From Longibacter salinarum (lineage in GTDB: Bacteria > Bacteroidota > Rhodothermia > Rhodothermales > Salinibacteraceae), in assembly GCF_002554795.1 (NCBI RefSeq), contig NZ_PDEQ01000005.1:62001-126000 (forward strand): a DNA stretch of 64,000 bases. The letters run 5' to 3'. The notes under the pieces are model-generated. The model worked only from the letters and a program-made list of their open reading frames with translations, was not told the DNA's origin and did no database searches. The position numbers and the translations under genes are program-made. Below, piece after piece: positions 1 through 64,000 of this stretch; positions within the stretch are counted from its first letter, which is position 1; every line of letters begins with the position of its first letter.

Positions 1-113
1 TGTACATATTACATTCGTACAAATCGATCGCTGTCTACGTACTCCATCACATGGCCTGCGAAAAACTCGCACGCTCCCGTGGAGCTTTTCACTACAACCT
101 CCGCATGATGAGG

Positions 114-1058
114 TTATGGTGCAGGGGCCGAGGTTGCCGTCCACTGGATGTCGACGTGCACGGGCAGATGATCTGAAATCCGACGCGCCTCACGCAGAGT
201 TGAAAAGGCGGTCGTGAAGTCAGCGATCCCGCCTCGCGAGATATGAAGCGGTCCCATTTCCACGAAGATATTGTCGTATTCGTTGGCGAGATGACCGTTA
301 GGACCCGTCCGCCGCTTCCGCCGAAGGCTGGTCGGCTGATCGTCGAGCACCGCTCGGTAGCCGAGTCGCCGGAATCCACTGAACGCTTCGTGATCCTCGT
401 CCAGGTTGAAGTCGCCAAGCACGACCAGATGGTCGGACGCGTACCGCGGGTGTAGCGCGTCGAGTTGCCGGACCTCGTGCTCCGGGTCTTTCGAGCGCGG
501 CACGGCGTGGATGCTGGCAACCAGGAAGGTGCTGCCGCTCTTCCGCTCCTGAAAGCGCGCCATGTACGGCTCGCGGTCGATGGAGCGAGAAAGCGTCGGT
601 TCAAGCCAGGCACGCCCCTTGATCTGGGCACGCGAGGTTTTCCAGACGTACGCATAGCGCTCCGACCCGTCGCCGCTTGTCGGGTCGCTGAGTCGGTAAT
701 CCCAGTCAAACCCACGGCGATCCAGTTCATCGACCAGGCGACCAACGGCCTGCGCACCGGCCGGACCCGTGGACACCTCCTGGATGGCCACGATGTCATA
801 GTCGCGCAGCGTCTCCGCGATGAACGCCATCTCGCGATCGTTCTTCGAGCGGCCGAAGTTGTACAGGTTCCACGTCGCAAGACGCAGATACGGACCGCTC
901 GGCGCCTCCCCAGTGGTTTCCGTTTGGACCGTCGCCACCGGGTCTGTGGCCGACCGCGTCGCAATACCTAGAATTTCGATTCCGGTGACATATTCGACAC
1001 CGGCAACACTTATGACGATTACGGCTGCCATGAGCAACCGCTTGACCTTAGAATCCAT
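114..1058 (-). CDS. Endonuclease/exonuclease/phosphatase (DNase I-like) family protein, membrane-anchored or secreted
   Basis: 314 residues. A hydrophobic stretch at about residues 7-27 looks like an uncleaved signal anchor, so the enzyme domain probably sits outside the cytoplasm. The EEP fold follows in normal order: RLATWNLYNFG with the metal-site Asn, DIVAIQEV with the metal-binding Glu, GDFNLDEDH in the middle, and a C-terminal SDHLPVHVD with the Asp-His pair. Such enzymes cleave phosphodiesters or phosphomonoesters with a divalent metal; the substrate cannot be told from sequence. It stands alone on the minus strand. The ATG at 1058 directly precedes the anchor, which supports this start. 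Confidence 0.85.
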   Translation of the reverse strand: MDSKVKRLLMAAVIVISVAGVEYVTGIEILGIATRSATDPVATVQTETTGEAPSGPYLRLATWNLYNFGRSKNDREMAFIAETLRDYDIVAIQEVSTGPAGAQAVGRLVDELDRRGFDWDYRLSDPTSGDGSERYAYVWKTSRAQIKGRAWLEPTLSRSIDREPYMARFQERKSGSTFLVASIHAVPRSKDPEHEVRQLDALHPRYASDHLVVLGDFNLDEDHEAFSGFRRLGYRAVLDDQPTSLRRKRRTGPNGHLANEYDNIFVEMGPLHISRGGIADFTTAFSTLREARRISDHLPVHVDIQWTATSAPAP

Positions 1059-1229
1059 CGTAAAGCAGGAAAACGCGGGGACAACGAATGAGGCGTATTA
1101 ACGTCGTCGTCCCCGTGGAGAATTGCGATCCCTGACCGCCATAGAATGTGTGAGTTTCACGAGACGTGACATTCCAATCGCCTCACGTACTGGTTTGCGC
1201 ATCTTGACCGTAGATGGCTCCACACAGTT

Positions 1230-1391
1230 CTAGCGCGTGTACAGCCAGACGCCATGAATGATACCCGGAATGTACCCGATCAGAGTCAGGACCAGGTTGA
1301 TCAGAAAATCCGTTCCCAGGCCACGCAGAAGATAGACTCCGAGCGGGGGCAACAGGATCAAAAGAAGGAGCGTGATGAAGTTGTTATTCAT
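1230..1391 (-). CDS. YqaE/Pmp3 family small membrane protein
   Basis: A 53-residue reading frame from ATG at 1391 to TAG at 1230-1232. The translation begins MNNNFITLLLLILLPPLGVY and contains a second hydrophobic helix ending in the typical IGYIPGIIHGVWLY. Two membrane helices around a short loop, with PPLGV in helix 1 and IPGxIHxxW in helix 2, are hallmarks of the UPF0057/Pmp3 family. Family members are membrane peptides linked to salt and stress tolerance and membrane potential. No operon partner is evident. Confidence 0.9.
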   Translation of the reverse strand: MNNNFITLLLLILLPPLGVYLLRGLGTDFLINLVLTLIGYIPGIIHGVWLYTR

Positions 1392-1502
1392 GGCGGTACA
1401 CGTTTGAAATGAAAAAGCAGTCGTTCGATTGAACTGGCGTATACAACGAAGGGACGCAGGCCGCCCCCCATTATTTGCGCACGGCTTACGCGGCGGGATT
1501 CT

Positions 1503-2171
1503 CTACGACCGTTTGCGTGCCAGCGTCACGCCATCGGCGAGGGGGAGCATACTCACGTCCACCCGGTCATCGGCATGAATAGCCGTGTTGAGGTCGTGCA
1601 CAACCTGAACGCTCTCCTCCTCAATCTCGGGATGAGCCACACGACCGTCTCGAAACGTGTTGTCGAGCACCACGAGGCCACCTGGGCGGACGAGACGGAG
1701 GCACAACTCGTAGTACGTTGGATAATTGATCTTGTCTGCGTCAATAAACGCGAAATCGTAGGTCTCCGCTGCATTCTCCTTTTCCAGAAGGACATCGAGA
1801 CTGTCCAGCGCGGGTGCGATGCGAAGATCGATCTTGTCCGCGACGCCAGCTTCCTCCCAGTACCGCCGTGCTACGTTTGTGTACTCCTCACTGATATCGA
1901 GAGCCGTGACGTGGCCGTCGGACGGAATTGCCTCCGCCGCAGCCAGTGCACTGTACCCCGTGAAGACGCCAACCTCCAGGGTCCGACGAGCGTTCATGAG
2001 CCGTAGAAGAAGCTGAAAGAACTGCGCCTGCTCCGGCGCAATTTGCATCTCTGACTGAGGGTGAGACATCGTTTCGACCCGAAGCTTACGCATTACCTCC
2101 GACTCACGAAGGGACACGTCAAGCATGTATTCCTGCAGGTCGTCGGGAAGGCCAATCGACTTGTTGGACAT
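1503..2171 (-). CDS. SAM-dependent O-methyltransferase (class I, caffeoyl-CoA/catechol type)
   Basis: 222 residues from the ATG at 2171; an in-frame ATG at 2276 would add 35 residues unlike the family. Motif I of the Rossmann fold is LEVGVFTGYSALAAAEAIP, followed by the acidic ribose-binding ALDIS. FAFIDADKINYPTYYE holds the metal-binding Asp of the AdoMet_MTase family PF01596, and VVLDNTFRDGRV is the second metal-binding strand. The enzyme should move a methyl group from SAM to a hydroxyl on a small molecule with Mg2+ help; the acceptor is unknown. No neighbouring pathway genes hint at it. Confidence 0.9.
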   Translation of the reverse strand: MSNKSIGLPDDLQEYMLDVSLRESEVMRKLRVETMSHPQSEMQIAPEQAQFFQLLLRLMNARRTLEVGVFTGYSALAAAEAIPSDGHVTALDISEEYTNVARRYWEEAGVADKIDLRIAPALDSLDVLLEKENAAETYDFAFIDADKINYPTYYELCLRLVRPGGLVVLDNTFRDGRVAHPEIEEESVQVVHDLNTAIHADDRVDVSMLPLADGVTLARKRS

Positions 2172-2344
2172 ACGGTTCGGGACGCCGGAGGGAAGGAAGC
2201 GTGGGGATCTGCGAATGCATTGCATCAAGCCAACCGAGGCTGTAGCCAATGGATCCACGACCTGAGGGGCTCGCAACGTTTCACCGCTGGACGGGTAAAG
2301 GTGCGTGATATCGACCTCTTCACTCGCTCGGCTCCCGACCGTGT

Positions 2345-3115
2345 ATGCTTCGATTCCTACGTCTTTCGTTCTCCGCCGAGAATGTCATCCGGTTCATTCC
2401 GCTAACGCTCCTCCTGGCGATCGTTGTTGCGGGATGCGGCTCGTCCGGCGAAGAAACGTCCGAGGCAGATTCGCCGCACCGGAGTGCGTCCGAACGCATC
2501 CTATTTCCGGTCGAGCAAGACGGCAACTGGGGATACATCGACCGTAGCGGTACGGTTGTAATCGAGCCGCAATTCGAGCAGGCATGGCAATTCGTCGAAC
2601 GCCGGGCGCTCGTGAAGCAGCAAGACCAGTACGGGTTCATTGACACATCCGGCGCCTTCGTCGTCCGCCCCCGCTACCACGACGCCTGGCACTTCAGCAA
2701 CGGCCTCGCGCCTGTTCTCGAAGACAGCCTGTGGGGCTTTATCGATCGATCCGGCGACATGGTCGTCGACCCGAAGTTTAGTCTTGCACCGGAGGTCGTG
2801 GAGGAGGCCGACCGCTCGCTGCAGGATCGAGATGCCATTCTGAAGCGAACCGCACGGGATGGACAGTTTGGTTTTCAAAACCAGGACGGCCAGATGGTTA
2901 TCACGCCGCGGTTCGACCAGGCCTGGTACTTTCGCGACGGTCGCGCCCGGGTGAAAGTCGACTCGCTCTGGGGATACATCGACCGCTCGGGGGATCTCGC
3001 CATCAAGCCGGCCTTTCCCCGCGCCTGGGATTTCCGGAATGGACTCGCCCGCGTCGAACTCCGGTCTGGACATCTCGCATACATCGACACCAGCGGCGCC
3101 ACCGTTTGGCCATAG
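2345..3115 (+). CDS. WG-repeat lipoprotein
   Basis: 256 residues. A hydrophobic signal (about 15-30) ends in a lipobox VAGC with Cys31, so the mature protein should be lipid-anchored. The rest is five to six WG repeats of about 35 residues each, with cores such as NWGYIDRSGTVVI, QYGFIDTSGAFVV and LWGYIDRSGDLAI. Such repeats fold into beta structures used for binding. It lies 138 bp upstream of porX on the same strand and may share its transcript. The ligand is unknown. Confidence 0.85.
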   Translation: MLRFLRLSFSAENVIRFIPLTLLLAIVVAGCGSSGEETSEADSPHRSASERILFPVEQDGNWGYIDRSGTVVIEPQFEQAWQFVERRALVKQQDQYGFIDTSGAFVVRPRYHDAWHFSNGLAPVLEDSLWGFIDRSGDMVVDPKFSLAPEVVEEADRSLQDRDAILKRTARDGQFGFQNQDGQMVITPRFDQAWYFRDGRARVKVDSLWGYIDRSGDLAIKPAFPRAWDFRNGLARVELRSGHLAYIDTSGATVWP

Positions 3116-3253
3116 GTAAGGGGCGGAGAGCTTCGCTCCGAACGGTAGCCTGTGCGCCGCACGAAAACCGGGTGCCATCACGTTGAACGAGTGCCATCCC
3201 CCCGGACCGTTTCCCGGACATCTTCTTATCTCGCTCCTCCAGTTTTCCAACCT

Positions 3254-4822
3254 ATGCCCGAACCACGCATCCTCTGGGCCGACGACGAGATCGATCTGTT
3301 GCGCCCCCACGTCATGTTTCTGGAAAAGAAAGGCTACGATGTGACGACCGTCGCCAACGGATCCGATGCCGTCGACATGGTGGCAGAAAACGCCTTCGAT
3401 GTCGTCCTGCTCGACGAGCAAATGCCCGGCATGGACGGCCTGCAGACGCTGGAGGCCATCAAGGACGTGCGCCCCGAGGTGCCGGTCGTCATGGTGACGA
3501 AGAGCGAGGAGGAAAAATTGATGGAGGAGGCCCTCGGGGGACAGATCAGTGACTACCTGACGAAGCCGGTCAACCCGAGCCAGATCCTGCTCACGATCAA
3601 GCGCCTCCTCGAACGCCGACAACTGCAGCAGGAGTCGGTCTCGCAGCGCTACCTGCAATCCTTCGGCGAGATCTCGCAGGCCCTGCACCAGCCGATGGAG
3701 CACGCCGACTGGACAGCGCTGTACCAGAAGCTCGTCCGGTACGACATGGAACTGTCCGGCGACGACGGCGCCCGAGAGATCTTCCGAGACCAGTTCCAGG
3801 ATGCGAACCGATCCTTCGGTCAGTTCATTGAGGACAACTACTTCGACTGGATTGCCAGTGTCGACTCGGATCCAGATATGCAGCGCCCCCCTCTCTCCCA
3901 CGAGCTCGTGCCGGAGTTCGTGCTTCCAGAGGTGCGAGCCGGTGAGCGGCCCGTCATCTTCTTCGTGATCGATTGCATGCGCTACGATCAGTGGCTCGAG
4001 TTTGAGCCGCTTCTGCGCACCGACTTTTCCATTCAGACGGACTTTCACTACAGCATTCTCCCCACGGCGACGCCCTACTCGCGCAACGCGATCTTCAGCG
4101 GCCTCCTGCCCCGAGACCTGACGGACCGGTTTCCTCAGGCCTGGGATATGGCCGAGGAAAATGAGCAGAGCCGCAATCAGTACGAGGAAGAGTTTCTGCA
4201 CGACCAGCTCGACCGGCATCATCTCAACGACCGGAGCCTGCGCTACGACAAGCTGATCGCAACCGAAGACGGACGTAGCTTCGCCGGGAAGGTCACCAAC
4301 CTGACCCAGCACGACCTGAGTGCCGTCGTCGTAAACTTCGTCGACATCCTCGCGCACAGCCGGTCGGACTCCGACGTTCTGAAGGAGCTTGCCCCGGACG
4401 AACCCGCATATCGCTCGCTGACGCGCACATGGTTCGAGCACTCGTGGCTACTAGAAGCCCTCCGGACGCTCGCCGAGCACGACTGCCGCATCATTATCAC
4501 GACGGATCACGGCGCCATCCGCGCGCTCCGCTCCACCAAAGTCATCGGCGACCGCGAAACGTCGACGGCCCTGCGCTACAAATACGGACGGAACCTGAAG
4601 TGCGACGAGGAAGACGCCATATTTATTCGGGACCCGGAGGAGGCCGGCCTTCCCGCGCACTCGATGAACACCAACTACATCATCGCCAAGGAAGACTACT
4701 ACTTCGTCTATCCAACCAACTTCCACTACTACGAAAACCTGTATCGCGACACGATGCAGCACGGTGGATGCGCGATGGAAGAAATGATCCTGCCCGTCAT
4801 CACCATGACGCCCCGCGGATAG
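3254..4822 (+). CDS. porX: PorX-type response regulator with PglZ phosphodiesterase domain
   Basis: 522 residues from ATG 3254, nearly the length of PorX from Porphyromonas and Flavobacterium. The N-terminal receiver (1-120) has the acidic pair D10/D11, phospho-acceptor D54 in VVLLDEQMPGMDG, T82 and K104. A helical linker follows, then an alkaline-phosphatase-fold PglZ domain with FFVIDCMRYDQW, the nucleophile region PTATPYSRN and the metal motif ITTDHG. In Bacteroidota PorX with the kinase PorY controls type IX secretion genes, and PorX has zinc-dependent phosphodiesterase activity. No porY or secretion gene is in this window. The start is chosen because it puts the receiver at the N-terminus. 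Confidence 0.92.
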   Translation: MPEPRILWADDEIDLLRPHVMFLEKKGYDVTTVANGSDAVDMVAENAFDVVLLDEQMPGMDGLQTLEAIKDVRPEVPVVMVTKSEEEKLMEEALGGQISDYLTKPVNPSQILLTIKRLLERRQLQQESVSQRYLQSFGEISQALHQPMEHADWTALYQKLVRYDMELSGDDGAREIFRDQFQDANRSFGQFIEDNYFDWIASVDSDPDMQRPPLSHELVPEFVLPEVRAGERPVIFFVIDCMRYDQWLEFEPLLRTDFSIQTDFHYSILPTATPYSRNAIFSGLLPRDLTDRFPQAWDMAEENEQSRNQYEEEFLHDQLDRHHLNDRSLRYDKLIATEDGRSFAGKVTNLTQHDLSAVVVNFVDILAHSRSDSDVLKELAPDEPAYRSLTRTWFEHSWLLEALRTLAEHDCRIIITTDHGAIRALRSTKVIGDRETSTALRYKYGRNLKCDEEDAIFIRDPEEAGLPAHSMNTNYIIAKEDYYFVYPTNFHYYENLYRDTMQHGGCAMEEMILPVITMTPRG

Positions 4823-4993
4823 CGTTCGGGCGTTGACACGTTGATACGTTCGTACGTTAACACGTTTATGCGTTGCGACGTTTGGCGCCACATTACGCAG
4901 CCTAAAACGCCACCACATAAACACCTCAACACGTACACACTCTCACACCTCAACACCTCCCCACCTTCATACTTCCACACTTCCATACCTCCA
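4823..4993. repeat. Degenerate intergenic word array between porX and tsaE
   Basis: Directly after the porX stop, about 55 bases consist of variants of ACGTTNNNA on a roughly 9-bp period. From about 4914 to 4993 the sequence changes to variants of CACACCTCAACAC and CATACTTCCAC, running up to the ATG of tsaE at 4994. The copies are not exact. No promoter or conserved protein frame is evident. Confidence 0.75.
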
Positions 4994-5422
4994 ATGGAAT
5001 CCGCTTTTCCCGTTACCACGCAGTCTGTCGAGGAAACGATGGACCTTGGTGCTGATCTGGCTGCCAGGCTGGATCCGGGCGCCGTTGTAGCGATCGACGG
5101 AGATCTCGGGGCGGGGAAGACCCATTTCGTAAAAGGCTTGGCGCGCGGGTTGGGATATTCCGAGCGGGAGGTTCGCAGTCCAACCTTTACCATCGTACAG
5201 GTACACGAAGGCGGATCGATGCCTCTCTACCATTTCGACGCGTACCGCGTGGGCTCGCCTGAGGAGTTTGTCGACCTGGGCTTCGAAGAGTACGTCTACG
5301 GCGAGGGCGTCACGGTGGTGGAGTGGCCGCGTCGCGTGGAGGATCTGCTGCCGGACGATACGATCTGGCTTCGCCTGGAGCACATCTCGGCGGAGGAGCG
5401 TCGAATTTCTAAGGGCCGGTGA
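4994..5422 (+). CDS. tsaE: tRNA threonylcarbamoyladenosine biosynthesis ATPase TsaE
   Basis: 142 residues from ATG 4994; the upstream frame is low-complexity repeat and not protein-like. TsaE is the small ATPase that works with TsaD and TsaB to make t6A at position 37 of ANN-decoding tRNAs. Visible motifs are Walker A GDLGAGKTHFVKGL, the SPTFTIV switch, HFDAYRV and VEWPRR. Length and order match the family. An intrinsic terminator follows at 5449-5476. Confidence 0.95.
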   Translation: MESAFPVTTQSVEETMDLGADLAARLDPGAVVAIDGDLGAGKTHFVKGLARGLGYSEREVRSPTFTIVQVHEGGSMPLYHFDAYRVGSPEEFVDLGFEEYVYGEGVTVVEWPRRVEDLLPDDTIWLRLEHISAEERRISKGR

Positions 5423-5448
5423 CGCAGGTCGGCACCTCGTAGAAATAG

Positions 5449-5476
5449 AAAAGCCAGCCGACAGGGCTGGCTTTTT
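5449..5476 (+). terminator. Bidirectional intrinsic terminator between tsaE and udk
   Basis: AAGCCAGCC and GGCTGGCTT form a GC-rich stem around a short loop. It is preceded by an A run and followed by a T run, so it can work on both strands. It sits between the convergent tsaE and udk. Confidence 0.9.
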
Positions 5477-5506
5477 CGTTGGATCAAACCGGTCACCGAA
5501 CCTTCA

Positions 5507-6133
5507 TCATCCGACTTTTTGAAGTAGGTCCTGGATGCGCGCCAGTACCATCTGTATCGCGACGTGGTTGTGGCCGCCGCGCGGAATGATGATATCCGCC
5601 TTGCGCTTCGACGGCTCGACGAACTCGATGTGCATCGGGCGAACCGTTCGTTCATACTGCCGGAGCACCCCGTCAATTGCGCGCCCCCGCTCTTGGATGT
5701 CGCGACGGATGCGCCGCATGAGCCGGATATCGTCGGCCGTGTCGACGTAGATCTTGATGTCCATCACCTCCTCCAGATCCGGCTCCGCGAGGACAAGAAT
5801 GCCCTCGATTATGACGACCGGGCGCGGCTGTATCGTCTCCGTTTCGTCCTTCCGGCTGTGCGTGGTGAAGTCGTAGATTGGCTTCTCCACCGCTGACCCA
5901 TCCACGAGTTGGTCGAGATGCTCGCGCATCAGCCCGGTCTCGAGCGCATCGGGATGGTCGAAATTGAAGCGCTCTCGCTTTTCCGGCGGATGCCCCGAAA
6001 GATCCTGGTAGTAGGCATCGTGATCCAGAACCGCGATCTGGTCCGAGCCGAATGCATCCGTGATGCGGCGTAAAACGGTGGTCTTACCCGAGCCAGATCC
6101 ACCGGCGATTCCAATAATGACGGGCGATCGCAT
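5507..6133 (-). CDS. udk: Uridine/cytidine kinase
   Basis: 208 residues, typical for Udk. It phosphorylates uridine and cytidine to UMP and CMP in pyrimidine salvage. The P-loop GGSGSGKTT is at residues 11-19, DHDAYYQDL holds the catalytic Asp, and FDHPDALE and PIYDFTTHSR are the family's nucleoside-binding segments. VIIEGILVL is the Walker B-like strand and RRIRRDIQERGR is the lid. It converges on tsaE. Confidence 0.95.
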   Translation of the reverse strand: MRSPVIIGIAGGSGSGKTTVLRRITDAFGSDQIAVLDHDAYYQDLSGHPPEKRERFNFDHPDALETGLMREHLDQLVDGSAVEKPIYDFTTHSRKDETETIQPRPVVIIEGILVLAEPDLEEVMDIKIYVDTADDIRLMRRIRRDIQERGRAIDGVLRQYERTVRPMHIEFVEPSKRKADIIIPRGGHNHVAIQMVLARIQDLLQKVG

Positions 6134-6190
6134 GAGCGAGCTTATCGTGCAGCAGAGAACAGAGGAATGAATCGAGACGGTGGCACGCGG

Positions 6191-6991
6191 TTAGCTCGTC
6201 GCCATCACCAGATTCCAGGTCTTCGTTTCGTCGTCAAATGTGGACGCCTTCTCGTCCCATTCGAAGTCGTCTGGATGCTCCCACTCTCGAAGATCTTCGA
6301 GGTCCTCTGCGGTCTCGCGTACGATGAAGTTTACGAGCTGGCCGCGCTGCACCTCCAGATCCGGTCCCGTGACCTCTTCGCCATCCTCCAGGAACGTTAC
6401 CTCGACGCGCGCCTCGTACGTATGCTCATCCGTCCAGGCGGAGCGATTCACCTCAGGCAGCAGATCCCAGACCCATCGGCCCTCCAGGCTCTCGTTCAGT
6501 AGAGGACTGATATGCGGGCGCCAGTAATCTTTCACCGGACCGATCTCGCCAAAGTCGACATCCATTCCGAGGCGGTAGTTCGGAATGAGATCATCGGGAC
6601 GCAGAAGCCCGAACAGACCCGAGATGATGACGCCATTCTCCAGCAGCCGTCGCTGGGCACCGGTCGGGAGATTGGCAAAGTCCATGGCTGCATACATGAT
6701 GCCCGGGCTATATCGATCGAGCGCGGACATCAGCGGAGCATCGTAGATCTCCGAATTGACCTCAATAAACTGCTCAAGCTCATAGCCTTCCAGGTCAAAG
6801 GTCTCCGAGGCAAGGTCCTCATCCTGGATGACCTTTTGCAGATCGTCAATCAGAGCCCGGCGCTCGGGGTTGAGCTCGTCGAAATAATTAAACGTGCCCG
6901 AGGTCCGGTAATCGAACATGTCAGGTGCAAAGGGATTCCCCCCGGGCTGCTTGGTAGTGGCCGGGGCGAGCAGGACGGTAAGATTGGGCAT
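6191..6991 (-). CDS. YaaA/UPF0246 family protein (peroxide-stress type)
   Basis: 266 residues. The N-terminus LLAPATTKQPGG replaces the ISPAKTL-like start of YaaA. Core motifs of PF03883 are present: GLFGLLRPDDLIPNYRLGM, YWRPHISPLLNE and WDLLPE. In E. coli YaaA lowers free iron during peroxide stress. The C-terminal part is very acidic (DLEDLREWEHPDDFEWDEK). The adjacent genes udk and the YtxH protein give no functional link. Confidence 0.85.
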   Translation of the reverse strand: MPNLTVLLAPATTKQPGGNPFAPDMFDYRTSGTFNYFDELNPERRALIDDLQKVIQDEDLASETFDLEGYELEQFIEVNSEIYDAPLMSALDRYSPGIMYAAMDFANLPTGAQRRLLENGVIISGLFGLLRPDDLIPNYRLGMDVDFGEIGPVKDYWRPHISPLLNESLEGRWVWDLLPEVNRSAWTDEHTYEARVEVTFLEDGEEVTGPDLEVQRGQLVNFIVRETAEDLEDLREWEHPDDFEWDEKASTFDDETKTWNLVMATS

Positions 6992-7262
6992 GTAGGAGAG
7001 GCGCGTTCAGTGGAAAATGGGGCGTCGGGTCCAGGACAGACCCGAACAAGAAGCGGATCCGGATAACGCAGAGGGCGCGGGGACGCGTCGACCGGGCAAC
7101 AGCAGAGTAGCGTGACAGGAGCGGTACCGCAAATATATCGATAGCACAGGCGAACGCGTCAGGCCGGAGTCCGACCCTTCACCCGTCCTTTGCGGCGTGC
7201 TACCGGTACCTGATACCGATTCGAGAATAGCGATCGCTGGTGCCACTCTCGACGGCAGATCG

Positions 7263-7604
7263 CTACTCCGATTCGGATGATGACCGGGACGCTGAACTTT
7301 GCTTGCGGAGCTCTTCGAGGAGAGCGTCGATGTCATCGCGGATGTGGTCGGCCTGGGCCTGCGCGTCTGCAACCATGGCGTCGCGATTTCGGCGGGCTTC
7401 GCTGACGGTGCTGGATCCGGTGTAGCGCCGAATCACATCACCTGCTTCTTTTGCCGCCCGTTGAATTTGATAGGCGATACGACGTCGGGCATCGGGTCCG
7501 CGCTTGGGGGCGAAGATCATCCCGAGTGCGAAGCCCACGGCTCCGCCCGCGATGGCACTCCAAACCCCGATCTGCGTTGCCTTTCGCTCTGATTCCGTGC
7601 TCAT
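7263..7604 (-). CDS. YtxH domain-containing protein
   Basis: 113 residues from ATG 7604; the frame continues upstream to 7769 but that extension is not protein-like. One membrane helix (about 11-28, GVWSAIAGGAVGFALGMIFAP) is followed by the typical YtxH sequence APKRGPDARRRI and a long helical, coiled-coil-prone tail with a Ser-rich end. YtxH proteins are general-stress, membrane-anchored proteins of unknown mechanism. Confidence 0.85.
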   Translation of the reverse strand: MSTESERKATQIGVWSAIAGGAVGFALGMIFAPKRGPDARRRIAYQIQRAAKEAGDVIRRYTGSSTVSEARRNRDAMVADAQAQADHIRDDIDALLEELRKQSSASRSSSESE

Positions 7605-8086
7605 GGGCCGTAATTCGTTAACGACAGAAAGCCGAGTGGGAAACGTCCAATGCAAAAGTGTAGCCGTTATCACGCACCGAATTGCGCAGTACGCGTGAGG
7701 ATTCGATAGAATCGTAATGCAGTCCCTCCTCGGGCAAGGAAAACCGGCAAAGATGATCGACCCGATCACGCCAAAGGGTTTACGGGTTCATCCTCCACCG
7801 GAATAAACGACCTCCCGCCTACATTTCGTATCCCGGCGCACGGACGATTATCAACGTGTGTTTCAACAGCAGGGGCCAACCGGATTCGTGACCAGACGTT
7901 TGTCCGGCACCAGCATTCTCAGGCCCTGAAGTCTTTTGAATGTTACCGACCTCGTGCGTTTCTTGCAAGGGACTTGAGCAGTGCGCATGGCCTCGTTTCA
8001 TTTCTCTTCGAATGCGCGCTTTTCTGCCCCACGTTTTTGCGCCGCGCCGGCTACGCTCGTCCCCCCTGGCCTCTTTCTTTCCCTCT

Positions 8087-8893
8087 ATGCCCGACACACC
8101 ATTCACCGTCCGCGAATTGGACGCGTTCGAATACGTGGACGAAGGTCCACGTGACGCCGAGGTGCCCCCGGTCGTTCTTTTACACGGCATGCTCGGAGAT
8201 TTAAGTAACTGGACCACGACCATCGAGGCCCTCTCCAACCGGGGATACCGTGTGCTGGCGCCAACCATTCCGGTGTACGACCTTCCACTCGGTGAAACCA
8301 GCGTGCCCGACCTGGCCGACTTCGTCCGGTCGTTTATCGAGCGACTCGAACTTGAGCAAACGGTTCTAACCGGCAACTCGCTCGGTGGCCACATTGCCCT
8401 CCTCTATGCGCTCAAGTACGCGGAGGATGTCGCGGCCCTCGTTCTCTCTGGCTCCTCCGGCATCTACGAAGCTACCCTCGGCACCACGACGATGCGCCGA
8501 CAGGATCGAGAGTTCATTCGTGAGCGGACGGAAATGACGTTTTATGATCCGGCTCACGCCACGGAAGAGCTTGTGGACGAAATGCTGGACATCGTCAACG
8601 ACCGCCCCCGCGCACTCCGACTCATTAAAATCGCACGCTCGGCCGACGAGGAGACCGTCACGGAACAGCTCGGGACGCTTCCCATGCCGACCCTGCTCAT
8701 CTGGGGACGCGACGACGTGATTACCCCGCCCGACGTGGCCGAAGAATTCCGGGACCGGATGCCGAACGCCCACCTTCACTTTATCGATGAGTGTGGACAC
8801 GCTCCGATGATCGAGCACCCGGACCAGTTCAACGAACTCACGCTCCAGTTCCTCGACGAACTTTCTGAACGCCAAAATTTCCCACAGTCATAG
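8087..8893 (+). CDS. Alpha/beta hydrolase
   Basis: 268 residues from ATG 8087. The oxyanion region is LLHGMLGDLSNW, the nucleophile elbow is GNSLGGH with Ser98, the acid is in LLIWGRDDVITP, and the catalytic His is in CGHAPMIEHPDQF. All three catalytic residues are present. The family splits esters, lactones and related bonds; the substrate is unknown. It stands alone on the plus strand, followed by a long non-coding stretch. Confidence 0.9.
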   Translation: MPDTPFTVRELDAFEYVDEGPRDAEVPPVVLLHGMLGDLSNWTTTIEALSNRGYRVLAPTIPVYDLPLGETSVPDLADFVRSFIERLELEQTVLTGNSLGGHIALLYALKYAEDVAALVLSGSSGIYEATLGTTTMRRQDREFIRERTEMTFYDPAHATEELVDEMLDIVNDRPRALRLIKIARSADEETVTEQLGTLPMPTLLIWGRDDVITPPDVAEEFRDRMPNAHLHFIDECGHAPMIEHPDQFNELTLQFLDELSERQNFPQS

Positions 8894-9001
8894 GGCCGAC
8901 CCGACGGACCCATGACTCGACCTGCTTCCGCGCATCCCGTTGCACTGCTACCCCAACCGTACACCACAGTAGACACGGGCGCCTGCAGATGTCCACTCGA
9001 G

Positions 9002-9030
9002 TATACACACCCGTCCGCTCACCCTATATA
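9002..9030 (+). promoter_or_regulatory. Possible promoter of the small RNA candidate
   Basis: TATACA at 9002-9007 matches the -35 consensus at four of six positions. TATATA at 9025-9030 resembles a -10 box at 17 bp spacing. Transcription would begin near 9037, just before the structured segment. This is tentative. Confidence 0.35.
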
Positions 9031-9036
9031 AGCGCA

Positions 9037-9202
9037 TTGTAAACGGCGATTCAGGGACGTGGCACGTACGTTGCCATTTATCTGATGCCCAGTCGGAGGG
9101 TGCCTCCACGCTGCGACTGGCCTTCGTGTCGAACAGCACGACAGGATTCATTATCGCCGGGTTGACGCGTTTTTGGGTGAGCGCGCAGCCCGGCGTTTTT
9201 TA
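9037..9202 (+). ncRNA. Candidate small structured RNA upstream of ssb
   Basis: No convincing protein frame is present. CCAGTC (9089-9094) pairs with GACTGG (9115-9120) and encloses a second stem, GGAGG (9095-9099) with CCTCC (9103-9107). The segment ends in a very strong intrinsic terminator (9155-9201). A weak promoter lies just upstream. It does not carry the SRP RNA, tmRNA or RNase P signatures that I know. It could also be the 3' untranslated end of the hydrolase transcript, 144 bp upstream. Confidence 0.45.
9155..9201 (+). terminator. Strong intrinsic terminator
   Basis: CGCCGGGTTG pairs with CAGCCCGGCG, and an inner CGCG/CGCG continues the stem. A six-base T run follows. There is no plus-strand gene directly before it, so it should end a small RNA or a long hydrolase 3' UTR. 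Confidence 0.85.
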
Positions 9203-9249
9203 TGTCGCTTCCTACCAATCGTACCGGTACCACGACGTACTCGCCCCCT

Positions 9250-9267
9250 GTGACATAGTGGTGTCAC
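9250..9267. promoter_or_regulatory. Inverted repeat upstream of ssb
   Basis: GTGACA (9250-9255) and TGTCAC (9262-9267) are exact inverted repeats around 6 bases. The outer TGTGA resembles one half of a CRP/FNR-type site, but the spacing differs. It could be an operator in the 340-bp ssb upstream region. Confidence 0.35.
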
Positions 9268-9358
9268 CACCCGTCCGTATATTACACACGCTGGTCCGCG
9301 ATGTCGACGTGTTGTGAACGCAAAGACATTCGGTCTGCAGTACGTCAAACTTTTTGTC

Positions 9359-9378
9359 GCTGACGTTATGACGTCGGC
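9359..9378. promoter_or_regulatory. Second inverted repeat upstream of ssb
   Basis: GCTGACGT (9359-9366) and ACGTCGGC (9371-9378) are inverted repeats with one mismatch and a 4-base spacer, about 165 bp before the ssb start. It may be an operator. Confidence 0.3.
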
Positions 9379-9540
9379 ATCTGGTGTGTCTTATAGACAG
9401 ACAAGACGATAAGCGTAACCGCCGACTGCTCCGGGATCGTGCCGAGGTTGGACATTTCCACCTCGCTGTGCGTAGACTCCGAGCATGTCTGGCGACACGC
9501 CCATAGACAGCATCTCTTCACTCAACGCAACGAGAACGCC

Positions 9541-10053
9541 ATGGCTCGCGGAGTCAACAAAGTCATTCTCATCGGAAATCTGGGTCAGGATCCGGAGCTT
9601 CGCTACACGGGTAGCGGCACCGCCGTGTGCAATATGCGCCTGGCCACAAACGAATCGTACAAGGATCGGGACGGCAATCTGGTCGACAAGACCGAGTGGC
9701 ACACGGTCGTTGCCTGGGCACGACTCGGCGAAATCTGCAACGAGTACCTGTCAAAAGGCTCACAGGTGTACTTCGAGGGCAAGCTGCAGACCCGATCGTG
9801 GGAGGACCGTGACGGTAACACACGTTACTCCACGGAGGTCAAAGCGCAAGAGATGATGTTCCTCGACCGCGCCAACAACGGCCCTGGCGGTGGCCCGTCT
9901 GGCGATGGGTTCAGCCAGGGACAGGGCGGAGGCCCGTCGGATCAGCGCCAGCAACAGGGGGGCGGACCGCAGCGTCAATCCCGCACACAACAGCAGCAAC
10001 AACAGCAGGAGGAGCAGGAAACGTTCGAGCCGGACGACGAACTGCCGTTCTAG
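9541..10053 (+). CDS. ssb: Single-stranded DNA-binding protein
   Basis: 170 residues from ATG 9541. The OB fold (about 1-110) starts [19 protein letters not shown] and contains [18 protein letters not shown] and [13 protein letters not shown] Gly/Gln-rich disordered linker with a run of glutamines follows, then the acidic tip DDELPF that recruits partner proteins such as RecG (also in this window), RecO and PriA. Neither rpsF nor rpsR is next to it, so this is a free-standing ssb. A terminator follows at 10117-10161. Confidence 0.97.
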
Positions 10054-10116
10054 CGAATGCGAAATGGGGAGGGCGAACGTCGAAATGCTTCTTCCCGCGA
10101 CATTTCAGTGCAGCAT

Positions 10117-10161
10117 CCGCCGTCGGCATCCAGGGTTTCTCTGGGGGCCGGCGGTTTTTTT
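10117..10161 (+). terminator. Intrinsic terminator after ssb
   Basis: CCGCCG pairs with CGGCGG, with inner CCAG/CTGG pairing, followed by seven Ts. Confidence 0.85.
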
Positions 10162-10316
10162 AATTTTCTAACCTCGTTCAACGCCCACCGTCGTCCGATC
10201 GGCAAAATGTCGTTGAATCGGGTCGAGGGACCGGCTCCGCGTTCACGCGTCACCGTTTGCATGTTGCATCATTCGCGTTCCTTCATGCCGACTCTCGCAC
10301 GACGCCCCGGATCGCC

Positions 10317-10796
10317 ATGCCTGACCAACTCGAGTCTCTCCGCCGCTCCTTCGACAACGTCGACCACGCCATCGCCGGATGGATGCGGCGAAACGGCTCG
10401 CTCCTCCTGCGTATCTCCCTCGGCGTGATCTTCGTCTGGTTCGGCGCCCTCAAATTCTTCGACGGACTCAGCCCCGCCGAGTCGCTCGTTCGGAGCACGG
10501 TCTACTGGGTCGACCCCGACATCTTCCTTCCGATTCTCGGAGCGTGGGAAGTACTCATCGGACTCGGCCTCCTGTATCGCCCGGCCATTCGCGTCGCGAT
10601 TTTTCTCCTATTCGCTCAGATGCCGGGGACGATGCTCCCGCTGATCCTTCTGCCCGAGGTGTGCTTCACAATCTTCCCCTTCGGACTCACCCTTGAAGGA
10701 CAGTACATCATCAAGAACCTCGTCCTCATCAGTGCTGCCCTCGTCGTGGGGGGCACCGTGCGGTCCGACATCCGCTCCGAATCCTACAGGAAGTAG
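10317..10796 (+). CDS. DoxX/DUF417-like membrane protein
   Basis: 159 residues from ATG 10317. Four hydrophobic helices are visible. The first carries LLLRISLGVIFVWFGALKFF, the family pattern of a helix ending in FGxLKF, followed by LSPAESLV. The second half contains LGAWEVLIGLGLL and FPFGLTLEGQYIIKNLVLI. Members are inner-membrane proteins of poorly known role, some linked to redox processes. Its neighbour on the opposite strand is the PII-like gene of the Dab operon. Confidence 0.8.
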   Translation: MPDQLESLRRSFDNVDHAIAGWMRRNGSLLLRISLGVIFVWFGALKFFDGLSPAESLVRSTVYWVDPDIFLPILGAWEVLIGLGLLYRPAIRVAIFLLFAQMPGTMLPLILLPEVCFTIFPFGLTLEGQYIIKNLVLISAALVVGGTVRSDIRSESYRK

Positions 10797-10840
10797 TAGA
10801 ATCGAACGCTTCCCGCACGTCAAACCTCATCCCCCACACC

Positions 10841-11215
10841 TCACTTTTCGTCTTCCTCCAAGAACTTCTCGAGGCGGACCACTTGCGTGTTTGATACGAA
10901 CATCACACCCGAGCTTTTCTCGAACAGGGGCGTGAGGCCATCCATCACGCAGTCAATCATTTCGTCATCGCCAACAGCGAAGAACATGACGAGACCGGCG
11001 CGGTCGTTGAAAAGAAGACGTCCCTCGTGGAATCCGTGCGCCCCGCGGCCCGCGATGTCGCGATGAACCGTGTATCCGGTGGCGCCGCACTCCTCCAGCA
11101 GGTCCTGAACGAATTTTTCCTTTTCGCCCCGGACGATAATCTCGATTTTCTTCAGCGGATGCAGGCGGTGCTGCCTTTTGGGTGATTCCGTCGTCTCCTG
11201 TGGCTGATCAGTCAT
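10841..11215 (-). CDS. PII-like protein of the DabAB operon
   Basis: 124 residues. After a charged tail, LKKIEIIVRGEKEKFVQDLLEECGATGYTV matches strand 1 and helix 1 of PII-fold proteins. GRGAHGF is at the T-loop base, and VMFFAVGDDEMIDCVMDGLTPLF is the second repeat. The uridylylation Tyr motif of GlnB is not evident, so it is not a standard nitrogen PII. It follows dabA by 39 bp on the same strand. PII-like proteins are commonly found beside dabA/dabB and are thought to tune bicarbonate uptake in response to nucleotides; the ligand here is inferred only. Confidence 0.8.
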   Translation of the reverse strand: MTDQPQETTESPKRQHRLHPLKKIEIIVRGEKEKFVQDLLEECGATGYTVHRDIAGRGAHGFHEGRLLFNDRAGLVMFFAVGDDEMIDCVMDGLTPLFEKSSGVMFVSNTQVVRLEKFLEEDEK

Positions 11216-11254
11216 GGCAAGGTAGAAGAGTCGGTTAGATGAAATGCCAGATGT

Positions 11255-13693
11255 TCAAGAAGTGGGTTCTGCTTCGGGCAACAGCTCAGGAACGGTCCGA
11301 TCGTCGGACATCACGGATGCCCATGTCCCACCGGGTTCGTAACGAAGCAACGTGTTGTCCTGCTGCGGATCCATGACCGTCAAGGCGACCCATTCGTGGT
11401 CAAACAATCGCTTTAGCGTATCCTGCCGCTGCAGGATCATGCCGACACGCTCGACCGGGGCATGGAGCACGGCAAACAGGCGAAGGGGGTCATGATACGG
11501 TACGTCGTCATCGAGATACAGCGACTGCAGCGGCAGCCCAGTCATCAGGTCGCCGCCATTTCCCTGCACTACGCCGACCTTCCCGCTGACGTTGTGCGTT
11601 ATTTTTGAGCCGCTTCCGTAGACCGCATTGTCGACGGTCGAGAAGTAGTACTGCATGTTAATCCACTCGCCGACGACGAGCGGGCCGGTAAGTATCGTTT
11701 CGAGCGCCGTTCCGCTCTCGTCAACCCTCCAGTCGTACGAGTGAAGAAAACTCCGACCATCAAGGTCCAGATCGTTCGTCAGCCGACGTGGTCCGACAAT
11801 GAACGCCGCATTGCCGGCCAGCCCCCACTCGGGGCGCGTCTCCGACCAGTCCGCTGCGCGCCGCTCCGTCTCTCGTGATGGATCCGAAAGCAGTTGAGCA
11901 TCCATCGTGCCAACCCGTTCGGCCGCCGCCTTTTCTCGAGCCTTCGTCAGGTCCGCGCGGAGGCGAGCCAGCGCATCTGCATCGACTGGCGGATTCTCTT
12001 CGTCGACATAAAGACGAACCTCGTCGGTTGTCGTGTTGTGCTCGCCCGCGAGAAAGACCGTATCATCGGGAATGTCGATCCCCCGATCGCGGAGGGCATC
12101 GCGTACGTCTGAATCATTGCAAATGGCGGCGAGGACCCGGGCATTCGGTCCCCCAGGATTTCCGGCGCAGGCTCCACAGTCCAGACTCGACTTAAAGGGG
12201 TTGTTCGGCGTCTGACTGCCGTGCCCCGTAAAGACCACAATCGGAGCAAACGTCTCCGTCCAGCCCATCAGACGGAATGCGGCCTCGGCGTACACGACCT
12301 TTACCTGATCGGACAGACCCACGGCAAGGGCATCTTCCTCGTCGAGCGACTCGTCCCGGTCCACAGTCACTTCCGTAAAGCTCGATGGACGCGGAATGCG
12401 CTCATTAGCGGACTGGATCCAGTCATATATTTTGTGCGGCAAAAGCGTTCGAAGGGCCATGGCGACACCGAAGAGCCCCCCACTCCCTTCGACGAATCCG
12501 AAGGCGGCAGCGACGTCGTTCTTCAATGTCTTCACCAGCTTCTGTCGCGCCGCGTTCAGCCCTGCCCAGCCATTGTACCGTTCGGCTTCTTCTGATCGGT
12601 TCGGTGCTACGCGTTCAGCGATCCGGTGACGCGGGTCGACGATTGGCGGACATGCTTTGACACGCTCGCCGACTTCTCCTTCCGGCGCGTAGGCTTCATG
12701 CTCCATCGGAATCCCGAAGAAGCCCGCATAGCCGTGCGTTTCGTACGGCCCCGTTGCCTCAAGGTGACGGCGAATGATCTCCGACCGCACGTCAATGCAG
12801 AAGACAAGTTGCGCGTCCGGGCGACCCGTCTCCTTCGTCGGCTGGTGTGCGGATGTCGCGAGGTCGTCAAGCAACCCCTGTCGGTACGTTTCCTCCCAGG
12901 CCGAAAGCCAGATGGCGGGAAGAGACGCGTCGTCCGGATGCACCCTACCGTTCGCTGTCGCGTCTTCCGGCAACAACGGTTCGTCAAGCAACCGCGCCAG
13001 CGTCAGTCGCACGGCGAGGTACCCGCCGAGCGTGATCGGCTTGGCCTTGCCCCACTCCTTCGCTGTTCCACGCTCTTGCCAACGAATCAGGCCCACCCAT
13101 CCTGGAAGAGCGGCAAGGTGGTGCGTAAAGATCGTCTCCCACTCCGATTCCGGTACGCCGTCGAGGGCCTCGATGAAGGCATCCAGCTTCGTAGATGGGA
13201 GATCGGACGTCTGCCGGATCCCCGGTATATCGCGATCGAACGGAGCGAGGATGCGCCACGACGCAAAGAATCCATCCGCCCGGTTCGGCATCGGCCACGC
13301 GGCCTGACCGTGATCGAAAAATGCGGCCAGCCACTTCGACATGAGCCGGTTCAACCGCTGATCGCTCGGCGCAGCGGTTGAGGGAACGTCATTCGCCTCC
13401 ATCGTGGCGAGCGTCTCCTCGGGCTTCGACGTAATGTCGTGCTTCTTCAAGCGGTCGCGCAGGAGGTTGGGTTGGATGGCCCCGCGCTCCCATGCATGAC
13501 GAAAGGTCGTTGGCGACGGATATCCTCGGCCACGAAAGAGGTGGCCAGCGCGCTGCACCGCCTCATCGAAGGGCAAGGTTTCGAACCCGGAAAGCGGATT
13601 CGCCGAGTTAAAGGTCCGGAGCGGCCACAACGGTCCGACCGCTTCAGCAGCATTTTCGATGCGGCCCCGCAGGACCGAAATCTCAATGGACAT
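11255..13693 (-). CDS. dabA: Inorganic carbon transporter subunit DabA (DUF2309)
   Basis: 812 residues. DabA is the beta-carbonic-anhydrase-like zinc subunit that, with the membrane protein DabB, drives one-way hydration of CO2 to bicarbonate using an ion gradient. The four expected residues are present: Cys299 and Asp301 in LVFCIDVRSE, and His491 and Cys506 in FTGHGSQ...SLDCGACAGN. The 15-residue His-Cys spacing matches characterised DabA. The gene overlaps dabB by 11 bp, indicating translational coupling. The operon order is dabB, dabA, PII-like. Confidence 0.95.
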   Translation of the reverse strand: MSIEISVLRGRIENAAEAVGPLWPLRTFNSANPLSGFETLPFDEAVQRAGHLFRGRGYPSPTTFRHAWERGAIQPNLLRDRLKKHDITSKPEETLATMEANDVPSTAAPSDQRLNRLMSKWLAAFFDHGQAAWPMPNRADGFFASWRILAPFDRDIPGIRQTSDLPSTKLDAFIEALDGVPESEWETIFTHHLAALPGWVGLIRWQERGTAKEWGKAKPITLGGYLAVRLTLARLLDEPLLPEDATANGRVHPDDASLPAIWLSAWEETYRQGLLDDLATSAHQPTKETGRPDAQLVFCIDVRSEIIRRHLEATGPYETHGYAGFFGIPMEHEAYAPEGEVGERVKACPPIVDPRHRIAERVAPNRSEEAERYNGWAGLNAARQKLVKTLKNDVAAAFGFVEGSGGLFGVAMALRTLLPHKIYDWIQSANERIPRPSSFTEVTVDRDESLDEEDALAVGLSDQVKVVYAEAAFRLMGWTETFAPIVVFTGHGSQTPNNPFKSSLDCGACAGNPGGPNARVLAAICNDSDVRDALRDRGIDIPDDTVFLAGEHNTTTDEVRLYVDEENPPVDADALARLRADLTKAREKAAAERVGTMDAQLLSDPSRETERRAADWSETRPEWGLAGNAAFIVGPRRLTNDLDLDGRSFLHSYDWRVDESGTALETILTGPLVVGEWINMQYYFSTVDNAVYGSGSKITHNVSGKVGVVQGNGGDLMTGLPLQSLYLDDDVPYHDPLRLFAVLHAPVERVGMILQRQDTLKRLFDHEWVALTVMDPQQDNTLLRYEPGGTWASVMSDDRTVPELLPEAEPTS

Positions 13694-15116
13694 GGTAGCG
13701 GTCGCGTCGGGTGAGAAGCGTCGAAGATACGGGTTGCGACGTGTTCATCAGAAGCACGTACAGGCGCGTACTGGAGTGATGCCAGCCACGGTCAATGCCG
13801 ACGTACACGAACGTAAACACGGCCGCGATGCCCCAGTGCAGCGGTGTAAGAGGCGTACCGAAGGCCAGCAGTCCAGTCCCTGCAAGCATCCACGCGACTC
13901 CTTTGTACACCGCGGCGTACATCAGGATAGCGGGAAGCAGCACGAAGGGAAGCGCCCAGGCGCGCGTTCGGGCAGGCAGACCGGTCCGGCGCAGGAGCGT
14001 CCGAGTGGCATGCAGCACGGCAAGGACCACGAAAAAGACGAGGAGCGTGCCCCCGTCCAGGGCCAAAACGGACTTCCCGGTGAGCCAGGCGAAGAGAAAA
14101 CCGGCGGCCACAGCCACGACAAGAGAGCTGAGGGTCGATGCCCACCCGGCTGGGTTCGGTCGAGCCTGAGGTGGAGAGGTTGATTCAACGACCGAGCCCG
14201 AAGCAAGAAACAGGTACGCCTTGTAAAACCCGTGTAGGATCAGGTGGGCGATGCCGGCTGCACCGAACCCGAGACCGAACTGCATCACCATGAAACCCAT
14301 CTGAGCCGTCGTCGAGCAACCGAGTTGGCGCTTCACGTTCGTTTGCACCAGTGCCCATGCCTGTCCCGCCAATGCCGTCACGGCGCCCACGAAAAAGACG
14401 AGGAGAACGACCGCGTCCGTTTCGAATACGATGCCCGAGAAGCGTGCTAGCAGAACGCCTCCCGCGTTCACCAGCCCTGCGTGCATGAACGCCGAAACCG
14501 GAGTTGGGGCGGTCATCGACGAAAGCAACCAGCGATGGAAGGGGACGAGCGCCGACTGCATCATCGCAGCGACGACGATGAGGCTGACGCTGATCGTCGT
14601 CACGACCCGTGGCAATGCGCTGAGCACGTCCACGAATCCGGAGACGGTCCACGCCCCGCTACTATGCACAAGCAGAGCGAAGCTGACCGCGAGAGCGCCA
14701 CTTCCCGCCAAAAACATCCGTCTAGCGAAGCGAGCAGACGCCTGTGCTTCCGGCCACCTGCGAATATGCCCAATGAGACTTGCCAGCAACCACCCCATCA
14801 CCGTCCACAGCGCGAGGAAGACAACGACATGCTCCGTTGCCGTGAGCAAGAGCACGACAACACTGAGCGAGAAGAGGCGCCCGTAAAACGAGCGCAGATG
14901 GCGAGCGCCGGCCATGTATCGCCGCGAAAAGCTATGCACAATCCCGCTGACGAACGTCACAACAACAGCCATGACCTGCGTCAGGCCATCCACCTGGATG
15001 TACGGGTCGATGCTCCAGGTCTCTCCCTTCAAGAAGAAGGCGAGCGCGACGGCAAGGCCGAAACCGGCCCACATCACACGGGTGAGGACTGCGGGAAGTC
15101 GGGTCGGAGGAGGCAT
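13683..15116 (-). CDS. dabB: Inorganic carbon transporter subunit DabB (NuoL/MrpA-like)
   Basis: 477 residues with about 12-14 hydrophobic helices. It belongs to the proton-conducting membrane transporter family of complex I NuoL and Mrp antiporters. Recognisable segments are ALWTVMGWLLASLIGH, VPFHRWLLSSMTAPTPVSAFMHAGLVNAGG (with the discontinuous-helix Lys/His region) and KRQLGCSTTAQMGFM. It should pass H+ or Na+ inward to power DabA. It lacks the long C-terminal lateral helix of NuoL, as expected for DabB. It is the first gene of the minus-strand operon. Confidence 0.93.
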   Translation of the reverse strand: MPPPTRLPAVLTRVMWAGFGLAVALAFFLKGETWSIDPYIQVDGLTQVMAVVVTFVSGIVHSFSRRYMAGARHLRSFYGRLFSLSVVVLLLTATEHVVVFLALWTVMGWLLASLIGHIRRWPEAQASARFARRMFLAGSGALAVSFALLVHSSGAWTVSGFVDVLSALPRVVTTISVSLIVVAAMMQSALVPFHRWLLSSMTAPTPVSAFMHAGLVNAGGVLLARFSGIVFETDAVVLLVFFVGAVTALAGQAWALVQTNVKRQLGCSTTAQMGFMVMQFGLGFGAAGIAHLILHGFYKAYLFLASGSVVESTSPPQARPNPAGWASTLSSLVVAVAAGFLFAWLTGKSVLALDGGTLLVFFVVLAVLHATRTLLRRTGLPARTRAWALPFVLLPAILMYAAVYKGVAWMLAGTGLLAFGTPLTPLHWGIAAVFTFVYVGIDRGWHHSSTRLYVLLMNTSQPVSSTLLTRRDRYHVH

Positions 15117-15958
15117 GAGGAATGGGTTGAGGGGCAGATACGAGAGCCGAACGGCAATCCATGCGCCGGTCGAAGCCGATTCACCAAGCTAAGACATTCA
15201 CAACGTACGTTCACGTTTCGATGCCGTAACAGTCTCACGGAAAAAAGATTCAAAACTGACGGCTTCCTTGCAGACGAGTCGTCGCGAGTTACGAGAAACG
15301 AACAAAGACGGAGACAAGACGAAGCGGAAAACCGATCATCTGTCTCCAACCATCGTCTCCCGCGACACGGAAATCAGACCGACCCGTTGTTGGCGGGGAA
15401 GGTGCGAACCGGCACCGCAGGTCGGACCGTGTACATTCCCTGATCTGAATAAGTTGGGATCAACGCTCGAATGCAAACTCGATACCTTCAGTTGATCCCT
15501 TGTTCGACAGGTTCTTGACGATCCACATCGGTAATTGCACGGGCGGCGGACTCGATAAAATCTGTGGACTTTCTGAAAATGACCTTTACCATCAAATTAT
15601 TCGTTTCAGAGTTCATAAAATGATTTCAGTCTAGACGCCCACAATCAGGGAGATTCACTCAATTTCACGCCTCGTCGTCGCAAGTTTGTAATAAGTTACG
15701 GCTTTGTTTGTACGTTGCCGGGTGTCACCTGATCTTTTCAGGCCGGTGACCGTTACGCTATTGTGATCGTTGATATCTTCGCGCCGAGCGATTCTCTTCC
15801 CCGCCTCTACCGCTGTACACGTAGGGCTTGCCGATCCGCCGAATGATTGCTATGGGGGAGACGAGCCGTTTAGATGTGCTCACGGACTTCAGATCGCGAC
15901 CGCTTCCACGGTCATCTGGACCGTACGCCGCTTCTTCCTGCAGACTCACCATTACAAC
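15117..15958. other. 842-bp divergent intergenic region between dabB and the acyl-CoA dehydrogenase
   Basis: It should hold the promoters of both divergent units. It contains an exact 9-bp inverted repeat (15456-15464 with 15491-15499). Near 15725-15752, GTCACC and GGTGAC flank a CCTGA/TCAGG hairpin. The AT content rises around 15540-15720. I found no protein frame that looks real. Confidence 0.6.
15456..15499. promoter_or_regulatory. Perfect 9-bp inverted repeat in the dabB/acyl-CoA dehydrogenase gap
   Basis: GGGATCAAC (15456-15464) is exactly complementary to GTTGATCCC (15491-15499), with 26 bases between. It may be a regulator binding site or an RNA stem. It is 340 bp upstream of dabB and 460 bp upstream of the dehydrogenase. 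Confidence 0.35.
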
Positions 15959-17503
15959 ATGAGCATCGCCTCATACCTGAACGAGGACGTAGATGCTTCG
16001 GTCGACTTCAAGTCGTTCCGAGACGCATTCAAGAAGAAACTCCGCAATGTTTTTCACCGTCGGTCCAGTGCCGACCAGGTGGGGACAAGCCGCGGGATTC
16101 CGCCCTTCATCATGCGTGAAATTCAGTCACTCACGCCCCTTTCGGTTTTCATTCCGGAAGAGCATGGAGGACGCGGCGGCCACGTTCACGAGTGCCAGTC
16201 AATTCTTGCGGCCGCCTCATACGAATCCCTCGCGCTCTCGCTCACGATCGGAATCAACGGAGCGCTGTTCCTGCAACCACTTACGAAGTACGGGCGAGAG
16301 GAAATCAAGGCCCCGATCTTCCGGCGGTTTATCGAAGATAAGAACATGGGCGGGCTGATGATCACCGAGCCGGATTACGGCACGGATGCCCTGCGCATGG
16401 AAACATCGTATCAGCAGCAGGACGACGGAAGCTATCGCATCCAGGGGACAAAGCACTGGGGAGGCCTTACGGGATGGGCCGACTTCTGGCTCGTCACCGC
16501 CCGCCGTAAGAGCGAAAGCGGCAACCTGGGTCGGGATATCGACTTCTTCGTCGCGGACATGAACCGCCCCGAGCAGCTGATTGAAGTCGAGGAACTGTAC
16601 GAAAACCTCGGCCTCTACATGATTCCGTACGGGCGCAATAAGGTCGACATCCGCGTACCGGAGGCCCATCGCCTCCAGCCGGAGAGCACCGGAATCAAGA
16701 TGATGCTCGACACGCTGCACCGAAGCCGGATCGAATTTCCTGGAATGGGCATGGGCTTCCTTCAGCGTATGCTTGACGAAGCAATCTCCCACTGCCGTGA
16801 ACGGTTTGTCGGAGGCAAAGCCCTACTCGAGTACGACCAGGTCAAACGCCGCGTCGCCGGGATCCAGGCCGCCTACACGGCCTGCTCCGCCATGTGTATG
16901 CACACCAGCGAGCACGCGGGGATCGAAAACAACCTCGCGACGCACGCCCTACCAGCAAACTCGATCAAGTCGGTCGTAACCGACATGATGCAGAGTGCGT
17001 CGCAGTCGCTCCTACAGCTTGCCGGCGGAAAAGGATACAAGCTCGACCACATTGCCGGACGCTCTACGGTCGACAGCCGTCCGTTCCAGATCTTCGAGGG
17101 TTCCAACGATGTGCTGTATCAGCAGATTGCTGAGTCCGTGCTGAAGTCGATGCGCCGGATGAAGGAGCGCAACCTGTACGCCTTCGCGTCACAACACGAC
17201 CTCATGAACCGTGCGTCCGACTATTTCAAGGATGCGCTCGACGTTGAGGTCGACATGTCGCTGCCTCAGCGGAAGCTTGTAGATCTGGGCCGCATTCTCG
17301 GCCGAGTCATTACGATGGAAATGACGATCGAGATGGGCGACCGAGGCTTCCGCTCGGACCTGATCTCAAACGCCCTGAGTCTCTTCCGCTCCGAAGTGAA
17401 GGGCATGATTTCGTCCTTTCAGGATCGGGAGACAACGGATGTCATCGAAGATTACGGCGACAACAGCTCGTGGCTCGACCTCGTCCGGCCCCAAAATGCA
17501 TAA
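15959..17503 (+). CDS. Acyl-CoA dehydrogenase family protein
   Basis: 514 residues from ATG 15959. The order matches the family: an N-terminal helical domain with FIPEEHGGRGGH; the FAD-contact segment GGLMITEPDYGTDALRMET; a beta domain with IQGTKHWGGLTGWADFWLV; and the C-terminal helical domain with QLAGGKGYKLDH and FQIFEGSNDVLYQQIAESV. It should oxidise an acyl-CoA with transfer of electrons through FAD. The extra ~100 C-terminal residues exceed short-chain dehydrogenases. The specificity cannot be read off. A terminator follows at 17551. Confidence 0.9.
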   Translation: MSIASYLNEDVDASVDFKSFRDAFKKKLRNVFHRRSSADQVGTSRGIPPFIMREIQSLTPLSVFIPEEHGGRGGHVHECQSILAAASYESLALSLTIGINGALFLQPLTKYGREEIKAPIFRRFIEDKNMGGLMITEPDYGTDALRMETSYQQQDDGSYRIQGTKHWGGLTGWADFWLVTARRKSESGNLGRDIDFFVADMNRPEQLIEVEELYENLGLYMIPYGRNKVDIRVPEAHRLQPESTGIKMMLDTLHRSRIEFPGMGMGFLQRMLDEAISHCRERFVGGKALLEYDQVKRRVAGIQAAYTACSAMCMHTSEHAGIENNLATHALPANSIKSVVTDMMQSASQSLLQLAGGKGYKLDHIAGRSTVDSRPFQIFEGSNDVLYQQIAESVLKSMRRMKERNLYAFASQHDLMNRASDYFKDALDVEVDMSLPQRKLVDLGRILGRVITMEMTIEMGDRGFRSDLISNALSLFRSEVKGMISSFQDRETTDVIEDYGDNSSWLDLVRPQNA

Positions 17504-17550
17504 TCAGTATACCGCCTGACCACCAGGTGTCAACGCACGTGATGGATTTT

Positions 17551-17594
17551 CGAGGGAGGGCCCAAACTTTCGGGGCTCTCCCTCGTGTTTTGTG
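17551..17594 (+). terminator. Intrinsic terminator after the acyl-CoA dehydrogenase
   Basis: CGAGGGAG pairs with CTCCCTCG, with inner GC pairing, followed by the T-rich TGTTTTGT. It lies 48 bp after the stop. Confidence 0.8.
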
Positions 17595-17651
17595 TAGTAC
17601 AACGTGTCTTCCACCGGCTGCATCCGCGACTTCACCAACCGTCGACGACCT

Positions 17652-18356
17652 ATGACCTTTGGAGTCATCGTTTTTCCCGGCTCGAACTGTGACCACGACG
17701 CCTATCATGCCGCCAAGCATGTGTTCGGCCAGGAGGCCCGATTCATCTGGCACCAGGATGAGACCGTCGGAGACGTGGATGCCGTCATCGTTCCCGGCGG
17801 CTTTTCCTATGGAGACTACCTGCGCTCCGGTGCCGTCGCTCGATTCTCTCCGGTGATGCAAGACGTCGTACGCTTCGCCAACGAGGGCGGACTCGTCCTC
17901 GGCATCTGCAACGGATTTCAGATCCTATGCGAGGCTGGCCTGCTTCCCGGCACGCTCATGCGCAACGACAACCTCCGCTTCCGCTGCAATCACGCGACGC
18001 TCCGCGTGGAAAACAACCAGACACCGTTCACGCACCTCATGGATAAAGGACAGGTCGTGTCCTTCCCAATCGCGCATGGAGAAGGTCGCTACTTTGCCGA
18101 CGGCGACGTGCTCGATGAACTCCGGGACAACGACCAGATCGTTTTTCGGTACGCGACCGAGACCGGAGACATCACCAAAGACGCCAACCCGAACGGATCG
18201 ATCGACAATATTGCCGGAATCGTCAACCGGGATGGCAACGTACTCGGCCTGATGCCTCATCCCGAGAGGTGTGTCGAATCCCTCCTGGGCGGAGGAGATG
18301 ACGGGGCCCTCGTCTTTCGCTCGCTCATCGAGCACACTGCAACGGTCGCCGCGTAG
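17652..18356 (+). CDS. purQ: Phosphoribosylformylglycinamidine synthase subunit PurQ
   Basis: 234 residues from ATG 17652. It is the glutaminase subunit that feeds ammonia to PurL in the fourth step of purine synthesis. The class I amidotransferase triad is visible: nucleophile Cys86 in [10 protein letters not shown] and the His/Glu pair in [19 protein letters not shown] at the start and [16 protein letters not shown] are PurQ-specific. purL and purS are not adjacent, but purF lies at 48.0 kb. Confidence 0.97.
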
Positions 18357-18400
18357 CGCGTGCATCCGTTCGATTTCTGCCTCCATCTTTTTCCCCGCGC

Positions 18401-19018
18401 ATGCTCGACTCCCCAATTACGCTGGGCCTGCTGATCATCAACGTGGCGATCAGCCTCTACGCCCTCGTCTCTGATCCCTCGCTCATCCGGGATCTCTCGT
18501 TCCGCCCTCGCCGCATCGAAGATCACGGTGAGTACTACCGATTCTTCACTGCCGGCTTCGTGCACGGCGGGATGGCGCACCTCGCGTTCAACATGATCAC
18601 GCTCTATTTCTTCGGGCCGTTGCTCGAAGGCGTACTTGGCGCGGGTGCGTTTCTGATTCTCTACTTCGGCTCCGACCTGTGTGCCAACGCGCTCACGTTT
18701 GCCATGCACCGTAACGATCCCAACTACGGGTCGATCGGCGCATCGGGCGCTATTTCCGGTGTTCTGTTTGCCTTCTGCCTTTTCGCTCCGTTTGCGAAGC
18801 TGTACGTCTTCTTCGCGATCCCGATGCCGGCCATTCTCTTCGCTATCCTCTATGTCGTCGTTTCCGTCTACGCGATCGGACAACGCGAACAGGGGGCGGT
18901 CGGCGGCATTGCGCACGAAGCTCACCTCGGTGGGGCGATCGGTGGCGTCCTAATCACGATTGCTCTCGTCCCGACAGCGGTCAACGAATTCATTCGCGCC
19001 ATCCAGCAGGCTCTATGA
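18401..19018 (+). CDS. Rhomboid family intramembrane serine protease
   Basis: 205 residues with six hydrophobic helices. GFVHGGMAHLAFNMITLYFFG is the conserved helix-2 segment with HxxxN. GSIGASGAISGVLFAF holds the catalytic Ser (GxSG), and AHEAHLGGAIGG holds the catalytic His. It cleaves membrane proteins inside the bilayer; the substrate is unknown. It begins 44 bp after purQ on the same strand and may be co-transcribed with it. Directly downstream lies the non-coding region with RNA candidates. Confidence 0.93.
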   Translation: MLDSPITLGLLIINVAISLYALVSDPSLIRDLSFRPRRIEDHGEYYRFFTAGFVHGGMAHLAFNMITLYFFGPLLEGVLGAGAFLILYFGSDLCANALTFAMHRNDPNYGSIGASGAISGVLFAFCLFAPFAKLYVFFAIPMPAILFAILYVVVSVYAIGQREQGAVGGIAHEAHLGGAIGGVLITIALVPTAVNEFIRAIQQAL

Positions 19019-19039
19019 TGGTACGATGAATGTCCGTTA

Positions 19040-19257
19040 TGTAGAACCGGGGTACCCGGCTGAAATTGTGCTAATTACGGTCTCGTAATGTGATCTTCGC
19101 CGTTCCTTTGCAGGAATCCCGTTATTGGGGTTGCACCGAAACCTCGTGTAGGGTATCGTACAGTGGCTTCATGCACCTTATCTCTCGCCTCGCGAGAACT
19201 CAGTCGCATCACACGTGGATATAGCAGAGAGCTCGGCTTGTGGAGGCCGAGCTTTTT
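19040..19257 (+). ncRNA. Candidate structured RNA or 3' UTR after the rhomboid gene
   Basis: A chain of perfect small hairpins lies here: CCGGG/CCCGG (19047-19059), ATTACG/CGTAAT (19074-19089), TTCCT/AGGAA (19103-19116) and TCTCGC/GCGAGA (19183-19197). An intrinsic terminator at 19230-19257 ends it. No protein frame is credible. It may be an independent small RNA or the 3' end of the rhomboid transcript; only a weak -10-like TATGAT (19014) is visible upstream. Confidence 0.4.
19230..19257 (+). terminator. Intrinsic terminator
   Basis: AGCTCGGC (19230-19237) pairs exactly with GCCGAGCT (19246-19253), followed by Ts. Confidence 0.88.
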
Positions 19258-19327
19258 GCTCTGAACACGGTCTGCGCGATGTCGCGCGCTCGAAAAGGGT
19301 CGTCCGTCCTGCTTGCTCGCCCCTACC

Positions 19328-19361
19328 GTTGTGAATAACTTGTTTATAATTTGTTCACAAC
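19328..19361. promoter_or_regulatory. Inverted repeat just upstream of the large RNA promoter
   Basis: GTTGTGAA (19328-19335) and TTCACAAC (19354-19361) are exact inverted repeats around an AT-rich 18-bp centre containing TATAAT. They end 5 bp before the -35 box. This placement suits an operator or an AT-rich upstream element. Confidence 0.5.
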
Positions 19362-19366
19362 TCGTC

Positions 19367-19395
19367 TTGACACGCACTTCATGAAGGCTTACAAT
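19367..19395 (+). promoter_or_regulatory. Consensus sigma-70-type promoter
   Basis: A perfect -35 TTGACA (19367-19372) is followed after exactly 17 bp by TACAAT (19390-19395). The predicted start is about 19401-19403, exactly where a UUCG hairpin begins. It is the best promoter match I noticed in the window, and no protein gene follows it. Confidence 0.8.
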
Positions 19396-19400
19396 ATGGC

Positions 19401-20280
19401 CAGTGCCTTCGGGTACTGTTCCTTGACGCGACTGAGTCTCTGGGCTGCATGAAGCCAGCCTGTGTAGCGCTCTCGGCGTGTGTGCCTTTGGGCCGCATTC
19501 CGAAAGGGCGAGAGGCAGATGCACCGGACCGTACATCCGTGTTCTTCGGAACGCGCTATGTGCGTCATCCAACGGGGCGTGTCCAAACCTATCGCATATC
19601 GCCGAGAGGCGGAGAGCGAAGGACAGAGCACGAACCGGACGATGTGTCGCTCGGCGTTGTCGGACGTGTTGAATGAGTGGAAGCTCGTCGACCGTGCGAG
19701 GACTCCGATACAACGCTCCGGGATGCATCGCTCCTGATCGACGCACCGTGTTCGCTACATGGTGCACTCCTCGATCATGCGCGCATCGCAGCGGTCTTCT
19801 TCCCTCTTCCCCACTCATACCCGTCAGGGATGACGTGAGGTTCAGACGGACAGAGGATCGACGCGCGAGACAGTGTAATCGGACTGATTGCTCGTTCGCG
19901 AGCGTCAGAGCGATGCCCTGTTTCGGTCATCGGGCGGATCATTTTCCACGGAATGGTTCGCTGCGAAGGATGCTTCCTCCACAGGACGAGCCACTCAATG
20001 AGCGAGAACGTGCGTTAGGCGTTGCCTGACGCGGCACTCCCTCGGTGAGCGGCACATGTAGGCCCGTGGTGCTCGGACCGTTGCTCTGCGACGGTAAACG
20101 GACGGCTCTTCGAGTCGGACGACGAGTACCGCTCCGGCATACCCGACGGTATGTCCTAGGAGACGGGCCTCCCACCACGACGATACTTCGGTATCTCTGG
20201 TTCGGGAGGCCAGCGTTGAGGAATTTACGAGCACTCTGCCAGCCACCGCGGCCTCTGCCAGCGGGGGCTTTCTTATTGTT
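19401..20280 (+). ncRNA. Candidate large structured non-coding RNA (~880 nt)
   Basis: A consensus promoter sits directly upstream and an intrinsic terminator closes the unit. Between them are many strong stems. Three are capped by UUCG: 19401-19418, 19538-19555 and 19890-19903, and a fourth UUCG caps the inner stem of the 20166-20211 element. Others are 19743-19765 (8 bp), 20012-20032 (9 bp, GTT loop), 20078-20094 (7 bp), 20136-20155 (8 bp) and 20166-20211 (8 bp outer stem). A long-range ATGAGTGG/CCACTCAT pair joins 19673-19680 and 19811-19818. Open frames here are Arg/Ser-rich and resemble no protein. I do not recognise RNase P, tmRNA, SRP, 6S, group I/II intron or rRNA signatures. The exact ends are inferred. 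Confidence 0.65.
20242..20280 (+). terminator. Intrinsic terminator of the large RNA candidate
   Basis: GCCACCGC (20242-20249) pairs with GCGGGGGC (20261-20268) with one mismatch, followed by TTTCTTATTGTT. The T-rich tail exists only on the plus strand, so it does not serve the converging HAD gene. Confidence 0.75.
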
Positions 20281-20296
20281 GCGACAGACGTGCGTG

Positions 20297-21013
20297 TTAG
20301 AGCCGCGACAGCAGATCCGACCAGTCCTGGAAGGCAAACGTCCGTCCGTTCATCTCCTGCCCGTTTACGCCACTTCGGGCGAACCAGGCGACGTGCCACC
20401 CAGCGCGGCTCCCTCCTTCCACATCCGAGCGCCAGGAGTCGCCGACGTAGAGGATGCGCTCCGGTGTCACTTCGGCCCGCTCGGCCGCCACCTCGAACAC
20501 GTGCGGGTGTGGCTTCATGTGGCCGGTCTCCTCGCTCACGAGCACAACGTCGGCCCGATCGCGGATCTCTGGAAACTTCTTCAGCTTCTGTGCCTGGACT
20601 TCGGCAAATCCATTCGTGAGTACACCCACGCGGTAGCGCTCGGCGATCTCCGCGTATGTATCACGGGCGCCATCGACGTACTTCCAGTGCTCCGCGTACC
20701 GCTGCAAGTACACTGAACCGATACGCGCCGCATCTGCGTGGGGCGCATCGATCGCATTCAGAAGCCGTGGAAAACGGTCGTGTTTCACGATCTCCTTCTC
20801 AATCTCCCCGCTCGAATACTTTTCCCAGAGCGGCCGGTTGATTTCGTGGTACGTCTGCTGCAGTTCGTCAACCGACAGGTGCCCGAACACGGCGAGGTAG
20901 CGGGACCGGACGTCGGCCAGCGCATGACGCTCGGCGTGACTGTGATCGAGAAGCGTGTCGTCGACATCGAAGAAGACGAAGTCGATGTCGTTGGATAGGG
21001 TCGAGGTACTCAC
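20297..21013 (-). CDS. HAD family hydrolase (YjjG-like nucleotidase type)
   Basis: 238 residues from a GTG at 21011-21013. An ATG at 21121 is in frame but would overlap the upstream gene by 65 bp and add a Ser-rich tail. HAD motif I is FFDVDDTLLDHS with Asp16/Asp18, motif II is VGVLTNGF, motif III Lys is in GHMKPHPHVFE, and motif IV is YVGDSWRSDVEGG. The cap is helical (subfamily IA). Relatives act on nucleoside monophosphates and phosphosugars. It follows the GNAT-like acyltransferase by 43 bp. Confidence 0.88.
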   Translation of the reverse strand: MSTSTLSNDIDFVFFDVDDTLLDHSHAERHALADVRSRYLAVFGHLSVDELQQTYHEINRPLWEKYSSGEIEKEIVKHDRFPRLLNAIDAPHADAARIGSVYLQRYAEHWKYVDGARDTYAEIAERYRVGVLTNGFAEVQAQKLKKFPEIRDRADVVLVSEETGHMKPHPHVFEVAAERAEVTPERILYVGDSWRSDVEGGSRAGWHVAWFARSGVNGQEMNGRTFAFQDWSDLLSRL

Positions 21014-21056
21014 GGGACGGAAATCAATCGATCTAGGTGAACGGGAACTGCGCGAA

Positions 21057-22208
21057 TCACGCGATGGATCGCTCGAACATGGCGTATTCTTTATCGACAA
21101 CGGCGCCGAGCGATTCGACATGGTTCTTGAGCCGGTCGTTGGAATCGAGCACCCAGCTCATTTCGCAGGCGTCGAAGCCGTTCGGCGGGCCGTTCTCGAT
21201 CGTGGCCAGGACCAGGAGCGCGTCCAGTCCTTTCCCCTGAAACTCTTGACGGACCCCCATCAGCGGCATTCGGCATTCGTAGATACCGTAATGCGCGTTG
21301 AGTAAAAGCTTGGGCAGACCGAGGGGGAAGAGCTTCCCATCGGGAATATGCTTCAGCGCCTGATTGATGTTCGGCAGCGTAATCGAGAAGGCCACCGGCT
21401 CGCCCTCGTGCTCCACGAAAAAGACCATCTCGGGCTCCACGATCTGCTTGAGTTGGTCGGCGAGCTGGTCGAACTCGGCATCCGTCATGGGCACGTGGCC
21501 CCAGTTGTCGGACCACGCTTCATTGTAAATGTCGACCACGCGACGAGCCTCGCGTTCGAACTCGTCCATGTTGAGCGTCCGTAGCGTCAGGCCTGGCGTG
21601 CGACGCTTGACTAGTTGTGCTCCGCGTTTCAGTCGATCAAACTCGACGTATTTCTTGTGGACGTAGTAAGCCCACATGGTCATGGCCCGCTCGAAGCCGT
21701 ACTTGAGGAGGAAGTCCTCATGATAGGGCGGATTGTATGGCATTAAAATGGACGGCTCGCGGTCGAAGCCGTCAACCAGAAGCCCGGCGGTATCATTGAG
21801 CGACGGGTTCGCCGGTCCGCGCATCCCCGTCATCCCTTGATCCTGCAACCACGCGGCCGCCGCTTCGAATAGCGCCTCTGCCACCGAGTACTCGTCGATG
21901 CACTCGAAAAAGCCGAAGAAGCCGTTATCGTCGTCATATTTCTGCAGGTGCATGCCGTTGATAATCGCGGCAATGCGACCGACGACGCGGCCATTACGAC
22001 GCGCGAGAAACAGCTGGGCGCGACCGTGTTCGAAAAAGGCATTTTTCGATGGGTCCAGCGAATGCTTTACCTCTCGCCGAAGCGGAGGCACCCAGTGAGG
22101 ATAGTCGTCTGGATAAAACGTGTAGGGGAAGTCGATGAACGCCTTTCGGTCTGAGCGACCGGTCACGGGGTCGACCTGCAGGGACGCGGGCGTTTCCGTA
22201 GACACCAT
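21057..22208 (-). CDS. GNAT-fold acyltransferase-like protein (YghO-like; possible bacterial ceramide synthase)
   Basis: 383 residues. The N-terminal part holds FIDFPYTFYPDDYPHWVPPLRREV and GRVVGRIAAIIN, features of the YghO-like family. The central GPANPSLNDTAGLLVDGFDREP and PYNPPYHEDFLLKYGF blocks are strongly family-like, and a second GNAT lobe contains EFQGKGLDALL. The gene upstream on the same strand encodes a serine palmitoyltransferase-like enzyme. In Caulobacter the ceramide synthase is a GNAT-fold protein encoded near spt. By analogy this protein may N-acylate a sphingoid base. That role is inferred. A terminator separates it from the spt-like gene. Confidence 0.7.
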   Translation of the reverse strand: MVSTETPASLQVDPVTGRSDRKAFIDFPYTFYPDDYPHWVPPLRREVKHSLDPSKNAFFEHGRAQLFLARRNGRVVGRIAAIINGMHLQKYDDDNGFFGFFECIDEYSVAEALFEAAAAWLQDQGMTGMRGPANPSLNDTAGLLVDGFDREPSILMPYNPPYHEDFLLKYGFERAMTMWAYYVHKKYVEFDRLKRGAQLVKRRTPGLTLRTLNMDEFEREARRVVDIYNEAWSDNWGHVPMTDAEFDQLADQLKQIVEPEMVFFVEHEGEPVAFSITLPNINQALKHIPDGKLFPLGLPKLLLNAHYGIYECRMPLMGVRQEFQGKGLDALLVLATIENGPPNGFDACEMSWVLDSNDRLKNHVESLGAVVDKEYAMFERSIA

Positions 22209-22259
22209 GGAGAAGAAGAGTCTAGATGATCTGAGACCGCCAGACGAGGGCGGGGCGAT

Positions 22260-22310
22260 AAAAAGCCGCCGCTCTCTGCAGGACGAGGCAACGTCCCGAG
22301 AGGCGGCGGC
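22260..22310 (-). terminator. Intrinsic terminator/attenuator between the spt-like gene and the GNAT gene
   Basis: Read on the minus strand, a GCCGCC/GGCGGC-type stem with GAGAG/CTCTC pairing is followed by five Ts. It lies 34 bp after the spt-like gene and 52 bp before the GNAT start. Some transcripts may read through. Confidence 0.8.
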
Positions 22311-22343
22311 AGCAGGATGAGAATCAGATTCGCCGGCGTCGAC

Positions 22344-23738
22344 CTAGGCCGCGGCGGAGTGACCATTCGCCGAGCCGTTCAGATGCCCGTTCGCCGATCC
22401 ATTCAGGTGATGTCCTTTCGGGTGATGGCCGTTCGTCTTGGCGTGGCCATTCGATCCGATGACGCCGTGCTGCTTCCCGACCTTGTGGAAGGCGTCCAGA
22501 ATCTTGTCGAGCTCGTCGTTGCTGTGCGTCGCCATGTAAGACGTACGCATCAGCGTCTGCCCCGGCGGCACGGCCGGCGGAACGACAGCATTCACGAACA
22601 CGCCGTTATCCAGGAGATCGCGCCAGAACTGGAAGCACGTGTTCATGTCGCCAATGACGACCGGAATAATCGGCGTCTCACTATCCCAGACGTCGAAGCC
22701 CAGGTTGCGGAAGCCGTCGCGCATGTAATCGGAGATCTCCCACAGGCGCTCAAGACGCTCCGGCTCCTCCTCGAGGATGTCGAGGCATTTGAGGACCGTT
22801 GCCGTGTTGGCCGGCGGCATCGAGGCGCTGAAGATGTGGGCCGACGCTTCGTGCCGGATGAACTCAATGACGTCGTGATCGCCCACGGCGAATCCTCCCA
22901 GCGATGAGAAGCTCTTGGAGAACGTGCCGGTGATAATGTCGACATCGTCTTTCAGGCCGAACGTCGAGGCCGAACCGCGGCCACCCGGACCGATGACGCC
23001 GATGGCGTGCGCATCATCAAGCATCAACGCGGCATCGTAGCGATTCGCGAGCTCAACCAGTTCCGGGACGCGAGCGATTTTTCCGCTCATCGAGAACACA
23101 CCGTCCGTCGCAATCAGCTTGCCGGCGTCCGGGCGATCCTCGGAGGCACGCTTCAGAAGCTTCTCCAGTTGATCGAGGTCGTTGTGGCGGTAGCGCTGCG
23201 TGTCCGCCATGCTGACCCGCGTGCCCTGAACGATGCAGGCGTGGTTATCCTTATCGGAGAAAATGATGTCGTTCCGACCGGCGAGAGCCTGAATGACGCC
23301 CTCGTTCGTCATGTATCCAGTCGAGAAGAGCACCGCCTCGTCCTTGCCCATGAAGTCCGCGAGGCGCTCCTCCAGACGCAAGTGGAGGTCGAGCGTGCCG
23401 TTCAAGAATCGGCTGCCCGTACAACCCGTCCCATATTTCGCCACTGCATCACGCGCCGCCTCCTTGACGCGCGGATCCGCTGTAAGGCCGAGATAATTGT
23501 TCGACCCGGCCATGATAATCTCGCGACCATTCATGATCGCAGACGTGCCCTCATTGCGCTCGATCGGGCGAAAGTACGGATATAGATCCGCATCTTTGGT
23601 CTTCGCGTAGTCGCCAGACTTATCGAAGAACTTGTGGCATTTGTTAAAGAGCGACGGGGCCGACTTGGTCGCGGTCTCGGTGTCGTCTCCAGGGGACATC
23701 GCGGTCTCCTGCGACCGTCGGGGGTCAGACTGGGTCAT
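22344..23738 (-). CDS. spt: Alpha-oxoamine synthase, serine palmitoyltransferase-like
   Basis: 464 residues from ATG 23738 (ATG 23699 also possible). PLP-enzyme hallmarks of the family are GSNNYLGLT, KYGTGCTGSRFLNGTLDLH, His166 in DKDNHACI, DDAHAIG and the Schiff-base Lys275 in TGTFSKSFSSLGG. The enzyme joins an amino acid to an acyl-CoA; the sequence looks most like Bacteroidota serine palmitoyltransferases that begin sphingolipid synthesis, although KBL and BioF are relatives. The C-terminus carries about 35 extra residues made of NGH, NGSANGH and HHPKGHH units. The GNAT gene downstream supports a lipid role. Confidence 0.85.
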   Translation of the reverse strand: MTQSDPRRSQETAMSPGDDTETATKSAPSLFNKCHKFFDKSGDYAKTKDADLYPYFRPIERNEGTSAIMNGREIIMAGSNNYLGLTADPRVKEAARDAVAKYGTGCTGSRFLNGTLDLHLRLEERLADFMGKDEAVLFSTGYMTNEGVIQALAGRNDIIFSDKDNHACIVQGTRVSMADTQRYRHNDLDQLEKLLKRASEDRPDAGKLIATDGVFSMSGKIARVPELVELANRYDAALMLDDAHAIGVIGPGGRGSASTFGLKDDVDIITGTFSKSFSSLGGFAVGDHDVIEFIRHEASAHIFSASMPPANTATVLKCLDILEEEPERLERLWEISDYMRDGFRNLGFDVWDSETPIIPVVIGDMNTCFQFWRDLLDNGVFVNAVVPPAVPPGQTLMRTSYMATHSNDELDKILDAFHKVGKQHGVIGSNGHAKTNGHHPKGHHLNGSANGHLNGSANGHSAAA

Positions 23739-24134
23739 AGAAACGGTATGCGTATATGCAAGGCATCGTGTGGGAAGCAGGAGCACTACGGACGGGAGCG
23801 GGCTCCCTTTGTACATCCGATAGACTCATCCTATGTTACAAGCCGCACCCAACCGCACGAAGGTAACACGGCCTCAAAAATTTTTATTTCCGGGCGAGCC
23901 GGATCCGCATTCATTCACCGACAACCGCCGTCCACGCGACGGTGCGAGTGCACTCTGAATCAGGAGTGTATGCCCAATCCCGGGAGTGAGTGTTAGTTTC
24001 CCCTACCTAACACAATCATTACACCCAAGCCGGCTTTCATGCGTGTTTTTGGTAGCCTTTCACATCCAAGACAGACCTTCATATTTTCTTCTCCTCCCTT
24101 GCTGTACATCGGTATCCGCCAGCTGAAGGAAGAA
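23739..24134. other. Intergenic region upstream of the spt-like gene
   Basis: 396 bp with no gene. It contains the palindrome GGGAGC-GG-GCTCCC at 23794-23807, close to the spt-like start. Another inverted repeat, GTGTTAG (23990-23996) with CTAACAC (24007-24013), lies further upstream. Either may be a control site. Confidence 0.5.
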
Positions 24135-24839
24135 TTAGAACCGGAGGCGGACCGCAGCAGAATTTCCGAGTGGGGACGGCATGACCTTCAACGATAGTTC
24201 ATCACCAACATCGAAGGTCAGAAGGTGCGCGCTGACGTACGCATCCACGACGCTGAGAACGTAGAAGAGGCCGGTTCCGACCACCGATAGATCACGCCAT
24301 CGTCGATGTCGGTCCCTCTGCGAACGTAACCGTTGCGCAGGGATCTCCGCGTTGAGGGCGGATACGCGCTGCTGAACCAGACGGTATTGCGACCGAAACT
24401 GGATATAGGGATTGGAATCCAGCTGTCCCGACGCCACGCGGTCCTCGCTAATCTTAAAGAGATGGGCGCGCTGATATAATTTGTACTGATCGTGATTGTA
24501 CAGAATTGAGTATGTCAGCCCTGCGAGGCCTGCATACACGATCGGAATTTTATAATGCTGCTTGTTGTAGAATTGCCCCCACCCCGGCAGGGCAAATGCG
24601 CGCCAGAGTGCCTTGCTCGGCGTATGGTCGGGTGGAAGCCCACGCTCCACGAGAATTCTCGTGCGTACGCTATCGGGCTGCGCCGAAACGGGCGGCGCGA
24701 ACAGGCTGCACCCGAGAATAGCGAGGAGCAGCAAAAAGGCTCCGCGGGTCCGAGTGTAAGAAACAGCCAAGTCGATACGGGATGCTGTGAAAGTCAGTCC
24801 TGTCGCCACATCAGGCCCCGACGAACGATGGATGCACAT
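24135..24839 (-). CDS. DUF5683 domain-containing protein
   Basis: 234 residues as drawn; a TTG at 24770 would place the signal peptide (LLLLAILGCSLFAPPVSAQ) at the N-terminus and may be the true start. After the signal the family core PSKALWRAFALPGWGQFYNKQHYKIPIVYAGLAGL is present, with two hydrophobic helices and a C-terminal beta-rich part. It follows parB by 94 bp on the same strand. The parA-parB-DUF5683 order is common in Bacteroidota, usually followed by dapB and lepB, which are absent here. Function unknown. Confidence 0.85.
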   Translation of the reverse strand: MCIHRSSGPDVATGLTFTASRIDLAVSYTRTRGAFLLLLAILGCSLFAPPVSAQPDSVRTRILVERGLPPDHTPSKALWRAFALPGWGQFYNKQHYKIPIVYAGLAGLTYSILYNHDQYKLYQRAHLFKISEDRVASGQLDSNPYIQFRSQYRLVQQRVSALNAEIPAQRLRSQRDRHRRWRDLSVVGTGLFYVLSVVDAYVSAHLLTFDVGDELSLKVMPSPLGNSAAVRLRF

Positions 24840-24933
24840 GAATCATCCGCGCTCAGAATCATCCGCGCTCATGCGAACGCCAGGCCGTACGCGCGACCAG
24901 ATCGCACATACGATTAGACGAAGAAAGTAGAAA

Positions 24934-25899
24934 TCACCCTTCGAGCATGTCGATCAGTCGCTCAAGATCCTCGGCGGAATAGTAAGAAATCTCGATCTTC
25001 CCCTCGCCGTCGGATTTATGCCGGATATTGACCTGCGTGGAAAAGCGCGAGCGAAGCTGGTTCCGATACTCTTCAAGTTGCAGATCATCCCGGCTCGGCC
25101 CGGTCTCCTCCTCTGCCTGATCTTCGCCTTCCTGCTCAGCTGCTTCGGCTTCCTCCTGGGCCTGCTGGTATGCCCGAACGCGTCGTTCGACATCTCGTAC
25201 CGACAGGTCTTCTTCGATCGTCTGCTTCAGCAGATCGATCTGAGCGTCGTGGTCGTCGATTGTGATCAGCGCACGGGCATGACCCATCGCGACCTCCTTA
25301 TCGCGCAGCGCCGCCTGAATTCGCGGGGGGAGGCGCAGCAGCCGGAGGAAGTTCGCTACGGTCGCGCGGCTCTTGCTGACCTTCTCCGAAACCTGTTCCT
25401 GCGTCAGTCCGCATTCCTCCATCAGGCGCTGATACCCCAGCGCCACCTCGATCGGGTTCAGTTCCTCTCGCTGGACGTTCTCCACGAGCGCCATCTCGAG
25501 CATCTGCTCGGTATTGGCTTTTCGGACGAACGCCGGCACACGAGGCAGACCCGCCCGACGCGCCGCACGAAGACGGCGCTCCCCGGAGATGATCTCGAAC
25601 TGGCCCTCGCCTAGTGCGCGAACCGTAATCGGCTGAATGATGCCGAGCTGCTCGATCGAAGCGGCAAGCTCTTCGAGGGCATCCTCACTAAACTCTTGTC
25701 GGGGCTGATACGGGTTCGGACGAATATTTTCGACCTCCACCTCCGCAACACGCCCGACAAGGCGGTTGCCGTCTTCAAAACGATAAAGCTGGCTGCGAGA
25801 AACGTCATCGCCCGACGATTTCTCGCGCTCCTCGTCCCGCTCCTCCTCCGAGGGAAGCAGTGCGCTGAGTCCTTTTCCAAGTGCAGATTTCTTAGACAT
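24934..25899 (-). CDS. parB: Chromosome-partitioning protein ParB
   Basis: 321 residues. The N-terminal [10 protein letters not shown] contacts ParA. The CTPase/ParB-N domain contains [23 protein letters not shown] and [20 protein letters not shown]. The helix-turn-helix region is [27 protein letters not shown], and the C-terminal dimer domain ends in [10 protein letters not shown]. An acidic Glu/Ala-rich linker (about 235-270) separates them. It is 115 bp downstream of parA. No parS-like TGTTNCACGTGNAACA site was noticed in the window. Confidence 0.96.
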
Positions 25900-26014
25900 G
25901 CCAGATCGTCCGTCGGGACTACTGATGATGAGAAGCCCGGATGTGCAGCTGTGCGTCTCCGAGCGCGTAGAGTTGAAGGGCGGCTAAGCGGGGAATCGTG
26001 CGGTCCCCTGGAGA

Positions 26015-26962
26015 CTAGAGGGAAAAGTCGTTGGCCGGGGTTTTCTCCTCCGGCGCCTCTGAGAGCGCTCCAGGCACGCTTTCCTCCGGGTTGTCTGCAC
26101 GATTCGATGCAGTGCCCGTGGTAGACGGATTGCCGGTCGCCGGCAGCGGCGCGCTGTCATCGTCAGATTCACTTCCGTTGCTGTGATGCTGCAGGAAGCG
26201 CTGGTTGTCCGCCAGAATCTCGCGAGCAAGCGACATGTAGTTGCGAGAGCCTTTGCTCGTCGCGTCGTACAGAATTACGGGCTTGCCGAAGCTCGGCGCT
26301 TCCGAAAGCCTCACGTTGCGCTGTACGATCGTCTCGAACACCTTGTCGCCAAAGTACCGGCGCACTTCCTGGGCCACCTGATTGGACAGGCGCAGGCGCG
26401 TGTCGAACATCGTCAGCAGCACGCCCTCGATCTCGAGATCCGGGTTGAGGTGCTGGCGCACGATCTTGATCGTGTTGAGCAGCTGACCGAGACCTTCAAG
26501 TGCGAAGTACTCTGCCTGAACCGGAATGAGAACCGAGTTGGCGGCCGTCAAGGAGTTCAGCGTGAGCAGGCCGAGCGATGGCGGGCAGTCAATAACGACA
26601 AAATCGTACTTCCGCCGCACCCGCTTGAGCGCATTGGAGAGAATTTTCTCTCGCTCCATGACGTCGATCATCTCGATTTCTGCACCGACCAGGTTGATGT
26701 GGCTCGGTACGACATCGAGGAACGGAATCTCCGTGGACAGAACAGTTTCCTGCGCGGACACCTCCCCGATGAGCGCCTCGTAAATCGAGGCCTCGACATC
26801 TTTCGGCTCCAGACCGATCCCGGACGTACAGTTCGCCTGGGGGTCGATGTCAATCAGCAGCGTCGAGTGCTCTGTTGCTGCAAGAGACGCCGCGAGATTG
26901 ATGGCCGTGGTGGTTTTGCCGACGCCGCCTTTCTGGTTGGCGATCGCAATGACTTTTCCCAT
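26015..26962 (-). CDS. parA: Chromosome-partitioning ATPase ParA/Soj
   Basis: 315 residues. The deviant Walker A is [18 protein letters not shown] near the N-terminus, Walker A' is [13 protein letters not shown], and Walker B is [14 protein letters not shown]. It is of chromosomal type, without an N-terminal DNA-binding domain. The C-terminal ~55 residues are Ser/Asp/Pro-rich and not part of the fold. It works with ParB to move origins apart. Confidence 0.96.
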
Positions 26963-27473
26963 AAGGAGTTACCGCTCTTGAGTACGGGTTGCCGCAATCG
27001 GTGCGACATACCCATCAGACCATAGGGGTGAACGTGCAGGAGGCTGATCGTGCATGGATCAGCCACCGTAAACTTCGTCTTGCACAGATGATGCCAGGAG
27101 CCTAATCTCGGCGTTGGAAGCCGGTCGTGACTGGAAAATCGTGTGTTCGTCTCCGCGATCCACACCTGGCGTGTGAAGGCGTCCGCGCGCCGCGAATAAT
27201 AGAGACATCTGTGCTCTCCGGAGGACAGGTACACTCGTCGATCGGACGGTATGTCCGCCTCCGCGAATCGAGTATTCAACATACGAACTTCGGCGCGCCA
27301 ATGTCCACAGCCTCATCGTGAGGGTCGGGCGAAGAGATTACGCATGAAGGGCGATTCCGCGAACCGATTTGGCCATACGCCAACGGCGAAGCCCCTACGT
27401 GCGCCCGGATCACTGCACGGGGATTCAAGGTTCGATTCGGCGTCCCTCCCTCCTCTCCAGTTGGCTGTATGTC
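26963..27473. other. Divergent intergenic region between parA and the UvrD-type helicase
   Basis: 511 bp with no convincing gene. It contains an exact 8-bp hairpin, GGCTGATC (27042-27049) with GATCAGCC (27057-27064), in the parA leader. Promoters for both genes should be here; none is clear by eye. Confidence 0.5.
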
Positions 27474-29657
27474 ATGGCGCGTCGCATCGTACTTTCATCG
27501 GATGACGGCCCTTCACGTTCCGTTGAGAATCTGACGATCGACTATCGGGGGGACCTGAACGAGCAGCAGTTCGACGCCGCCACCACGGGCTCTGGACCGA
27601 CGCTCGTCATCGCGGGGGCCGGCACCGGGAAGACGCGCACGCTGATCTACCGGATGGCGTACCTCGTGGAAACCGGTACGAAGCCGGAATCTGTTGTTCT
27701 GCTCACCTTCACGCGGCGCGCCGCTCGCGAAATGACGTCCCGTGCGGCGGACCTTCTGGATGGCCGCTGCCAGCGCGTGCAAGGCGGAACGTTCCACGCC
27801 TTTTGCCTCGGTGTCCTGCGACGTCATGCACCTACAATCGGCTTTCCGCGCAACTTTACCGTCCTTGACGCAGCGGATGCGGGCGACGTTATTTCGGTGC
27901 TCCGAGCCGACGGGAATTACGACCAGGGCGAGGAACGCTTCCCCCAAAAGCGGACGCTCTACTCGATGTTCTCCGCCGTCATAAACCGGCAGGAACCGCT
28001 CGACGAGGTTCTCGCGCGGCGTTACCCACAGTTCTCTCCGCTGTACGACGGACTGGAGCAGATGCGCCAGGATTACCAGGCGTACAAGAAGAGCCACGGC
28101 ATGATGGACTTCGACGACCTGCTCTACCGAACGCTGGAGCTGTTCGCCGCGGACGACGGCGTGCGACGAGAGGTTGCCGGACGCTGCCGGCACGTGCTGG
28201 TCGACGAGTACCAGGACACGAACGCCCTGCAGGCGGAGCTCGTCAAGCAGTTTGCCTCCGTCCACGGAAACGTCATGGTCGTGGGCGACGACGCGCAGAG
28301 CATCTACCGCTTCCGGGGCGCGGACTTCCGAAACATCTTCGCTTTCCCGGAAGAATTCGACGACACACAGGTCCTGAAGCTGGAACAGAATTACCGATCC
28401 ACGCAGGTGATTCTGGATCTAGCCAATCACGTTATCGACAATGCGGATCGCTCCTACGAGAAGACGCTCTTCAGCCACCGGGACGTGCCGGACGCCGAGC
28501 TGCCGGCCGTCGTACCCGCCGCGGACGGGCAGATGGAGAGCCGCTTCGTCGCGCAGATGATCCTTCGTCTCCGCGAGTCGGGCGTCCCGCTCCACGAGCA
28601 GGCCGTCCTCTTCCGGTCGAGCCACAACAGTTACGAGCTTGAGACCGAACTCAACAAGCGCAACATTCCCTTCGTGAAGTACGGCGGGATGAAGCTGAGC
28701 GAGGCGGCGCATATCAAGGACGTTCTCGCGCACCTGAAAGTCGCGGAGAACCCTCAGGATGCCGCGGCCTGGAATCGGGCCCTGCAACTGATTCACGGGA
28801 TCGGGCCAAAGACGGCAAAATCGCTCATCGAATGGGCGACGAATGAGGCGGACGACCCGTTCGTCCATACAGACAACGCGCCGTTCTCCAACCGCTACAT
28901 TTCGCAGCTCAAGAAACTGCTCGGCACGCTCCGCTCCATTCGGGACCCCGACATGCCGCTCGTGGAGCAGGTCGAATCGGTCATCGATTACTACCGGCCG
29001 ATTTTCGAGGACGAGTACTACGAGGACTACCCGAAGCGCGAACCCGACCTCGATCACTTCATCGGTCTGTCGGAAAATTATTCCAGCCGGCGCGACTTCC
29101 TGTCATCCCTCGCGCTCGACCCGATCGAGCTCACTGCACTGGACAACGACGGCGAGCATGAGGATGAGCCGCCCCTGGTCCTATCGACGATTCACTCGGC
29201 GAAGGGGCTCGAATTCCACACCGTGTTTATCATCCGCGCGCTGGAGGGCGACCTTCCCTCGCGGTACGCACTTCGGGAAAAGGGAGGCGTCGACGAAGAA
29301 CTTCGCCTGTTCTACGTCGCCGTGACGCGGGCGGAGGACAACCTCTTCATTTCCTATCCCATGACGCAGTATCGGCGGTATCAGGGTGAATACATGACCG
29401 ACCCCAGCCGGTTTATCGTCGACGTTCCGGAAGATACATTGGAGCCGGTGCAGCTCGTCGAAGAGACCGAAGCGCAGGAGGACGATCAACCGTTGCTCGG
29501 CGGTGATACACCGGCCGCGCTCGGATCCGGCGATAGCGAACAAACGAGCGCTTCCGCCCCGAAGCAACTGGGCGACGGAAGCGACAGCGCATCACGTGCT
29601 GACACCGAGACGAGCCGGGAGTACGACCCGCGCGATGTCGACGGTTTACCGTTTTAG
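27474..29657 (+). CDS. ATP-dependent DNA helicase, UvrD/PcrA/Rep type
   Basis: 727 residues from ATG 27474. Superfamily 1A motifs in order: Q motif LNEQQFDAA, Walker A AGAGTGKTRT (48-57), motif Ia LTFTRRAAREM, motif II LVDEYQDTNALQ, motif III GDDAQSIYRFRGAD, motif IV EQNYRST, motif V VSTIHSAKGLEF and motif VI FYVAVTRAEDNL. It unwinds DNA 3'-5' in repair or replication restart. The tail (about 660-727) is acidic and Ser-rich, without the usual C-terminal Tudor-like domain. Confidence 0.93.
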   Translation: MARRIVLSSDDGPSRSVENLTIDYRGDLNEQQFDAATTGSGPTLVIAGAGTGKTRTLIYRMAYLVETGTKPESVVLLTFTRRAAREMTSRAADLLDGRCQRVQGGTFHAFCLGVLRRHAPTIGFPRNFTVLDAADAGDVISVLRADGNYDQGEERFPQKRTLYSMFSAVINRQEPLDEVLARRYPQFSPLYDGLEQMRQDYQAYKKSHGMMDFDDLLYRTLELFAADDGVRREVAGRCRHVLVDEYQDTNALQAELVKQFASVHGNVMVVGDDAQSIYRFRGADFRNIFAFPEEFDDTQVLKLEQNYRSTQVILDLANHVIDNADRSYEKTLFSHRDVPDAELPAVVPAADGQMESRFVAQMILRLRESGVPLHEQAVLFRSSHNSYELETELNKRNIPFVKYGGMKLSEAAHIKDVLAHLKVAENPQDAAAWNRALQLIHGIGPKTAKSLIEWATNEADDPFVHTDNAPFSNRYISQLKKLLGTLRSIRDPDMPLVEQVESVIDYYRPIFEDEYYEDYPKREPDLDHFIGLSENYSSRRDFLSSLALDPIELTALDNDGEHEDEPPLVLSTIHSAKGLEFHTVFIIRALEGDLPSRYALREKGGVDEELRLFYVAVTRAEDNLFISYPMTQYRRYQGEYMTDPSRFIVDVPEDTLEPVQLVEETEAQEDDQPLLGGDTPAALGSGDSEQTSASAPKQLGDGSDSASRADTETSREYDPRDVDGLPF

Positions 29658-29891
29658 CGGCATGAGATCCGAAGGCGGCGCTCCTCACGAAACGCAGTCT
29701 CGCTTCGACGTCCGTCGATCGCTGACATCGTACGCATCCACCTTCCGCGATCGAACCACCCCTTCTTCCATGGAGTATTGCACCGAAGCGGGTCTCTGTC
29801 GCGTCGCTGTTTCACGAACCGCTTGAATAAACGCAGCGCGCGTCGCTCTCATTCTATTGTGGTCGTCTCAGCGCCCTGATTTACGCTACTG

Positions 29892-30386
29892 ATGCTCTCC
29901 ACCGACTCCGTGAAAGCAACTGATTCGCCCGACCTCACGATCTATCGTGTCGGAAGGGATCGCGTCGATCTGATTCGCGATTTGAATGAGTCCGTCTTTG
30001 GCGATCGGCACGTGATCAATCGGTTCGACCATGACGACCTGCTCATGCTCGTGGCCGAGCGAAATGGCGACCCCGTTGGGTTCAAGGTCGGTTACCGGCT
30101 GCGTACCGACACATTCTACAGCGCCAAAGGAGGCGTCGTCGATCATGCTCGGCGTCAGGGTATTGCTCGTGCCCTGCTCCAACAGATGCTCTCCGTCGTC
30201 GAGCAGTGGGGCTACATTCGATTCGTGTACGATACCTTTCCGAATAAGCATCCGGGCATGACCGTACTCGGTCTGAGGGAAGGGTTTGAGGTCATCAAAG
30301 CAGGATACAGCCCACAGTACGAAGACTACCGCCTCCGCTTCGAATGTCGCCTTACTCCCCCGGCACCGAACCATAAAGAATCGTAA
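29892..30386 (+). CDS. GNAT family N-acetyltransferase
   Basis: 164 residues. The acetyl-CoA-binding motif A is VVDHARRQGIARALLQQML, preceded by strand LLMLVAERNGDPVGFKVGY. The acceptor is unknown. It stands alone between the helicase and the permease pair, 234 bp after the former. Confidence 0.87.
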   Translation: MLSTDSVKATDSPDLTIYRVGRDRVDLIRDLNESVFGDRHVINRFDHDDLLMLVAERNGDPVGFKVGYRLRTDTFYSAKGGVVDHARRQGIARALLQQMLSVVEQWGYIRFVYDTFPNKHPGMTVLGLREGFEVIKAGYSPQYEDYRLRFECRLTPPAPNHKES

Positions 30387-30515
30387 CATGCTTCTTGCCT
30401 CGGCGGCATTACTTTTTTTGCCGTGGCTGTAACCATCTTTTGCGTCGATCCGTGATGTGTGTGCTTCCGGCGCACCGCTCCTCGTTCTCTCCCCCGGCCT
30501 GACAAGCGATTTCCC

Positions 30516-31757
30516 GTGCGTGTATTATTTGAACTGTACGAAGGCCTCCGCATTGCGGGCCAGGCCATCTGGGCCAACAAGCTCCGCTCCGTACTGACGA
30601 CCCTCGGCATCATCATCGGCATCATCGCCGTCACGCTGATGGCGACCGTCATTGATGGGCTCGATCAGCAGTTCGAGAAATCGCTGTCCCAACTCGGCAC
30701 GGACGTCGTTTACGTGAGCAAGTGGCCGTGGGGACAAAACACGAACCTCGACTGGTGGAATTACGTCAACCGTCCGGCGATTGAATCGCGGCTCGCCGAG
30801 AGCATCCGCGAACGGTCGCGCTATGCACGCGCCGTCGCCCCGATGACCAGTACGAACCGGACCGTTCAGTTCAAGGAGCGGTCGATCGGCGCGGAAGTGA
30901 CCGGCTCGACGCCTGAGTACGGTCGCATCCGAAATGTGGAGCTTGAGTCCGGGCGCTTCTTCACCGAGGCTGACGAGCGCGGGGCCCGAAACGTATGCGT
31001 GATCGGGGCCACTGTCGCCGAGGAGCTCTTCCCAATCGCCACCCCTCTAGGCAAACGCATCCGGCTGGGCAACAAGCCCTGTAGTGTGATCGGCGTGCAG
31101 GAAAAACAGGGAAAAGGTCTCTTCGGCAGTGTCAGCTCCGATGAAAGCGTGATCATGCCATTCAGTACGTTTGAGAAGCTCTTCGGCATGAGCCGGTGGC
31201 GCAGCATCAATGTGATGATACAGCTCCCGCAGGGACCCGCGATGGAGCAAGGAAAGGACGAAATCACCGGCATCGTCCGTATTGCGCGCGGCGTTGAGCC
31301 AACGGAAGAAAACAATTTTGAGATCAACGACTCCGCGCGGATTCGCCAGTCCTTCTCGGCGACGAAGATAGCGATCAACAGCGTTGGACTGTTTCTCACC
31401 AGTCTTGCCCTCGTCGTGGGTGGCATCGGCGTGTCGAACATCATGTTCGTATCCGTTCGCGAGCGTACGAAAGAGATCGGCGTTCGAAAGGCCGTCGGTG
31501 CCAAGCGGCGAACGATCATGCTCCAGTTTCTGGTCGAGGCCATCATCGTCTGCATGATTGGCGGACTGATCGGCGTGGCCATCAGCATCGGGTTGACGCC
31601 CCTCATCGAAGCGGTCATGGGCGTGACCGCCGTCCTCCCGCTCGACACCATCCTGATCGCCTTCGGCATCTGTGTCTTCGTGGGAATCGTTGCCGGTATC
31701 GCCCCGGCGTGGCAGGCGGCAACGGCTGACCCGATCGAGGCGCTCCGCTACGAATAA
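30516..31757 (+). CDS. ABC transporter permease, MacB/FtsX type (first of two)
   Basis: 413 residues from GTG 30516, which puts LRIAGQAIWANKLRSVLTTLGIIIGI at the N-terminus. One N-terminal helix is followed by a large periplasmic MacB core domain (about 45-270). Three C-terminal FtsX helices include NIMFVSVRERTKEIGVRKAVGAKRR. Such permeases form mechanotransmission pumps with an ATPase and a membrane-fusion protein, for peptides, lipoproteins or antibiotics. Neither partner is adjacent. A homologous permease follows 45 bp downstream. Confidence 0.9.
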   Translation: MRVLFELYEGLRIAGQAIWANKLRSVLTTLGIIIGIIAVTLMATVIDGLDQQFEKSLSQLGTDVVYVSKWPWGQNTNLDWWNYVNRPAIESRLAESIRERSRYARAVAPMTSTNRTVQFKERSIGAEVTGSTPEYGRIRNVELESGRFFTEADERGARNVCVIGATVAEELFPIATPLGKRIRLGNKPCSVIGVQEKQGKGLFGSVSSDESVIMPFSTFEKLFGMSRWRSINVMIQLPQGPAMEQGKDEITGIVRIARGVEPTEENNFEINDSARIRQSFSATKIAINSVGLFLTSLALVVGGIGVSNIMFVSVRERTKEIGVRKAVGAKRRTIMLQFLVEAIIVCMIGGLIGVAISIGLTPLIEAVMGVTAVLPLDTILIAFGICVFVGIVAGIAPAWQAATADPIEALRYE

Positions 31758-31802
31758 CGCCCGTTCTATAGCGCTCCTCTTCTTCCGACTGACCGTTCAT
31801 CC

Positions 31803-33029
31803 ATGAGCGTATTTGAGTCCATCCGCATGGCGCTCACCGCGTTACGCGCCAACATCCTCCGGTCTGCTCTTACACTGCTCGGCATGGTGATCGGGGTTTT
31901 CGCCGTGATCGCCGCCGTCACGGCCGTGGAAGTGATCGAGGTCTACTTCGAAGAGTCCCTGCAGATCTACGGCTCATCCACGTTCTCGGTCGAGCGCTAT
32001 GAGTCCCAGATCGGCGGTCGCGACCGCGAGAAGTACCATCCACCGATTACGTGGGAGCAAGTCATTCGCTTGAAGCGTGCGCTACCGGGCGGACTCCAGG
32101 TGAGCGTGGACGAGGACTTCGACTGGGTCGTGAAAGCAAAATACGCGGAGCGGGAAACGGAACCCAATCTGCAATTACGCGGGACGGACGAACACTTTCT
32201 CAGCAACTTCGGCTTCGAGATGGCCGCTGGACGGCCGATCACGGCTCAGGATGTGCAATATGCGCGTCCGGTCGCTGTTCTCGGCGCACCGGTGGCAGAG
32301 ACGCTCTTTCCGAACCAGTCCCCTCTCGGTAAGCAGGTTCGTATCGGGCGCGTACGGCTGGAGGTCATTGGCGTGCTCGATGAGAAGGCGACCTTCCTCG
32401 GCTTCGACCCGAACACACGAGTCTACGCTCCCATCTCGTATATGCTGAGCACGTATGGCGACAACGGGCGCAACATTGCCTCCGTGAGTGTCCGTGCACC
32501 GAGTCCGCAGACCGTGGGTCCAGCACAGGAGACCGTGATGGCGCAGATGCGAACGATCCGAAAGGTGCGCCCTGGGGACGAGAACAACTTCTCGCTCGAA
32601 ACAAATGCCTCGATTCAGGACCAGCTTGCCAGCTTCACCGGCAGCCTCGGCATCGCTGGTGCTGCTATCGGCCTCATCTCGCTACTCGCGGCCGGCATCG
32701 GCATCATGAACATCATGCTCGTCTCGGTGACCGAGCGAACTCGCGAGATCGGCATCCGGAAGGCCGTAGGCGCAAAGAACTGGCATGTACTGTCGCAATT
32801 CCTGCTCGAAGCCATCGTCCTGTGTCAGATCGGGGGCTTACTCGGCATTCTGCTGGGTGCGCTCGCGGGCAACGGTGTCGCATTCTTCTTCGACATCAGC
32901 ATGGCATTTCCATGGGTGTGGGCGGGCATTGCCGTAACCGGCGTCACATTCATAGCAATCGTGTTCGGCATGTACCCGGCCTTTAAAGCGTCCCGACTCG
33001 ACCCGATCGAAAGCCTTCGTTACGAGTGA
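31803..33029 (+). CDS. ABC transporter permease, MacB/FtsX type (second of two)
   Basis: 408 residues with the same layout as its upstream neighbour: helix 1 (MALTALRANILRSALTLLGMVIGVFAVI), a periplasmic core, and three helices with NIMLVSVTERTREIGIRKAVGAKNW. Both end in DPIE(A/S)LRYE. The pair presumably makes a heterodimeric permease whose ATPase is elsewhere. It is followed directly by an 18-bp perfect palindrome and then rpiA. Confidence 0.92.
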   Translation: MSVFESIRMALTALRANILRSALTLLGMVIGVFAVIAAVTAVEVIEVYFEESLQIYGSSTFSVERYESQIGGRDREKYHPPITWEQVIRLKRALPGGLQVSVDEDFDWVVKAKYAERETEPNLQLRGTDEHFLSNFGFEMAAGRPITAQDVQYARPVAVLGAPVAETLFPNQSPLGKQVRIGRVRLEVIGVLDEKATFLGFDPNTRVYAPISYMLSTYGDNGRNIASVSVRAPSPQTVGPAQETVMAQMRTIRKVRPGDENNFSLETNASIQDQLASFTGSLGIAGAAIGLISLLAAGIGIMNIMLVSVTERTREIGIRKAVGAKNWHVLSQFLLEAIVLCQIGGLLGILLGALAGNGVAFFFDISMAFPWVWAGIAVTGVTFIAIVFGMYPAFKASRLDPIESLRYE

Positions 33030-33031
33030 GG

Positions 33032-33049
33032 CTTCCGCAGCTGCGGAAG
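33032..33049. promoter_or_regulatory. 18-bp perfect palindrome between the permease and rpiA
   Basis: CTTCCGCAG is followed immediately by its complement CTGCGGAAG, 2 bp after the permease stop and 88 bp before the rpiA start. With no loop and no T run it looks more like an operator than a terminator. Confidence 0.4.
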
Positions 33050-33137
33050 GAAAATCGCGCGTAGAGCTTGCGATTGGCCGGGCTTACGCGACAGGTTGGG
33101 CATGATCGTCTCCTCTTTCCTCGACCTGCCTCTCTCC

Positions 33138-33830
33138 ATGGAAGAAGCCAAAAAAGCCGCCGGCGAACAGGCGGCCGACCTCGTTCGAACCGGCATGCGC
33201 GTAGGCCTCGGAACGGGCTCCACAACCGCCTTCGCCCTGCGTGCCATCGGCCGACGGATCCGTGAAAGCAGCCTGCACGTCATGGGCGTCCCGACCTCCT
33301 TCGCGTCCGAGCGCCTGGCCCGCGAGTGTGGTATTCCGCTGACAACCCTTGAAGAAGTGGAAGCACTCGACCTGGCGCTTGACGGGGCCGATGAAGTGTC
33401 GCCCGAACTGAATTTGATCAAGGGCCGTGGCGGTGCTCACACTCGTGAGAAGGTCGTGGCTGCACAGGCCAAGCGATTCGTCGTTCTGACTGACCCGAGC
33501 AAGGATGTCAAGCGACTTGGCGAAAAGCGGGTCGTCCCCGTCGAGGTTCTGCCGATGGCCACCGGCCCCGTCCTCCGAACACTCGATGACGTATGCACCG
33601 AAGCCACTCTACGGATGGGGAAAGAGAAAGACGGCCCGGTGGTCACCGATCAGGGCTTCTGGATCATCGACGCCAGATTTGAAGGCGGCATCGACAATCC
33701 ACACGCCATCGACCGGATGCTCCGCGACCTCCCCGGCGTGCTCGACCACGGACTCTTCCTCGACATGGCAACGGATATCTTTGTCGGCCACCCGGATGGA
33801 TCCGTCGAGCATCGTCAGCGTGACGACTGA
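33138..33830 (+). CDS. rpiA: Ribose-5-phosphate isomerase A
   Basis: 230 residues from ATG 33138, which aligns MEEAKKAAGEQAADLVRTGM with the E. coli N-terminus; an ATG at 33102 would add 12 residues. It interconverts ribose-5-P and ribulose-5-P. Motifs are GLGTGSTTAFAL (phosphate loop), DLALDGADEVSP and LIKGRGGAHTREK with catalytic Asp, Glu and Lys. NPHAIDRMLRDLPGVLDHGLF closes the fold. A strong terminator follows. Confidence 0.96.
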   Translation: MEEAKKAAGEQAADLVRTGMRVGLGTGSTTAFALRAIGRRIRESSLHVMGVPTSFASERLARECGIPLTTLEEVEALDLALDGADEVSPELNLIKGRGGAHTREKVVAAQAKRFVVLTDPSKDVKRLGEKRVVPVEVLPMATGPVLRTLDDVCTEATLRMGKEKDGPVVTDQGFWIIDARFEGGIDNPHAIDRMLRDLPGVLDHGLFLDMATDIFVGHPDGSVEHRQRDD

Positions 33831-33847
33831 GAATACCGGACCCACAC

Positions 33848-33895
33848 AAAAAACCGCCCGCCTCGGCTTGAACCGAAGCGGGCGGTTTCATTTTG
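33848..33895 (+). terminator. Bidirectional intrinsic terminator between rpiA and tonB
   Basis: AAACCGCCCGC pairs exactly with GCGGGCGGTTT around a CTCGGCTTGAACCGAA loop. A/T runs on both sides let it serve both converging genes. Confidence 0.93.
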
Positions 33896-33944
33896 GTATC
33901 GCACGGCGTGGTGTGTCACGCAACCGTGCAACCAGGTCGGACTG

Positions 33945-34607
33945 TTACTTCAGGCGGAACGTCACCGGAAGCGACATCTGCACCTTCACCGCCTTGCCAC
34001 GCTGCTTACCCGGCTTGAACTTCTGCTGCTTCACGGCGCGGATGGCTTCTTCGTTGAGAAGCTTGTGGACTCCACGCGTAACTTTCGGGTTCTGAACGTT
34101 TCCATTCTCGTCCACGACGAACTGGACGAACACACGGCCTTCGATGCCCGCCTTCTTGGCAAACTCAGGGTACTCAACCTCGCCCTGAAGCGCTGCGAGA
34201 CCACCGATCAGCTCCGGAGAGTTCTCAACAACAACGAAGATTTCCTGCTCTTCTTCTTCCTCGCCTTCATCCGGCGGGGGCGGTCCCTGGCTCGTGTCGA
34301 GCGATTCATCGAGATCGAGGGACGCGTCAAAGTCCACGTTCTGATCCTCGATAATCTCGTCGTTCGGCACCTCCATCGGCACCGGGGGCTTCGGAGGCGG
34401 CGGGGGCTTCACTTCCTGTTTCGTCTGCTGGACCTCCTCCATCTCGACGACGTCCTGCTCTTCAAGATTAACCTTGAAGTCCTTATTGTTCTGGATATTC
34501 CACTTGAAGCCGATCAGCAAAATCGAGAGCGCAACGACAAGCCCCAATTGAATCCAGATCGGATACTCCTTGCGGAGATTCGCCTCTTCCGTCTTTCGTA
34601 CCGACAT
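33945..34607 (-). CDS. tonB: Energy transducer TonB
   Basis: 220 residues. A short cytosolic tail and one N-terminal helix (about 17-34) are followed by a Pro/Glu linker (KPPPPPKPPVP, then an acidic EGEEEEEQE). The C-terminal TonB domain has GLAALQGEVEYPEFAKKAGIEGRVFVQFVVDENGNV and ends KVQMSLPVTFRLK. It passes proton-motive energy to outer-membrane receptors. exbB and exbD are not present. A second tonB lies upstream on the same strand. Confidence 0.93.
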   Translation of the reverse strand: MSVRKTEEANLRKEYPIWIQLGLVVALSILLIGFKWNIQNNKDFKVNLEEQDVVEMEEVQQTKQEVKPPPPPKPPVPMEVPNDEIIEDQNVDFDASLDLDESLDTSQGPPPPDEGEEEEEQEIFVVVENSPELIGGLAALQGEVEYPEFAKKAGIEGRVFVQFVVDENGNVQNPKVTRGVHKLLNEEAIRAVKQQKFKPGKQRGKAVKVQMSLPVTFRLK

Positions 34608-34960
34608 GATCCTACCTGATTGTTAAAAATGCAGCGGTGACCCAATCGGCGAACAGTCCGAGAACGCCGAGGAAGGATCTCTGGCAAGGCTACCTGCCCT
34701 GGTTTAAGCCGAAAAGCGGATAAGCTTCCCAGACATCCTTGTTAGCCAACAGATCAACGTTTTCCTTTTCTGTGATGTTTCGCTGGCTTGACACTCTTTT
34801 CGCCCTCCCTTCTTAATCGGGGGGAACGTCTTCACGCAATCGCTTCCCACAGCCCCGTAACGCGACACTTCGTCCTGTTCAAGCACCGACGAATATCCTT
34901 TCGGATACGAAGTTCACATGTGGTTTAACGACCTGCCTACCGACAGATTTATCTCTGCGG
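34608..34960. other. 353-bp spacer between the two tonB genes
   Basis: No credible gene. A small hairpin ATATCC-TTTC-GGATAC is at about 34893-34908. The promoter for the downstream tonB (minus strand) should lie near its 34607 start, where the sequence is AT-richer. Confidence 0.4.
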
Positions 34961-35617
34961 CTACCGTAGTTTAAACGTAATCGGGATCGTCATTCGTACA
35001 GGGACACGATGCGTTCTCTGTCGACCCGGCAGAAACACCGTTTTCTTAATCGCCCGAATAGCCGCGTCGTTGAGTAGCGAGTGTGCGCTTTTCTGCACGA
35101 CAACATCCGTAACAGAGCCATCGGGAAGCACGGTAAAGCGGACAGACACTTTTCCCTCGACTCCCGCACGCTGGGCACGCTCGGGATACTCGAGATTCTC
35201 GTAGAGCGACTTCATCCCGCCCTTCGGCTTCGGCATCTGCTCCACGACGACGAACGGTTCGCCTTCAGACCGGTCCTCCCGCACGTCCGGAGGCGTCGGC
35301 GACGTCACCGGCGGCTCATCTTCTAAAATCAGTTTGTCCCATTCGACCTTTTCGGGACCAATGATCCTTTCGTCTGGGACGACCTGCGGCACCATGGGTC
35401 GGGCCGGCGGCGGGGGCGTGGCATCTTTCGTAGGAGGCGGGAGGTGCTTGAGGTCCACAGTCTCCGGTGGAGGCGGGGTCGGGGTGGCGGGCTCCGACCG
35501 ATAAAAACTCAGGCTCGCTGCGACCAAGACGAAGGAGAGTGAAAGCACAGCTCCCGTGGCCATGTGGAGGGAATAGTCACGACGCCACGTCGAACCAGCT
35601 TTTTTCGAAACAGGCAT
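34961..35617 (-). CDS. Energy transducer TonB (second copy)
   Basis: 218 residues from ATG 35617; an ATG 30 bp upstream is less likely. One N-terminal helix (MATGAVLSLSFVLVAASLSF) is followed by a Pro-rich linker (ATPTPPPPETVD, PPPPARPMVPQ) and a C-terminal TonB domain with LYENLEYPERAQRAGVEGKVSVRFTVLPDGSV. It is clearly paralogous to the downstream copy but with a different linker, so it may serve different receptors. Confidence 0.92.
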   Translation of the reverse strand: MPVSKKAGSTWRRDYSLHMATGAVLSLSFVLVAASLSFYRSEPATPTPPPPETVDLKHLPPPTKDATPPPPARPMVPQVVPDERIIGPEKVEWDKLILEDEPPVTSPTPPDVREDRSEGEPFVVVEQMPKPKGGMKSLYENLEYPERAQRAGVEGKVSVRFTVLPDGSVTDVVVQKSAHSLLNDAAIRAIKKTVFLPGRQRTHRVPVRMTIPITFKLR

Positions 35618-35737
35618 AAGGACACTGAAATCTATGAACGGAAACAATCGTTCGCCGTCTCTTCACAAATCGAGATTCAATGTCCCCAACAGGTTTGTGT
35701 AGATCAAGTGAAGTAGGTGTTCGTAACAATATCTGCC

Positions 35738-36199
35738 TCAGCCCTCTCTGGCAGCCGGTTCTTCGTTGGATTCGACCGTGCGCGAGCGGTATAGAAGGTA
35801 AGTGCCGAGGCCAAGGACCAGGCCGACGACATCTGCGAGAGCATCGTACGGATCGGCAGATCGCTTGAACGGAATGATCAGCTGGTAAAACTCACTCCCA
35901 ACTGCGAACAAAAGTCCTCCAAGAAAGAGATTGCGTACCCGTCGCCACGGAATGGTCCACGGCACGCGTGGCTCGTCCGGCCTCAGGGCACGCATCCAAA
36001 AGATCGCGAGTCCGCCAAACAGGATGACATGTGCAAATTTATCCAGCGTCAACGATGGATCGACCTTCGGTAAACCGGGCGCCGGGATCGTCAGCGCGAC
36101 AATAATGCCCGCCGTCCACAGCGCCGCCAGAATGAGGTAATGACGGGTGTCGAGAGATCGAAGGAGGCGAGAAAGCCAGTTCATGCGGTTGCGCTTCAT
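35738..36199 (-). CDS. VanZ-like family membrane protein
   Basis: 153 residues and four hydrophobic helices. The family signature LDKFAHVILFGGLAIFW appears in helix 2, and GSEFYQLIIPFKRSADPYDALADVVGLVLG is the conserved C-terminal half (E...R..D..D...N/G). VanZ itself gives low-level teicoplanin resistance; most relatives have no known role. It lies between nnr and the second tonB on the same strand. Confidence 0.88.
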   Translation of the reverse strand: MKRNRMNWLSRLLRSLDTRHYLILAALWTAGIIVALTIPAPGLPKVDPSLTLDKFAHVILFGGLAIFWMRALRPDEPRVPWTIPWRRVRNLFLGGLLFAVGSEFYQLIIPFKRSADPYDALADVVGLVLGLGTYLLYRSRTVESNEEPAAREG

Positions 36200-36325
36200 C
36201 AGAAGAAAAATAGGGCAGACACCGTGTCAACGGGCTTGTCTACATCGTTGATACCGGACCGGCATCTCGTCCGCTATCACGTTAGACGGAGTGACAGAGC
36301 CACCGAGGTCCGTCTAGAGGTTACG

Positions 36326-37951
36326 TCACCTGCTCGCCTTCGATGTGCCGCAGATTTCGTACGCCGCTTTCGCCACCTCGTCGAGCACATCCGTGGCTTG
36401 CATCGTGCGGGCATCCGAGTGGGTGGCGTACCGGTCGGCGGCCGCGCCCCCGAGGTGCATTCCGGCGGCAGCGGCGTGAATCGGCTGGAGTCCCTGCGCG
36501 AGGAAGCCGGCGCAGAGCCCCGCCAGCACGTCTCCCGTTCCCGCGACGGCAAGCGACGGCCCGCCGGCGCCCCCGACGAAGGTCGTCCCGTCCGGCGAAG
36601 CGACTACGCTCGGGTGCCCTTTCAGCAGCAACACGACATTCCATCGCTTCGCGTACGCCTGAGCGACTCCGATTCGGTCGGAAAAGTCCACGTCTTCTCC
36701 CGCCAGCCGCTTGAACTCGCCGGCATGGGGCGTGAGAATCCATCGGCCGTTCGGCTCCAGATTACCGTCCTCCGCCCCGAGGACGCCGGCAATCGCATTC
36801 AGGCCGTCGGCATCGATCACCGCGGGAAGGTCTGTTTCAGAAAGGAAATCGCAAATCGAAGACTGCGTCATCGATTTGCGACCGAGTCCGGGTCCGACGA
36901 GAAGAGCGCGTGCCTTGTCAAGACGATCCGATAGCGTGTCGTGAATGTCTGGAGCCAGCCCGTCCTCCCACTCCGGCAGCGCAAGCGTCGGGATGGAGGT
37001 CATTTTCTGCGCGAGCGTCGACTCGATCGACTCCGGGCAAGCACACGCGACGTACCCTGACCCGGCACGGGCAGCGGCACGAGACGCCATGACCGGCGCT
37101 CCGATGTATCCAGGAGCCCCGCCGACGACGACCGTCATGCCAACCGAATATTTGTGGGCGTCGTTGGCTCGTTCCGGCCACCACCGGCAGAGATCCTCGT
37201 CCGATGTCCGAAACGCGCAGCCGGCATCACGGGACACGCGACTGAGTATGTACCGCGGCATCCCGATGTCGACGATGTCGATCTCGCCCGCATATTGTGC
37301 TCCATCTCCGACGACCAGCCCGGCCTTCATCGACGCCATCGTTGCCGTTTGATCGGCCCGAACGCAGACGCCGAGCGCTGCGCCCGTGTCGCTGTGCAAA
37401 CCGGTGGGTATATCAAGCGCTGTAACTTTCTCCTCCTGCCCATTCAGCCACTCGACCATACCGCGCAATGGCTCGCGCACCTCGCTCGTCAGCCCCGTTC
37501 CGAGCATCGCGTCGACGTACAGGCTAGGTTGGACCGCAGCCGCCTGCGCCTCCAGAGCCTCGACACGATCGCAGGTTGAGAGTGTCAGGTTGTCGGCGGC
37601 GCTGCCGGGGGAGTTAGCGAGCGACTGTAGCAGTTCGAGATTGTGCGCCGGATCGTCGCGCAGATCCTCAGGCGGTGCGGTGCACGCGACGTGGACCCGT
37701 GCTCCGCGCTCGGCGAGATGACGCGCCACCACGAGGCCGTCACCCCCGTTATTCCCTTTCCCGCAGATGATGAACGCACGAATCGTTTCGGCCGGGCCGT
37801 AGCGACGGAGGATGGCCGATGTGGCCCCACGTCCCGCCGTTTCCATCAGCGTAAAGCCAGGCAGGCCGAAGTCCTCGATCGTGGTTCGGTCAGCCTTACG
37901 CATGGCATCAGCCGTGAGGAGCACATCGCGCGGCAAGCATCGGTCGGGCAT
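36326..37951 (-). CDS. nnr: Bifunctional NAD(P)H-hydrate epimerase / ADP-dependent dehydratase
   Basis: 541 residues from ATG 37951. It repairs hydrated NADH/NADPH. The N-terminal epimerase (YjeF_N, about 1-215) carries GKGNNGGDGLVVARHL, VDAMLGTGL and ALDIPTGLHSDTG. The C-terminal dehydratase (about 225-541) carries KYSVGMTVVVGGAPGYIGAP, LLVGPGLGRK, TPHAGEFKRLAG, LLLKGHPSVV and GTGDVLAGLCAGFL. It follows the Big_5 lipoprotein by 41 bp and may be in the same transcript. Confidence 0.95.
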   Translation of the reverse strand: MPDRCLPRDVLLTADAMRKADRTTIEDFGLPGFTLMETAGRGATSAILRRYGPAETIRAFIICGKGNNGGDGLVVARHLAERGARVHVACTAPPEDLRDDPAHNLELLQSLANSPGSAADNLTLSTCDRVEALEAQAAAVQPSLYVDAMLGTGLTSEVREPLRGMVEWLNGQEEKVTALDIPTGLHSDTGAALGVCVRADQTATMASMKAGLVVGDGAQYAGEIDIVDIGMPRYILSRVSRDAGCAFRTSDEDLCRWWPERANDAHKYSVGMTVVVGGAPGYIGAPVMASRAAARAGSGYVACACPESIESTLAQKMTSIPTLALPEWEDGLAPDIHDTLSDRLDKARALLVGPGLGRKSMTQSSICDFLSETDLPAVIDADGLNAIAGVLGAEDGNLEPNGRWILTPHAGEFKRLAGEDVDFSDRIGVAQAYAKRWNVVLLLKGHPSVVASPDGTTFVGGAGGPSLAVAGTGDVLAGLCAGFLAQGLQPIHAAAAGMHLGGAAADRYATHSDARTMQATDVLDEVAKAAYEICGTSKASR

Positions 37952-37992
37952 CGTGGAAATGCGGGTCAGGTGAGATAAGCGGACGCCGAGTC

Positions 37993-39984
37993 CTATGGCG
38001 ATTCGGCAAGGTTCTCGATGCGGATCGGCCGGGCGAGGACAGGGATCCGGAGTGGCGCCGGCAGAACAGTTGTCCAACGAGGACGACTTTCGGTGGGTTG
38101 TTCGGTCCACGTAACGGGCTCCGCCGGTTTGTACGGAAGAAGGCGCCCGGGATCCCATCGGCCGTTGCCGTTTCTATCGAGGAAGGCACGGAAGCGGTAG
38201 CTCCCCTCCGGGAGCATATCGAAGACGAATGTTGTGTCGGCTCCTACGACTTCCGTTCGCCTATCCACTGGAATGGAGCTTGATGTGGCGTACAGCTCGA
38301 CAATCACGGAACCCGCAAGTCGGCTGCTGTCGACCGGCTGGTAGCGAATACGAAGTTTGGGCTCTTCGCTCGGTGGTTGTCGGAGTGAATCCGTCTGGGT
38401 GGTGTCCGCTTGGACGGAATCCGCAACGGTTGTGTCCACCTGCACGGTGTCCACCCGAGCCGAATCTGCGGCAGCGTCCGTCGCCCCAGCTAGCGAGTCT
38501 GCCGCTGTCGTGTCCGCCGGCGGTGCGTCGGATGTGTCCACGGTGATGGCCTGCCCTTCGAGTTCGCCGAGCACCTTCGACGTGACGCGCCGAAAGCGCC
38601 GCGTGTAGGTGGTATCCGCTCCGGCAAATGGGCCATCGTCCACGGCAACCTCCAGCGTCGTGCCTGGTGAGAGCGGTGGCTCAAACGTGAATCGGTAGTC
38701 CGTGCCGTCGGCGGTCGTCGCTGTAAGCGTTCGCGGTTGGCCGAGCGTGTCGCGGGCCGCGATGGCCGTTCCGAAGCGCGAGCTACCGACCGGTTGGTTG
38801 AACTGGACGCCGGGTTGATCCGGCGGCAGAAGCGGCACGGCCCCGGTCGAGTCCGGGGTCGCGTCAGCTGGCAGGAACTCGAGAAATCGGGTTGTGACCG
38901 TATCCGCCAGCGTAGTCGCCGCAAACCCGACGGTGGTATCCGGGAGCGCGGTACCGAGGGTGTCCTTGATCACACTGTCGGCAATCGACAACCGGTGGCG
39001 CCCTTCCTCCATCGCAGCCGTCATGAGAAGGTTGACTTCGGTAGACGGGATATCGCGTGCGTAAACCGACTCAATCGACTGTTCTTGATCGCGCAGAGAA
39101 TCGATCAGCGGATAATCGGACGGGTCCAGCGATGGTTGAACGGGCTCACTGAAGCGAAGCGTGAGTCGCCGGTTGGATCGCGGTTGCACACGCTGGAGCT
39201 CCGGGGCGATGGTGTCGAGGCGCGCGACGATCCAGGGCACGCGCACCGGGTCTGCACCGACATCGCCCGGAAGAACCGGTCGGGGCGGCGTACCGAACGG
39301 CTCCAGCACATCTGGTCGACGATTTCGGTTGTTATCCTTGATCGCGATGACGTAGTACGGCTGCTCGCGAAGGTACTCCAGTGTAAACGAGCCATCGTCG
39401 CCGGTCTGCGTACGATAGTCCGGTCGGTCTGGTAGAGAATCCGGCGGCGTACCGTCCGGCGCGGCGTAGGCGTAGATGTCCATCTGCGCCTGTGGCTTCC
39501 CCTCGCCCGGCTCGACCACACGTCCGGCGATGCTCCCCCGGTTGATCCGCGGCCCCGTCGAGAAGGCGATCGTGATCGGTTCGTTCAATGCGACGCTGCG
39601 CGTATCCGTGAGCTCGGTATCCAGCGTGACGATGTACGTCGTGCTGTCGCGGAGCTCTGAAGGAAACGTGATCTCCACGGCGCGGCCGTCCCAGTCGTAT
39701 TCGAGCGCCCGATCGAAGGCCGGCGTCACGCTGATCGACCGAATGAGCGTCGAACGCTCGACGTATTCCGAAAAGGCAATGCGGATCGACCGCGTACTTA
39801 CATTGACGGCGTCTCGGGCGGGCGACGATGACATCACGCGGGGCGGCGTCTCGTCGCGTGGACCGCCACTGGGCGCCTGCGGATTGGCGCAACGGATGAG
39901 GAGCATACCCCCGAGACAGAGGACGGCGAGAGCACGTGGAACAGATCGAGACAGCAAGAGGCCGGGGAGCGGTGGGATAAGCAT
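37993..39984 (-). CDS. Big_5 (SbsA Ig-like) domain lipoprotein
   Basis: 663 residues. A hydrophobic signal ends at LLIRC, followed by ANPQAPSGGPRDETPP, a very typical start of Bacteroidota lipoproteins of this kind. The Ig-like Big_5 domain (about 45-145) has PPRVMSSSPARDAVNVSTRSIRIAFSEYV. A carboxypeptidase-regulatory-like beta domain follows (GSIAGRVV...YYVIAIKDNNRNRRPD). Around 480-545 there is a low-complexity Asp/Thr/Ala stretch. A final transthyretin-like segment has FRAFLDRNGNGRWDPG. Presumably outer-membrane associated; role unknown. Confidence 0.85.
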   Translation of the reverse strand: MLIPPLPGLLLSRSVPRALAVLCLGGMLLIRCANPQAPSGGPRDETPPRVMSSSPARDAVNVSTRSIRIAFSEYVERSTLIRSISVTPAFDRALEYDWDGRAVEITFPSELRDSTTYIVTLDTELTDTRSVALNEPITIAFSTGPRINRGSIAGRVVEPGEGKPQAQMDIYAYAAPDGTPPDSLPDRPDYRTQTGDDGSFTLEYLREQPYYVIAIKDNNRNRRPDVLEPFGTPPRPVLPGDVGADPVRVPWIVARLDTIAPELQRVQPRSNRRLTLRFSEPVQPSLDPSDYPLIDSLRDQEQSIESVYARDIPSTEVNLLMTAAMEEGRHRLSIADSVIKDTLGTALPDTTVGFAATTLADTVTTRFLEFLPADATPDSTGAVPLLPPDQPGVQFNQPVGSSRFGTAIAARDTLGQPRTLTATTADGTDYRFTFEPPLSPGTTLEVAVDDGPFAGADTTYTRRFRRVTSKVLGELEGQAITVDTSDAPPADTTAADSLAGATDAAADSARVDTVQVDTTVADSVQADTTQTDSLRQPPSEEPKLRIRYQPVDSSRLAGSVIVELYATSSSIPVDRRTEVVGADTTFVFDMLPEGSYRFRAFLDRNGNGRWDPGRLLPYKPAEPVTWTEQPTESRPRWTTVLPAPLRIPVLARPIRIENLAESP

Positions 39985-40488
39985 TCGAATCGAGGCAACG
40001 TTGCTCTGTAGGCGCCGGACCCCGTTTGGTTTCGGTTCGGGATGTCGGATTGGGGATTCAGGATTCAGGATTGAGAATTGGGGATTGGGGATTGAGCATT
40101 TAGAATTAGCGATTGGGCATTGAGGATTGGGGACTGCCGATTAGGGATCGAGCACTGGAAGATACCACTCGCGATCGGTGCTGACTTTCCCGAACGGAAT
40201 CCGTCCCATAAACAACCTACCATCCACCACAGACCGTTCGGTCGTTAAGGTGTTCGAACGTTGAACGATGGGACCGTGCACAGACGCATGCGGAGAATCG
40301 CGCTTAGCATTTCGCATTTCGCTTTTCGAAGTTCGAGCTTCGCAGTTCGCAGTCCAAACTTCGCACTTCGCCTTCGATTGCGCATTTCTGGACACTCTCC
40401 ATGCTACAGAAAAAGCGGTCCCCCTGGCGTTGGAAGACCGCTTCTCTTCATGCGATGTGCTGCTTCTGGTCGGGTAGGTGATCGAGGA
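39985..40488. repeat. Degenerate intergenic word arrays between the Big_5 gene and gdhA
   Basis: About 40042-40150 is built of variants of GGGATTGA/GGATTCA on a 7-8-bp period. About 40296-40390 is built of variants of CTTCGCA and ATTTCGC on an 8-9-bp period. A short GTTCGAACGTTGAACG part (40250s) lies between. No gene is evident. The gdhA terminator is at 40409-40445. Confidence 0.75.
40409..40445 (-). terminator. Intrinsic terminator of gdhA
   Basis: Read on the minus strand, AAGCGGTC pairs with GACCGCTT and is followed by TTTTTC, 44 bp after the gdhA stop. Confidence 0.85.
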
Positions 40489-41793
40489 TCAGGCGTAGAT
40501 TCCGCGCAGGCGGAGGGCTTCCGACACTTTGCCCACGGCCATGACGTACGCTGCGATGCGAAGCGAGACGCCGTGCTCCTGTGAGGTCTCGTACACCCGA
40601 TTGAACGCCGTCGTCATCATCTGCTCAAGACGCTCTTCTACGTCTTCTCGCGTCCAGAAGTACCCCTGACGGTCCTGAACCCACTCGAAGTACGAAACCG
40701 TGACGCCGCCGGCATTGGCGAGGATGTCCGGGATAACGATCACGCCGTTCTCGTTCAGAATATCGTCCGCCTCCGGCATCGTCGGGCCGTTGGCGCCCTC
40801 CACGATGATCTTCGCCTTGATGTTCTCGGCGATATCGGCATCGATCTGGTCTTCCTTCGCTGCTGGAACGAGGATGTCGCAGTTGCACGTGAGCAGTTCT
40901 TCGTTCGAGATCTTGTCAGCCTTCGCGTACCCATCCAGCGTGCCGCCATTCGCCTTGACGAACTCTCGCATCTCCGCGATGTCCAGCCCGCTCGCATTGT
41001 AGTATCCGCCGGTCACGTCGCTGACGGCGACGACGGTGCATCCCTGCTCCTGCAGAAGCTGCGCAGCGATCGATCCCACGTTTCCGAAGCCCTGAACCGC
41101 GACGGTCGTATTGGCCGGAGCGATGTTCTCCTGCTCCATCGCAGCGAGCGACACCGTCATGACGCCGCGTCCCGTGGCTTCGACGCGTCCCTGCGAACCA
41201 CCAAGACCGATCGGCTTGCCCGTCACAACTGCATTCTCCGTGCGGCGGGCGTGCATCGAGTACGTGTCGAGAATCCACGCCATGATCTGCTCATTCGTGT
41301 TCATGTCCGGCGCCGGGATGTCGCGGTCCGGCCCAAACACGTCGATCATGTTTGCCGTGTAGCGGCGCGTCAATCGCTCCAACTCGCCGGGACTCATGTC
41401 CGACGGGTCACAGACGACACCGCCTTTCGCGCCACCGAAGGGTACGTCAACCACGGCGCACTTCCAGGTCATCCATGCGGCCAGCGCCTTCACCTCGTTG
41501 AGGTTCACGTCCGGCGCGTAGCGAATGCCACCTTTGCTGGGGCCGAGGACATCGTTGTGAATCACCCGGTAGCCCTCGAACACCTTGATCTGTCCACTGT
41601 CCATCACGACAGGAATCGACGTGATGTGGACGCGGGCGGGACGGTACAGGTATTCGTAGAAGCCCGGGTTGAGCTCCAGAATCTCGGCAGCGATGTCAAA
41701 CCGCTCCATCATGGCCTGGAACGGATTGTCGCGATCAATGGGGGCCGGCTCGCGATAAACGGAGCGGTCGTAAACGTCAAACTTGAATGGCAT
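40489..41793 (-). CDS. gdhA: Glutamate dehydrogenase (Glu/Leu/Phe/Val family)
   Basis: 434 residues. It converts glutamate and 2-oxoglutarate plus ammonia reversibly. GPSKGGIRYAPDV and VPFGGAKGGVVCDPSDMS carry the substrate Lys residues, DIPAPDMNTNEQIMAWI follows the catalytic Asp region, and the Rossmann motif is VQGFGNVGSIAA. The C-terminal YFEWVQDRQGYFW is typical of the hexameric bacterial/archaeal type. It stands alone, with a terminator behind and a long divergent promoter region in front. Confidence 0.95.
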   Translation of the reverse strand: MPFKFDVYDRSVYREPAPIDRDNPFQAMMERFDIAAEILELNPGFYEYLYRPARVHITSIPVVMDSGQIKVFEGYRVIHNDVLGPSKGGIRYAPDVNLNEVKALAAWMTWKCAVVDVPFGGAKGGVVCDPSDMSPGELERLTRRYTANMIDVFGPDRDIPAPDMNTNEQIMAWILDTYSMHARRTENAVVTGKPIGLGGSQGRVEATGRGVMTVSLAAMEQENIAPANTTVAVQGFGNVGSIAAQLLQEQGCTVVAVSDVTGGYYNASGLDIAEMREFVKANGGTLDGYAKADKISNEELLTCNCDILVPAAKEDQIDADIAENIKAKIIVEGANGPTMPEADDILNENGVIVIPDILANAGGVTVSYFEWVQDRQGYFWTREDVEERLEQMMTTAFNRVYETSQEHGVSLRIAAYVMAVGKVSEALRLRGIYA

Positions 41794-42172
41794 GAGAGAC
41801 TCGAATCAAGCGTGTGGCAAGCGAAGAGACGTGCCGGGCTGGAACCGCTTCCAGCCAGACTCTTCCGCCCGGTAATGTGCAAGCCGAAGAAGGCAACACG
41901 TCGTGTGGTAAGGTGCGGATTGGACCGGAGAAAATCGAACCTCGCGTGCTGGAACCGCGACGAAGCGGAACCGACATGTTATGAGCGGTTGACGTTGCTG
42001 AAAAAGCGGAGATCGATCCGGTGCAAATAGGCTCGCTGAACGTTTGTTGTGTCTGCGGGTTGCCGAATACGATCTGGCCGCCGGTGCCTCGCGCCTCGTT
42101 CCCGCGAATCTTCATGAGATGGTGCCGTGCCGACGCCCTCTCTTCTGACTTCTCACCTGACCCTCCGCATCT
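41794..42172. other. Divergent intergenic region between gdhA and the RNA methyltransferase
   Basis: 379 bp with no gene and no clear repeat; presumably it contains both promoters. Confidence 0.4.
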
Positions 42173-43012
42173 GTGACCGACCTTCACACCTGTCCCCTCT
42201 CCAATCGTCGTCGTAAGGACATCGCGTCGCTCCACCGACGAAAATACCGGCGGCGTCATGGGCAGACCGTCGTCGAGGGGCTCCGTGCCGTCGAGTCGGC
42301 GCTCGTGGCGGGGGCTCCGGTCATCGACGTTGTGTTGACGACGGAGGCAGCGCAAGATCGCGCGGTGCGTGACGTACTAGCCAACGCCGGCTACGCAACA
42401 GGCTACGACAATCCGTCAGCATCCGGCGTTACCGTGTGGACCGCCGAATCCGAGGCGATGCGGGAGCTATCGGGTGTCGAGTCGCCGCAGGGAATTCTCG
42501 CCGTCGTCGAGCGCCGATATGAGGACGTGGCCTCGCTCATCGCGAACCTATCGGAAGGCGGCACGTTGCTCGCGCTCGACGGCATCCAGGATCCGGGGAA
42601 CGTCGGCACGATCATTCGCACCGCCGCGTGGTTTGGCGTCAGCGCGATCGTCGCCGGCCCCGGCACGGCCGGACTCTACGGCCCGAAGGTGATGCGCGCC
42701 GGTATGGGCGGACACTGGGACCTGTCGCTCGCCCGCACCGACGCGCTCGGCCCGGCACTGGACGACTGCCGGTCGGCGGGCTACCCGATCTATGGCGCCG
42801 ACCTCTATGGCACCAGTGCCTCCGACTGGAAGCCACAGCAACCCTCCGTGCTCGTGCTCGGTAGCGAGGCGCACGGCCTCAGCGCAGCCGTCCTTGATCG
42901 CCTCACCGAGCCCGTCGCCATCCCCGGTGCTCCCGACCGCAGCGGCGCGGAATCGCTGAACGTCGCCGTCGCTTCCGGTATCCTCGTCTATGAATGGGTT
43001 GGTGAGGGGTGA
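42173..43012 (+). CDS. TrmH/SpoU family RNA 2'-O-methyltransferase
   Basis: 279 residues from GTG 42173. An N-terminal substrate-binding domain has KYRRRHGQTVVEGLRAVESAL. The SPOUT knot motifs are LLALDGIQDPGNVGTIIRTAAWFG (motif 1, with the catalytic Arg), VLVLGSEAHGLS (motif 2) and IPGAPDRSGAESLNVAVASGILVYEW (motif 3). It methylates a ribose in rRNA or tRNA; the site is not known. A word array begins directly at its stop. Confidence 0.93.
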   Translation: MTDLHTCPLSNRRRKDIASLHRRKYRRRHGQTVVEGLRAVESALVAGAPVIDVVLTTEAAQDRAVRDVLANAGYATGYDNPSASGVTVWTAESEAMRELSGVESPQGILAVVERRYEDVASLIANLSEGGTLLALDGIQDPGNVGTIIRTAAWFGVSAIVAGPGTAGLYGPKVMRAGMGGHWDLSLARTDALGPALDDCRSAGYPIYGADLYGTSASDWKPQQPSVLVLGSEAHGLSAAVLDRLTEPVAIPGAPDRSGAESLNVAVASGILVYEWVGEG

Positions 43013-43636
43013 GGTTTGGAGTACGGGGGATGAGGGAAAGGGAGAATGGGAGAAAGGGGGAATGGGAGAAAGGGGGAATGCGTTGAGACGTTATAACGTT
43101 GTGCGTTTGGACGTTGGGAATTAGCCAAGAGCTTCGGGCGATGCGATGTCAGCATGCACTCAGTACGGATGTCATATCCGAACAATGGCGAAACGCCTGG
43201 GAATCCGACTCCCCGACCCTCAAACTCTCATACCTGTTTGGTCGATGAACTGCGAGGACGTAAGAGCCGGGGGGGCACGTCTCAGCTAGGACCGAAGGTC
43301 ATCGGTTGGCTCGGACGCAGTAGGCACGGTAAGCGCAATCCACGACATCTCAGCATTTTGAACGTCGCAAGGACCGACCGCTCGGAGGTCCGTACCCTTG
43401 ACTGTCCGCCCAAAAGGCTCTCATACTCTCACACCCTCACACTTCCACACCTTTCATACTTTAACACCTCCGAACGTCCACACTTCCACACGTTCAGACA
43501 GCCGTCCCGGGGGCGTGTGCAAAAGCGCGGATTGTATCGTATACTTTTTCACTGTGCTGACTTCGTTTTCGACCGTGTCCGGTGTAAGTTTCTGCACCCG
43601 GGCCACAGATGCCTGTCGCAATCCCATTTGTGCCTT
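43013..43636. repeat. Word arrays and unique spacer upstream of ald
   Basis: 43013-43083 is built of GGGAGAAAGGGGGAAT-type purine words. 43080-43125 is built of ACGTTNNNNACGTT-type words. 43131-43411 is unique sequence with small hairpins (CGGAT/ATCCG near 43172, GGCG-AAA-CGCC near 43187, GACC-GAA-GGTC near 43290). 43412-43502 is a second array of CTCACACTTCCACACC words. The last 130 bp before ald are AT-richer and may hold its promoter. Confidence 0.65.
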
Positions 43637-44860
43637 ATGGAAATTCCGTCTCTTCAGGGCTTTACTCGTGAGAAAGGCGGTCTGATGACCATGGAGAAGC
43701 CGCTGAAAAAGGGCGAGCAGCATGAAGCCCTTCGGATCGGTGTCCCTCGCGAGGTAGCCAACGAAGAACGGCGGGTCGCGATTGCCCCAACCGGCGTCAT
43801 CGCACTCGTCGCCAACGGTCACGACGTCTACGTCGAAGAGGGAGCCGGCAAACAGGCTCACTTCCGAGACGACGAGTATGCAGAAGCCGGCGCTAAACTC
43901 GTCGACGACCCCGGCGACCTCTATGCGCAGTGCGACCTCATCGCGAAGGTCGGTCCCCCGGACGGGGACGAGCTGGACTACCTGAAGGAGCGGCAGATTC
44001 TTATTTCTGCGCTCAACCTCGGCGGCACGACCGCCGAGTTTCTTCATCACCTGATGCGACTGAAGATTTCCGGCATCGGGTTCGAGTTCATCCGGGACCC
44101 GGACGGAACCCTACCGCTCGTCCGGATGATGCACGAAATCACCGGGTCGATGGCCATCCAGATCGCAGGTCGTTATCTGGAGAGCAACGAGGGCGGCAAG
44201 GGCGTCATGCTCGGCGGCATCTCAGGCGTCCCTCCCGCAACGGTCGTCATCCTCGGTGCCGGGGTCGTGGGTGAATGGGCTGCGCGCACCGCACTCGGCT
44301 ACGGTGCCCACGTCATCGTTCTCGACACAGAGCTCGGCGCGCTCCGATCACTGGAGCACTACCTCGACCGCCGCATCACAACGGCCATGGCGAGCGAGCA
44401 GTACATCGCCCAGGCCGTCCGCTCCGCCGATGTCGTCATCGGCGCCATGATGTCCGACGGACAGCGTTCGCCCGTCCTCGTCACCGAAGACATGGTCGCC
44501 GACATGGCCCCCGGCGGCGTGATCGTCGACGCGGTGATGGACCAGGGCGGCTGCATCGAGACATCGCGCCCGACCAGCCACTCCGACCCCGTCTACCGGG
44601 AAAGCGATGTCGTTCACTATTGCGTCCCGAACATGCCGTCGAATGTTGCGCGCACGGCAAGCTACGCACTAACCAATGTGCTCGTCCCGTACCTCGTCCG
44701 CATCGGCGAGTGCGGCTCGATCAACGAAGCTCTCTGGCACGACGAAGGCCTGCGCAGCGGCACCTACGTCTACCGCCAGCACCTCACCAAGAAGAGCCTC
44801 GCGACGATGTTCGGCATGAACTACCGCGACATCGAGCTTTTGATTGCCTCTGGGATTTAG
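43637..44860 (+). CDS. ald: Alanine dehydrogenase
   Basis: 407 residues from ATG 43637, which gives the Bacteroidota-type N-terminus MEIPSLQGFTREKG; ATG 43685 is an alternative. It oxidises L-alanine to pyruvate and ammonia with NAD. IGVPREVANEERRVAIAPTG holds the substrate Arg, ADVVIGAMM and MAPGGVIVDAVMDQGGCIETSRPTSH are family segments, and the NAD motif is VVILGAGVVGEWAARTALGYGA. HYCVPNMPSNVARTASYALTN is a signature segment. Together with gdhA it links amino acid and ammonium metabolism. Confidence 0.94.
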   Translation: MEIPSLQGFTREKGGLMTMEKPLKKGEQHEALRIGVPREVANEERRVAIAPTGVIALVANGHDVYVEEGAGKQAHFRDDEYAEAGAKLVDDPGDLYAQCDLIAKVGPPDGDELDYLKERQILISALNLGGTTAEFLHHLMRLKISGIGFEFIRDPDGTLPLVRMMHEITGSMAIQIAGRYLESNEGGKGVMLGGISGVPPATVVILGAGVVGEWAARTALGYGAHVIVLDTELGALRSLEHYLDRRITTAMASEQYIAQAVRSADVVIGAMMSDGQRSPVLVTEDMVADMAPGGVIVDAVMDQGGCIETSRPTSHSDPVYRESDVVHYCVPNMPSNVARTASYALTNVLVPYLVRIGECGSINEALWHDEGLRSGTYVYRQHLTKKSLATMFGMNYRDIELLIASGI

Positions 44861-45110
44861 CGAAAAAACGTTGTGACGTTGGTTCGTTCGTGCGTTGTCG
44901 CGTTCGTTATTCCTGTAGAGCGGCTCATGGCACTCGTATGGTTTCTCTTTCTTCACCCATCATGATGCAAGCCGGGAGCGCCTCTAAAGCTCAGAATCGA
45001 ATTTTAAGCTCGAGGGCACATCTCCAGCCTTTCAGATAGAACTGTCAGGACAGAGCTCGTCTTCCAAACGCCCAACGCATTAACGTTCAACGCCCCAACG
45101 CACAACGCCC
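44861..45110. repeat. ACGTT-word arrays between ald and the DUF4260 gene
   Basis: 44866-44912, starting right after the ald stop, is a run of CGTTNNN(N) words. 45062-45110 is the reverse-complement form (CAACGCCC, CAACGCAT and similar) and runs directly into the ATG at 45111. Between them lies about 150 bp of unique sequence. Confidence 0.75.
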
Positions 45111-45488
45111 ATGAACGAAAACACGCTGCTTCGCCTCGAAGGGCTGGCCGTTGCGCTGGTGGCGGTTGGAATTTATTCTCAGTACGGCGCGTCGTGGTGG
45201 GTCTTTGCGATTGTCTTTTTGCTGCCGGATCTCGGCATGCTCGGCTACCTAGCATCTCCGCGCGTTGGGACCTGGACGTACAACCTCGTCCATACCTACG
45301 TGACGCCGCTGATCTTTGCCGGAGGCGCCTTCGCCTTCCGCGCCACCGCAGCCGAGTATGCGTCACTCATCGGGTCCATCACGCTCATCTGGATCGCGCA
45401 CATCGGGACCGACCGCGCGCTGGGCTTCGGCCTGAAGCGGGCGTCCGGGTTCAAGGAAACCCATCTCGGCCGGATCGGGAAGGGTTGA
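45111..45488 (+). CDS. DUF4260 domain-containing membrane protein
   Basis: 125 residues and four hydrophobic helices. Family segments are LLRLEGLAVALVAVGIY, FLLPDLGMLGYL, GTWTYNLVHTYVTP and WIAHIGTDRALGFGLKRASGFKETHLG. Function unknown. Word arrays abut both its start codon and its stop codon. Confidence 0.9.
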   Translation: MNENTLLRLEGLAVALVAVGIYSQYGASWWVFAIVFLLPDLGMLGYLASPRVGTWTYNLVHTYVTPLIFAGGAFAFRATAAEYASLIGSITLIWIAHIGTDRALGFGLKRASGFKETHLGRIGKG

Positions 45489-45545
45489 GGCAGGGAGGTG
45501 TGGAAGGATGAAGGTTTGGAGGTATGGATGTGTTGGTGTGCAGTG
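45484..45545. repeat. Degenerate GGAGGTGTGGAAGG-word array
   Basis: Right at the DUF4260 stop, the sequence is a string of words like GGAGGTGTGG, AAGGATG, AAGGTTTGG and AGGTATGG. It is the reverse complement of the CACACCTCC/CATACCTCC words found before tsaE and before ald. Confidence 0.7.
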
Positions 45546-45848
45546 GCGTCTGCGATCATGAGCGGCGAGGCGATTTGAACGTTTTTTCTCGCAACATCGG
45601 CCGGTCTGGCGGGGGCGTTACATTGCGATAACGGCACCGGCCCATTATCTTCGATTTCGCATCACAATAAGACGGCTTCGCTGCTTGTACGGAAGTTTCG
45701 TCCAACTATTGATGCCTGATGCCGCGCGGTGCATCGTGGGGTCTTCAACCGAAGTCCCGAGGTGAAACGTGCTGGCGTCTTTTGTTTGGGCCCTGCCCGA
45801 CCCTTCCTGTCCCTGCCCGTTTCGGTCTCGACCCGACCTCCTCAAATT
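45546..45848. other. Leader of the SNF-type transporter gene with a three-way-junction-like fold
   Basis: GTTTC (45695-45699) can pair with GAAAC (45764-45768). Inside, GATGC (45711-45715) pairs with GCATC (45731-45735), and GGGTCTTC (45739-45746) pairs with GAAGTCCC (45751-45758) around an AACC loop. The transporter start is 80 bp downstream. This could be a cis-acting RNA; I do not recognise the class. Confidence 0.4.
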
Positions 45849-47258
45849 ATGGCAACACCCACCGCAGAACGCGAACAGTGGGGCTCCCGCATCGGATTTG
45901 TCCTCGCCGCTGCCGGCTCCGCAATCGGTCTGGGAAATATCTGGCGCTTCCCTTTTAAGACCGGTGAAAATGGCGGCGCGGCCTTCGTCATCCTGTACCT
46001 GGCCTGTATCCTCTTCATCTGCCTGCCATATCTGTTCGCTGAGCTTTCGCTCGGTCGCAACAGCCAGAAGAATCCGGTGGGCGCGATCAAAGCCATTAAG
46101 GAGAAGGGGCCGTGGTCCCTCGTCGGCGGGCTCTGCGTGCTGACGGGCGTCTTCATTCTTAGCTACTACGGGGTGATCGCTGGCTGGGCCTTCGGTTACA
46201 TCTTCAAAGACATCGTCGCCCCGGCGGTGGATGCCAGCCAGTACTTCTCGAACTTCATCGCGAACCCAATCGCGGTGATTCCGCTGCTCGGTCTGTTCAT
46301 GCTGCTCACGATCGGCGTGGTCGTCGGTGGTGTGGAGCAAGGCATCGAGCGCTGGGCGAAGGTGCTGATGCCCGTCTTGCTCGTTCTGATGCTCGTCGTC
46401 ATCTTCCGCTCGGTTACGCTTCCGGGCGCCGGTGCCGGTCTTGACTTCTACCTGAACCCGGACTTCTCGAAGATCGACGGCGGTGTTATCGTCGAGGCCC
46501 TCGGTCAGGCGTTCTTTTCACTCAGTCTCGGTATGGGCGCCATGATCACGTACGGCTCCTACCTTCCGAAGCGGGAGAATCTGCTTGTCTCCGGTGGGTA
46601 CGTCGCGCTCTTCGATACCGCAATTGCTCTCATGGCGGGCCTGATGATCTTTCCGGCCGTATTTGCGATGGGCGCTACCCCGAACGAAGGCCCCGCGCTC
46701 ATCTTCGTCGTGCTGCCGCAGGTGTTCGAGGCCATGCCGCTCGGGAGCTTCATCGGCGCCGTGTTCTTCATCCTTCTGTCGATTGCCGCCCTGACATCGA
46801 CCGTCTCGCTGCTGGAGGTGGTGGTCTCGTATTTTGTGGACGACACCTCCTTCACCCGAAAGAAGGCCGCCTGGCTCGTCGGTGGATTCACGTTCGCCTT
46901 CGGTGTACCGTCCGCCCTCGCGAATGGCGCAGTCGGCTGGCTCACAGACATGTCGTGGCTCGTGAGTAACGACATCGTCGGTCAAAACCCCAGCTTCCTT
47001 GACATTATGGACTTCATCTGGGGCAACATGTCCCTCGGCATGGGCGCCCTGCTCCTGAGCATCTTCGTCGGCTGGGTATGGGGAAGCGAAAATGCCATTG
47101 AAGAACTCCAACAGGGCTCGGGCGACACCTTCAAAGGAGCGATCACGAAGTCGTGGAGCATCTTCCTGAAGTACATCTGCCCGATCTTTATCCTGGTGAT
47201 CCTGGCTAACATCGTTGGAATCAACCTCATCGAATGGGTAATCAACCTGTTCAGTTGA
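45849..47258 (+). CDS. Sodium-dependent transporter, SNF/NSS (LeuT) family
   Basis: 469 residues from ATG 45849, with about 12 hydrophobic helices. Helix 1 is WGSRIGFVLAAAGSAIGLGNIWRFPFKTGENGG, the most conserved part of the family with Na+-site residues. Helix 6 is GQAFFSLSLGMGAMITYGSYL, and ALTSTVSLLEVVVSYF matches helix 8. It imports an amino acid with sodium. The specificity is unknown. The long upstream leader may be regulatory. Confidence 0.95.
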   Translation: MATPTAEREQWGSRIGFVLAAAGSAIGLGNIWRFPFKTGENGGAAFVILYLACILFICLPYLFAELSLGRNSQKNPVGAIKAIKEKGPWSLVGGLCVLTGVFILSYYGVIAGWAFGYIFKDIVAPAVDASQYFSNFIANPIAVIPLLGLFMLLTIGVVVGGVEQGIERWAKVLMPVLLVLMLVVIFRSVTLPGAGAGLDFYLNPDFSKIDGGVIVEALGQAFFSLSLGMGAMITYGSYLPKRENLLVSGGYVALFDTAIALMAGLMIFPAVFAMGATPNEGPALIFVVLPQVFEAMPLGSFIGAVFFILLSIAALTSTVSLLEVVVSYFVDDTSFTRKKAAWLVGGFTFAFGVPSALANGAVGWLTDMSWLVSNDIVGQNPSFLDIMDFIWGNMSLGMGALLLSIFVGWVWGSENAIEELQQGSGDTFKGAITKSWSIFLKYICPIFILVILANIVGINLIEWVINLFS

Positions 47259-47298
47259 TCCGTCGCCCTTCGCTCTAACTGGCTTGCGCACCGGTTTT

Positions 47299-47736
47299 AT
47301 GGCTCGCCGTAGAACGCTCGCTGTTTGTGCCGTCGTCCTTCTGATCGTGGCTCTCGCCCCGGTGGGGACGACGGCGCAGCAGCTGGGCCGTAGGGCCCCG
47401 GTCGCATCGGTTGCTGCTACGCCAACGGGCGGCAGCGATGTATTTCGCCGTGTCGCGCCTTCTGCACCTCAGCGAGACGACTGGGTGGCAATGGATAAGG
47501 CGAAGCACGTTAGCGGCAGCCTCCTGCTCACGCTGTCGACTCAGTACATCCTCGTCGTCAAGGCTGGTTGGACGGAGCCGGACGCACTGCCCGTCTCCGT
47601 CACATCGGCGGCCGTGATTGGCATATCAAAAGAGCTGTCCGATCGATACGCGAGTCCAACCGGGTTCTTCAGCGCGAAGGATCTGGTCGCTGATACTCTG
47701 GGGATTGCGCTTGGCGTCATCGTGATCCTGCTGTAG
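47299..47736 (+). CDS. YfiM/DUF2279-like membrane protein
   Basis: 145 residues from ATG 47299; a TTG at 47284 is also in frame. A signal sequence (AVCAVVLLIVALAPVGTTAQQ) is followed by a 40-residue linker. The family core follows: DKAKHVSGSLLLTLSTQYI, GISKELSDRYASPTGFFSAKDLVADTLGIALGV. It lies 40 bp after the transporter on the same strand, probably in one transcript. Function unknown. Confidence 0.8.
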   Translation: MARRRTLAVCAVVLLIVALAPVGTTAQQLGRRAPVASVAATPTGGSDVFRRVAPSAPQRDDWVAMDKAKHVSGSLLLTLSTQYILVVKAGWTEPDALPVSVTSAAVIGISKELSDRYASPTGFFSAKDLVADTLGIALGVIVILL

Positions 47737-48016
47737 CACCACGCTTTTCCTGGCGGACGTGACGCCCATGAGAATATCGTTTTGCTAGTGATGTCGCGGC
47801 TACGTTTTGCGGCTCATGCTCGTCGAGCCGAGTGGCTGGATGTAAAGAAAACCAATTGCGTTAATGAACCGGAGACGGTGGATCATTCCCGTTTCAGCTT
47901 TGGTTCCTACTTTGGTCTGTGTCCCCGACCGATTGCGATGCTGAACGCCTGGGACTCGTCCCGGCCCCTCTTCGTCGTGGTCTCTCGCCCCCGTCTGGAG
48001 CTACTCCTCCCGCCTC

Positions 48017-49531
48017 ATGAGCGATTATAAGGTCAAAGAAGAGTGCGGCATTTTCGGCGCATTCAACGACCCCGCCGCCGCCCGCCACACCTACTACGGC
48101 TTGCACGCACTTCAGCACCGTGGCCAGGAGTCGTCGGGCATCGTGTCGAGCACCTTCGACGAGCAGATGCAGCAGCCGGTGATGCCGTCGTACAAGGACT
48201 TCGGTCTTGTCCTTGACGTGTTCGACGACCCGGCGATCTTCGAAACCCAGTTGCTCGGAAACGCAGCGATCGGCCACAACCGGTATTCGACCAGTGGAGC
48301 CTCCACGAATCGGTCGAACATCCAGCCGTTCGTTGTACACCACCGGAACGGCAACCTCGGCCTCGCCCACAACGGCAACCTGAGCAACGCCCGGAAGCTG
48401 CGGGATCGATTCCGGGACAAAGGGACCCTGTTCCAGACGACGAGCGACTCCGAGCTCATCCTCCACCTCACGAGCCAGAGCGATGAGGAGACGCACTTCG
48501 AGCAAATCCGCGATGCGCTGTCGCAGATCGAGGGCGCCTATTCCCTGGTTCTACTAACCGACGATCACCTGATCGCCGTCCGCGACGCCAATGGATTCCG
48601 CCCCCTCGCCCTCGGCCGACTCGGGGATCCCGACCAAGAGGGAGGCGCCGCATACTTCGTCGCGAGCGAAACGTGCGCGTTCGACATGATCGGCGCGGAG
48701 TACATTCGCGACATTGAGCCTGGAGAAATCCTCGTGATCGACCGCGAAGGATGCGCCAACGGAGGCGACTTTGACAGTTACCAGATCCCGTCGAAGCACG
48801 GCGTCAGCCAGTGCGTCTTCGAATACGTCTACTTCTCGCGCCCGGACTCCAAGATTTTCGGGGAGATGGTCGACAAGGTGCGTCGGCGCATCGGCGAAGA
48901 GCTCGCCCGCGAAGCGCCGGTGCCCGAGGTCTCGGAGGACGAGAAGACGCCCATCGTGATCCCGGTCCCCGACTCGGCCAACACGTCTACGCTCGGCTAC
49001 GCCATGGAGTGCCAGAAGATGGGACTTCGGTGTCGCTTCGAGCTCGGACTTATCCGGAATCACTATGTCGGACGTACGTTCATCGCGCCCGGGCAGGATC
49101 GGCGCGAGATGAAGGTGCGCTGTAAGTTCAACACGGTCGAAGGCCTTCTGCGCGACCGCACGGTCATCGTCATGGACGACTCGATTGTTCGTGGTACGAC
49201 GGCACGGTACCTGGTGAACATGCTGCGTGAGTCCGGAGCGAAGAGCGTTCACTTCCGCGTGTCTTCCCCACGCGTCATCAGTCCCTGTTTCTATGGGATG
49301 GACTTTCCAAACAAGAGCGAACTGCTGGCAAACCAGTTCGAGGACGCGGATGAAATCGGAGAGTGGCTGGGCGTCGACTCGCTTGCATATCTCTCCGTAG
49401 ACGGGCTCATGAAAGCTGTTCATGGCGCAAACAAGCAGGACCACGGCTACTGCAACGCCTGCTTCACGGCGAACTACCCGGTTCCCGTCGACATGTCGAC
49501 GACCAAGGAAGAAAACGAGTGGCAGGTATAA
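48017..49531 (+). CDS. purF: Amidophosphoribosyltransferase
   Basis: 504 residues. It catalyses the first committed step of purine synthesis, PRPP plus glutamine to phosphoribosylamine. ECGIFGAFNDP carries the N-terminal Cys nucleophile (Cys10), so a short propeptide should be removed. HALQHRGQESSGI, GHNRYSTSG and HNGNLSNA are glutaminase motifs. IPVPDSANTS and the PRPP loop VIVMDDSIVRGTTARYLVNML form the synthase half. purQ at 17.7 kb belongs to the same pathway. Confidence 0.97.
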   Translation: MSDYKVKEECGIFGAFNDPAAARHTYYGLHALQHRGQESSGIVSSTFDEQMQQPVMPSYKDFGLVLDVFDDPAIFETQLLGNAAIGHNRYSTSGASTNRSNIQPFVVHHRNGNLGLAHNGNLSNARKLRDRFRDKGTLFQTTSDSELILHLTSQSDEETHFEQIRDALSQIEGAYSLVLLTDDHLIAVRDANGFRPLALGRLGDPDQEGGAAYFVASETCAFDMIGAEYIRDIEPGEILVIDREGCANGGDFDSYQIPSKHGVSQCVFEYVYFSRPDSKIFGEMVDKVRRRIGEELAREAPVPEVSEDEKTPIVIPVPDSANTSTLGYAMECQKMGLRCRFELGLIRNHYVGRTFIAPGQDRREMKVRCKFNTVEGLLRDRTVIVMDDSIVRGTTARYLVNMLRESGAKSVHFRVSSPRVISPCFYGMDFPNKSELLANQFEDADEIGEWLGVDSLAYLSVDGLMKAVHGANKQDHGYCNACFTANYPVPVDMSTTKEENEWQV

Positions 49532-49884
49532 AAAGAGCGGGGAAATGAGAGCCGGTTCCTTGGAAACGGACGGTTTCTGACCACGTCCTGCTCGATCGAA
49601 GAAGACGGAGCGTTCGACGCCACATTTTCTCACGCGTCGATTCACACAATCGGTGTCCGGTTGGTGCACGTTAGAACGCTAGTCTATTTGAGGCATATCA
49701 ACGCCAGATCTTGAGATCCATGTGCACAGCACGTTCATGCGCACGGATATACCATATTGGTTGTAGTTCATTTCCCTCTGGTTTAATCTTTTGAATGGAT
49801 ACCGCGTCTTTCGCGAGCGCTGAAGCACAGCGCCTCTGAAACGTGTCATCCACTCGCCCCTCATCCTTCCCGACTCTCCCGACT
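49532..49884. other. Intergenic region between purF and the OmpA-type gene
   Basis: 353 bp. The stretch 49720-49810 is AT-rich and may include the promoter of the OmpA-type gene. I see no gene and no strong repeat. Confidence 0.4.
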
Positions 49885-51336
49885 ATGCCTGTACTGTTAC
49901 GCCGAACCGCATTCTTTCTCCTTTTATTGCTTGTGCCGGCTACTGCCGTATCTGGCCAGAATATCGATGAGGAAGTCGCGTCGCTGAACACACGAATGGA
50001 GACGGCGCGCTCCAACAATCTGAATCTCATCGCTCCAAAAGCCTTTCTCGAAGCGCGCGAATATCTCAATGAGGCGCGGGAAATGCTCCGTGATGGCGAC
50101 AAGATCGCCGATATTCGCGAGGCGGTGCAGAAGGGTCAGCGAAACCTGAATGAGGCCGAACAGCTCGAAGACATCGGTAATGTCATTCTTGAGGACGCCA
50201 TTGCTGCCCGCTCGGACGCCCTCGCGGCTCGCGCTCCGGAGTTCGCAAAGGAGCAATGGATGGAAGCACAGGAAGTGATGCAAGAAGCCGGGCGCGAGAT
50301 CGAGAAAGGAGACCAAAACGACGCGCGCGACAAAGCTCGCGAGTCGACGCAGATGTATCGACGGGCGGAGCTTACCGCTATTCGCGCCGATGTCCTCGGT
50401 CGAGCTCGTCAGGCCCGATCGCAGGCCCAGGCGGTCGAAGCCTCCGAATGGGCGACCAAGACCTACAACGACGCCCAGTCGAAGCTGCGAGAAGCCGAGC
50501 AGCGTCTCAAGGGGGATCGGTACGACCGGTCTAGCGCCCGAACGGTCGCCGAGCAAGCCACGGACCAGTACGTTCACGCCCGCGACATCAGCCGGCAGGC
50601 GCAGCGCGTCGATGAGGATGTCGAAGTTCGCTTTGAACAGGAGCGACTCGAAATGGAGAGTGCAATGGAGCCGGTGCTCGAGGCGCTGAACCTCGATGTG
50701 ACGTTCTCCGAAGGGTTTGCCCCCGTCGCCGAGCAGATGGACGCAGCGATTCAGAGCGTCTACGCGGACCGCGAAAACCTTCAGAGCAGCCTCGCCGACC
50801 GTCAGCGCGAGATTCGCCGTCTGCGCGCGAAGGTGGATTCGATGGACGCGCGTCTCGCTGAACTGGAAGAGCGCGAGCAGGAAGTCAGCGCTGAACTGCG
50901 ACAGCGTCGAGAACGCGAGCGCACCCTTGAGCGGGCCCGAGGCATCTTCGGAGACCAGGAAGCGGAAGTCCTCCTCCGTGGAGATGAACTCATCGTCCGA
51001 ATGAACGGGCTTTCGTTCCCCGTCGGCTCCTCCGAGATTCGACCGGCAAACTTTGGCCTGCTGACGAAGCTGCAGCAGGTACTCCGCGAATTCCCCGACG
51101 CCCCCGTCACCGTGGCCGGGCACACGGATGCGCGTGGTAACGACGCGTCCAACCAGCAACTGAGCGAGCAGCGCGCCATGGCCGTGCAGGAATACCTCTT
51201 GGCCAACATGAGCGTGCTGAAACCGACGCAGATTAAGGCGGTCGGATATGGAGAATCACGTCCGCTCGCGACGAATGAGACTGAGAAAGGTCGAGCACAG
51301 AACCGTCGCATCGACGTGACGATCTCGCTGCCATAG
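49885..51336 (+). CDS. OmpA family protein with long coiled-coil N-terminal region
   Basis: 483 residues from ATG 49885. The signal peptide (FFLLLLLVPATAVSG) is followed by about 230 residues of charged helical repeats rich in Ala, Glu, Arg and Gln, resembling DUF4398-type regions. A coiled coil follows (about 290-365, DRQREIRRLRAKVDSMDARLAELEEREQEV). The C-terminal OmpA peptidoglycan-binding domain has VGSSEIRPANFGLLTKL, VAGHTDARGND, LSEQRAMAVQEYL and GYGESRPLATNETEKGRAQNRRIDVTI. It probably tethers the outer membrane to the wall. Confidence 0.92.
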   Translation: MPVLLRRTAFFLLLLLVPATAVSGQNIDEEVASLNTRMETARSNNLNLIAPKAFLEAREYLNEAREMLRDGDKIADIREAVQKGQRNLNEAEQLEDIGNVILEDAIAARSDALAARAPEFAKEQWMEAQEVMQEAGREIEKGDQNDARDKARESTQMYRRAELTAIRADVLGRARQARSQAQAVEASEWATKTYNDAQSKLREAEQRLKGDRYDRSSARTVAEQATDQYVHARDISRQAQRVDEDVEVRFEQERLEMESAMEPVLEALNLDVTFSEGFAPVAEQMDAAIQSVYADRENLQSSLADRQREIRRLRAKVDSMDARLAELEEREQEVSAELRQRRERERTLERARGIFGDQEAEVLLRGDELIVRMNGLSFPVGSSEIRPANFGLLTKLQQVLREFPDAPVTVAGHTDARGNDASNQQLSEQRAMAVQEYLLANMSVLKPTQIKAVGYGESRPLATNETEKGRAQNRRIDVTISLP

Positions 51337-51494
51337 CAGCCTTTGTGCTCCAGCGACGGAGCCTTTACATTTGAGTTTCCGCCGGCGCGGGTCACGAGAA
51401 CGACACATCATTCTCGGGCCCGCGCCTTGCGTTTGGGCATGGGGCTTCCTTCGTTTTCAACTCCATCCCCTGCAGCGCCGACAGTGGCTCAGCC

Positions 51495-52463
51495 ATGCCC
51501 GACGCCTATTTTATTCCATTCCTGGTTATTGCCAGCATCGGTCTTCTCATTGTGCTGGGCACGACCGTGGCCGTCCTGTACGCGGGGAGACGCCTGTCTG
51601 GCCCGAGTGAGGGTGTCGAAGCAGATGCGCGCATACTGCAGGTGGAAGAGGCGACCTCTCCGGTCAACGAGGCAAGTATGGGGGTCGATCTGGAACTCGA
51701 GTGGCTCAATGGGCCACACGCTGGCTCTACGTCTCGCCCGATCGTGTACATGAGCCAGGCCGAAGCCGAACAGCTCGAAGCACTGGATCAAGCGACGTTT
51801 TTCGTCGATGCGAAGAACGCCAACAGCGTGCGGTTCTCTTCCCCCGAAGAAGCGCTGCCCGAGCAAGAGAAGCTCAAGCGTCAGTCGATCGACTGGCTCA
51901 ACCTCTCGGATGACGATAAAGCCGAGAGGGTAGCATCATTCTTCGAACATTGGTCACAGCACCTGGAAAACCCACGGCGCGGCACCGACGGAACGGACCC
52001 AACGCTGCGCGGCCAACTCGACGGAGCAGATGTCACGGTCACCGGTCAGCAGACCCTCGGCACCATGTCTGTCATGGTCACGCCCCCCACGCCGCTGAGG
52101 CACCTTCCACACAACCTGCTCCTCCAGGTCAGCCACGACCGCGAACAGAATCAGGAAGCCTGGCAGAGCGGGTTGAGAAAAACCGACGCCGTCGGCCAAG
52201 CTCGGCGCTATCTCGACACCAACGTCTACCAGACCTTTCTACCGGAAGAGGAGACGGACGCCATCCGGCGATTCGAACAGATCCCGCGCGATCTGCGACA
52301 GCAGCTCATCGACGTTTTGGAAACGTCCAAGAGTCGGGCACACCTCCGTTCTGATCATCTTTTTCTGCACACGTCGGCGCGTATCCTGAGCGAACCAGAT
52401 CCGGACAACGACATCAAACGAATTGTGAGGCTGATCCGCTCGTTGCTTGAGCGCATGAAGTGA
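51495..52463 (+). CDS. Membrane-anchored protein of unknown function
   Basis: 322 residues. One N-terminal helix (about 6-30, YFIPFLVIASIGLLIVLGTTVAVLYAG) is followed by a small beta domain containing VEADARILQVEEATSPVNEASMGVDLEL. The rest is a mostly helical, charged soluble domain with no motif I recognise. The start is well supported by the helix. It lies 158 bp after the OmpA-type gene and 71 bp before the Fic gene, all on the plus strand. Confidence 0.75.
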   Translation: MPDAYFIPFLVIASIGLLIVLGTTVAVLYAGRRLSGPSEGVEADARILQVEEATSPVNEASMGVDLELEWLNGPHAGSTSRPIVYMSQAEAEQLEALDQATFFVDAKNANSVRFSSPEEALPEQEKLKRQSIDWLNLSDDDKAERVASFFEHWSQHLENPRRGTDGTDPTLRGQLDGADVTVTGQQTLGTMSVMVTPPTPLRHLPHNLLLQVSHDREQNQEAWQSGLRKTDAVGQARRYLDTNVYQTFLPEEETDAIRRFEQIPRDLRQQLIDVLETSKSRAHLRSDHLFLHTSARILSEPDPDNDIKRIVRLIRSLLERMK

Positions 52464-52534
52464 CCGACGGAGACATCCAGACGTCCTGCCGCCTCATTGC
52501 CACCTACAGGTTTATCCAGTCGACCCCAATCGCC

Positions 52535-53395
52535 ATGTCCGACCAACGCTCCGGCCGCGCCCGCCGCGTGACCATGCCCTGCCAGTGGTACGAGGTTTTC
52601 ATCCCTGCGCCACTTCCTCCCGACCCGCCGTTATCGTTTTCGGCCAACGACGTGCAGGCGATGGAGGAAGCAAAGGAATCTCTTGACCATTTGGCAATCA
52701 GCCTCGAAACCACTCCGGAGGTGCATTCTCCCCTTCGCCTGGAGGAAGCCGCGGCCTCGTGCCGGTTGGACGGGCTAGAGGTGTCCACCGAGGAGCTTGC
52801 GGCAACGATCGGCGAGGACGACGTGAGCGACGATATGCGAGAGGCGGCCGGATATGTAGACGCGCTCCAGTATATCGAAGAGCAGATCCGAGACGGGTAC
52901 CCGGTCACCCTCCGGATGCTTCGCGACGTTCATGCTCGACTGCTTCCGAGCGAGCGAGGTCGGGGCAAGCTCCCGGGCTCGTTCCGTCGGCAACAAACGT
53001 GGGTTGGCGGAGCGTCGCCGGTCGAGGCCGAATTTGTGCCTCCAGCGCCGGACGACATCATGGACGTGATGGGACCGCTCGAGCGTTTCCTGAACGATCA
53101 GCCTGTGGAAACGACACCTCTTGTGAAGGCGGCGCTGGGATCGGCGCAGCTGCACATGACACAGCCGTTTCTGACTGCGAACGGTCGAATGTCCCGCCTG
53201 GTCGTAATTATGGTTTTACTCGCCAGCGACCTTCTCTCCACGGCAGCTCTTCCACTCAGTCGGACGATTGAGGACCACCGTGAAGAACATGACGAAGCGC
53301 TCCGGGCGGTCCGCACCGAAGGCGCCTGGGAGGACTGGGTCCGGCACCTGACTCGCATGATATCGGAAGCGGCCGAGCGGGCAATGAAGTCATAA
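52535..53395 (+). CDS. Fic family protein with degenerate catalytic motif
   Basis: 286 residues from ATG 52535. The N-terminal Fic_N-like part has FIPAPLPPDPPL and an inhibitory-helix-like SCRLDGLEVS (75-84), with Asp79 where the family has Glu. YIEEQIRDGYPVTLRMLRDVHARLL and GKLPGSFRRQQTWVGG are typical of class II Fic proteins. The catalytic loop reads QPFLTANGRMSR, where HPFxDGNGRxxR is expected: catalytic His is Gln210, Asp/Glu is Thr and Gly is Ala, while NGR remains. AMPylation by the usual mechanism is therefore doubtful. It converges on recG. Confidence 0.88.
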   Translation: MSDQRSGRARRVTMPCQWYEVFIPAPLPPDPPLSFSANDVQAMEEAKESLDHLAISLETTPEVHSPLRLEEAAASCRLDGLEVSTEELAATIGEDDVSDDMREAAGYVDALQYIEEQIRDGYPVTLRMLRDVHARLLPSERGRGKLPGSFRRQQTWVGGASPVEAEFVPPAPDDIMDVMGPLERFLNDQPVETTPLVKAALGSAQLHMTQPFLTANGRMSRLVVIMVLLASDLLSTAALPLSRTIEDHREEHDEALRAVRTEGAWEDWVRHLTRMISEAAERAMKS

Positions 53396-53468
53396 CGAGC
53401 GACGCCGTGCCATATCACACCTCTATGTCGTCTCCTTCGCCCTTCGCACTCCGCTTTTCGCCCTCGGA

Positions 53469-55571
53469 TCACCCCACCCGGGCGAAAGAATCCTGGCGTG
53501 GGCGGTACTCCGCGTCGTATCGGTCTCGGATGCGGCTGTGCTCCGGTGCATCGAGCTCGGGGTCGCGTTCGACGAGTTCCTGCGCGCCCTCCCGCGCCTC
53601 CTCGATCAGATCCTCGTCTTCCGTGATGTCGGCGATCTTCAGGTCCGGCAGACCGCTCTGGCGCGTGCCGAAGAAGTCGCCGGCGCCGCGGATCTGCAGG
53701 TCGCGCTCGCTGATCTCGAAGCCGTCGTTCGTATCGACCATCGCCTGCAGACGCTCCTTCGCCTCGGCCGACCGCTTGTAGCCGGCCATGAGGATGCAAT
53801 AGCTCTGAATGTCGCTTCGCCCGACGCGTCCGCGGAGCTGGTGCAGCTGGCTGAGACCAAATCGCTCGGCGTGCTCAATGATCATGAGCGTCGCGTTGGC
53901 GACATCCACGCCCACCTCGATCACCGTCGTAGACACGAGCAGGTCGATCTCTCCGTTCTTGAACCGGCGCATCGTGGCGTCCTTCTCGTCGGACTTCATC
54001 TGACCGTGGACGAGCCCGACAGTGTGATTTGAAAACTGCTTCTGCAGCTTCTCGTAGCCGCTGACGGCGTCCTTCAGGTCGACCTTTTCACTCTCCTCTA
54101 CGAGCGGATAGACGACGTACGCCTGCTGCCCCTTCTCCAGCTGGTCCTGGACGAAGGCGTAGACCTCGCCGCGCCGCTTCTCGGCGCGAAGCACCGTTTT
54201 CACCGGCTTGCGCCCGGCCGGCATCTCGTCCATGATCGACACATCGAGATCGCCGTAGAGCGTCATCGCAAGGGAGCGCGGGATGGGCGTTGCCGTCATC
54301 AGCAGCATGTGCGGACGGTCGCCCTTGTCGAAGATGGTCGCCCGCTGCGCCACACCGAACCGGTGCTGCTCGTCAACGATGGCAAGACCGAGCCGGTCGA
54401 ACTGCACCTCCTCCTGGATGAGCGCGTGCGTACCCACGGCCACGGGCGCATCTGCGGAGCGAACGGCCCGAAGCGCCTCTTCTCGCTCGCTCTTGGACTG
54501 GCTCCCGATCAGAAGGCGCGGCTCGATACCAAGCGGGTTCAGATACTTGCGCAGGTTGGTGTAGTGCTGCTCCGCGAGGATCTCCGTCGGTGCCATAAAC
54601 GCGCTCTGATAGCCGCTGTCGAGCGCATGCATCATGGCCGCGACGGCAACGACGGTCTTTCCGCTTCCCACGTCGCCCTGGACCAGCCGGTTCATCTGTG
54701 TGCCGGTCTGCGTGTCGGCAATCACGTCTTTGAGCGCCCGCTTCTGCGCTCCGGTCAACTCGAAGGGCAAAACCTCGCGGACGAACTGGCGCGTGTAGTC
54801 GCCCGGCTCGTCGAACATCGGCCCCGCGATCTCGCTACGGGACTGGCGCATGTCCGCCAGAAGTAGCTGGATGTAGAAGAGCTCCTCAAACTTCAGGCGA
54901 GTGCGGGCGCGGGATAGCTCTGACTGCGACTTCGGGAAGTGAATGGCCCGGAGCGCGACTCGCCCCTCCATGAGTTCAAACCGGTCCGTCATCCAGTCCG
55001 GTAGCGGTTCCTCGAGCTTCAGACCGTGCTCCTTGAACAGGTTGTACACCACGCGGCGGATGCTGCGGCTGTTGAGACCGACCTTGTCCATCGCCTCGCT
55101 GCCCGGGTACAGCGCCACGATCCGGCCGGTGTCGAGCAGAGCGCTCTCACCCTCCAATTTGTCGTAGTCCGGGTGCGTCATCGAAAACCACCGGCCGTAC
55201 TTCTGCACTTTGCCGTGGAACGCGACGCGTTCACCCACCTCGAAGACCTTCGGAATAAACCAGATGCCCTGAAACCAGGTGCATTTCATCTTTGCGCCTC
55301 GCTCCCCTTCAAGGATGAGTTCGAAGCGCTTGGACCGCTTGCCCGGAACGATATCCTTGGCGCGGACCGTCCCCACGACCGTGACAGGGTCGCTGCTTTC
55401 ACGGAGTTGCCCGACGGGCGTAATGGTCGAGCGATCGAGGTAGCGACGCGGATAGAAATGAAGGAGGTCGCGGACCGTCCGAACCCCAAACTGATCGTCC
55501 CAAACCTCCGCCCGACGCTCCCCCACGCCTTTCAGATAGCGGACCGATTCCTGGAGAAAGTCGTCGCTCAT
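53469..55571 (-). CDS. recG: ATP-dependent DNA helicase RecG
   Basis: 700 residues. RecG remodels stalled replication forks. The N-terminal wedge/OB domain has YPRRYLDRSTI and VGTVRAKDIVPGKR. Helicase motifs: LTGAQKRALKDVIAD (Q), LVQGDVGSGKTVVA (Walker A), MAPTEILAEQH, AIVDEQHRFGV (DEQH box), MTATPIPRSLAMT, VSTTVIEVGVDVANATLMIIE and LHQLRGRVGRSDIQSYCIL. The C-terminal wedge-binding segment has RGAGDFFGTRQSGLPDLKIAD. SSB in this window has the acidic tip that binds RecG. Confidence 0.97.
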   Translation of the reverse strand: MSDDFLQESVRYLKGVGERRAEVWDDQFGVRTVRDLLHFYPRRYLDRSTITPVGQLRESSDPVTVVGTVRAKDIVPGKRSKRFELILEGERGAKMKCTWFQGIWFIPKVFEVGERVAFHGKVQKYGRWFSMTHPDYDKLEGESALLDTGRIVALYPGSEAMDKVGLNSRSIRRVVYNLFKEHGLKLEEPLPDWMTDRFELMEGRVALRAIHFPKSQSELSRARTRLKFEELFYIQLLLADMRQSRSEIAGPMFDEPGDYTRQFVREVLPFELTGAQKRALKDVIADTQTGTQMNRLVQGDVGSGKTVVAVAAMMHALDSGYQSAFMAPTEILAEQHYTNLRKYLNPLGIEPRLLIGSQSKSEREEALRAVRSADAPVAVGTHALIQEEVQFDRLGLAIVDEQHRFGVAQRATIFDKGDRPHMLLMTATPIPRSLAMTLYGDLDVSIMDEMPAGRKPVKTVLRAEKRRGEVYAFVQDQLEKGQQAYVVYPLVEESEKVDLKDAVSGYEKLQKQFSNHTVGLVHGQMKSDEKDATMRRFKNGEIDLLVSTTVIEVGVDVANATLMIIEHAERFGLSQLHQLRGRVGRSDIQSYCILMAGYKRSAEAKERLQAMVDTNDGFEISERDLQIRGAGDFFGTRQSGLPDLKIADITEDEDLIEEAREGAQELVERDPELDAPEHSRIRDRYDAEYRPRQDSFARVG

Positions 55572-55805
55572 GATCCCTCGGCGGCAGCCTGATCGAATCC
55601 CGGATTCATGTCCGACATACCGACAGCGGCGATATCCGGACGATCAGGTACACACAGGATACACAGTCTGCGTTCCGAGAGGATTGGTTCCTCGTGAATG
55701 GTAGATCGCGGATCGGATTTACTCCCTCCAAAGGAGTCACAATCACCGAGCTACGGAAAAACCCTGACCGTACAGGTCAACTACACTGCGCGACCGGCAG
55801 CGCAA

Positions 55806-55843
55806 ACCAACTCTGAACTTTGAACTCTGTACTTTGAACTATT
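55806..55843. repeat. Short GAACTTT-word array next to ridA
   Basis: Variants of GAACTTT, GAACTCT and GTACTTT recur about every 8 bp and end at the ridA stop. It is of the same style as the other word arrays but uses a different word. Confidence 0.6.
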
Positions 55844-56247
55844 TACCGTACAGCGATACAGCTGACTTCCACGCGTGCGTTGCGCGGAAGGGCGGCGACC
55901 TGCACGGCCTGACGAGCCGGCGGGGTCTCGTTGAAGTACCGAGCGTAGACTTCGTTGACCTGCGCGTAGTCGTTCACGTCGGTCAGGAAAACCTCACACC
56001 GGACGACGTTCTCGAAGTCCATACTGGCTGCATGGAGGACGGCACCCAGGTTCTCGAGAACACGCTCGGTCTCCTCCTCTACGGAGCCCGAAATCATGCT
56101 ACCGGTTTCCGGATCGATGGCGATCTGACCGGACACATACAGTGTGTTATCCACCAGAATTCCCTGGCTGTACGGACCGATCGCGGCCGGGGCGAGCGGC
56201 GTTTTCACAGTCGTACGAGACGTACGCGTTGAAGACGAACTGGACAT
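55843..56247 (-). CDS. ridA: RidA family protein (enamine/imine deaminase)
   Basis: 134 residues from ATG 56247; an ATG 21 bp upstream would only add a few residues. It hydrolyses reactive 2-aminoacrylate-type enamines. APAAIGPYSQGILVDNTLYVSGQIAIDPETG, ENLGAVLHAASMDFENVVRCEVFLTD and the catalytic Arg in TPPARQAVQVAALPRNARVEVSCIA match the archetypal RidA subgroup. It is divergent from mnmA. Confidence 0.95.
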   Translation of the reverse strand: MSSSSSTRTSRTTVKTPLAPAAIGPYSQGILVDNTLYVSGQIAIDPETGSMISGSVEEETERVLENLGAVLHAASMDFENVVRCEVFLTDVNDYAQVNEVYARYFNETPPARQAVQVAALPRNARVEVSCIAVR

Positions 56248-56555
56248 AAAGAAGCGGGGGATCGGCACCTGAGAACTGACAGCTTACAACATCTACTTCG
56301 CCCCGGCACAGTACAAGCGAATATTGAGGAAAGACACCCCGTCCCCTGTGAGTTATCTGGGAAGAGAAGGACAATACGGGTACAGAAAAGACAGTAAGCG
56401 CCTTCACCGGGCAGTGACGTCCCCCCGGACGTTGAATCTGACAGCCCCTCGCGGTGCCCTCCAGCGTCTCAAACCCGGAACGTCTAGTCATACGACGCCG
56501 TTTTCATTCTCTGCACGCGGGAAAACCGCATTTTATAGAACGATCTGGAAGATTC

Positions 56556-57731
56556 ATGAGCAGCAAGGGACGCGTACTGGTCGCGATGAGTGGCGGCGTG
56601 GACTCGTCGGTGACGGCGGTTCTCCTGGCCGAGCAGGGCTACGATGTGGTCGGGATTACCATGAAGACATGGGACTACTCGACCAGTGGGGGGCGAAGTG
56701 ACAAGGAAGTCGGCTGCTGCACGCTGGAGTCGATGAATGATGCTCGCGCAATTGCGCTGAAGCACGACTTCACGCATTTCATCGTCGACATCCGGGAAGA
56801 GTTCGGCGACTGGGTCATCAACCGGTTCACGAACGACTATCTCGCCGGCCGGACACCGAACCCATGCGTTCTGTGCAACACGCATATCAAGTGGGCCGCC
56901 CTTCTCCGACGCGCCGACGATCTCGACTGCGAGTACATCGCGACAGGGCACTATGCTCGCGTTCGTCACGATGAAGAGTCGGGGCGCTACCTCCTCCAGC
57001 GAGGGAAAGACAGAAATAAAGACCAGAGTTACGCGCTCTGGGGCCTTCCGCAGGAGCACCTGTCCCGCTCGATCTTCCCACTGGGCGAATACACGAAGCC
57101 CGAGATTCGCCAGATGGCATCCGATTTCGGTCTCGACCGCGTGGCCCAGAAGCCCGACTCGTACGAAATCTGCTTTATCCCCGATAACGACTACGGTCGG
57201 TTTCTGAAAGATCGGGTGGACGGCCTGGAGGAAGAGGTAAGCGGAGGTGACTTCGTCCTGAAGGATGGAACGGTCGTTGGCCAACACGAGGGGTATCCGT
57301 TTTACACCATCGGGCAACGCCGTGGGCTTGACCTCGCACTCGGCCACCGCGTGTACGTGACGCACATCAACCCCGACACGAATACGATCACCGTCGGGCC
57401 GAAGGAAGACCTGATGCAGCAAACGCTGACGGCGCGTGAGATCAACCTGGTCAAGAAGCCATCGATTGACGAAGAGCAGCCAGCCTGGGGCTCCATCCGA
57501 TATAATGATGATGGTGCCGGATGCCTGGTGTGGCAACCGGATGATGATACCCTCAAAGTGGCGTTCGCTGAACCGCGGCGCGCTATTACCGCCGGGCAGT
57601 CGGTCGTGTTGTACGAGGGCGATGATGTTCTTGGCGGGGGGTGGATCCACGAGGTCGGCTCGGACCCCGATGCGACGGAGCGCGTCCCGCAGGTCGATGT
57701 CCTGGAATCCGATGTCGGCATCCTGAGCTAA
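56556..57731 (+). CDS. mnmA: tRNA 2-thiouridylase MnmA
   Basis: 391 residues from ATG 56556. It makes the 2-thio group of wobble uridine in tRNA Lys, Glu and Gln. The PP-loop is AMSGGVDSSVTAVLL, the nucleophile Cys107 is in NPCVLCNTHIKW, and the second catalytic Cys206 is in SYEICFIPDNDYG. ATGHYARV and KDQSYALWGL are conserved, and YTIGQRRGL is in the central domain. An extended C-terminal beta barrel follows. Confidence 0.97.
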   Translation: MSSKGRVLVAMSGGVDSSVTAVLLAEQGYDVVGITMKTWDYSTSGGRSDKEVGCCTLESMNDARAIALKHDFTHFIVDIREEFGDWVINRFTNDYLAGRTPNPCVLCNTHIKWAALLRRADDLDCEYIATGHYARVRHDEESGRYLLQRGKDRNKDQSYALWGLPQEHLSRSIFPLGEYTKPEIRQMASDFGLDRVAQKPDSYEICFIPDNDYGRFLKDRVDGLEEEVSGGDFVLKDGTVVGQHEGYPFYTIGQRRGLDLALGHRVYVTHINPDTNTITVGPKEDLMQQTLTAREINLVKKPSIDEEQPAWGSIRYNDDGAGCLVWQPDDDTLKVAFAEPRRAITAGQSVVLYEGDDVLGGGWIHEVGSDPDATERVPQVDVLESDVGILS

Positions 57732-57773
57732 CGTTTCCCTTCTCGCTTTCCTTTACGTCCCTGCCTTTCGCCC

Positions 57774-58133
57774 ATGCGATGTGCTCTGACTCTACTTCTT
57801 GGACTGGTCCTCGCGTTCGGCACGGCTGGCTGCTTGACCAGTGACTCCACGCCGGCGAACCCACCGTCCGCTTCGCAGGATACGTCACAACACTCTGACA
57901 ACACCGTGACCGGCACAGGCACCATCTCATTCGTGGATCTCGAAGGCGGCTTTTACGCCATTACATCCGACGACGGCGTGAAATACGACCCAACCGGCAG
58001 CCTCGAAGAGGATTTCCAGCAGGAAGGATTGCGCGTCCGATTTACCGTCCGCCCGAAGGAAGATGTCATGACGACACGTATGTGGGGGACGCCCGTCGAA
58101 GTGGAAGAGATCGAGCGCATCGAAGACGAGTAG
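57774..58133 (+). CDS. Small lipoprotein with GTISFVD domain
   Basis: 119 residues. The signal sequence ends in lipobox GTAGC (Cys20). After a Ser/Thr-rich spacer comes a 70-residue domain: GTISFVDLEGGFYAITSDDGVKYDP, GLRVRFTVRPKEDV and MWGTPVEVEEIERI. The pattern suggests a small beta barrel. It begins 43 bp after mnmA. A cytosolic copy of the same domain lies 255 bp downstream. The domain's function is not known to me. Confidence 0.82.
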   Translation: MRCALTLLLGLVLAFGTAGCLTSDSTPANPPSASQDTSQHSDNTVTGTGTISFVDLEGGFYAITSDDGVKYDPTGSLEEDFQQEGLRVRFTVRPKEDVMTTRMWGTPVEVEEIERIEDE

Positions 58134-58387
58134 CGTTGCTGCGCATTTCTACTGTTCGCTACGCATAATCCAGCTTGACCGTGTGCGGGCAGAGACGTCA
58201 GAATTCTCGGATAGACGCTTCCGAGATCTCCGCACGGTAATCCGTCCGTTTGTGCTTTAGACTGCAAGACAGTACGACACTGCCGGATCGGTCTCCACAG
58301 TTGGGGCTGGCGGACGCTCCTCGTCCGATCTCCTGCTTGGGACGGGGCCGTTCTTTGTCTTCCGCTTCCACTCAAATCCCGGAGACC

Positions 58388-58636
58388 ATGTTGAAAGGCA
58401 AAGGTACGATTTCATTCGTCGACCAGAAAGGCGGATTCTTTGCAATTCACGCCGATAGCGGTGCACAATACAACCCTGGCGGGCTGCACGAGAAGTTTCA
58501 CAAAGAGGGACTTCGTGTCCGATTTGCGGTCACGCCGAAAGAAGGTTCTATGGTCGAAGAGCAGTGGGGCACGCCGGTCGAGGTCCACGAGATCGAAATG
58601 CTGGACGAAGAGTCTACCCCTGACATGAGGCAGTAG
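58388..58636 (+). CDS. Small cytosolic protein with GTISFVD domain
   Basis: 82 residues from ATG 58388. MLKGKGTISFVDQKGGFFAIHADSGAQYNP and GLRVRFAVTPKEGSM...WGTPVEVHEIEML align over almost the full length with the lipoprotein upstream, but there is no signal sequence or lipobox. The start is taken where homology begins. It is probably a paralogue arising from tandem duplication, located in the cytoplasm. Confidence 0.75.
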   Translation: MLKGKGTISFVDQKGGFFAIHADSGAQYNPGGLHEKFHKEGLRVRFAVTPKEGSMVEEQWGTPVEVHEIEMLDEESTPDMRQ

Positions 58637-58744
58637 GCAATGGCGGACGGAAACGGTCGAAGAAGCCACCTTAGTACGAGATCGAAACTCGTTGCTTCTG
58701 TCTATCGGGTCAACGCAGCCGTCCAACTTCATTCGTGCTCTCGG

Positions 58745-59806
58745 CTAGGTTGCGTCGAGCTGATTGACGTCGCACATGTCGTAGATCCGTGAGACGGTAC
58801 GCTCGAACTTCTCGGCAATGGCCTGCGCGATGCCCGCGTGCGCGTCGCGGTCGAACCACTCCTCCGGCGGATGGGCGGCGCTGAAGTGAACGTCAGGAGC
58901 ATCCGGGGCGAGGTACAGATCATCAATCACCCGTAGAAGCCGGAGTGCGTCGTCCGTGTCGTGAATCTGAATTCCAGGCACATAGAGAGACTGCGCCTCC
59001 ATCAGCGCCCGCATGAGCACAGGATGCGGCGTCTCGGTCGTCTTCCGCCGCAGCTCTGAAAAGGGCAGCCATAGCGCCTGTTTTTCGTCGGACTCGTATG
59101 CCGCGCGAATGGCTTCGTCCGCAGTCTGCTCTGGCCCGATCCACCCGCTCCCCGGTCGCTTCTTTTTCTGTGACCGTCGGTAGTCTTCTCCGCCGACGAA
59201 CAGCACATCGTACTGCTCGCGGAACGTTTCCCGGAGAAACCGGCGGAATCGGCCCGGCCCCACCTTGTTTGACAGAAACTGTTCGGGTTCGACATTGCTC
59301 GTCGCCAGTAGACGAACGCCGCGCTGCTCCAGCGTCTGCAGTACCAACACCAGTCGTGCCTCGTTGGCAGCATCGTCGATCTCGATTTCGTCGAGGCACA
59401 GTACCTCACAGCGATCGGCTACACGTTCCGCGAACCGCGCCGGGTGCTCCGTGAGGCGAAAGAGCGCGTTCGAGTGCAGAAATCCGCAGGGCACGTCCGG
59501 GGTAAGGGCGTGGTACGCCGACGCCAGCAGGTGCGTCTTGCCCGTTCCAACGGGGCCGACGAGGTAGAGCCCCTTTGACTGACGGCTTGACTGGGAGAAC
59601 AATCGCCGCATTCGCTGCCCGAGCGTAGGCACGGTTTGCGCATTTTCCACAAACCGACGGACGGCACGAACGGCTTCCTCCTGACTCGACGTTTTCGCTC
59701 GATACGACGAGAAGGTCGCGTCGGAAAAACGATCCGGAAGTGAGAGCATCGGCGATAAGAGCGGAAAATCCCAGGGTCCACGGTCCTCCATTGGCGTTAT
59801 AGGCAC
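58745..59806 (-). CDS. zapE: AFG1/ZapE family ATPase
   Basis: 353 residues; a second ATG 15 bp inside is an alternative start. Walker A is GLYLVGPVGTGKTHLLASAYHAL, followed by FLHSNALFRLTEHP and Walker B VLCLDEIEIDDAANEARLV. Sensor 1 is RLLATSNVEPEQFLSNKVGPGRF. The family norm is DEFFVSDIADA; here DEIEIDDAANEA differs, so it is a divergent member. ZapE/AFG1 proteins act in cell division or in quality control of membrane proteins. Confidence 0.85.
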   Translation of the reverse strand: MPITPMEDRGPWDFPLLSPMLSLPDRFSDATFSSYRAKTSSQEEAVRAVRRFVENAQTVPTLGQRMRRLFSQSSRQSKGLYLVGPVGTGKTHLLASAYHALTPDVPCGFLHSNALFRLTEHPARFAERVADRCEVLCLDEIEIDDAANEARLVLVLQTLEQRGVRLLATSNVEPEQFLSNKVGPGRFRRFLRETFREQYDVLFVGGEDYRRSQKKKRPGSGWIGPEQTADEAIRAAYESDEKQALWLPFSELRRKTTETPHPVLMRALMEAQSLYVPGIQIHDTDDALRLLRVIDDLYLAPDAPDVHFSAAHPPEEWFDRDAHAGIAQAIAEKFERTVSRIYDMCDVNQLDAT

Positions 59807-60011
59807 ATCCCGGCCACGGATGTGAAGACGCCACAGACCGTACGTATGCGTATCATGAAGGACGGATGCGTAGGAACACTGAATTTCCCACAGCGGTTAA
59901 ATTTCTGTCTTAACCTCTCACATTGCAAGCCGAGTGTAGTGATGCCAAGGGATCTGTCCACCGGACAGTCAGCCGTATCGGTCCCCGTGTCGCGCACCAC
60001 AACGTACCTCC

Positions 60012-61445
60012 ATGGATCGGAAAGACTTGACGCGGATCGACGACTACACGTGGGAAATCCCCCAGTCTTTCCGTGAGGGTATGCGCGTCCCGATCCGGAT
60101 TCTCGCCAACGAGGAGCTGGTCGACGACATCATCACCGGCGAAGCCATCGAACAGGCGGTTCAGACGGCCCATCTTCCGGGCCTTGTCGGTCACCTCGTG
60201 GTGATGCCGGATGTCTACTCCGGTCAGGGTGCGCCCGTAGGCATTGTGGCGGCGTCGAAATATCCTGCTGGAGCGATTGCTCCCGGCGCCATCGGTCACG
60301 ACATCAACACCGGTGTCCGCCTCCTCGGGTCGAGCATCAAGCGGGCAGACGCGGACGACCTGATGGATGAGCTCGCCGACAAGCTCCACGAGTTCATCCC
60401 GTGTGGAGTGGACGCCGAGGGCTCCCTTCAGCTGAGCAAGAGTGAGATTGACCACGTCGCGCAGTCCGGCGCGCAGTGGGCACTGCGGAAGGATATGGCC
60501 AAGCAGGATGACCTGGTTCGGGCCGAAGAGGGAGGACGCCTGAACGAAGCCAACCCGTCGAAAGTCAGTGAAACGGCCCGCGCGCTCGGCGCCCAGCAAC
60601 TCGGCACACTCGGAGGCGGTGAGCACTTCATCGAGATCAGCTACGTCGATGAAGTCTTCAACCGCGCCGCGGCCATCACGATGGGCCTCAAGGAAGGCCG
60701 TCTCACGGCTCAGATCCACTGCGGCTCTCGTGGATACGGCCGCCAGGTCTGCGCCGACTACATCGAGCGCTTCCAGGACGTTGCAGACAAGTACGACGCC
60801 CACCCGCCGAACCCGAACCTTGCGTTCGTCCCCCTGGACGCGTCGGAGGCGGAGGACTACATGGGTGCAATGCGAGCCGCGGCCAATTACGCATATGCCA
60901 ATCGCCAGGTGCTCGCTCATCGCGTGCGCGAAGCCTTCGACGAGGTCATCGAGGGGGGCGGCGACAGTCTGCGCACCGTGTACGACGTAGCACACAACCT
61001 CGGCCAGGTCGAGATGCACGAGGTGGAAGGAAAGCACATGCGCTGCTACGTCCACAGGAAAGGTGCTGCTCGCGCCTTCGGTCCCGGCACGCCCGGCATT
61101 TCGCTCCCGTACCGCGCGCTCGGCCAGCCGGTCATCGTTCCGGGCAGCATGGGAGAAACGTCGTGGGTCATGCTCGCAACGCGCGATGCCATGTCGAAGA
61201 GCTTCGGTAGCGCCTGTCATGGTGCCGGCCGCACGATGAGCCGCCACGAAGCCAGCTATCAGGGTGAGGCGATACTGGACGACCAGCTCGAGAACCGCGG
61301 CGTCCGCGTCCGGTCGGGCGATACCTCCACCTCCGGCGGCGTACAGCTCAAAGAAAATATCGATGCCGTGGTCGACACGGTCTCCGGTGCGGGCCTTGCC
61401 GGCAAGGTCGCCCGACTCAAGCCGCTTGCCGTCGTCCACGGATAG
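60012..61445 (+). CDS. RtcB family RNA ligase, divergent active site
   Basis: 477 residues covering the whole RtcB fold. RtcB joins RNA 3'-phosphate (or 2',3'-cyclic phosphate) and 5'-OH ends with GTP and Mn2+. The guanylylated His is present (His403 in CHGAGRTMSR), as are ligands Asp97, His205, His236 in HCGSRG and His328 in DVAHN. Several hallmark positions differ: GHDINTGVRLL has Thr100 for the metal-binding Cys, MPDVYSGQG has Tyr for His, GGGEHF has Glu for Asn, and the C-terminal VVKG is VVHG. No archease gene is adjacent. A terminator follows. Confidence 0.88.
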   Translation: MDRKDLTRIDDYTWEIPQSFREGMRVPIRILANEELVDDIITGEAIEQAVQTAHLPGLVGHLVVMPDVYSGQGAPVGIVAASKYPAGAIAPGAIGHDINTGVRLLGSSIKRADADDLMDELADKLHEFIPCGVDAEGSLQLSKSEIDHVAQSGAQWALRKDMAKQDDLVRAEEGGRLNEANPSKVSETARALGAQQLGTLGGGEHFIEISYVDEVFNRAAAITMGLKEGRLTAQIHCGSRGYGRQVCADYIERFQDVADKYDAHPPNPNLAFVPLDASEAEDYMGAMRAAANYAYANRQVLAHRVREAFDEVIEGGGDSLRTVYDVAHNLGQVEMHEVEGKHMRCYVHRKGAARAFGPGTPGISLPYRALGQPVIVPGSMGETSWVMLATRDAMSKSFGSACHGAGRTMSRHEASYQGEAILDDQLENRGVRVRSGDTSTSGGVQLKENIDAVVDTVSGAGLAGKVARLKPLAVVHG

Positions 61446-61480
61446 GAGACCGGTCGCCCTTCCAAGGCATCTCATTCCAG

Positions 61481-61531
61481 AACCGCCGCCTTCCCTGTGC
61501 AATTCTGCATGGGTGGAGCGCGGTGGTTTTC
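61481..61531 (+). terminator. Intrinsic terminator after rtcB
   Basis: AACCGCCGC pairs with GCGGTGGTT, with an inner GTGCA/TGCAT and CCC/GGG stem, followed by TTTTCT. Confidence 0.8.
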
Positions 61532-62110
61532 TATTGGTGGTCCCAAAAACTCCGTGTCGAGGAGCCCTGCTCCTGCAGTGGGCATGTCCCCGACATCGAG
61601 TTGACGGAAAAGAATTAAAACGAGTGGTTACGTTTAACCCGCCGTCAAATCATTTTCACGCCTCCAGCACGACTACGGGGTAACGTCCCGAATCCGGTTT
61701 CTTCATTTGTACGTAGGCGAGTATTGAGAATCGAAATCACTAGTCCTCCCCCGCTTACGTGCTTCGTTTTCGAGACCTTTACAGTATTCATGCGGCGTGA
61801 GTAGCATACTGCATGTTGTCGGAGCCGCAGTAATAACGTGACATTGGCGCTGACGTGCGCACCCGTCTATCGGCCGAATAAGCCTTCAAGACGAGCAAAC
61901 CCTGGGGCCGCAAACACCCCAGAAACGCGCGACACAACCGTTCATGCACTTCACTTAACGACAGTTTGCCCGCACACAGGAAGTTTTCCTCACTCGGGAT
62001 CCGGGGACACCCCGCAACTGGCGCATCCCCGCCTGTCACCCTCAGGTATGCAGCGGCTTCGTCCATGCTGCCGCCTCATTTCTGTCTTTGAGACGTGAGT
62101 CCGATCTACC
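61532..62110. other. 579-bp region upstream of the first response regulator
   Basis: No credible gene. A CTGGGG/CCCCAG hairpin lies near 61901-61921. The response-regulator promoter is presumably within the last 150 bp, but I cannot place it with confidence. Confidence 0.4.
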
Positions 62111-62848
62111 ATGAAACAAGAAAAGAACGCTCCATACATTCTCGTTGTCGAAGACGACAGCGAACTCAGCACCTCGCTTATGCTCTTTCTAGAGTCCGAG
62201 GGGTATCGCGTCAAACTTGCCGAAGACGGTGAGTCCGGTCGTGAAGAGGCTACGCGCCTCCCCGGCTACGACCTGATCGTTCTCGACGCCAAACTGCCGG
62301 ATAAGAGCGGGTTTCAGGTTCTTCGCCAGGCGCGCACCGAAGGCGTGCAGACTCCTGTTCTGATGCTTACGGGACTCGGCGATCACGAGCACAAGATGCG
62401 CGGCTTCCACCTTGGAGCCGATGATTACCTGACCAAGCCGTTCGCTACGGAAGAACTGCTGGCACGGATCGAGGCTCTCCTGCGTCGCGAGGCGCAGGCG
62501 CATGAGGAAGGCGGCGTGTTCCACGTTGGTGGACTCGATGTTGACCTCAACGAGCATACCGTCACACGGGACGGATCGAGCGTCAGCTTGACCGATCTGG
62601 AGCAGTCGCTGCTTGAGTATTTGCTCCGCCGCCGCGGTCGTACCGCCACGCGCGAACAGATTCTTCGCGATGTGTGGGACCTTCCCGCCGAGGTGGAGAC
62701 GCGTACCATCGACCGCCATGTCAACGCCCTCCGCGACGTTATGGATGGCACCGACGAAAAGTCGTGGGCGATTCAGAGCGTGTATGGTATTGGCTATAAA
62801 CTGGTCGGTGCCGAGCGCTCCAGCGCCAGTCCTGCCGCCACAGCATGA
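62111..62848 (+). CDS. OmpR/PhoB-type response regulator
   Basis: 245 residues. Receiver domain: acidic pair in LVVEDDSELS, phospho-acceptor Asp59 in LIVLDAKLPDKSG, Thr in LMLTGLGDHEH and Lys in DDYLTKPF. The C-terminal winged helix (about 140-235) has LTDLEQSLLEYLLRRRGRTATREQILRDVW, TRTIDRHVNALRDVM and IQSVYGIGYKLV. No histidine kinase gene is beside it, so it is an orphan in this window. It converges on a second regulator of the same type. Confidence 0.95.
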   Translation: MKQEKNAPYILVVEDDSELSTSLMLFLESEGYRVKLAEDGESGREEATRLPGYDLIVLDAKLPDKSGFQVLRQARTEGVQTPVLMLTGLGDHEHKMRGFHLGADDYLTKPFATEELLARIEALLRREAQAHEEGGVFHVGGLDVDLNEHTVTRDGSSVSLTDLEQSLLEYLLRRRGRTATREQILRDVWDLPAEVETRTIDRHVNALRDVMDGTDEKSWAIQSVYGIGYKLVGAERSSASPAATA

Positions 62849-62894
62849 TGCCAACAAACGTCCCGGATCGGTAGCACAACCCCTCAAACGCAGA

Positions 62895-62939
62895 GCGGGC
62901 GAACGGAGCCATCACTGGCCGTTCGCCCGTTTCGCTTTT
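62895..62939 (+). terminator. Intrinsic terminator after the first response regulator
   Basis: CGGGCGAACGG pairs exactly with CCGTTCGCCCG, followed by TTTCGCTTTT. Confidence 0.9.
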
Positions 62940-63018
62940 CGTCGCGTGGTGGATTTCCGCGTGGTGTAGACGTTAACCTCAGGCACAACGCCTATGGCGA
63001 CGTCTCTGTCTCAGTATG

Positions 63019-63729
63019 CTACTTATCCTCGAAACGATACCCGATGCCGTACACGGTTTCGATGTACGTGGGCGCCGACGGGTCCGGCTCGATCTTCTTT
63101 CGGACCGACGCCATGTGACGGTCGATCGTCCGGGTGATGATGTTTTCGTCGATCCCCCAAACATCCCGGAGCAGCTGCTTCCGCGTCACGGTGCGGCCCT
63201 CGTGCTGGATCAGGTAGCGAAGGATGTCGAACTCGAGAGCGGTGAAGTTAATCTTCTCGTCGCCACGGTAGGCCTCGTGGGTCGTGAAGTTCACCTCTAC
63301 ATCGCCGATCTCGTAGACGTCCATCGGGGCCTCCGACGGCGGCATGGTCCGCTGCAGAATCGCTTTGACCCGAGCCGCGAGTTCTTCGACGTTGAACGGC
63401 TTCGTGATGTAGTCGTCTGCGCCGAGCCCGAATCCCTTCAGCTTTGACTCTTGCTCGCCCCGGGCCGTGATCATGAGAACGGGCGCGCTGAAACCCATTT
63501 CCTGCGACTCACGGAGGACCTCGAAGCCGTCTTTCTTCGGCAACATCACATCCAGGAGGACGACATCGCATTCGTCCATCTCCTCCATTTTGTCGAGGGC
63601 GTCGACGCCATCCTCGGCGGTATCGACATCGTAGCCTTCGAGCTCGAAATACTCCTCCAGACCCATGAGGATGTCGGGGTCATCCTCAACAATGAGCATC
63701 TGGTAATTGCGATCCGTCGTCTTCGGCAT
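63019..63729 (-). CDS. OmpR/PhoB-type response regulator
   Basis: 236 residues from ATG 63729. LIVEDDPDIL, phospho-acceptor Asp60 in VVLLDVMLPKKDGF, Thr/Ala in LMITARGEQESK and DDYITKPFNVEEL form the receiver. The winged helix has LTALEFDILRYLIQHEGRTVTRKQLLRDVWG-like sequence, TRTIDRHMASVRKKIE and IETVYGIGYRFE at its end. It is similar to its convergent neighbour and also lacks an adjacent kinase. The remaining bases to the window end hold no visible gene. Confidence 0.95.
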   Translation of the reverse strand: MPKTTDRNYQMLIVEDDPDILMGLEEYFELEGYDVDTAEDGVDALDKMEEMDECDVVLLDVMLPKKDGFEVLRESQEMGFSAPVLMITARGEQESKLKGFGLGADDYITKPFNVEELAARVKAILQRTMPPSEAPMDVYEIGDVEVNFTTHEAYRGDEKINFTALEFDILRYLIQHEGRTVTRKQLLRDVWGIDENIITRTIDRHMASVRKKIEPDPSAPTYIETVYGIGYRFEDK

Positions 63730-64000
63730 AGAAGCGGGCGTATATGTAAAATCAGAAGTGGCGTATAGGTATATGACCGCGCGGCCGCGCCGCCCCGGTG
63801 GCCGCGTCGAGTCATTCGATCTAATATAACAATCTGCGCACAGTAACCAAATGAATGACCCCGCCACTCGCGTCGCTCACGGATTAGTTACGACCGGTAC
63901 GACTCCGACGGCACTCGGCCCCTCACGTATTTCCAGATTCCTCCGTTCGTGCAGAATCAACCCACTCGGTCACGGCATACATGGATCATAGAAATACGAC

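Follow-up and report, generated by a model that had tools for sequence, protein, structure and literature searches.

A large structured RNA of Rhodothermales and a small RNA predicted to pair with it at three sites

The large ornate bacterial RNAs OLE, GOLLD, and ROOL are reported to assemble, from RNA alone, into homo-oligomers whose intermolecular contacts covary and include kissing loops (PMC12286853). The RNA described here, RNA A, resembles them in size (0.6-0.9 kb), in its elaborate covarying fold, in being non-coding and of little-known function, and in having conserved intermolecular RNA contacts. However, OLE, GOLLD, and ROOL are reported to be homo-oligomers, whereas the conserved partner of RNA A is a different small RNA, RNA B. 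In addition, GOLLD and ROOL belong to phages and prophages near tRNA islands, whereas RNA A is chromosomal, single-copy, and without Rfam similarity. In the eukaryotic U4/U6 snRNA pair, a small RNA binds the core of its partner by two helices, one on each side of a hairpin in the small RNA. RNA B shows a similar arrangement in its complementarity to the core of RNA A. This is an analogy of layout only, with no sequence relation and no splicing context, and the A/B pair has a third contact. RNA B also recalls ColE1 RNA I, which pairs with RNA II, and other antisense RNAs in that an RNA of ~100 nt matches the 5' region of a longer, structured RNA by complementarity, probably with loop-mediated contact. 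Unlike RNA I, RNA B is read from a promoter of its own in the direction of RNA A, is not encoded on the opposite strand of RNA A, and contains three separated pairing blocks, and the A/B locus is not a replication origin. To our knowledge, a large bacterial RNA paired with a dedicated second RNA is a layout that has not been described before.

RNA A and its homologues

The window, the whole 64-kb stretch of DNA analyzed here (G000:C5:62001-126000), comes from a genome of 4.4 Mb. In it, a rhomboid-protease gene (18401-19018, plus strand) and a HAD hydrolase gene (20297-21121, minus strand) are separated by ~1.3 kb in which no plausible gene is seen. The original prediction placed a single undescribed structured non-coding RNA at 19401-20280. 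That stretch does appear to hold one RNA gene, but a second one, RNA B (19164-19258, plus strand), lies outside it and had been missed. RNA A (19401-20275, plus strand; about 0.85-0.87 kb) is supported by its fold, homologues, closing helix, terminator, and covariation. The consensus promoter and the plus-strand intrinsic terminator seen earlier are both present. The promoter, TTGACA-N17-TACAAT (19367-19395, plus strand), matches 11 of 12 consensus positions and ends six bases upstream of the RNA start, and the terminator (20250-20274, plus strand) has homologous counterparts in relatives. A TTGAC-N16-19-TANNNT element was found upstream of RNA A in 46 of 55 genomes. With its promoter, 5' hairpin, closing helix P1, and intrinsic terminator, 19401-20275 is predicted to be one discrete RNA gene.

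Homologues of RNA A are present across the order, as a search of related genomes had been proposed to reveal. By blastn, the sister species within the genus has a full-length copy with 78% identity, and strong conservation of the 5' ~60 nt extends to some 40 further genomes. A covariance model of the 5' end detected RNA A in 56 of 114 genomes of Rhodothermales, an order with both salt- and heat-loving members, and in 11 of 15 families, with one copy in each genome. The same model applied to 394 genomes drawn from the phylum gave nothing outside the order besides two weak matches (G227 and G340), which were rejected because they have neither the core nor RNA B. When 85,000 species were scanned with a pattern, the matches were MAGs of Rhodothermales and Bacteroidota, Roseithermus sacchariphilus, and a small number of scattered records; those outside Bacteroidota probably reflect chance agreement with a short pattern. 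In the cultured R. sacchariphilus MEBiC09517 (CP030158), RNA A runs from ~193453 on the minus strand, and RNA B is at 193572-193669. No phage record or viral contig matched the RNA A pattern in a scan of viral sequences, and our literature search on non-coding RNA in Rhodothermales found none. In most families the gene order is purQ, rhomboid, RNA B, RNA A, HAD, GNAT-like, AONS, and parB, and these six protein genes are recurrent neighbors. In families f10 and f13, the RNA A locus adjoins pssA instead.

The stretch had been reported to lack a plausible protein gene, and this held among the homologues. Indels of 1, 2, or 4 nt that distinguish the window's species from its sister species disrupt all reading frames, and frames starting at the conserved AUG of the core span 2 to 204 codons, which argues against a protein product. 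No conserved reading frame was found across the RNA A homologues. These data also bear on a reading of A and B as one regulated locus, either toxin-antitoxin-like or a small-peptide mRNA under RNA B control. The conserved core AUG (GCAUGA) is covered by RNA B, antitoxin RNAs often cover start sites, and open frames can be long (median 132 codons versus 93 for shuffled RNA A). Nevertheless, with frames so variable and so readily broken between sister species, with no conserved protein, and with A and B being syntenic, single-copy, and not mobile, we consider this explanation improbable.

When both strands of the window were searched against Rfam 15 at E ≤ 10, only two chance-level matches were obtained, the best of which (Thr_leader, E 0.28) is on the wrong strand and far below the gathering threshold. 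Twenty homologous loci searched at E ≤ 1 also gave two sub-threshold chance matches and nothing near gathering, and the OLE, GOLLD, and ROOL models did not match RNA A. A tmRNA identity was rejected as well: RNA A has no match to RF00023, and a complete ssrA gene sits elsewhere in the genome (G000:C1:255141-255508, RF00023, E 5e-71). The setting of GOLLD and ROOL was not found either, since there is no phage or viral match and no tRNA within the window, and the neighbors are syntenic housekeeping genes. RNA A is thus not a member of OLE, GOLLD, or ROOL by Rfam, nor of GOLLD or ROOL by genomic setting. Its size and stem density do recall ornate RNAs; however, given these searches, the position of ssrA, and the setting, a highly diverged RNase P, tmRNA, 6S RNA, group I/II intron, or OLE/GOLLD/ROOL RNA is very improbable. 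Taken with the homologues, their covariation, and the reading frames, the Rfam result supports the original reading of an undescribed structured non-coding RNA, and RNA A, taken by itself, would define a new class among the large structured RNAs of bacteria, as a further member of a kind already known.

The plus strand of RNA A folded at -428 kcal/mol compared with -357 ± 7 kcal/mol for shuffled sequences (z -10.0), whereas the minus strand reached a z of only -5.7. This bore out the high density of stems noted in the window, and UUCG-capped stems were confirmed, for example at 19401-19418, 19540-19558, and 20183-20195. On the other hand, the 8-bp long-range pair proposed between 19673-19680 and 19811-19818 is not retained in the sister species G001, in which the two segments (GACGGGCG and CCACGTAC) are non-complementary. 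Two other long-range helices were supported. Directly after the 5' hairpin (CAGUGCC..GGCACUG), the P1 5' strand UUCCUUGACGC (19419-19429, plus strand) pairs with the 3' strand GCGUUGAGGAA (20213-20223, plus strand), and P1 is the predicted closing helix that joins the two ends of RNA A. Of 50 genomes scanned, about 40 had a strong matching 3' strand (GCGUYRAGGAA), mostly just upstream of the terminator. The conserved core (19428-19456, plus strand), defined by alignment and by complementarity to RNA B, comprises the H2 target GCGACUGAG, the linker GUCUCU, and the H1 target hairpin GGGCUGCAUGAAGCC. In P2, this linker pairs with AGAGAC near the RNA A 3' end; in the window, 19436-19441 pairs with GGAGAC (20159-20164, plus strand). 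The 3' strand was recognized as the complement of the core linker and covaries in G031, G060, and G072, with the compensatory variants AGAUCUCU/AGAGAUCU in G031 and AGGUCUCUG/CAGAGACCU in G060. The fold, the P1 scan, and the consensus structure gave a further hairpin, P3 (GGCCUCCC...UUCG...GGGAGGCC; 20166-20211, plus strand). An earlier candidate partner of the core linker, a GGGAGG close to the 3' end, was superseded by P3 plus P2.

The RNA A structure covaries among homologues. In the consensus fold of 12 aligned members of family f5, 62 of 128 predicted pairs showed double compensatory change. Within the window's genus, hairpin arms also change together from one species to the other, as in CGUGUUC-UUCG-GAACGCG versus UGCCAUUC-UUCG-GAGUGGCA. 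Family f5 also has an invariant CGUCCCGGCG hairpin motif in RNA A (alignment A3, columns 352-363). A long tandem array of UUCG-type hairpins (GAAGACACCGUCUGAAAAGCUUCGGCUCG...), positioned just 5' of P1, expands the RNA A 5' domain at loci L088 and L089 of f13 and at L068, L070, and L071 of f10.

The RNA B gene and its linkage to RNA A

In homologues, an inverted occurrence of the RNA A core motif was found ~210-350 nt upstream of RNA A, and reading it on the plus strand revealed RNA B, a putative small RNA of ~95 nt. Across genomes, it starts near ACCUCAUGC and continues with a variable hairpin, CUCAGUCGC, AUGGGCA, and then a strong terminator. The gene in the window (19164-19258, plus strand) was supported by alignment and a covariance-model match (E 2.6e-13), and it was the one convincing copy in that genome. 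All of its elements lie on the plus strand. The H1 strand GGCUUCAUGCA (19165-19175) lies at the extreme 5' end and is followed by the variable hairpin, the H2 strand CUCAGUCGC (19199-19207), the H3 strand CGUGGA (19214-19219; AUGGGCA in most families), and an intrinsic terminator, GCUCGGC...GCCGAGC with five U residues (19231-19257), identified by sequence and alignment. The promoter reads TTGC ... TATCGT (19131-19160). Across the order it takes the form TTGC-N~20-TATCTT, with spacing conserved in 52 genomes and the TATCTT lying 7-8 nt before the RNA B start, and we take it to be the -33/-7 type of Bacteroidota. We rejected the alternative that B is a minus-strand paralogue of the RNA A core: the conserved promoter, terminator, and start fit the plus strand, and the G.U changes fit duplexes.

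RNA B was found in all 56 genomes that carry RNA A. It was detected by the model in 52, by sequence comparison in G035, G038, and G046, and by reading the upstream region in G039. In four genomes without RNA A for which the rhomboid locus was read (G003, G008, G009, and G057), the rhomboid gene directly abuts HAD, and neither B nor A is present. Matches of the B model in genomes lacking RNA A proved to be ordinary gene-end terminators. In G039, RNA B with its terminator is separated from RNA A with its promoter by an ATPase-type gene plus one more open frame, and the B-A spacing in G076 (locus L160) is similar, with the motifs >2 kb apart in both. These intervening protein genes, seen in one sub-lineage, indicate that the two RNAs are separate transcription units that must meet in trans. 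The insert in G039 (locus L090), in which the ATPase gene is of AAA type and precedes the other open frame, resembles a defense-type gene pair.

Predicted contacts between RNA A and RNA B

In the first contact, H1, the first ~11 nt of RNA B are complementary to GGCNGCAUGARG of RNA A (19446-19456 in the window). In the second, H2, UCAGUCGC of RNA B is complementary to GCGACUGA of RNA A (19428-19436), and the two contacts flank the RNA B hairpin. Together, their targets cover the near-invariant 5' core of RNA A. One position of H1 is usually mismatched (U in RNA A opposite C in RNA B). Among 43 distinct sequences, 93.8% of H1/H2 cells were paired, compared with 29-49% in slid controls. The covariation score was 0.111 versus 0.083 ± 0.004, a value reached by 0 of 500 shuffles, under a control that ignores relatedness. 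When RNA B was swapped among genomes, pairing dropped: 0 of 5,000 permutations over all 52 genomes reached the observed value, and 25 of 5,000 did so outside family f5. At the positions under most constraint (H2 2-8 and H1 5-10) in the 52 genomes, the single departures comprised 21 G.U changes in the allowed direction, 3 compensatory changes, and 3 that break a pair, counted as genomes and not as independent events. Compensated pairs included GAUGGAG in A with CUCCGUC in B (G037), ACAUG with CAUGU (G027 and G060), UGAAG with CUUCA (G027), and, in G000 and G002, GCAUGAAGCC or GCAUGAAGUC with GGCUUCAUGC or GACUUCAUGC. Co-folding of the A:B core gave -24.3 ± 3.9 kcal/mol versus -7.9 ± 3.4 kcal/mol for shuffled RNA A. 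The complementarity is thus conserved with compensatory change, as expected of an antisense small RNA and its target.

The third contact, H3, lies ~500 nt beyond the 5' core. The conserved AUGGGCA of RNA B is exactly complementary to the loop at the tip of an RNA A hairpin (stem-GUGUGCCCAURC-stem). This hairpin was found in f2, f5, f6, f7, f8, f12, and f14, mostly 115-185 nt before the P1 3' strand, and its UGCCCAU loop is universal in families other than that of the window. In the window, the corresponding distal hairpin (19933-19962, plus strand) carries the loop UCCACG (19945-19950), complementary to the H3 strand CGUGGA. Perfect matches of at least 8 nt between loop and RNA B occurred in 20 of 51 genomes but in only 7 of 255 comparisons with shuffled B tails, and matches of at least 9 nt occurred in 10 genomes and in none with shuffled tails. 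Both halves also depart from the consensus jointly: UGUCCAU in A with AUGGACA in B (G002), UCCACG with CGUGGA (G000 and G001), and AUGCCCAU with AUGGGCAU (G111 and G032). Both halves are absent from the six f10/f13 genomes, these two families having lost them together. H3 was not identified in f9. A possible compensatory change in G072 was ambiguous and was dropped, as was a candidate third contact on the 5' hairpin of RNA A (AGUGCC), the UGCCCAU loop being better conserved.

These patterns also speak to whether the complementary motifs could be conserved protein-bound DNA inverted repeats, perhaps together with DnaA boxes, with RNA pairing incidental. The inverted core motifs are ~210-350 bp apart in most genomes, with DnaA-box-like clusters between them, as such an arrangement would have it. 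However, the direction of the changes is compatible with G.U pairing, H3 involves an RNA loop far away, the motifs are >2 kb apart in G039 and G076, and a promoter and terminator frame RNA B as a transcript. We therefore regard DNA sites as a highly improbable explanation.

Our best reading is that the A-B pair is a hetero-RNA complex made of a large scaffold and a docking small RNA. We assign a probability of roughly 60% to the view that A and B each form one half of a single, conserved RNA machine, with RNA B as a trans-acting structural and regulatory partner. RNA B would dock loop-first, its free 5' end on the GCAUGARG loop of RNA A (H1) and its tail on the distal loop (H3). H2 would then form at the P1/P2 junction (GCGACUGA of RNA A) and open the last ~3 bp of P1. 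In this way, RNA B would clamp the 5' core to the distal domain and set the active fold of RNA A, in a layout like that of U4 on U6 and not that of a simple antisense blocker. Since H2 overlaps P1 by about 3 nt, it might pair only transiently and serve a regulatory role instead of a structural one.

The main competing view is that RNA B is an ordinary antisense regulator, RNA I/RNA II- or CopA/CopT-like but acting in trans, which blocks or destabilizes an RNA A that functions alone. The sizes and the targeting of the 5' core resemble antisense control, the H1 target is loop-exposed, and H2 overlaps strands of both P1 and P2, so that RNA B binding would disturb the RNA A fold. A pure blocker would have no need of H3, whose target is the loop of a conserved hairpin ~500 nt away, however, and the finding that RNA A never occurs without RNA B (56 of 56) is more easily explained by an obligatory partner. 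Mainly on account of H3 and the absence of any B-less RNA A, we favor a structural and regulatory subunit and consider a pure antisense blocker unlikely, though the most serious of the alternatives. A more specific proposal is that a large ornate RNA needs a dedicated small-RNA subunit at three sites for an active, possibly catalytic, fold, with its synthesis tied to DnaA, which would make the pair a bacterial counterpart of U4/U6 in layout; this we hold only tentatively. As a large RNA with a dedicated partner, the A-B pair looks like no known kind that we found. The pairing is kept by covariation at three separated sites across eleven families. The predicted RNA-RNA assembly is directly testable, since the two genes are separate and single-copy, sister lineages show clean losses, and at least one host is in culture.

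Sequence boxes upstream of RNA A and RNA B

A DnaA-box-like cluster, TGTGAATAA ... TTGTTCACAA (19330-19360, plus strand), precedes the RNA A promoter. Within the 130 nt before this promoter, the exact DnaA box TTATNCACA was present in 19 of 48 regions (mean 0.42 versus a background of 0.0015 per 130 bp). This enrichment suggests DnaA-linked transcription of RNA A. Synthesis of RNA A might follow DnaA or the cell cycle, while RNA B would be made from a housekeeping-type promoter. These DnaA-box-like repeats at 19330-19360, spaced by ~11-12 bp, are present despite the long distance between the locus and the origin. A replication origin or RNA primer role, considered because of the DnaA-like boxes and the nearby parB, was ruled out by GC skew and dnaA positions. 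In G033, the skew switches at ~1.1 and ~3.5 Mb and dnaA is at 0.92 Mb, with RNA A at 0.19 Mb, and in three one-contig genomes dnaA lies 0.45-0.73 Mb from RNA A. These positions indicate that RNA A is not at a replication origin, the location expected for replication control of the RNA I/RNA II type.

Upstream of the RNA B promoter, conservation of a CGTTAT box identified CCGTTATTG (19119-19127, plus strand), with a second copy, TCCGTTATG, near 19032. At least two CGTTAT boxes were present in the 220 nt before RNA B in 46 of 52 genomes, against a background of 0.07 per 220 nt. The paired CCGTTATTG boxes are likely a regulator binding site, and the nearest box is usually 45-51 nt before RNA B.
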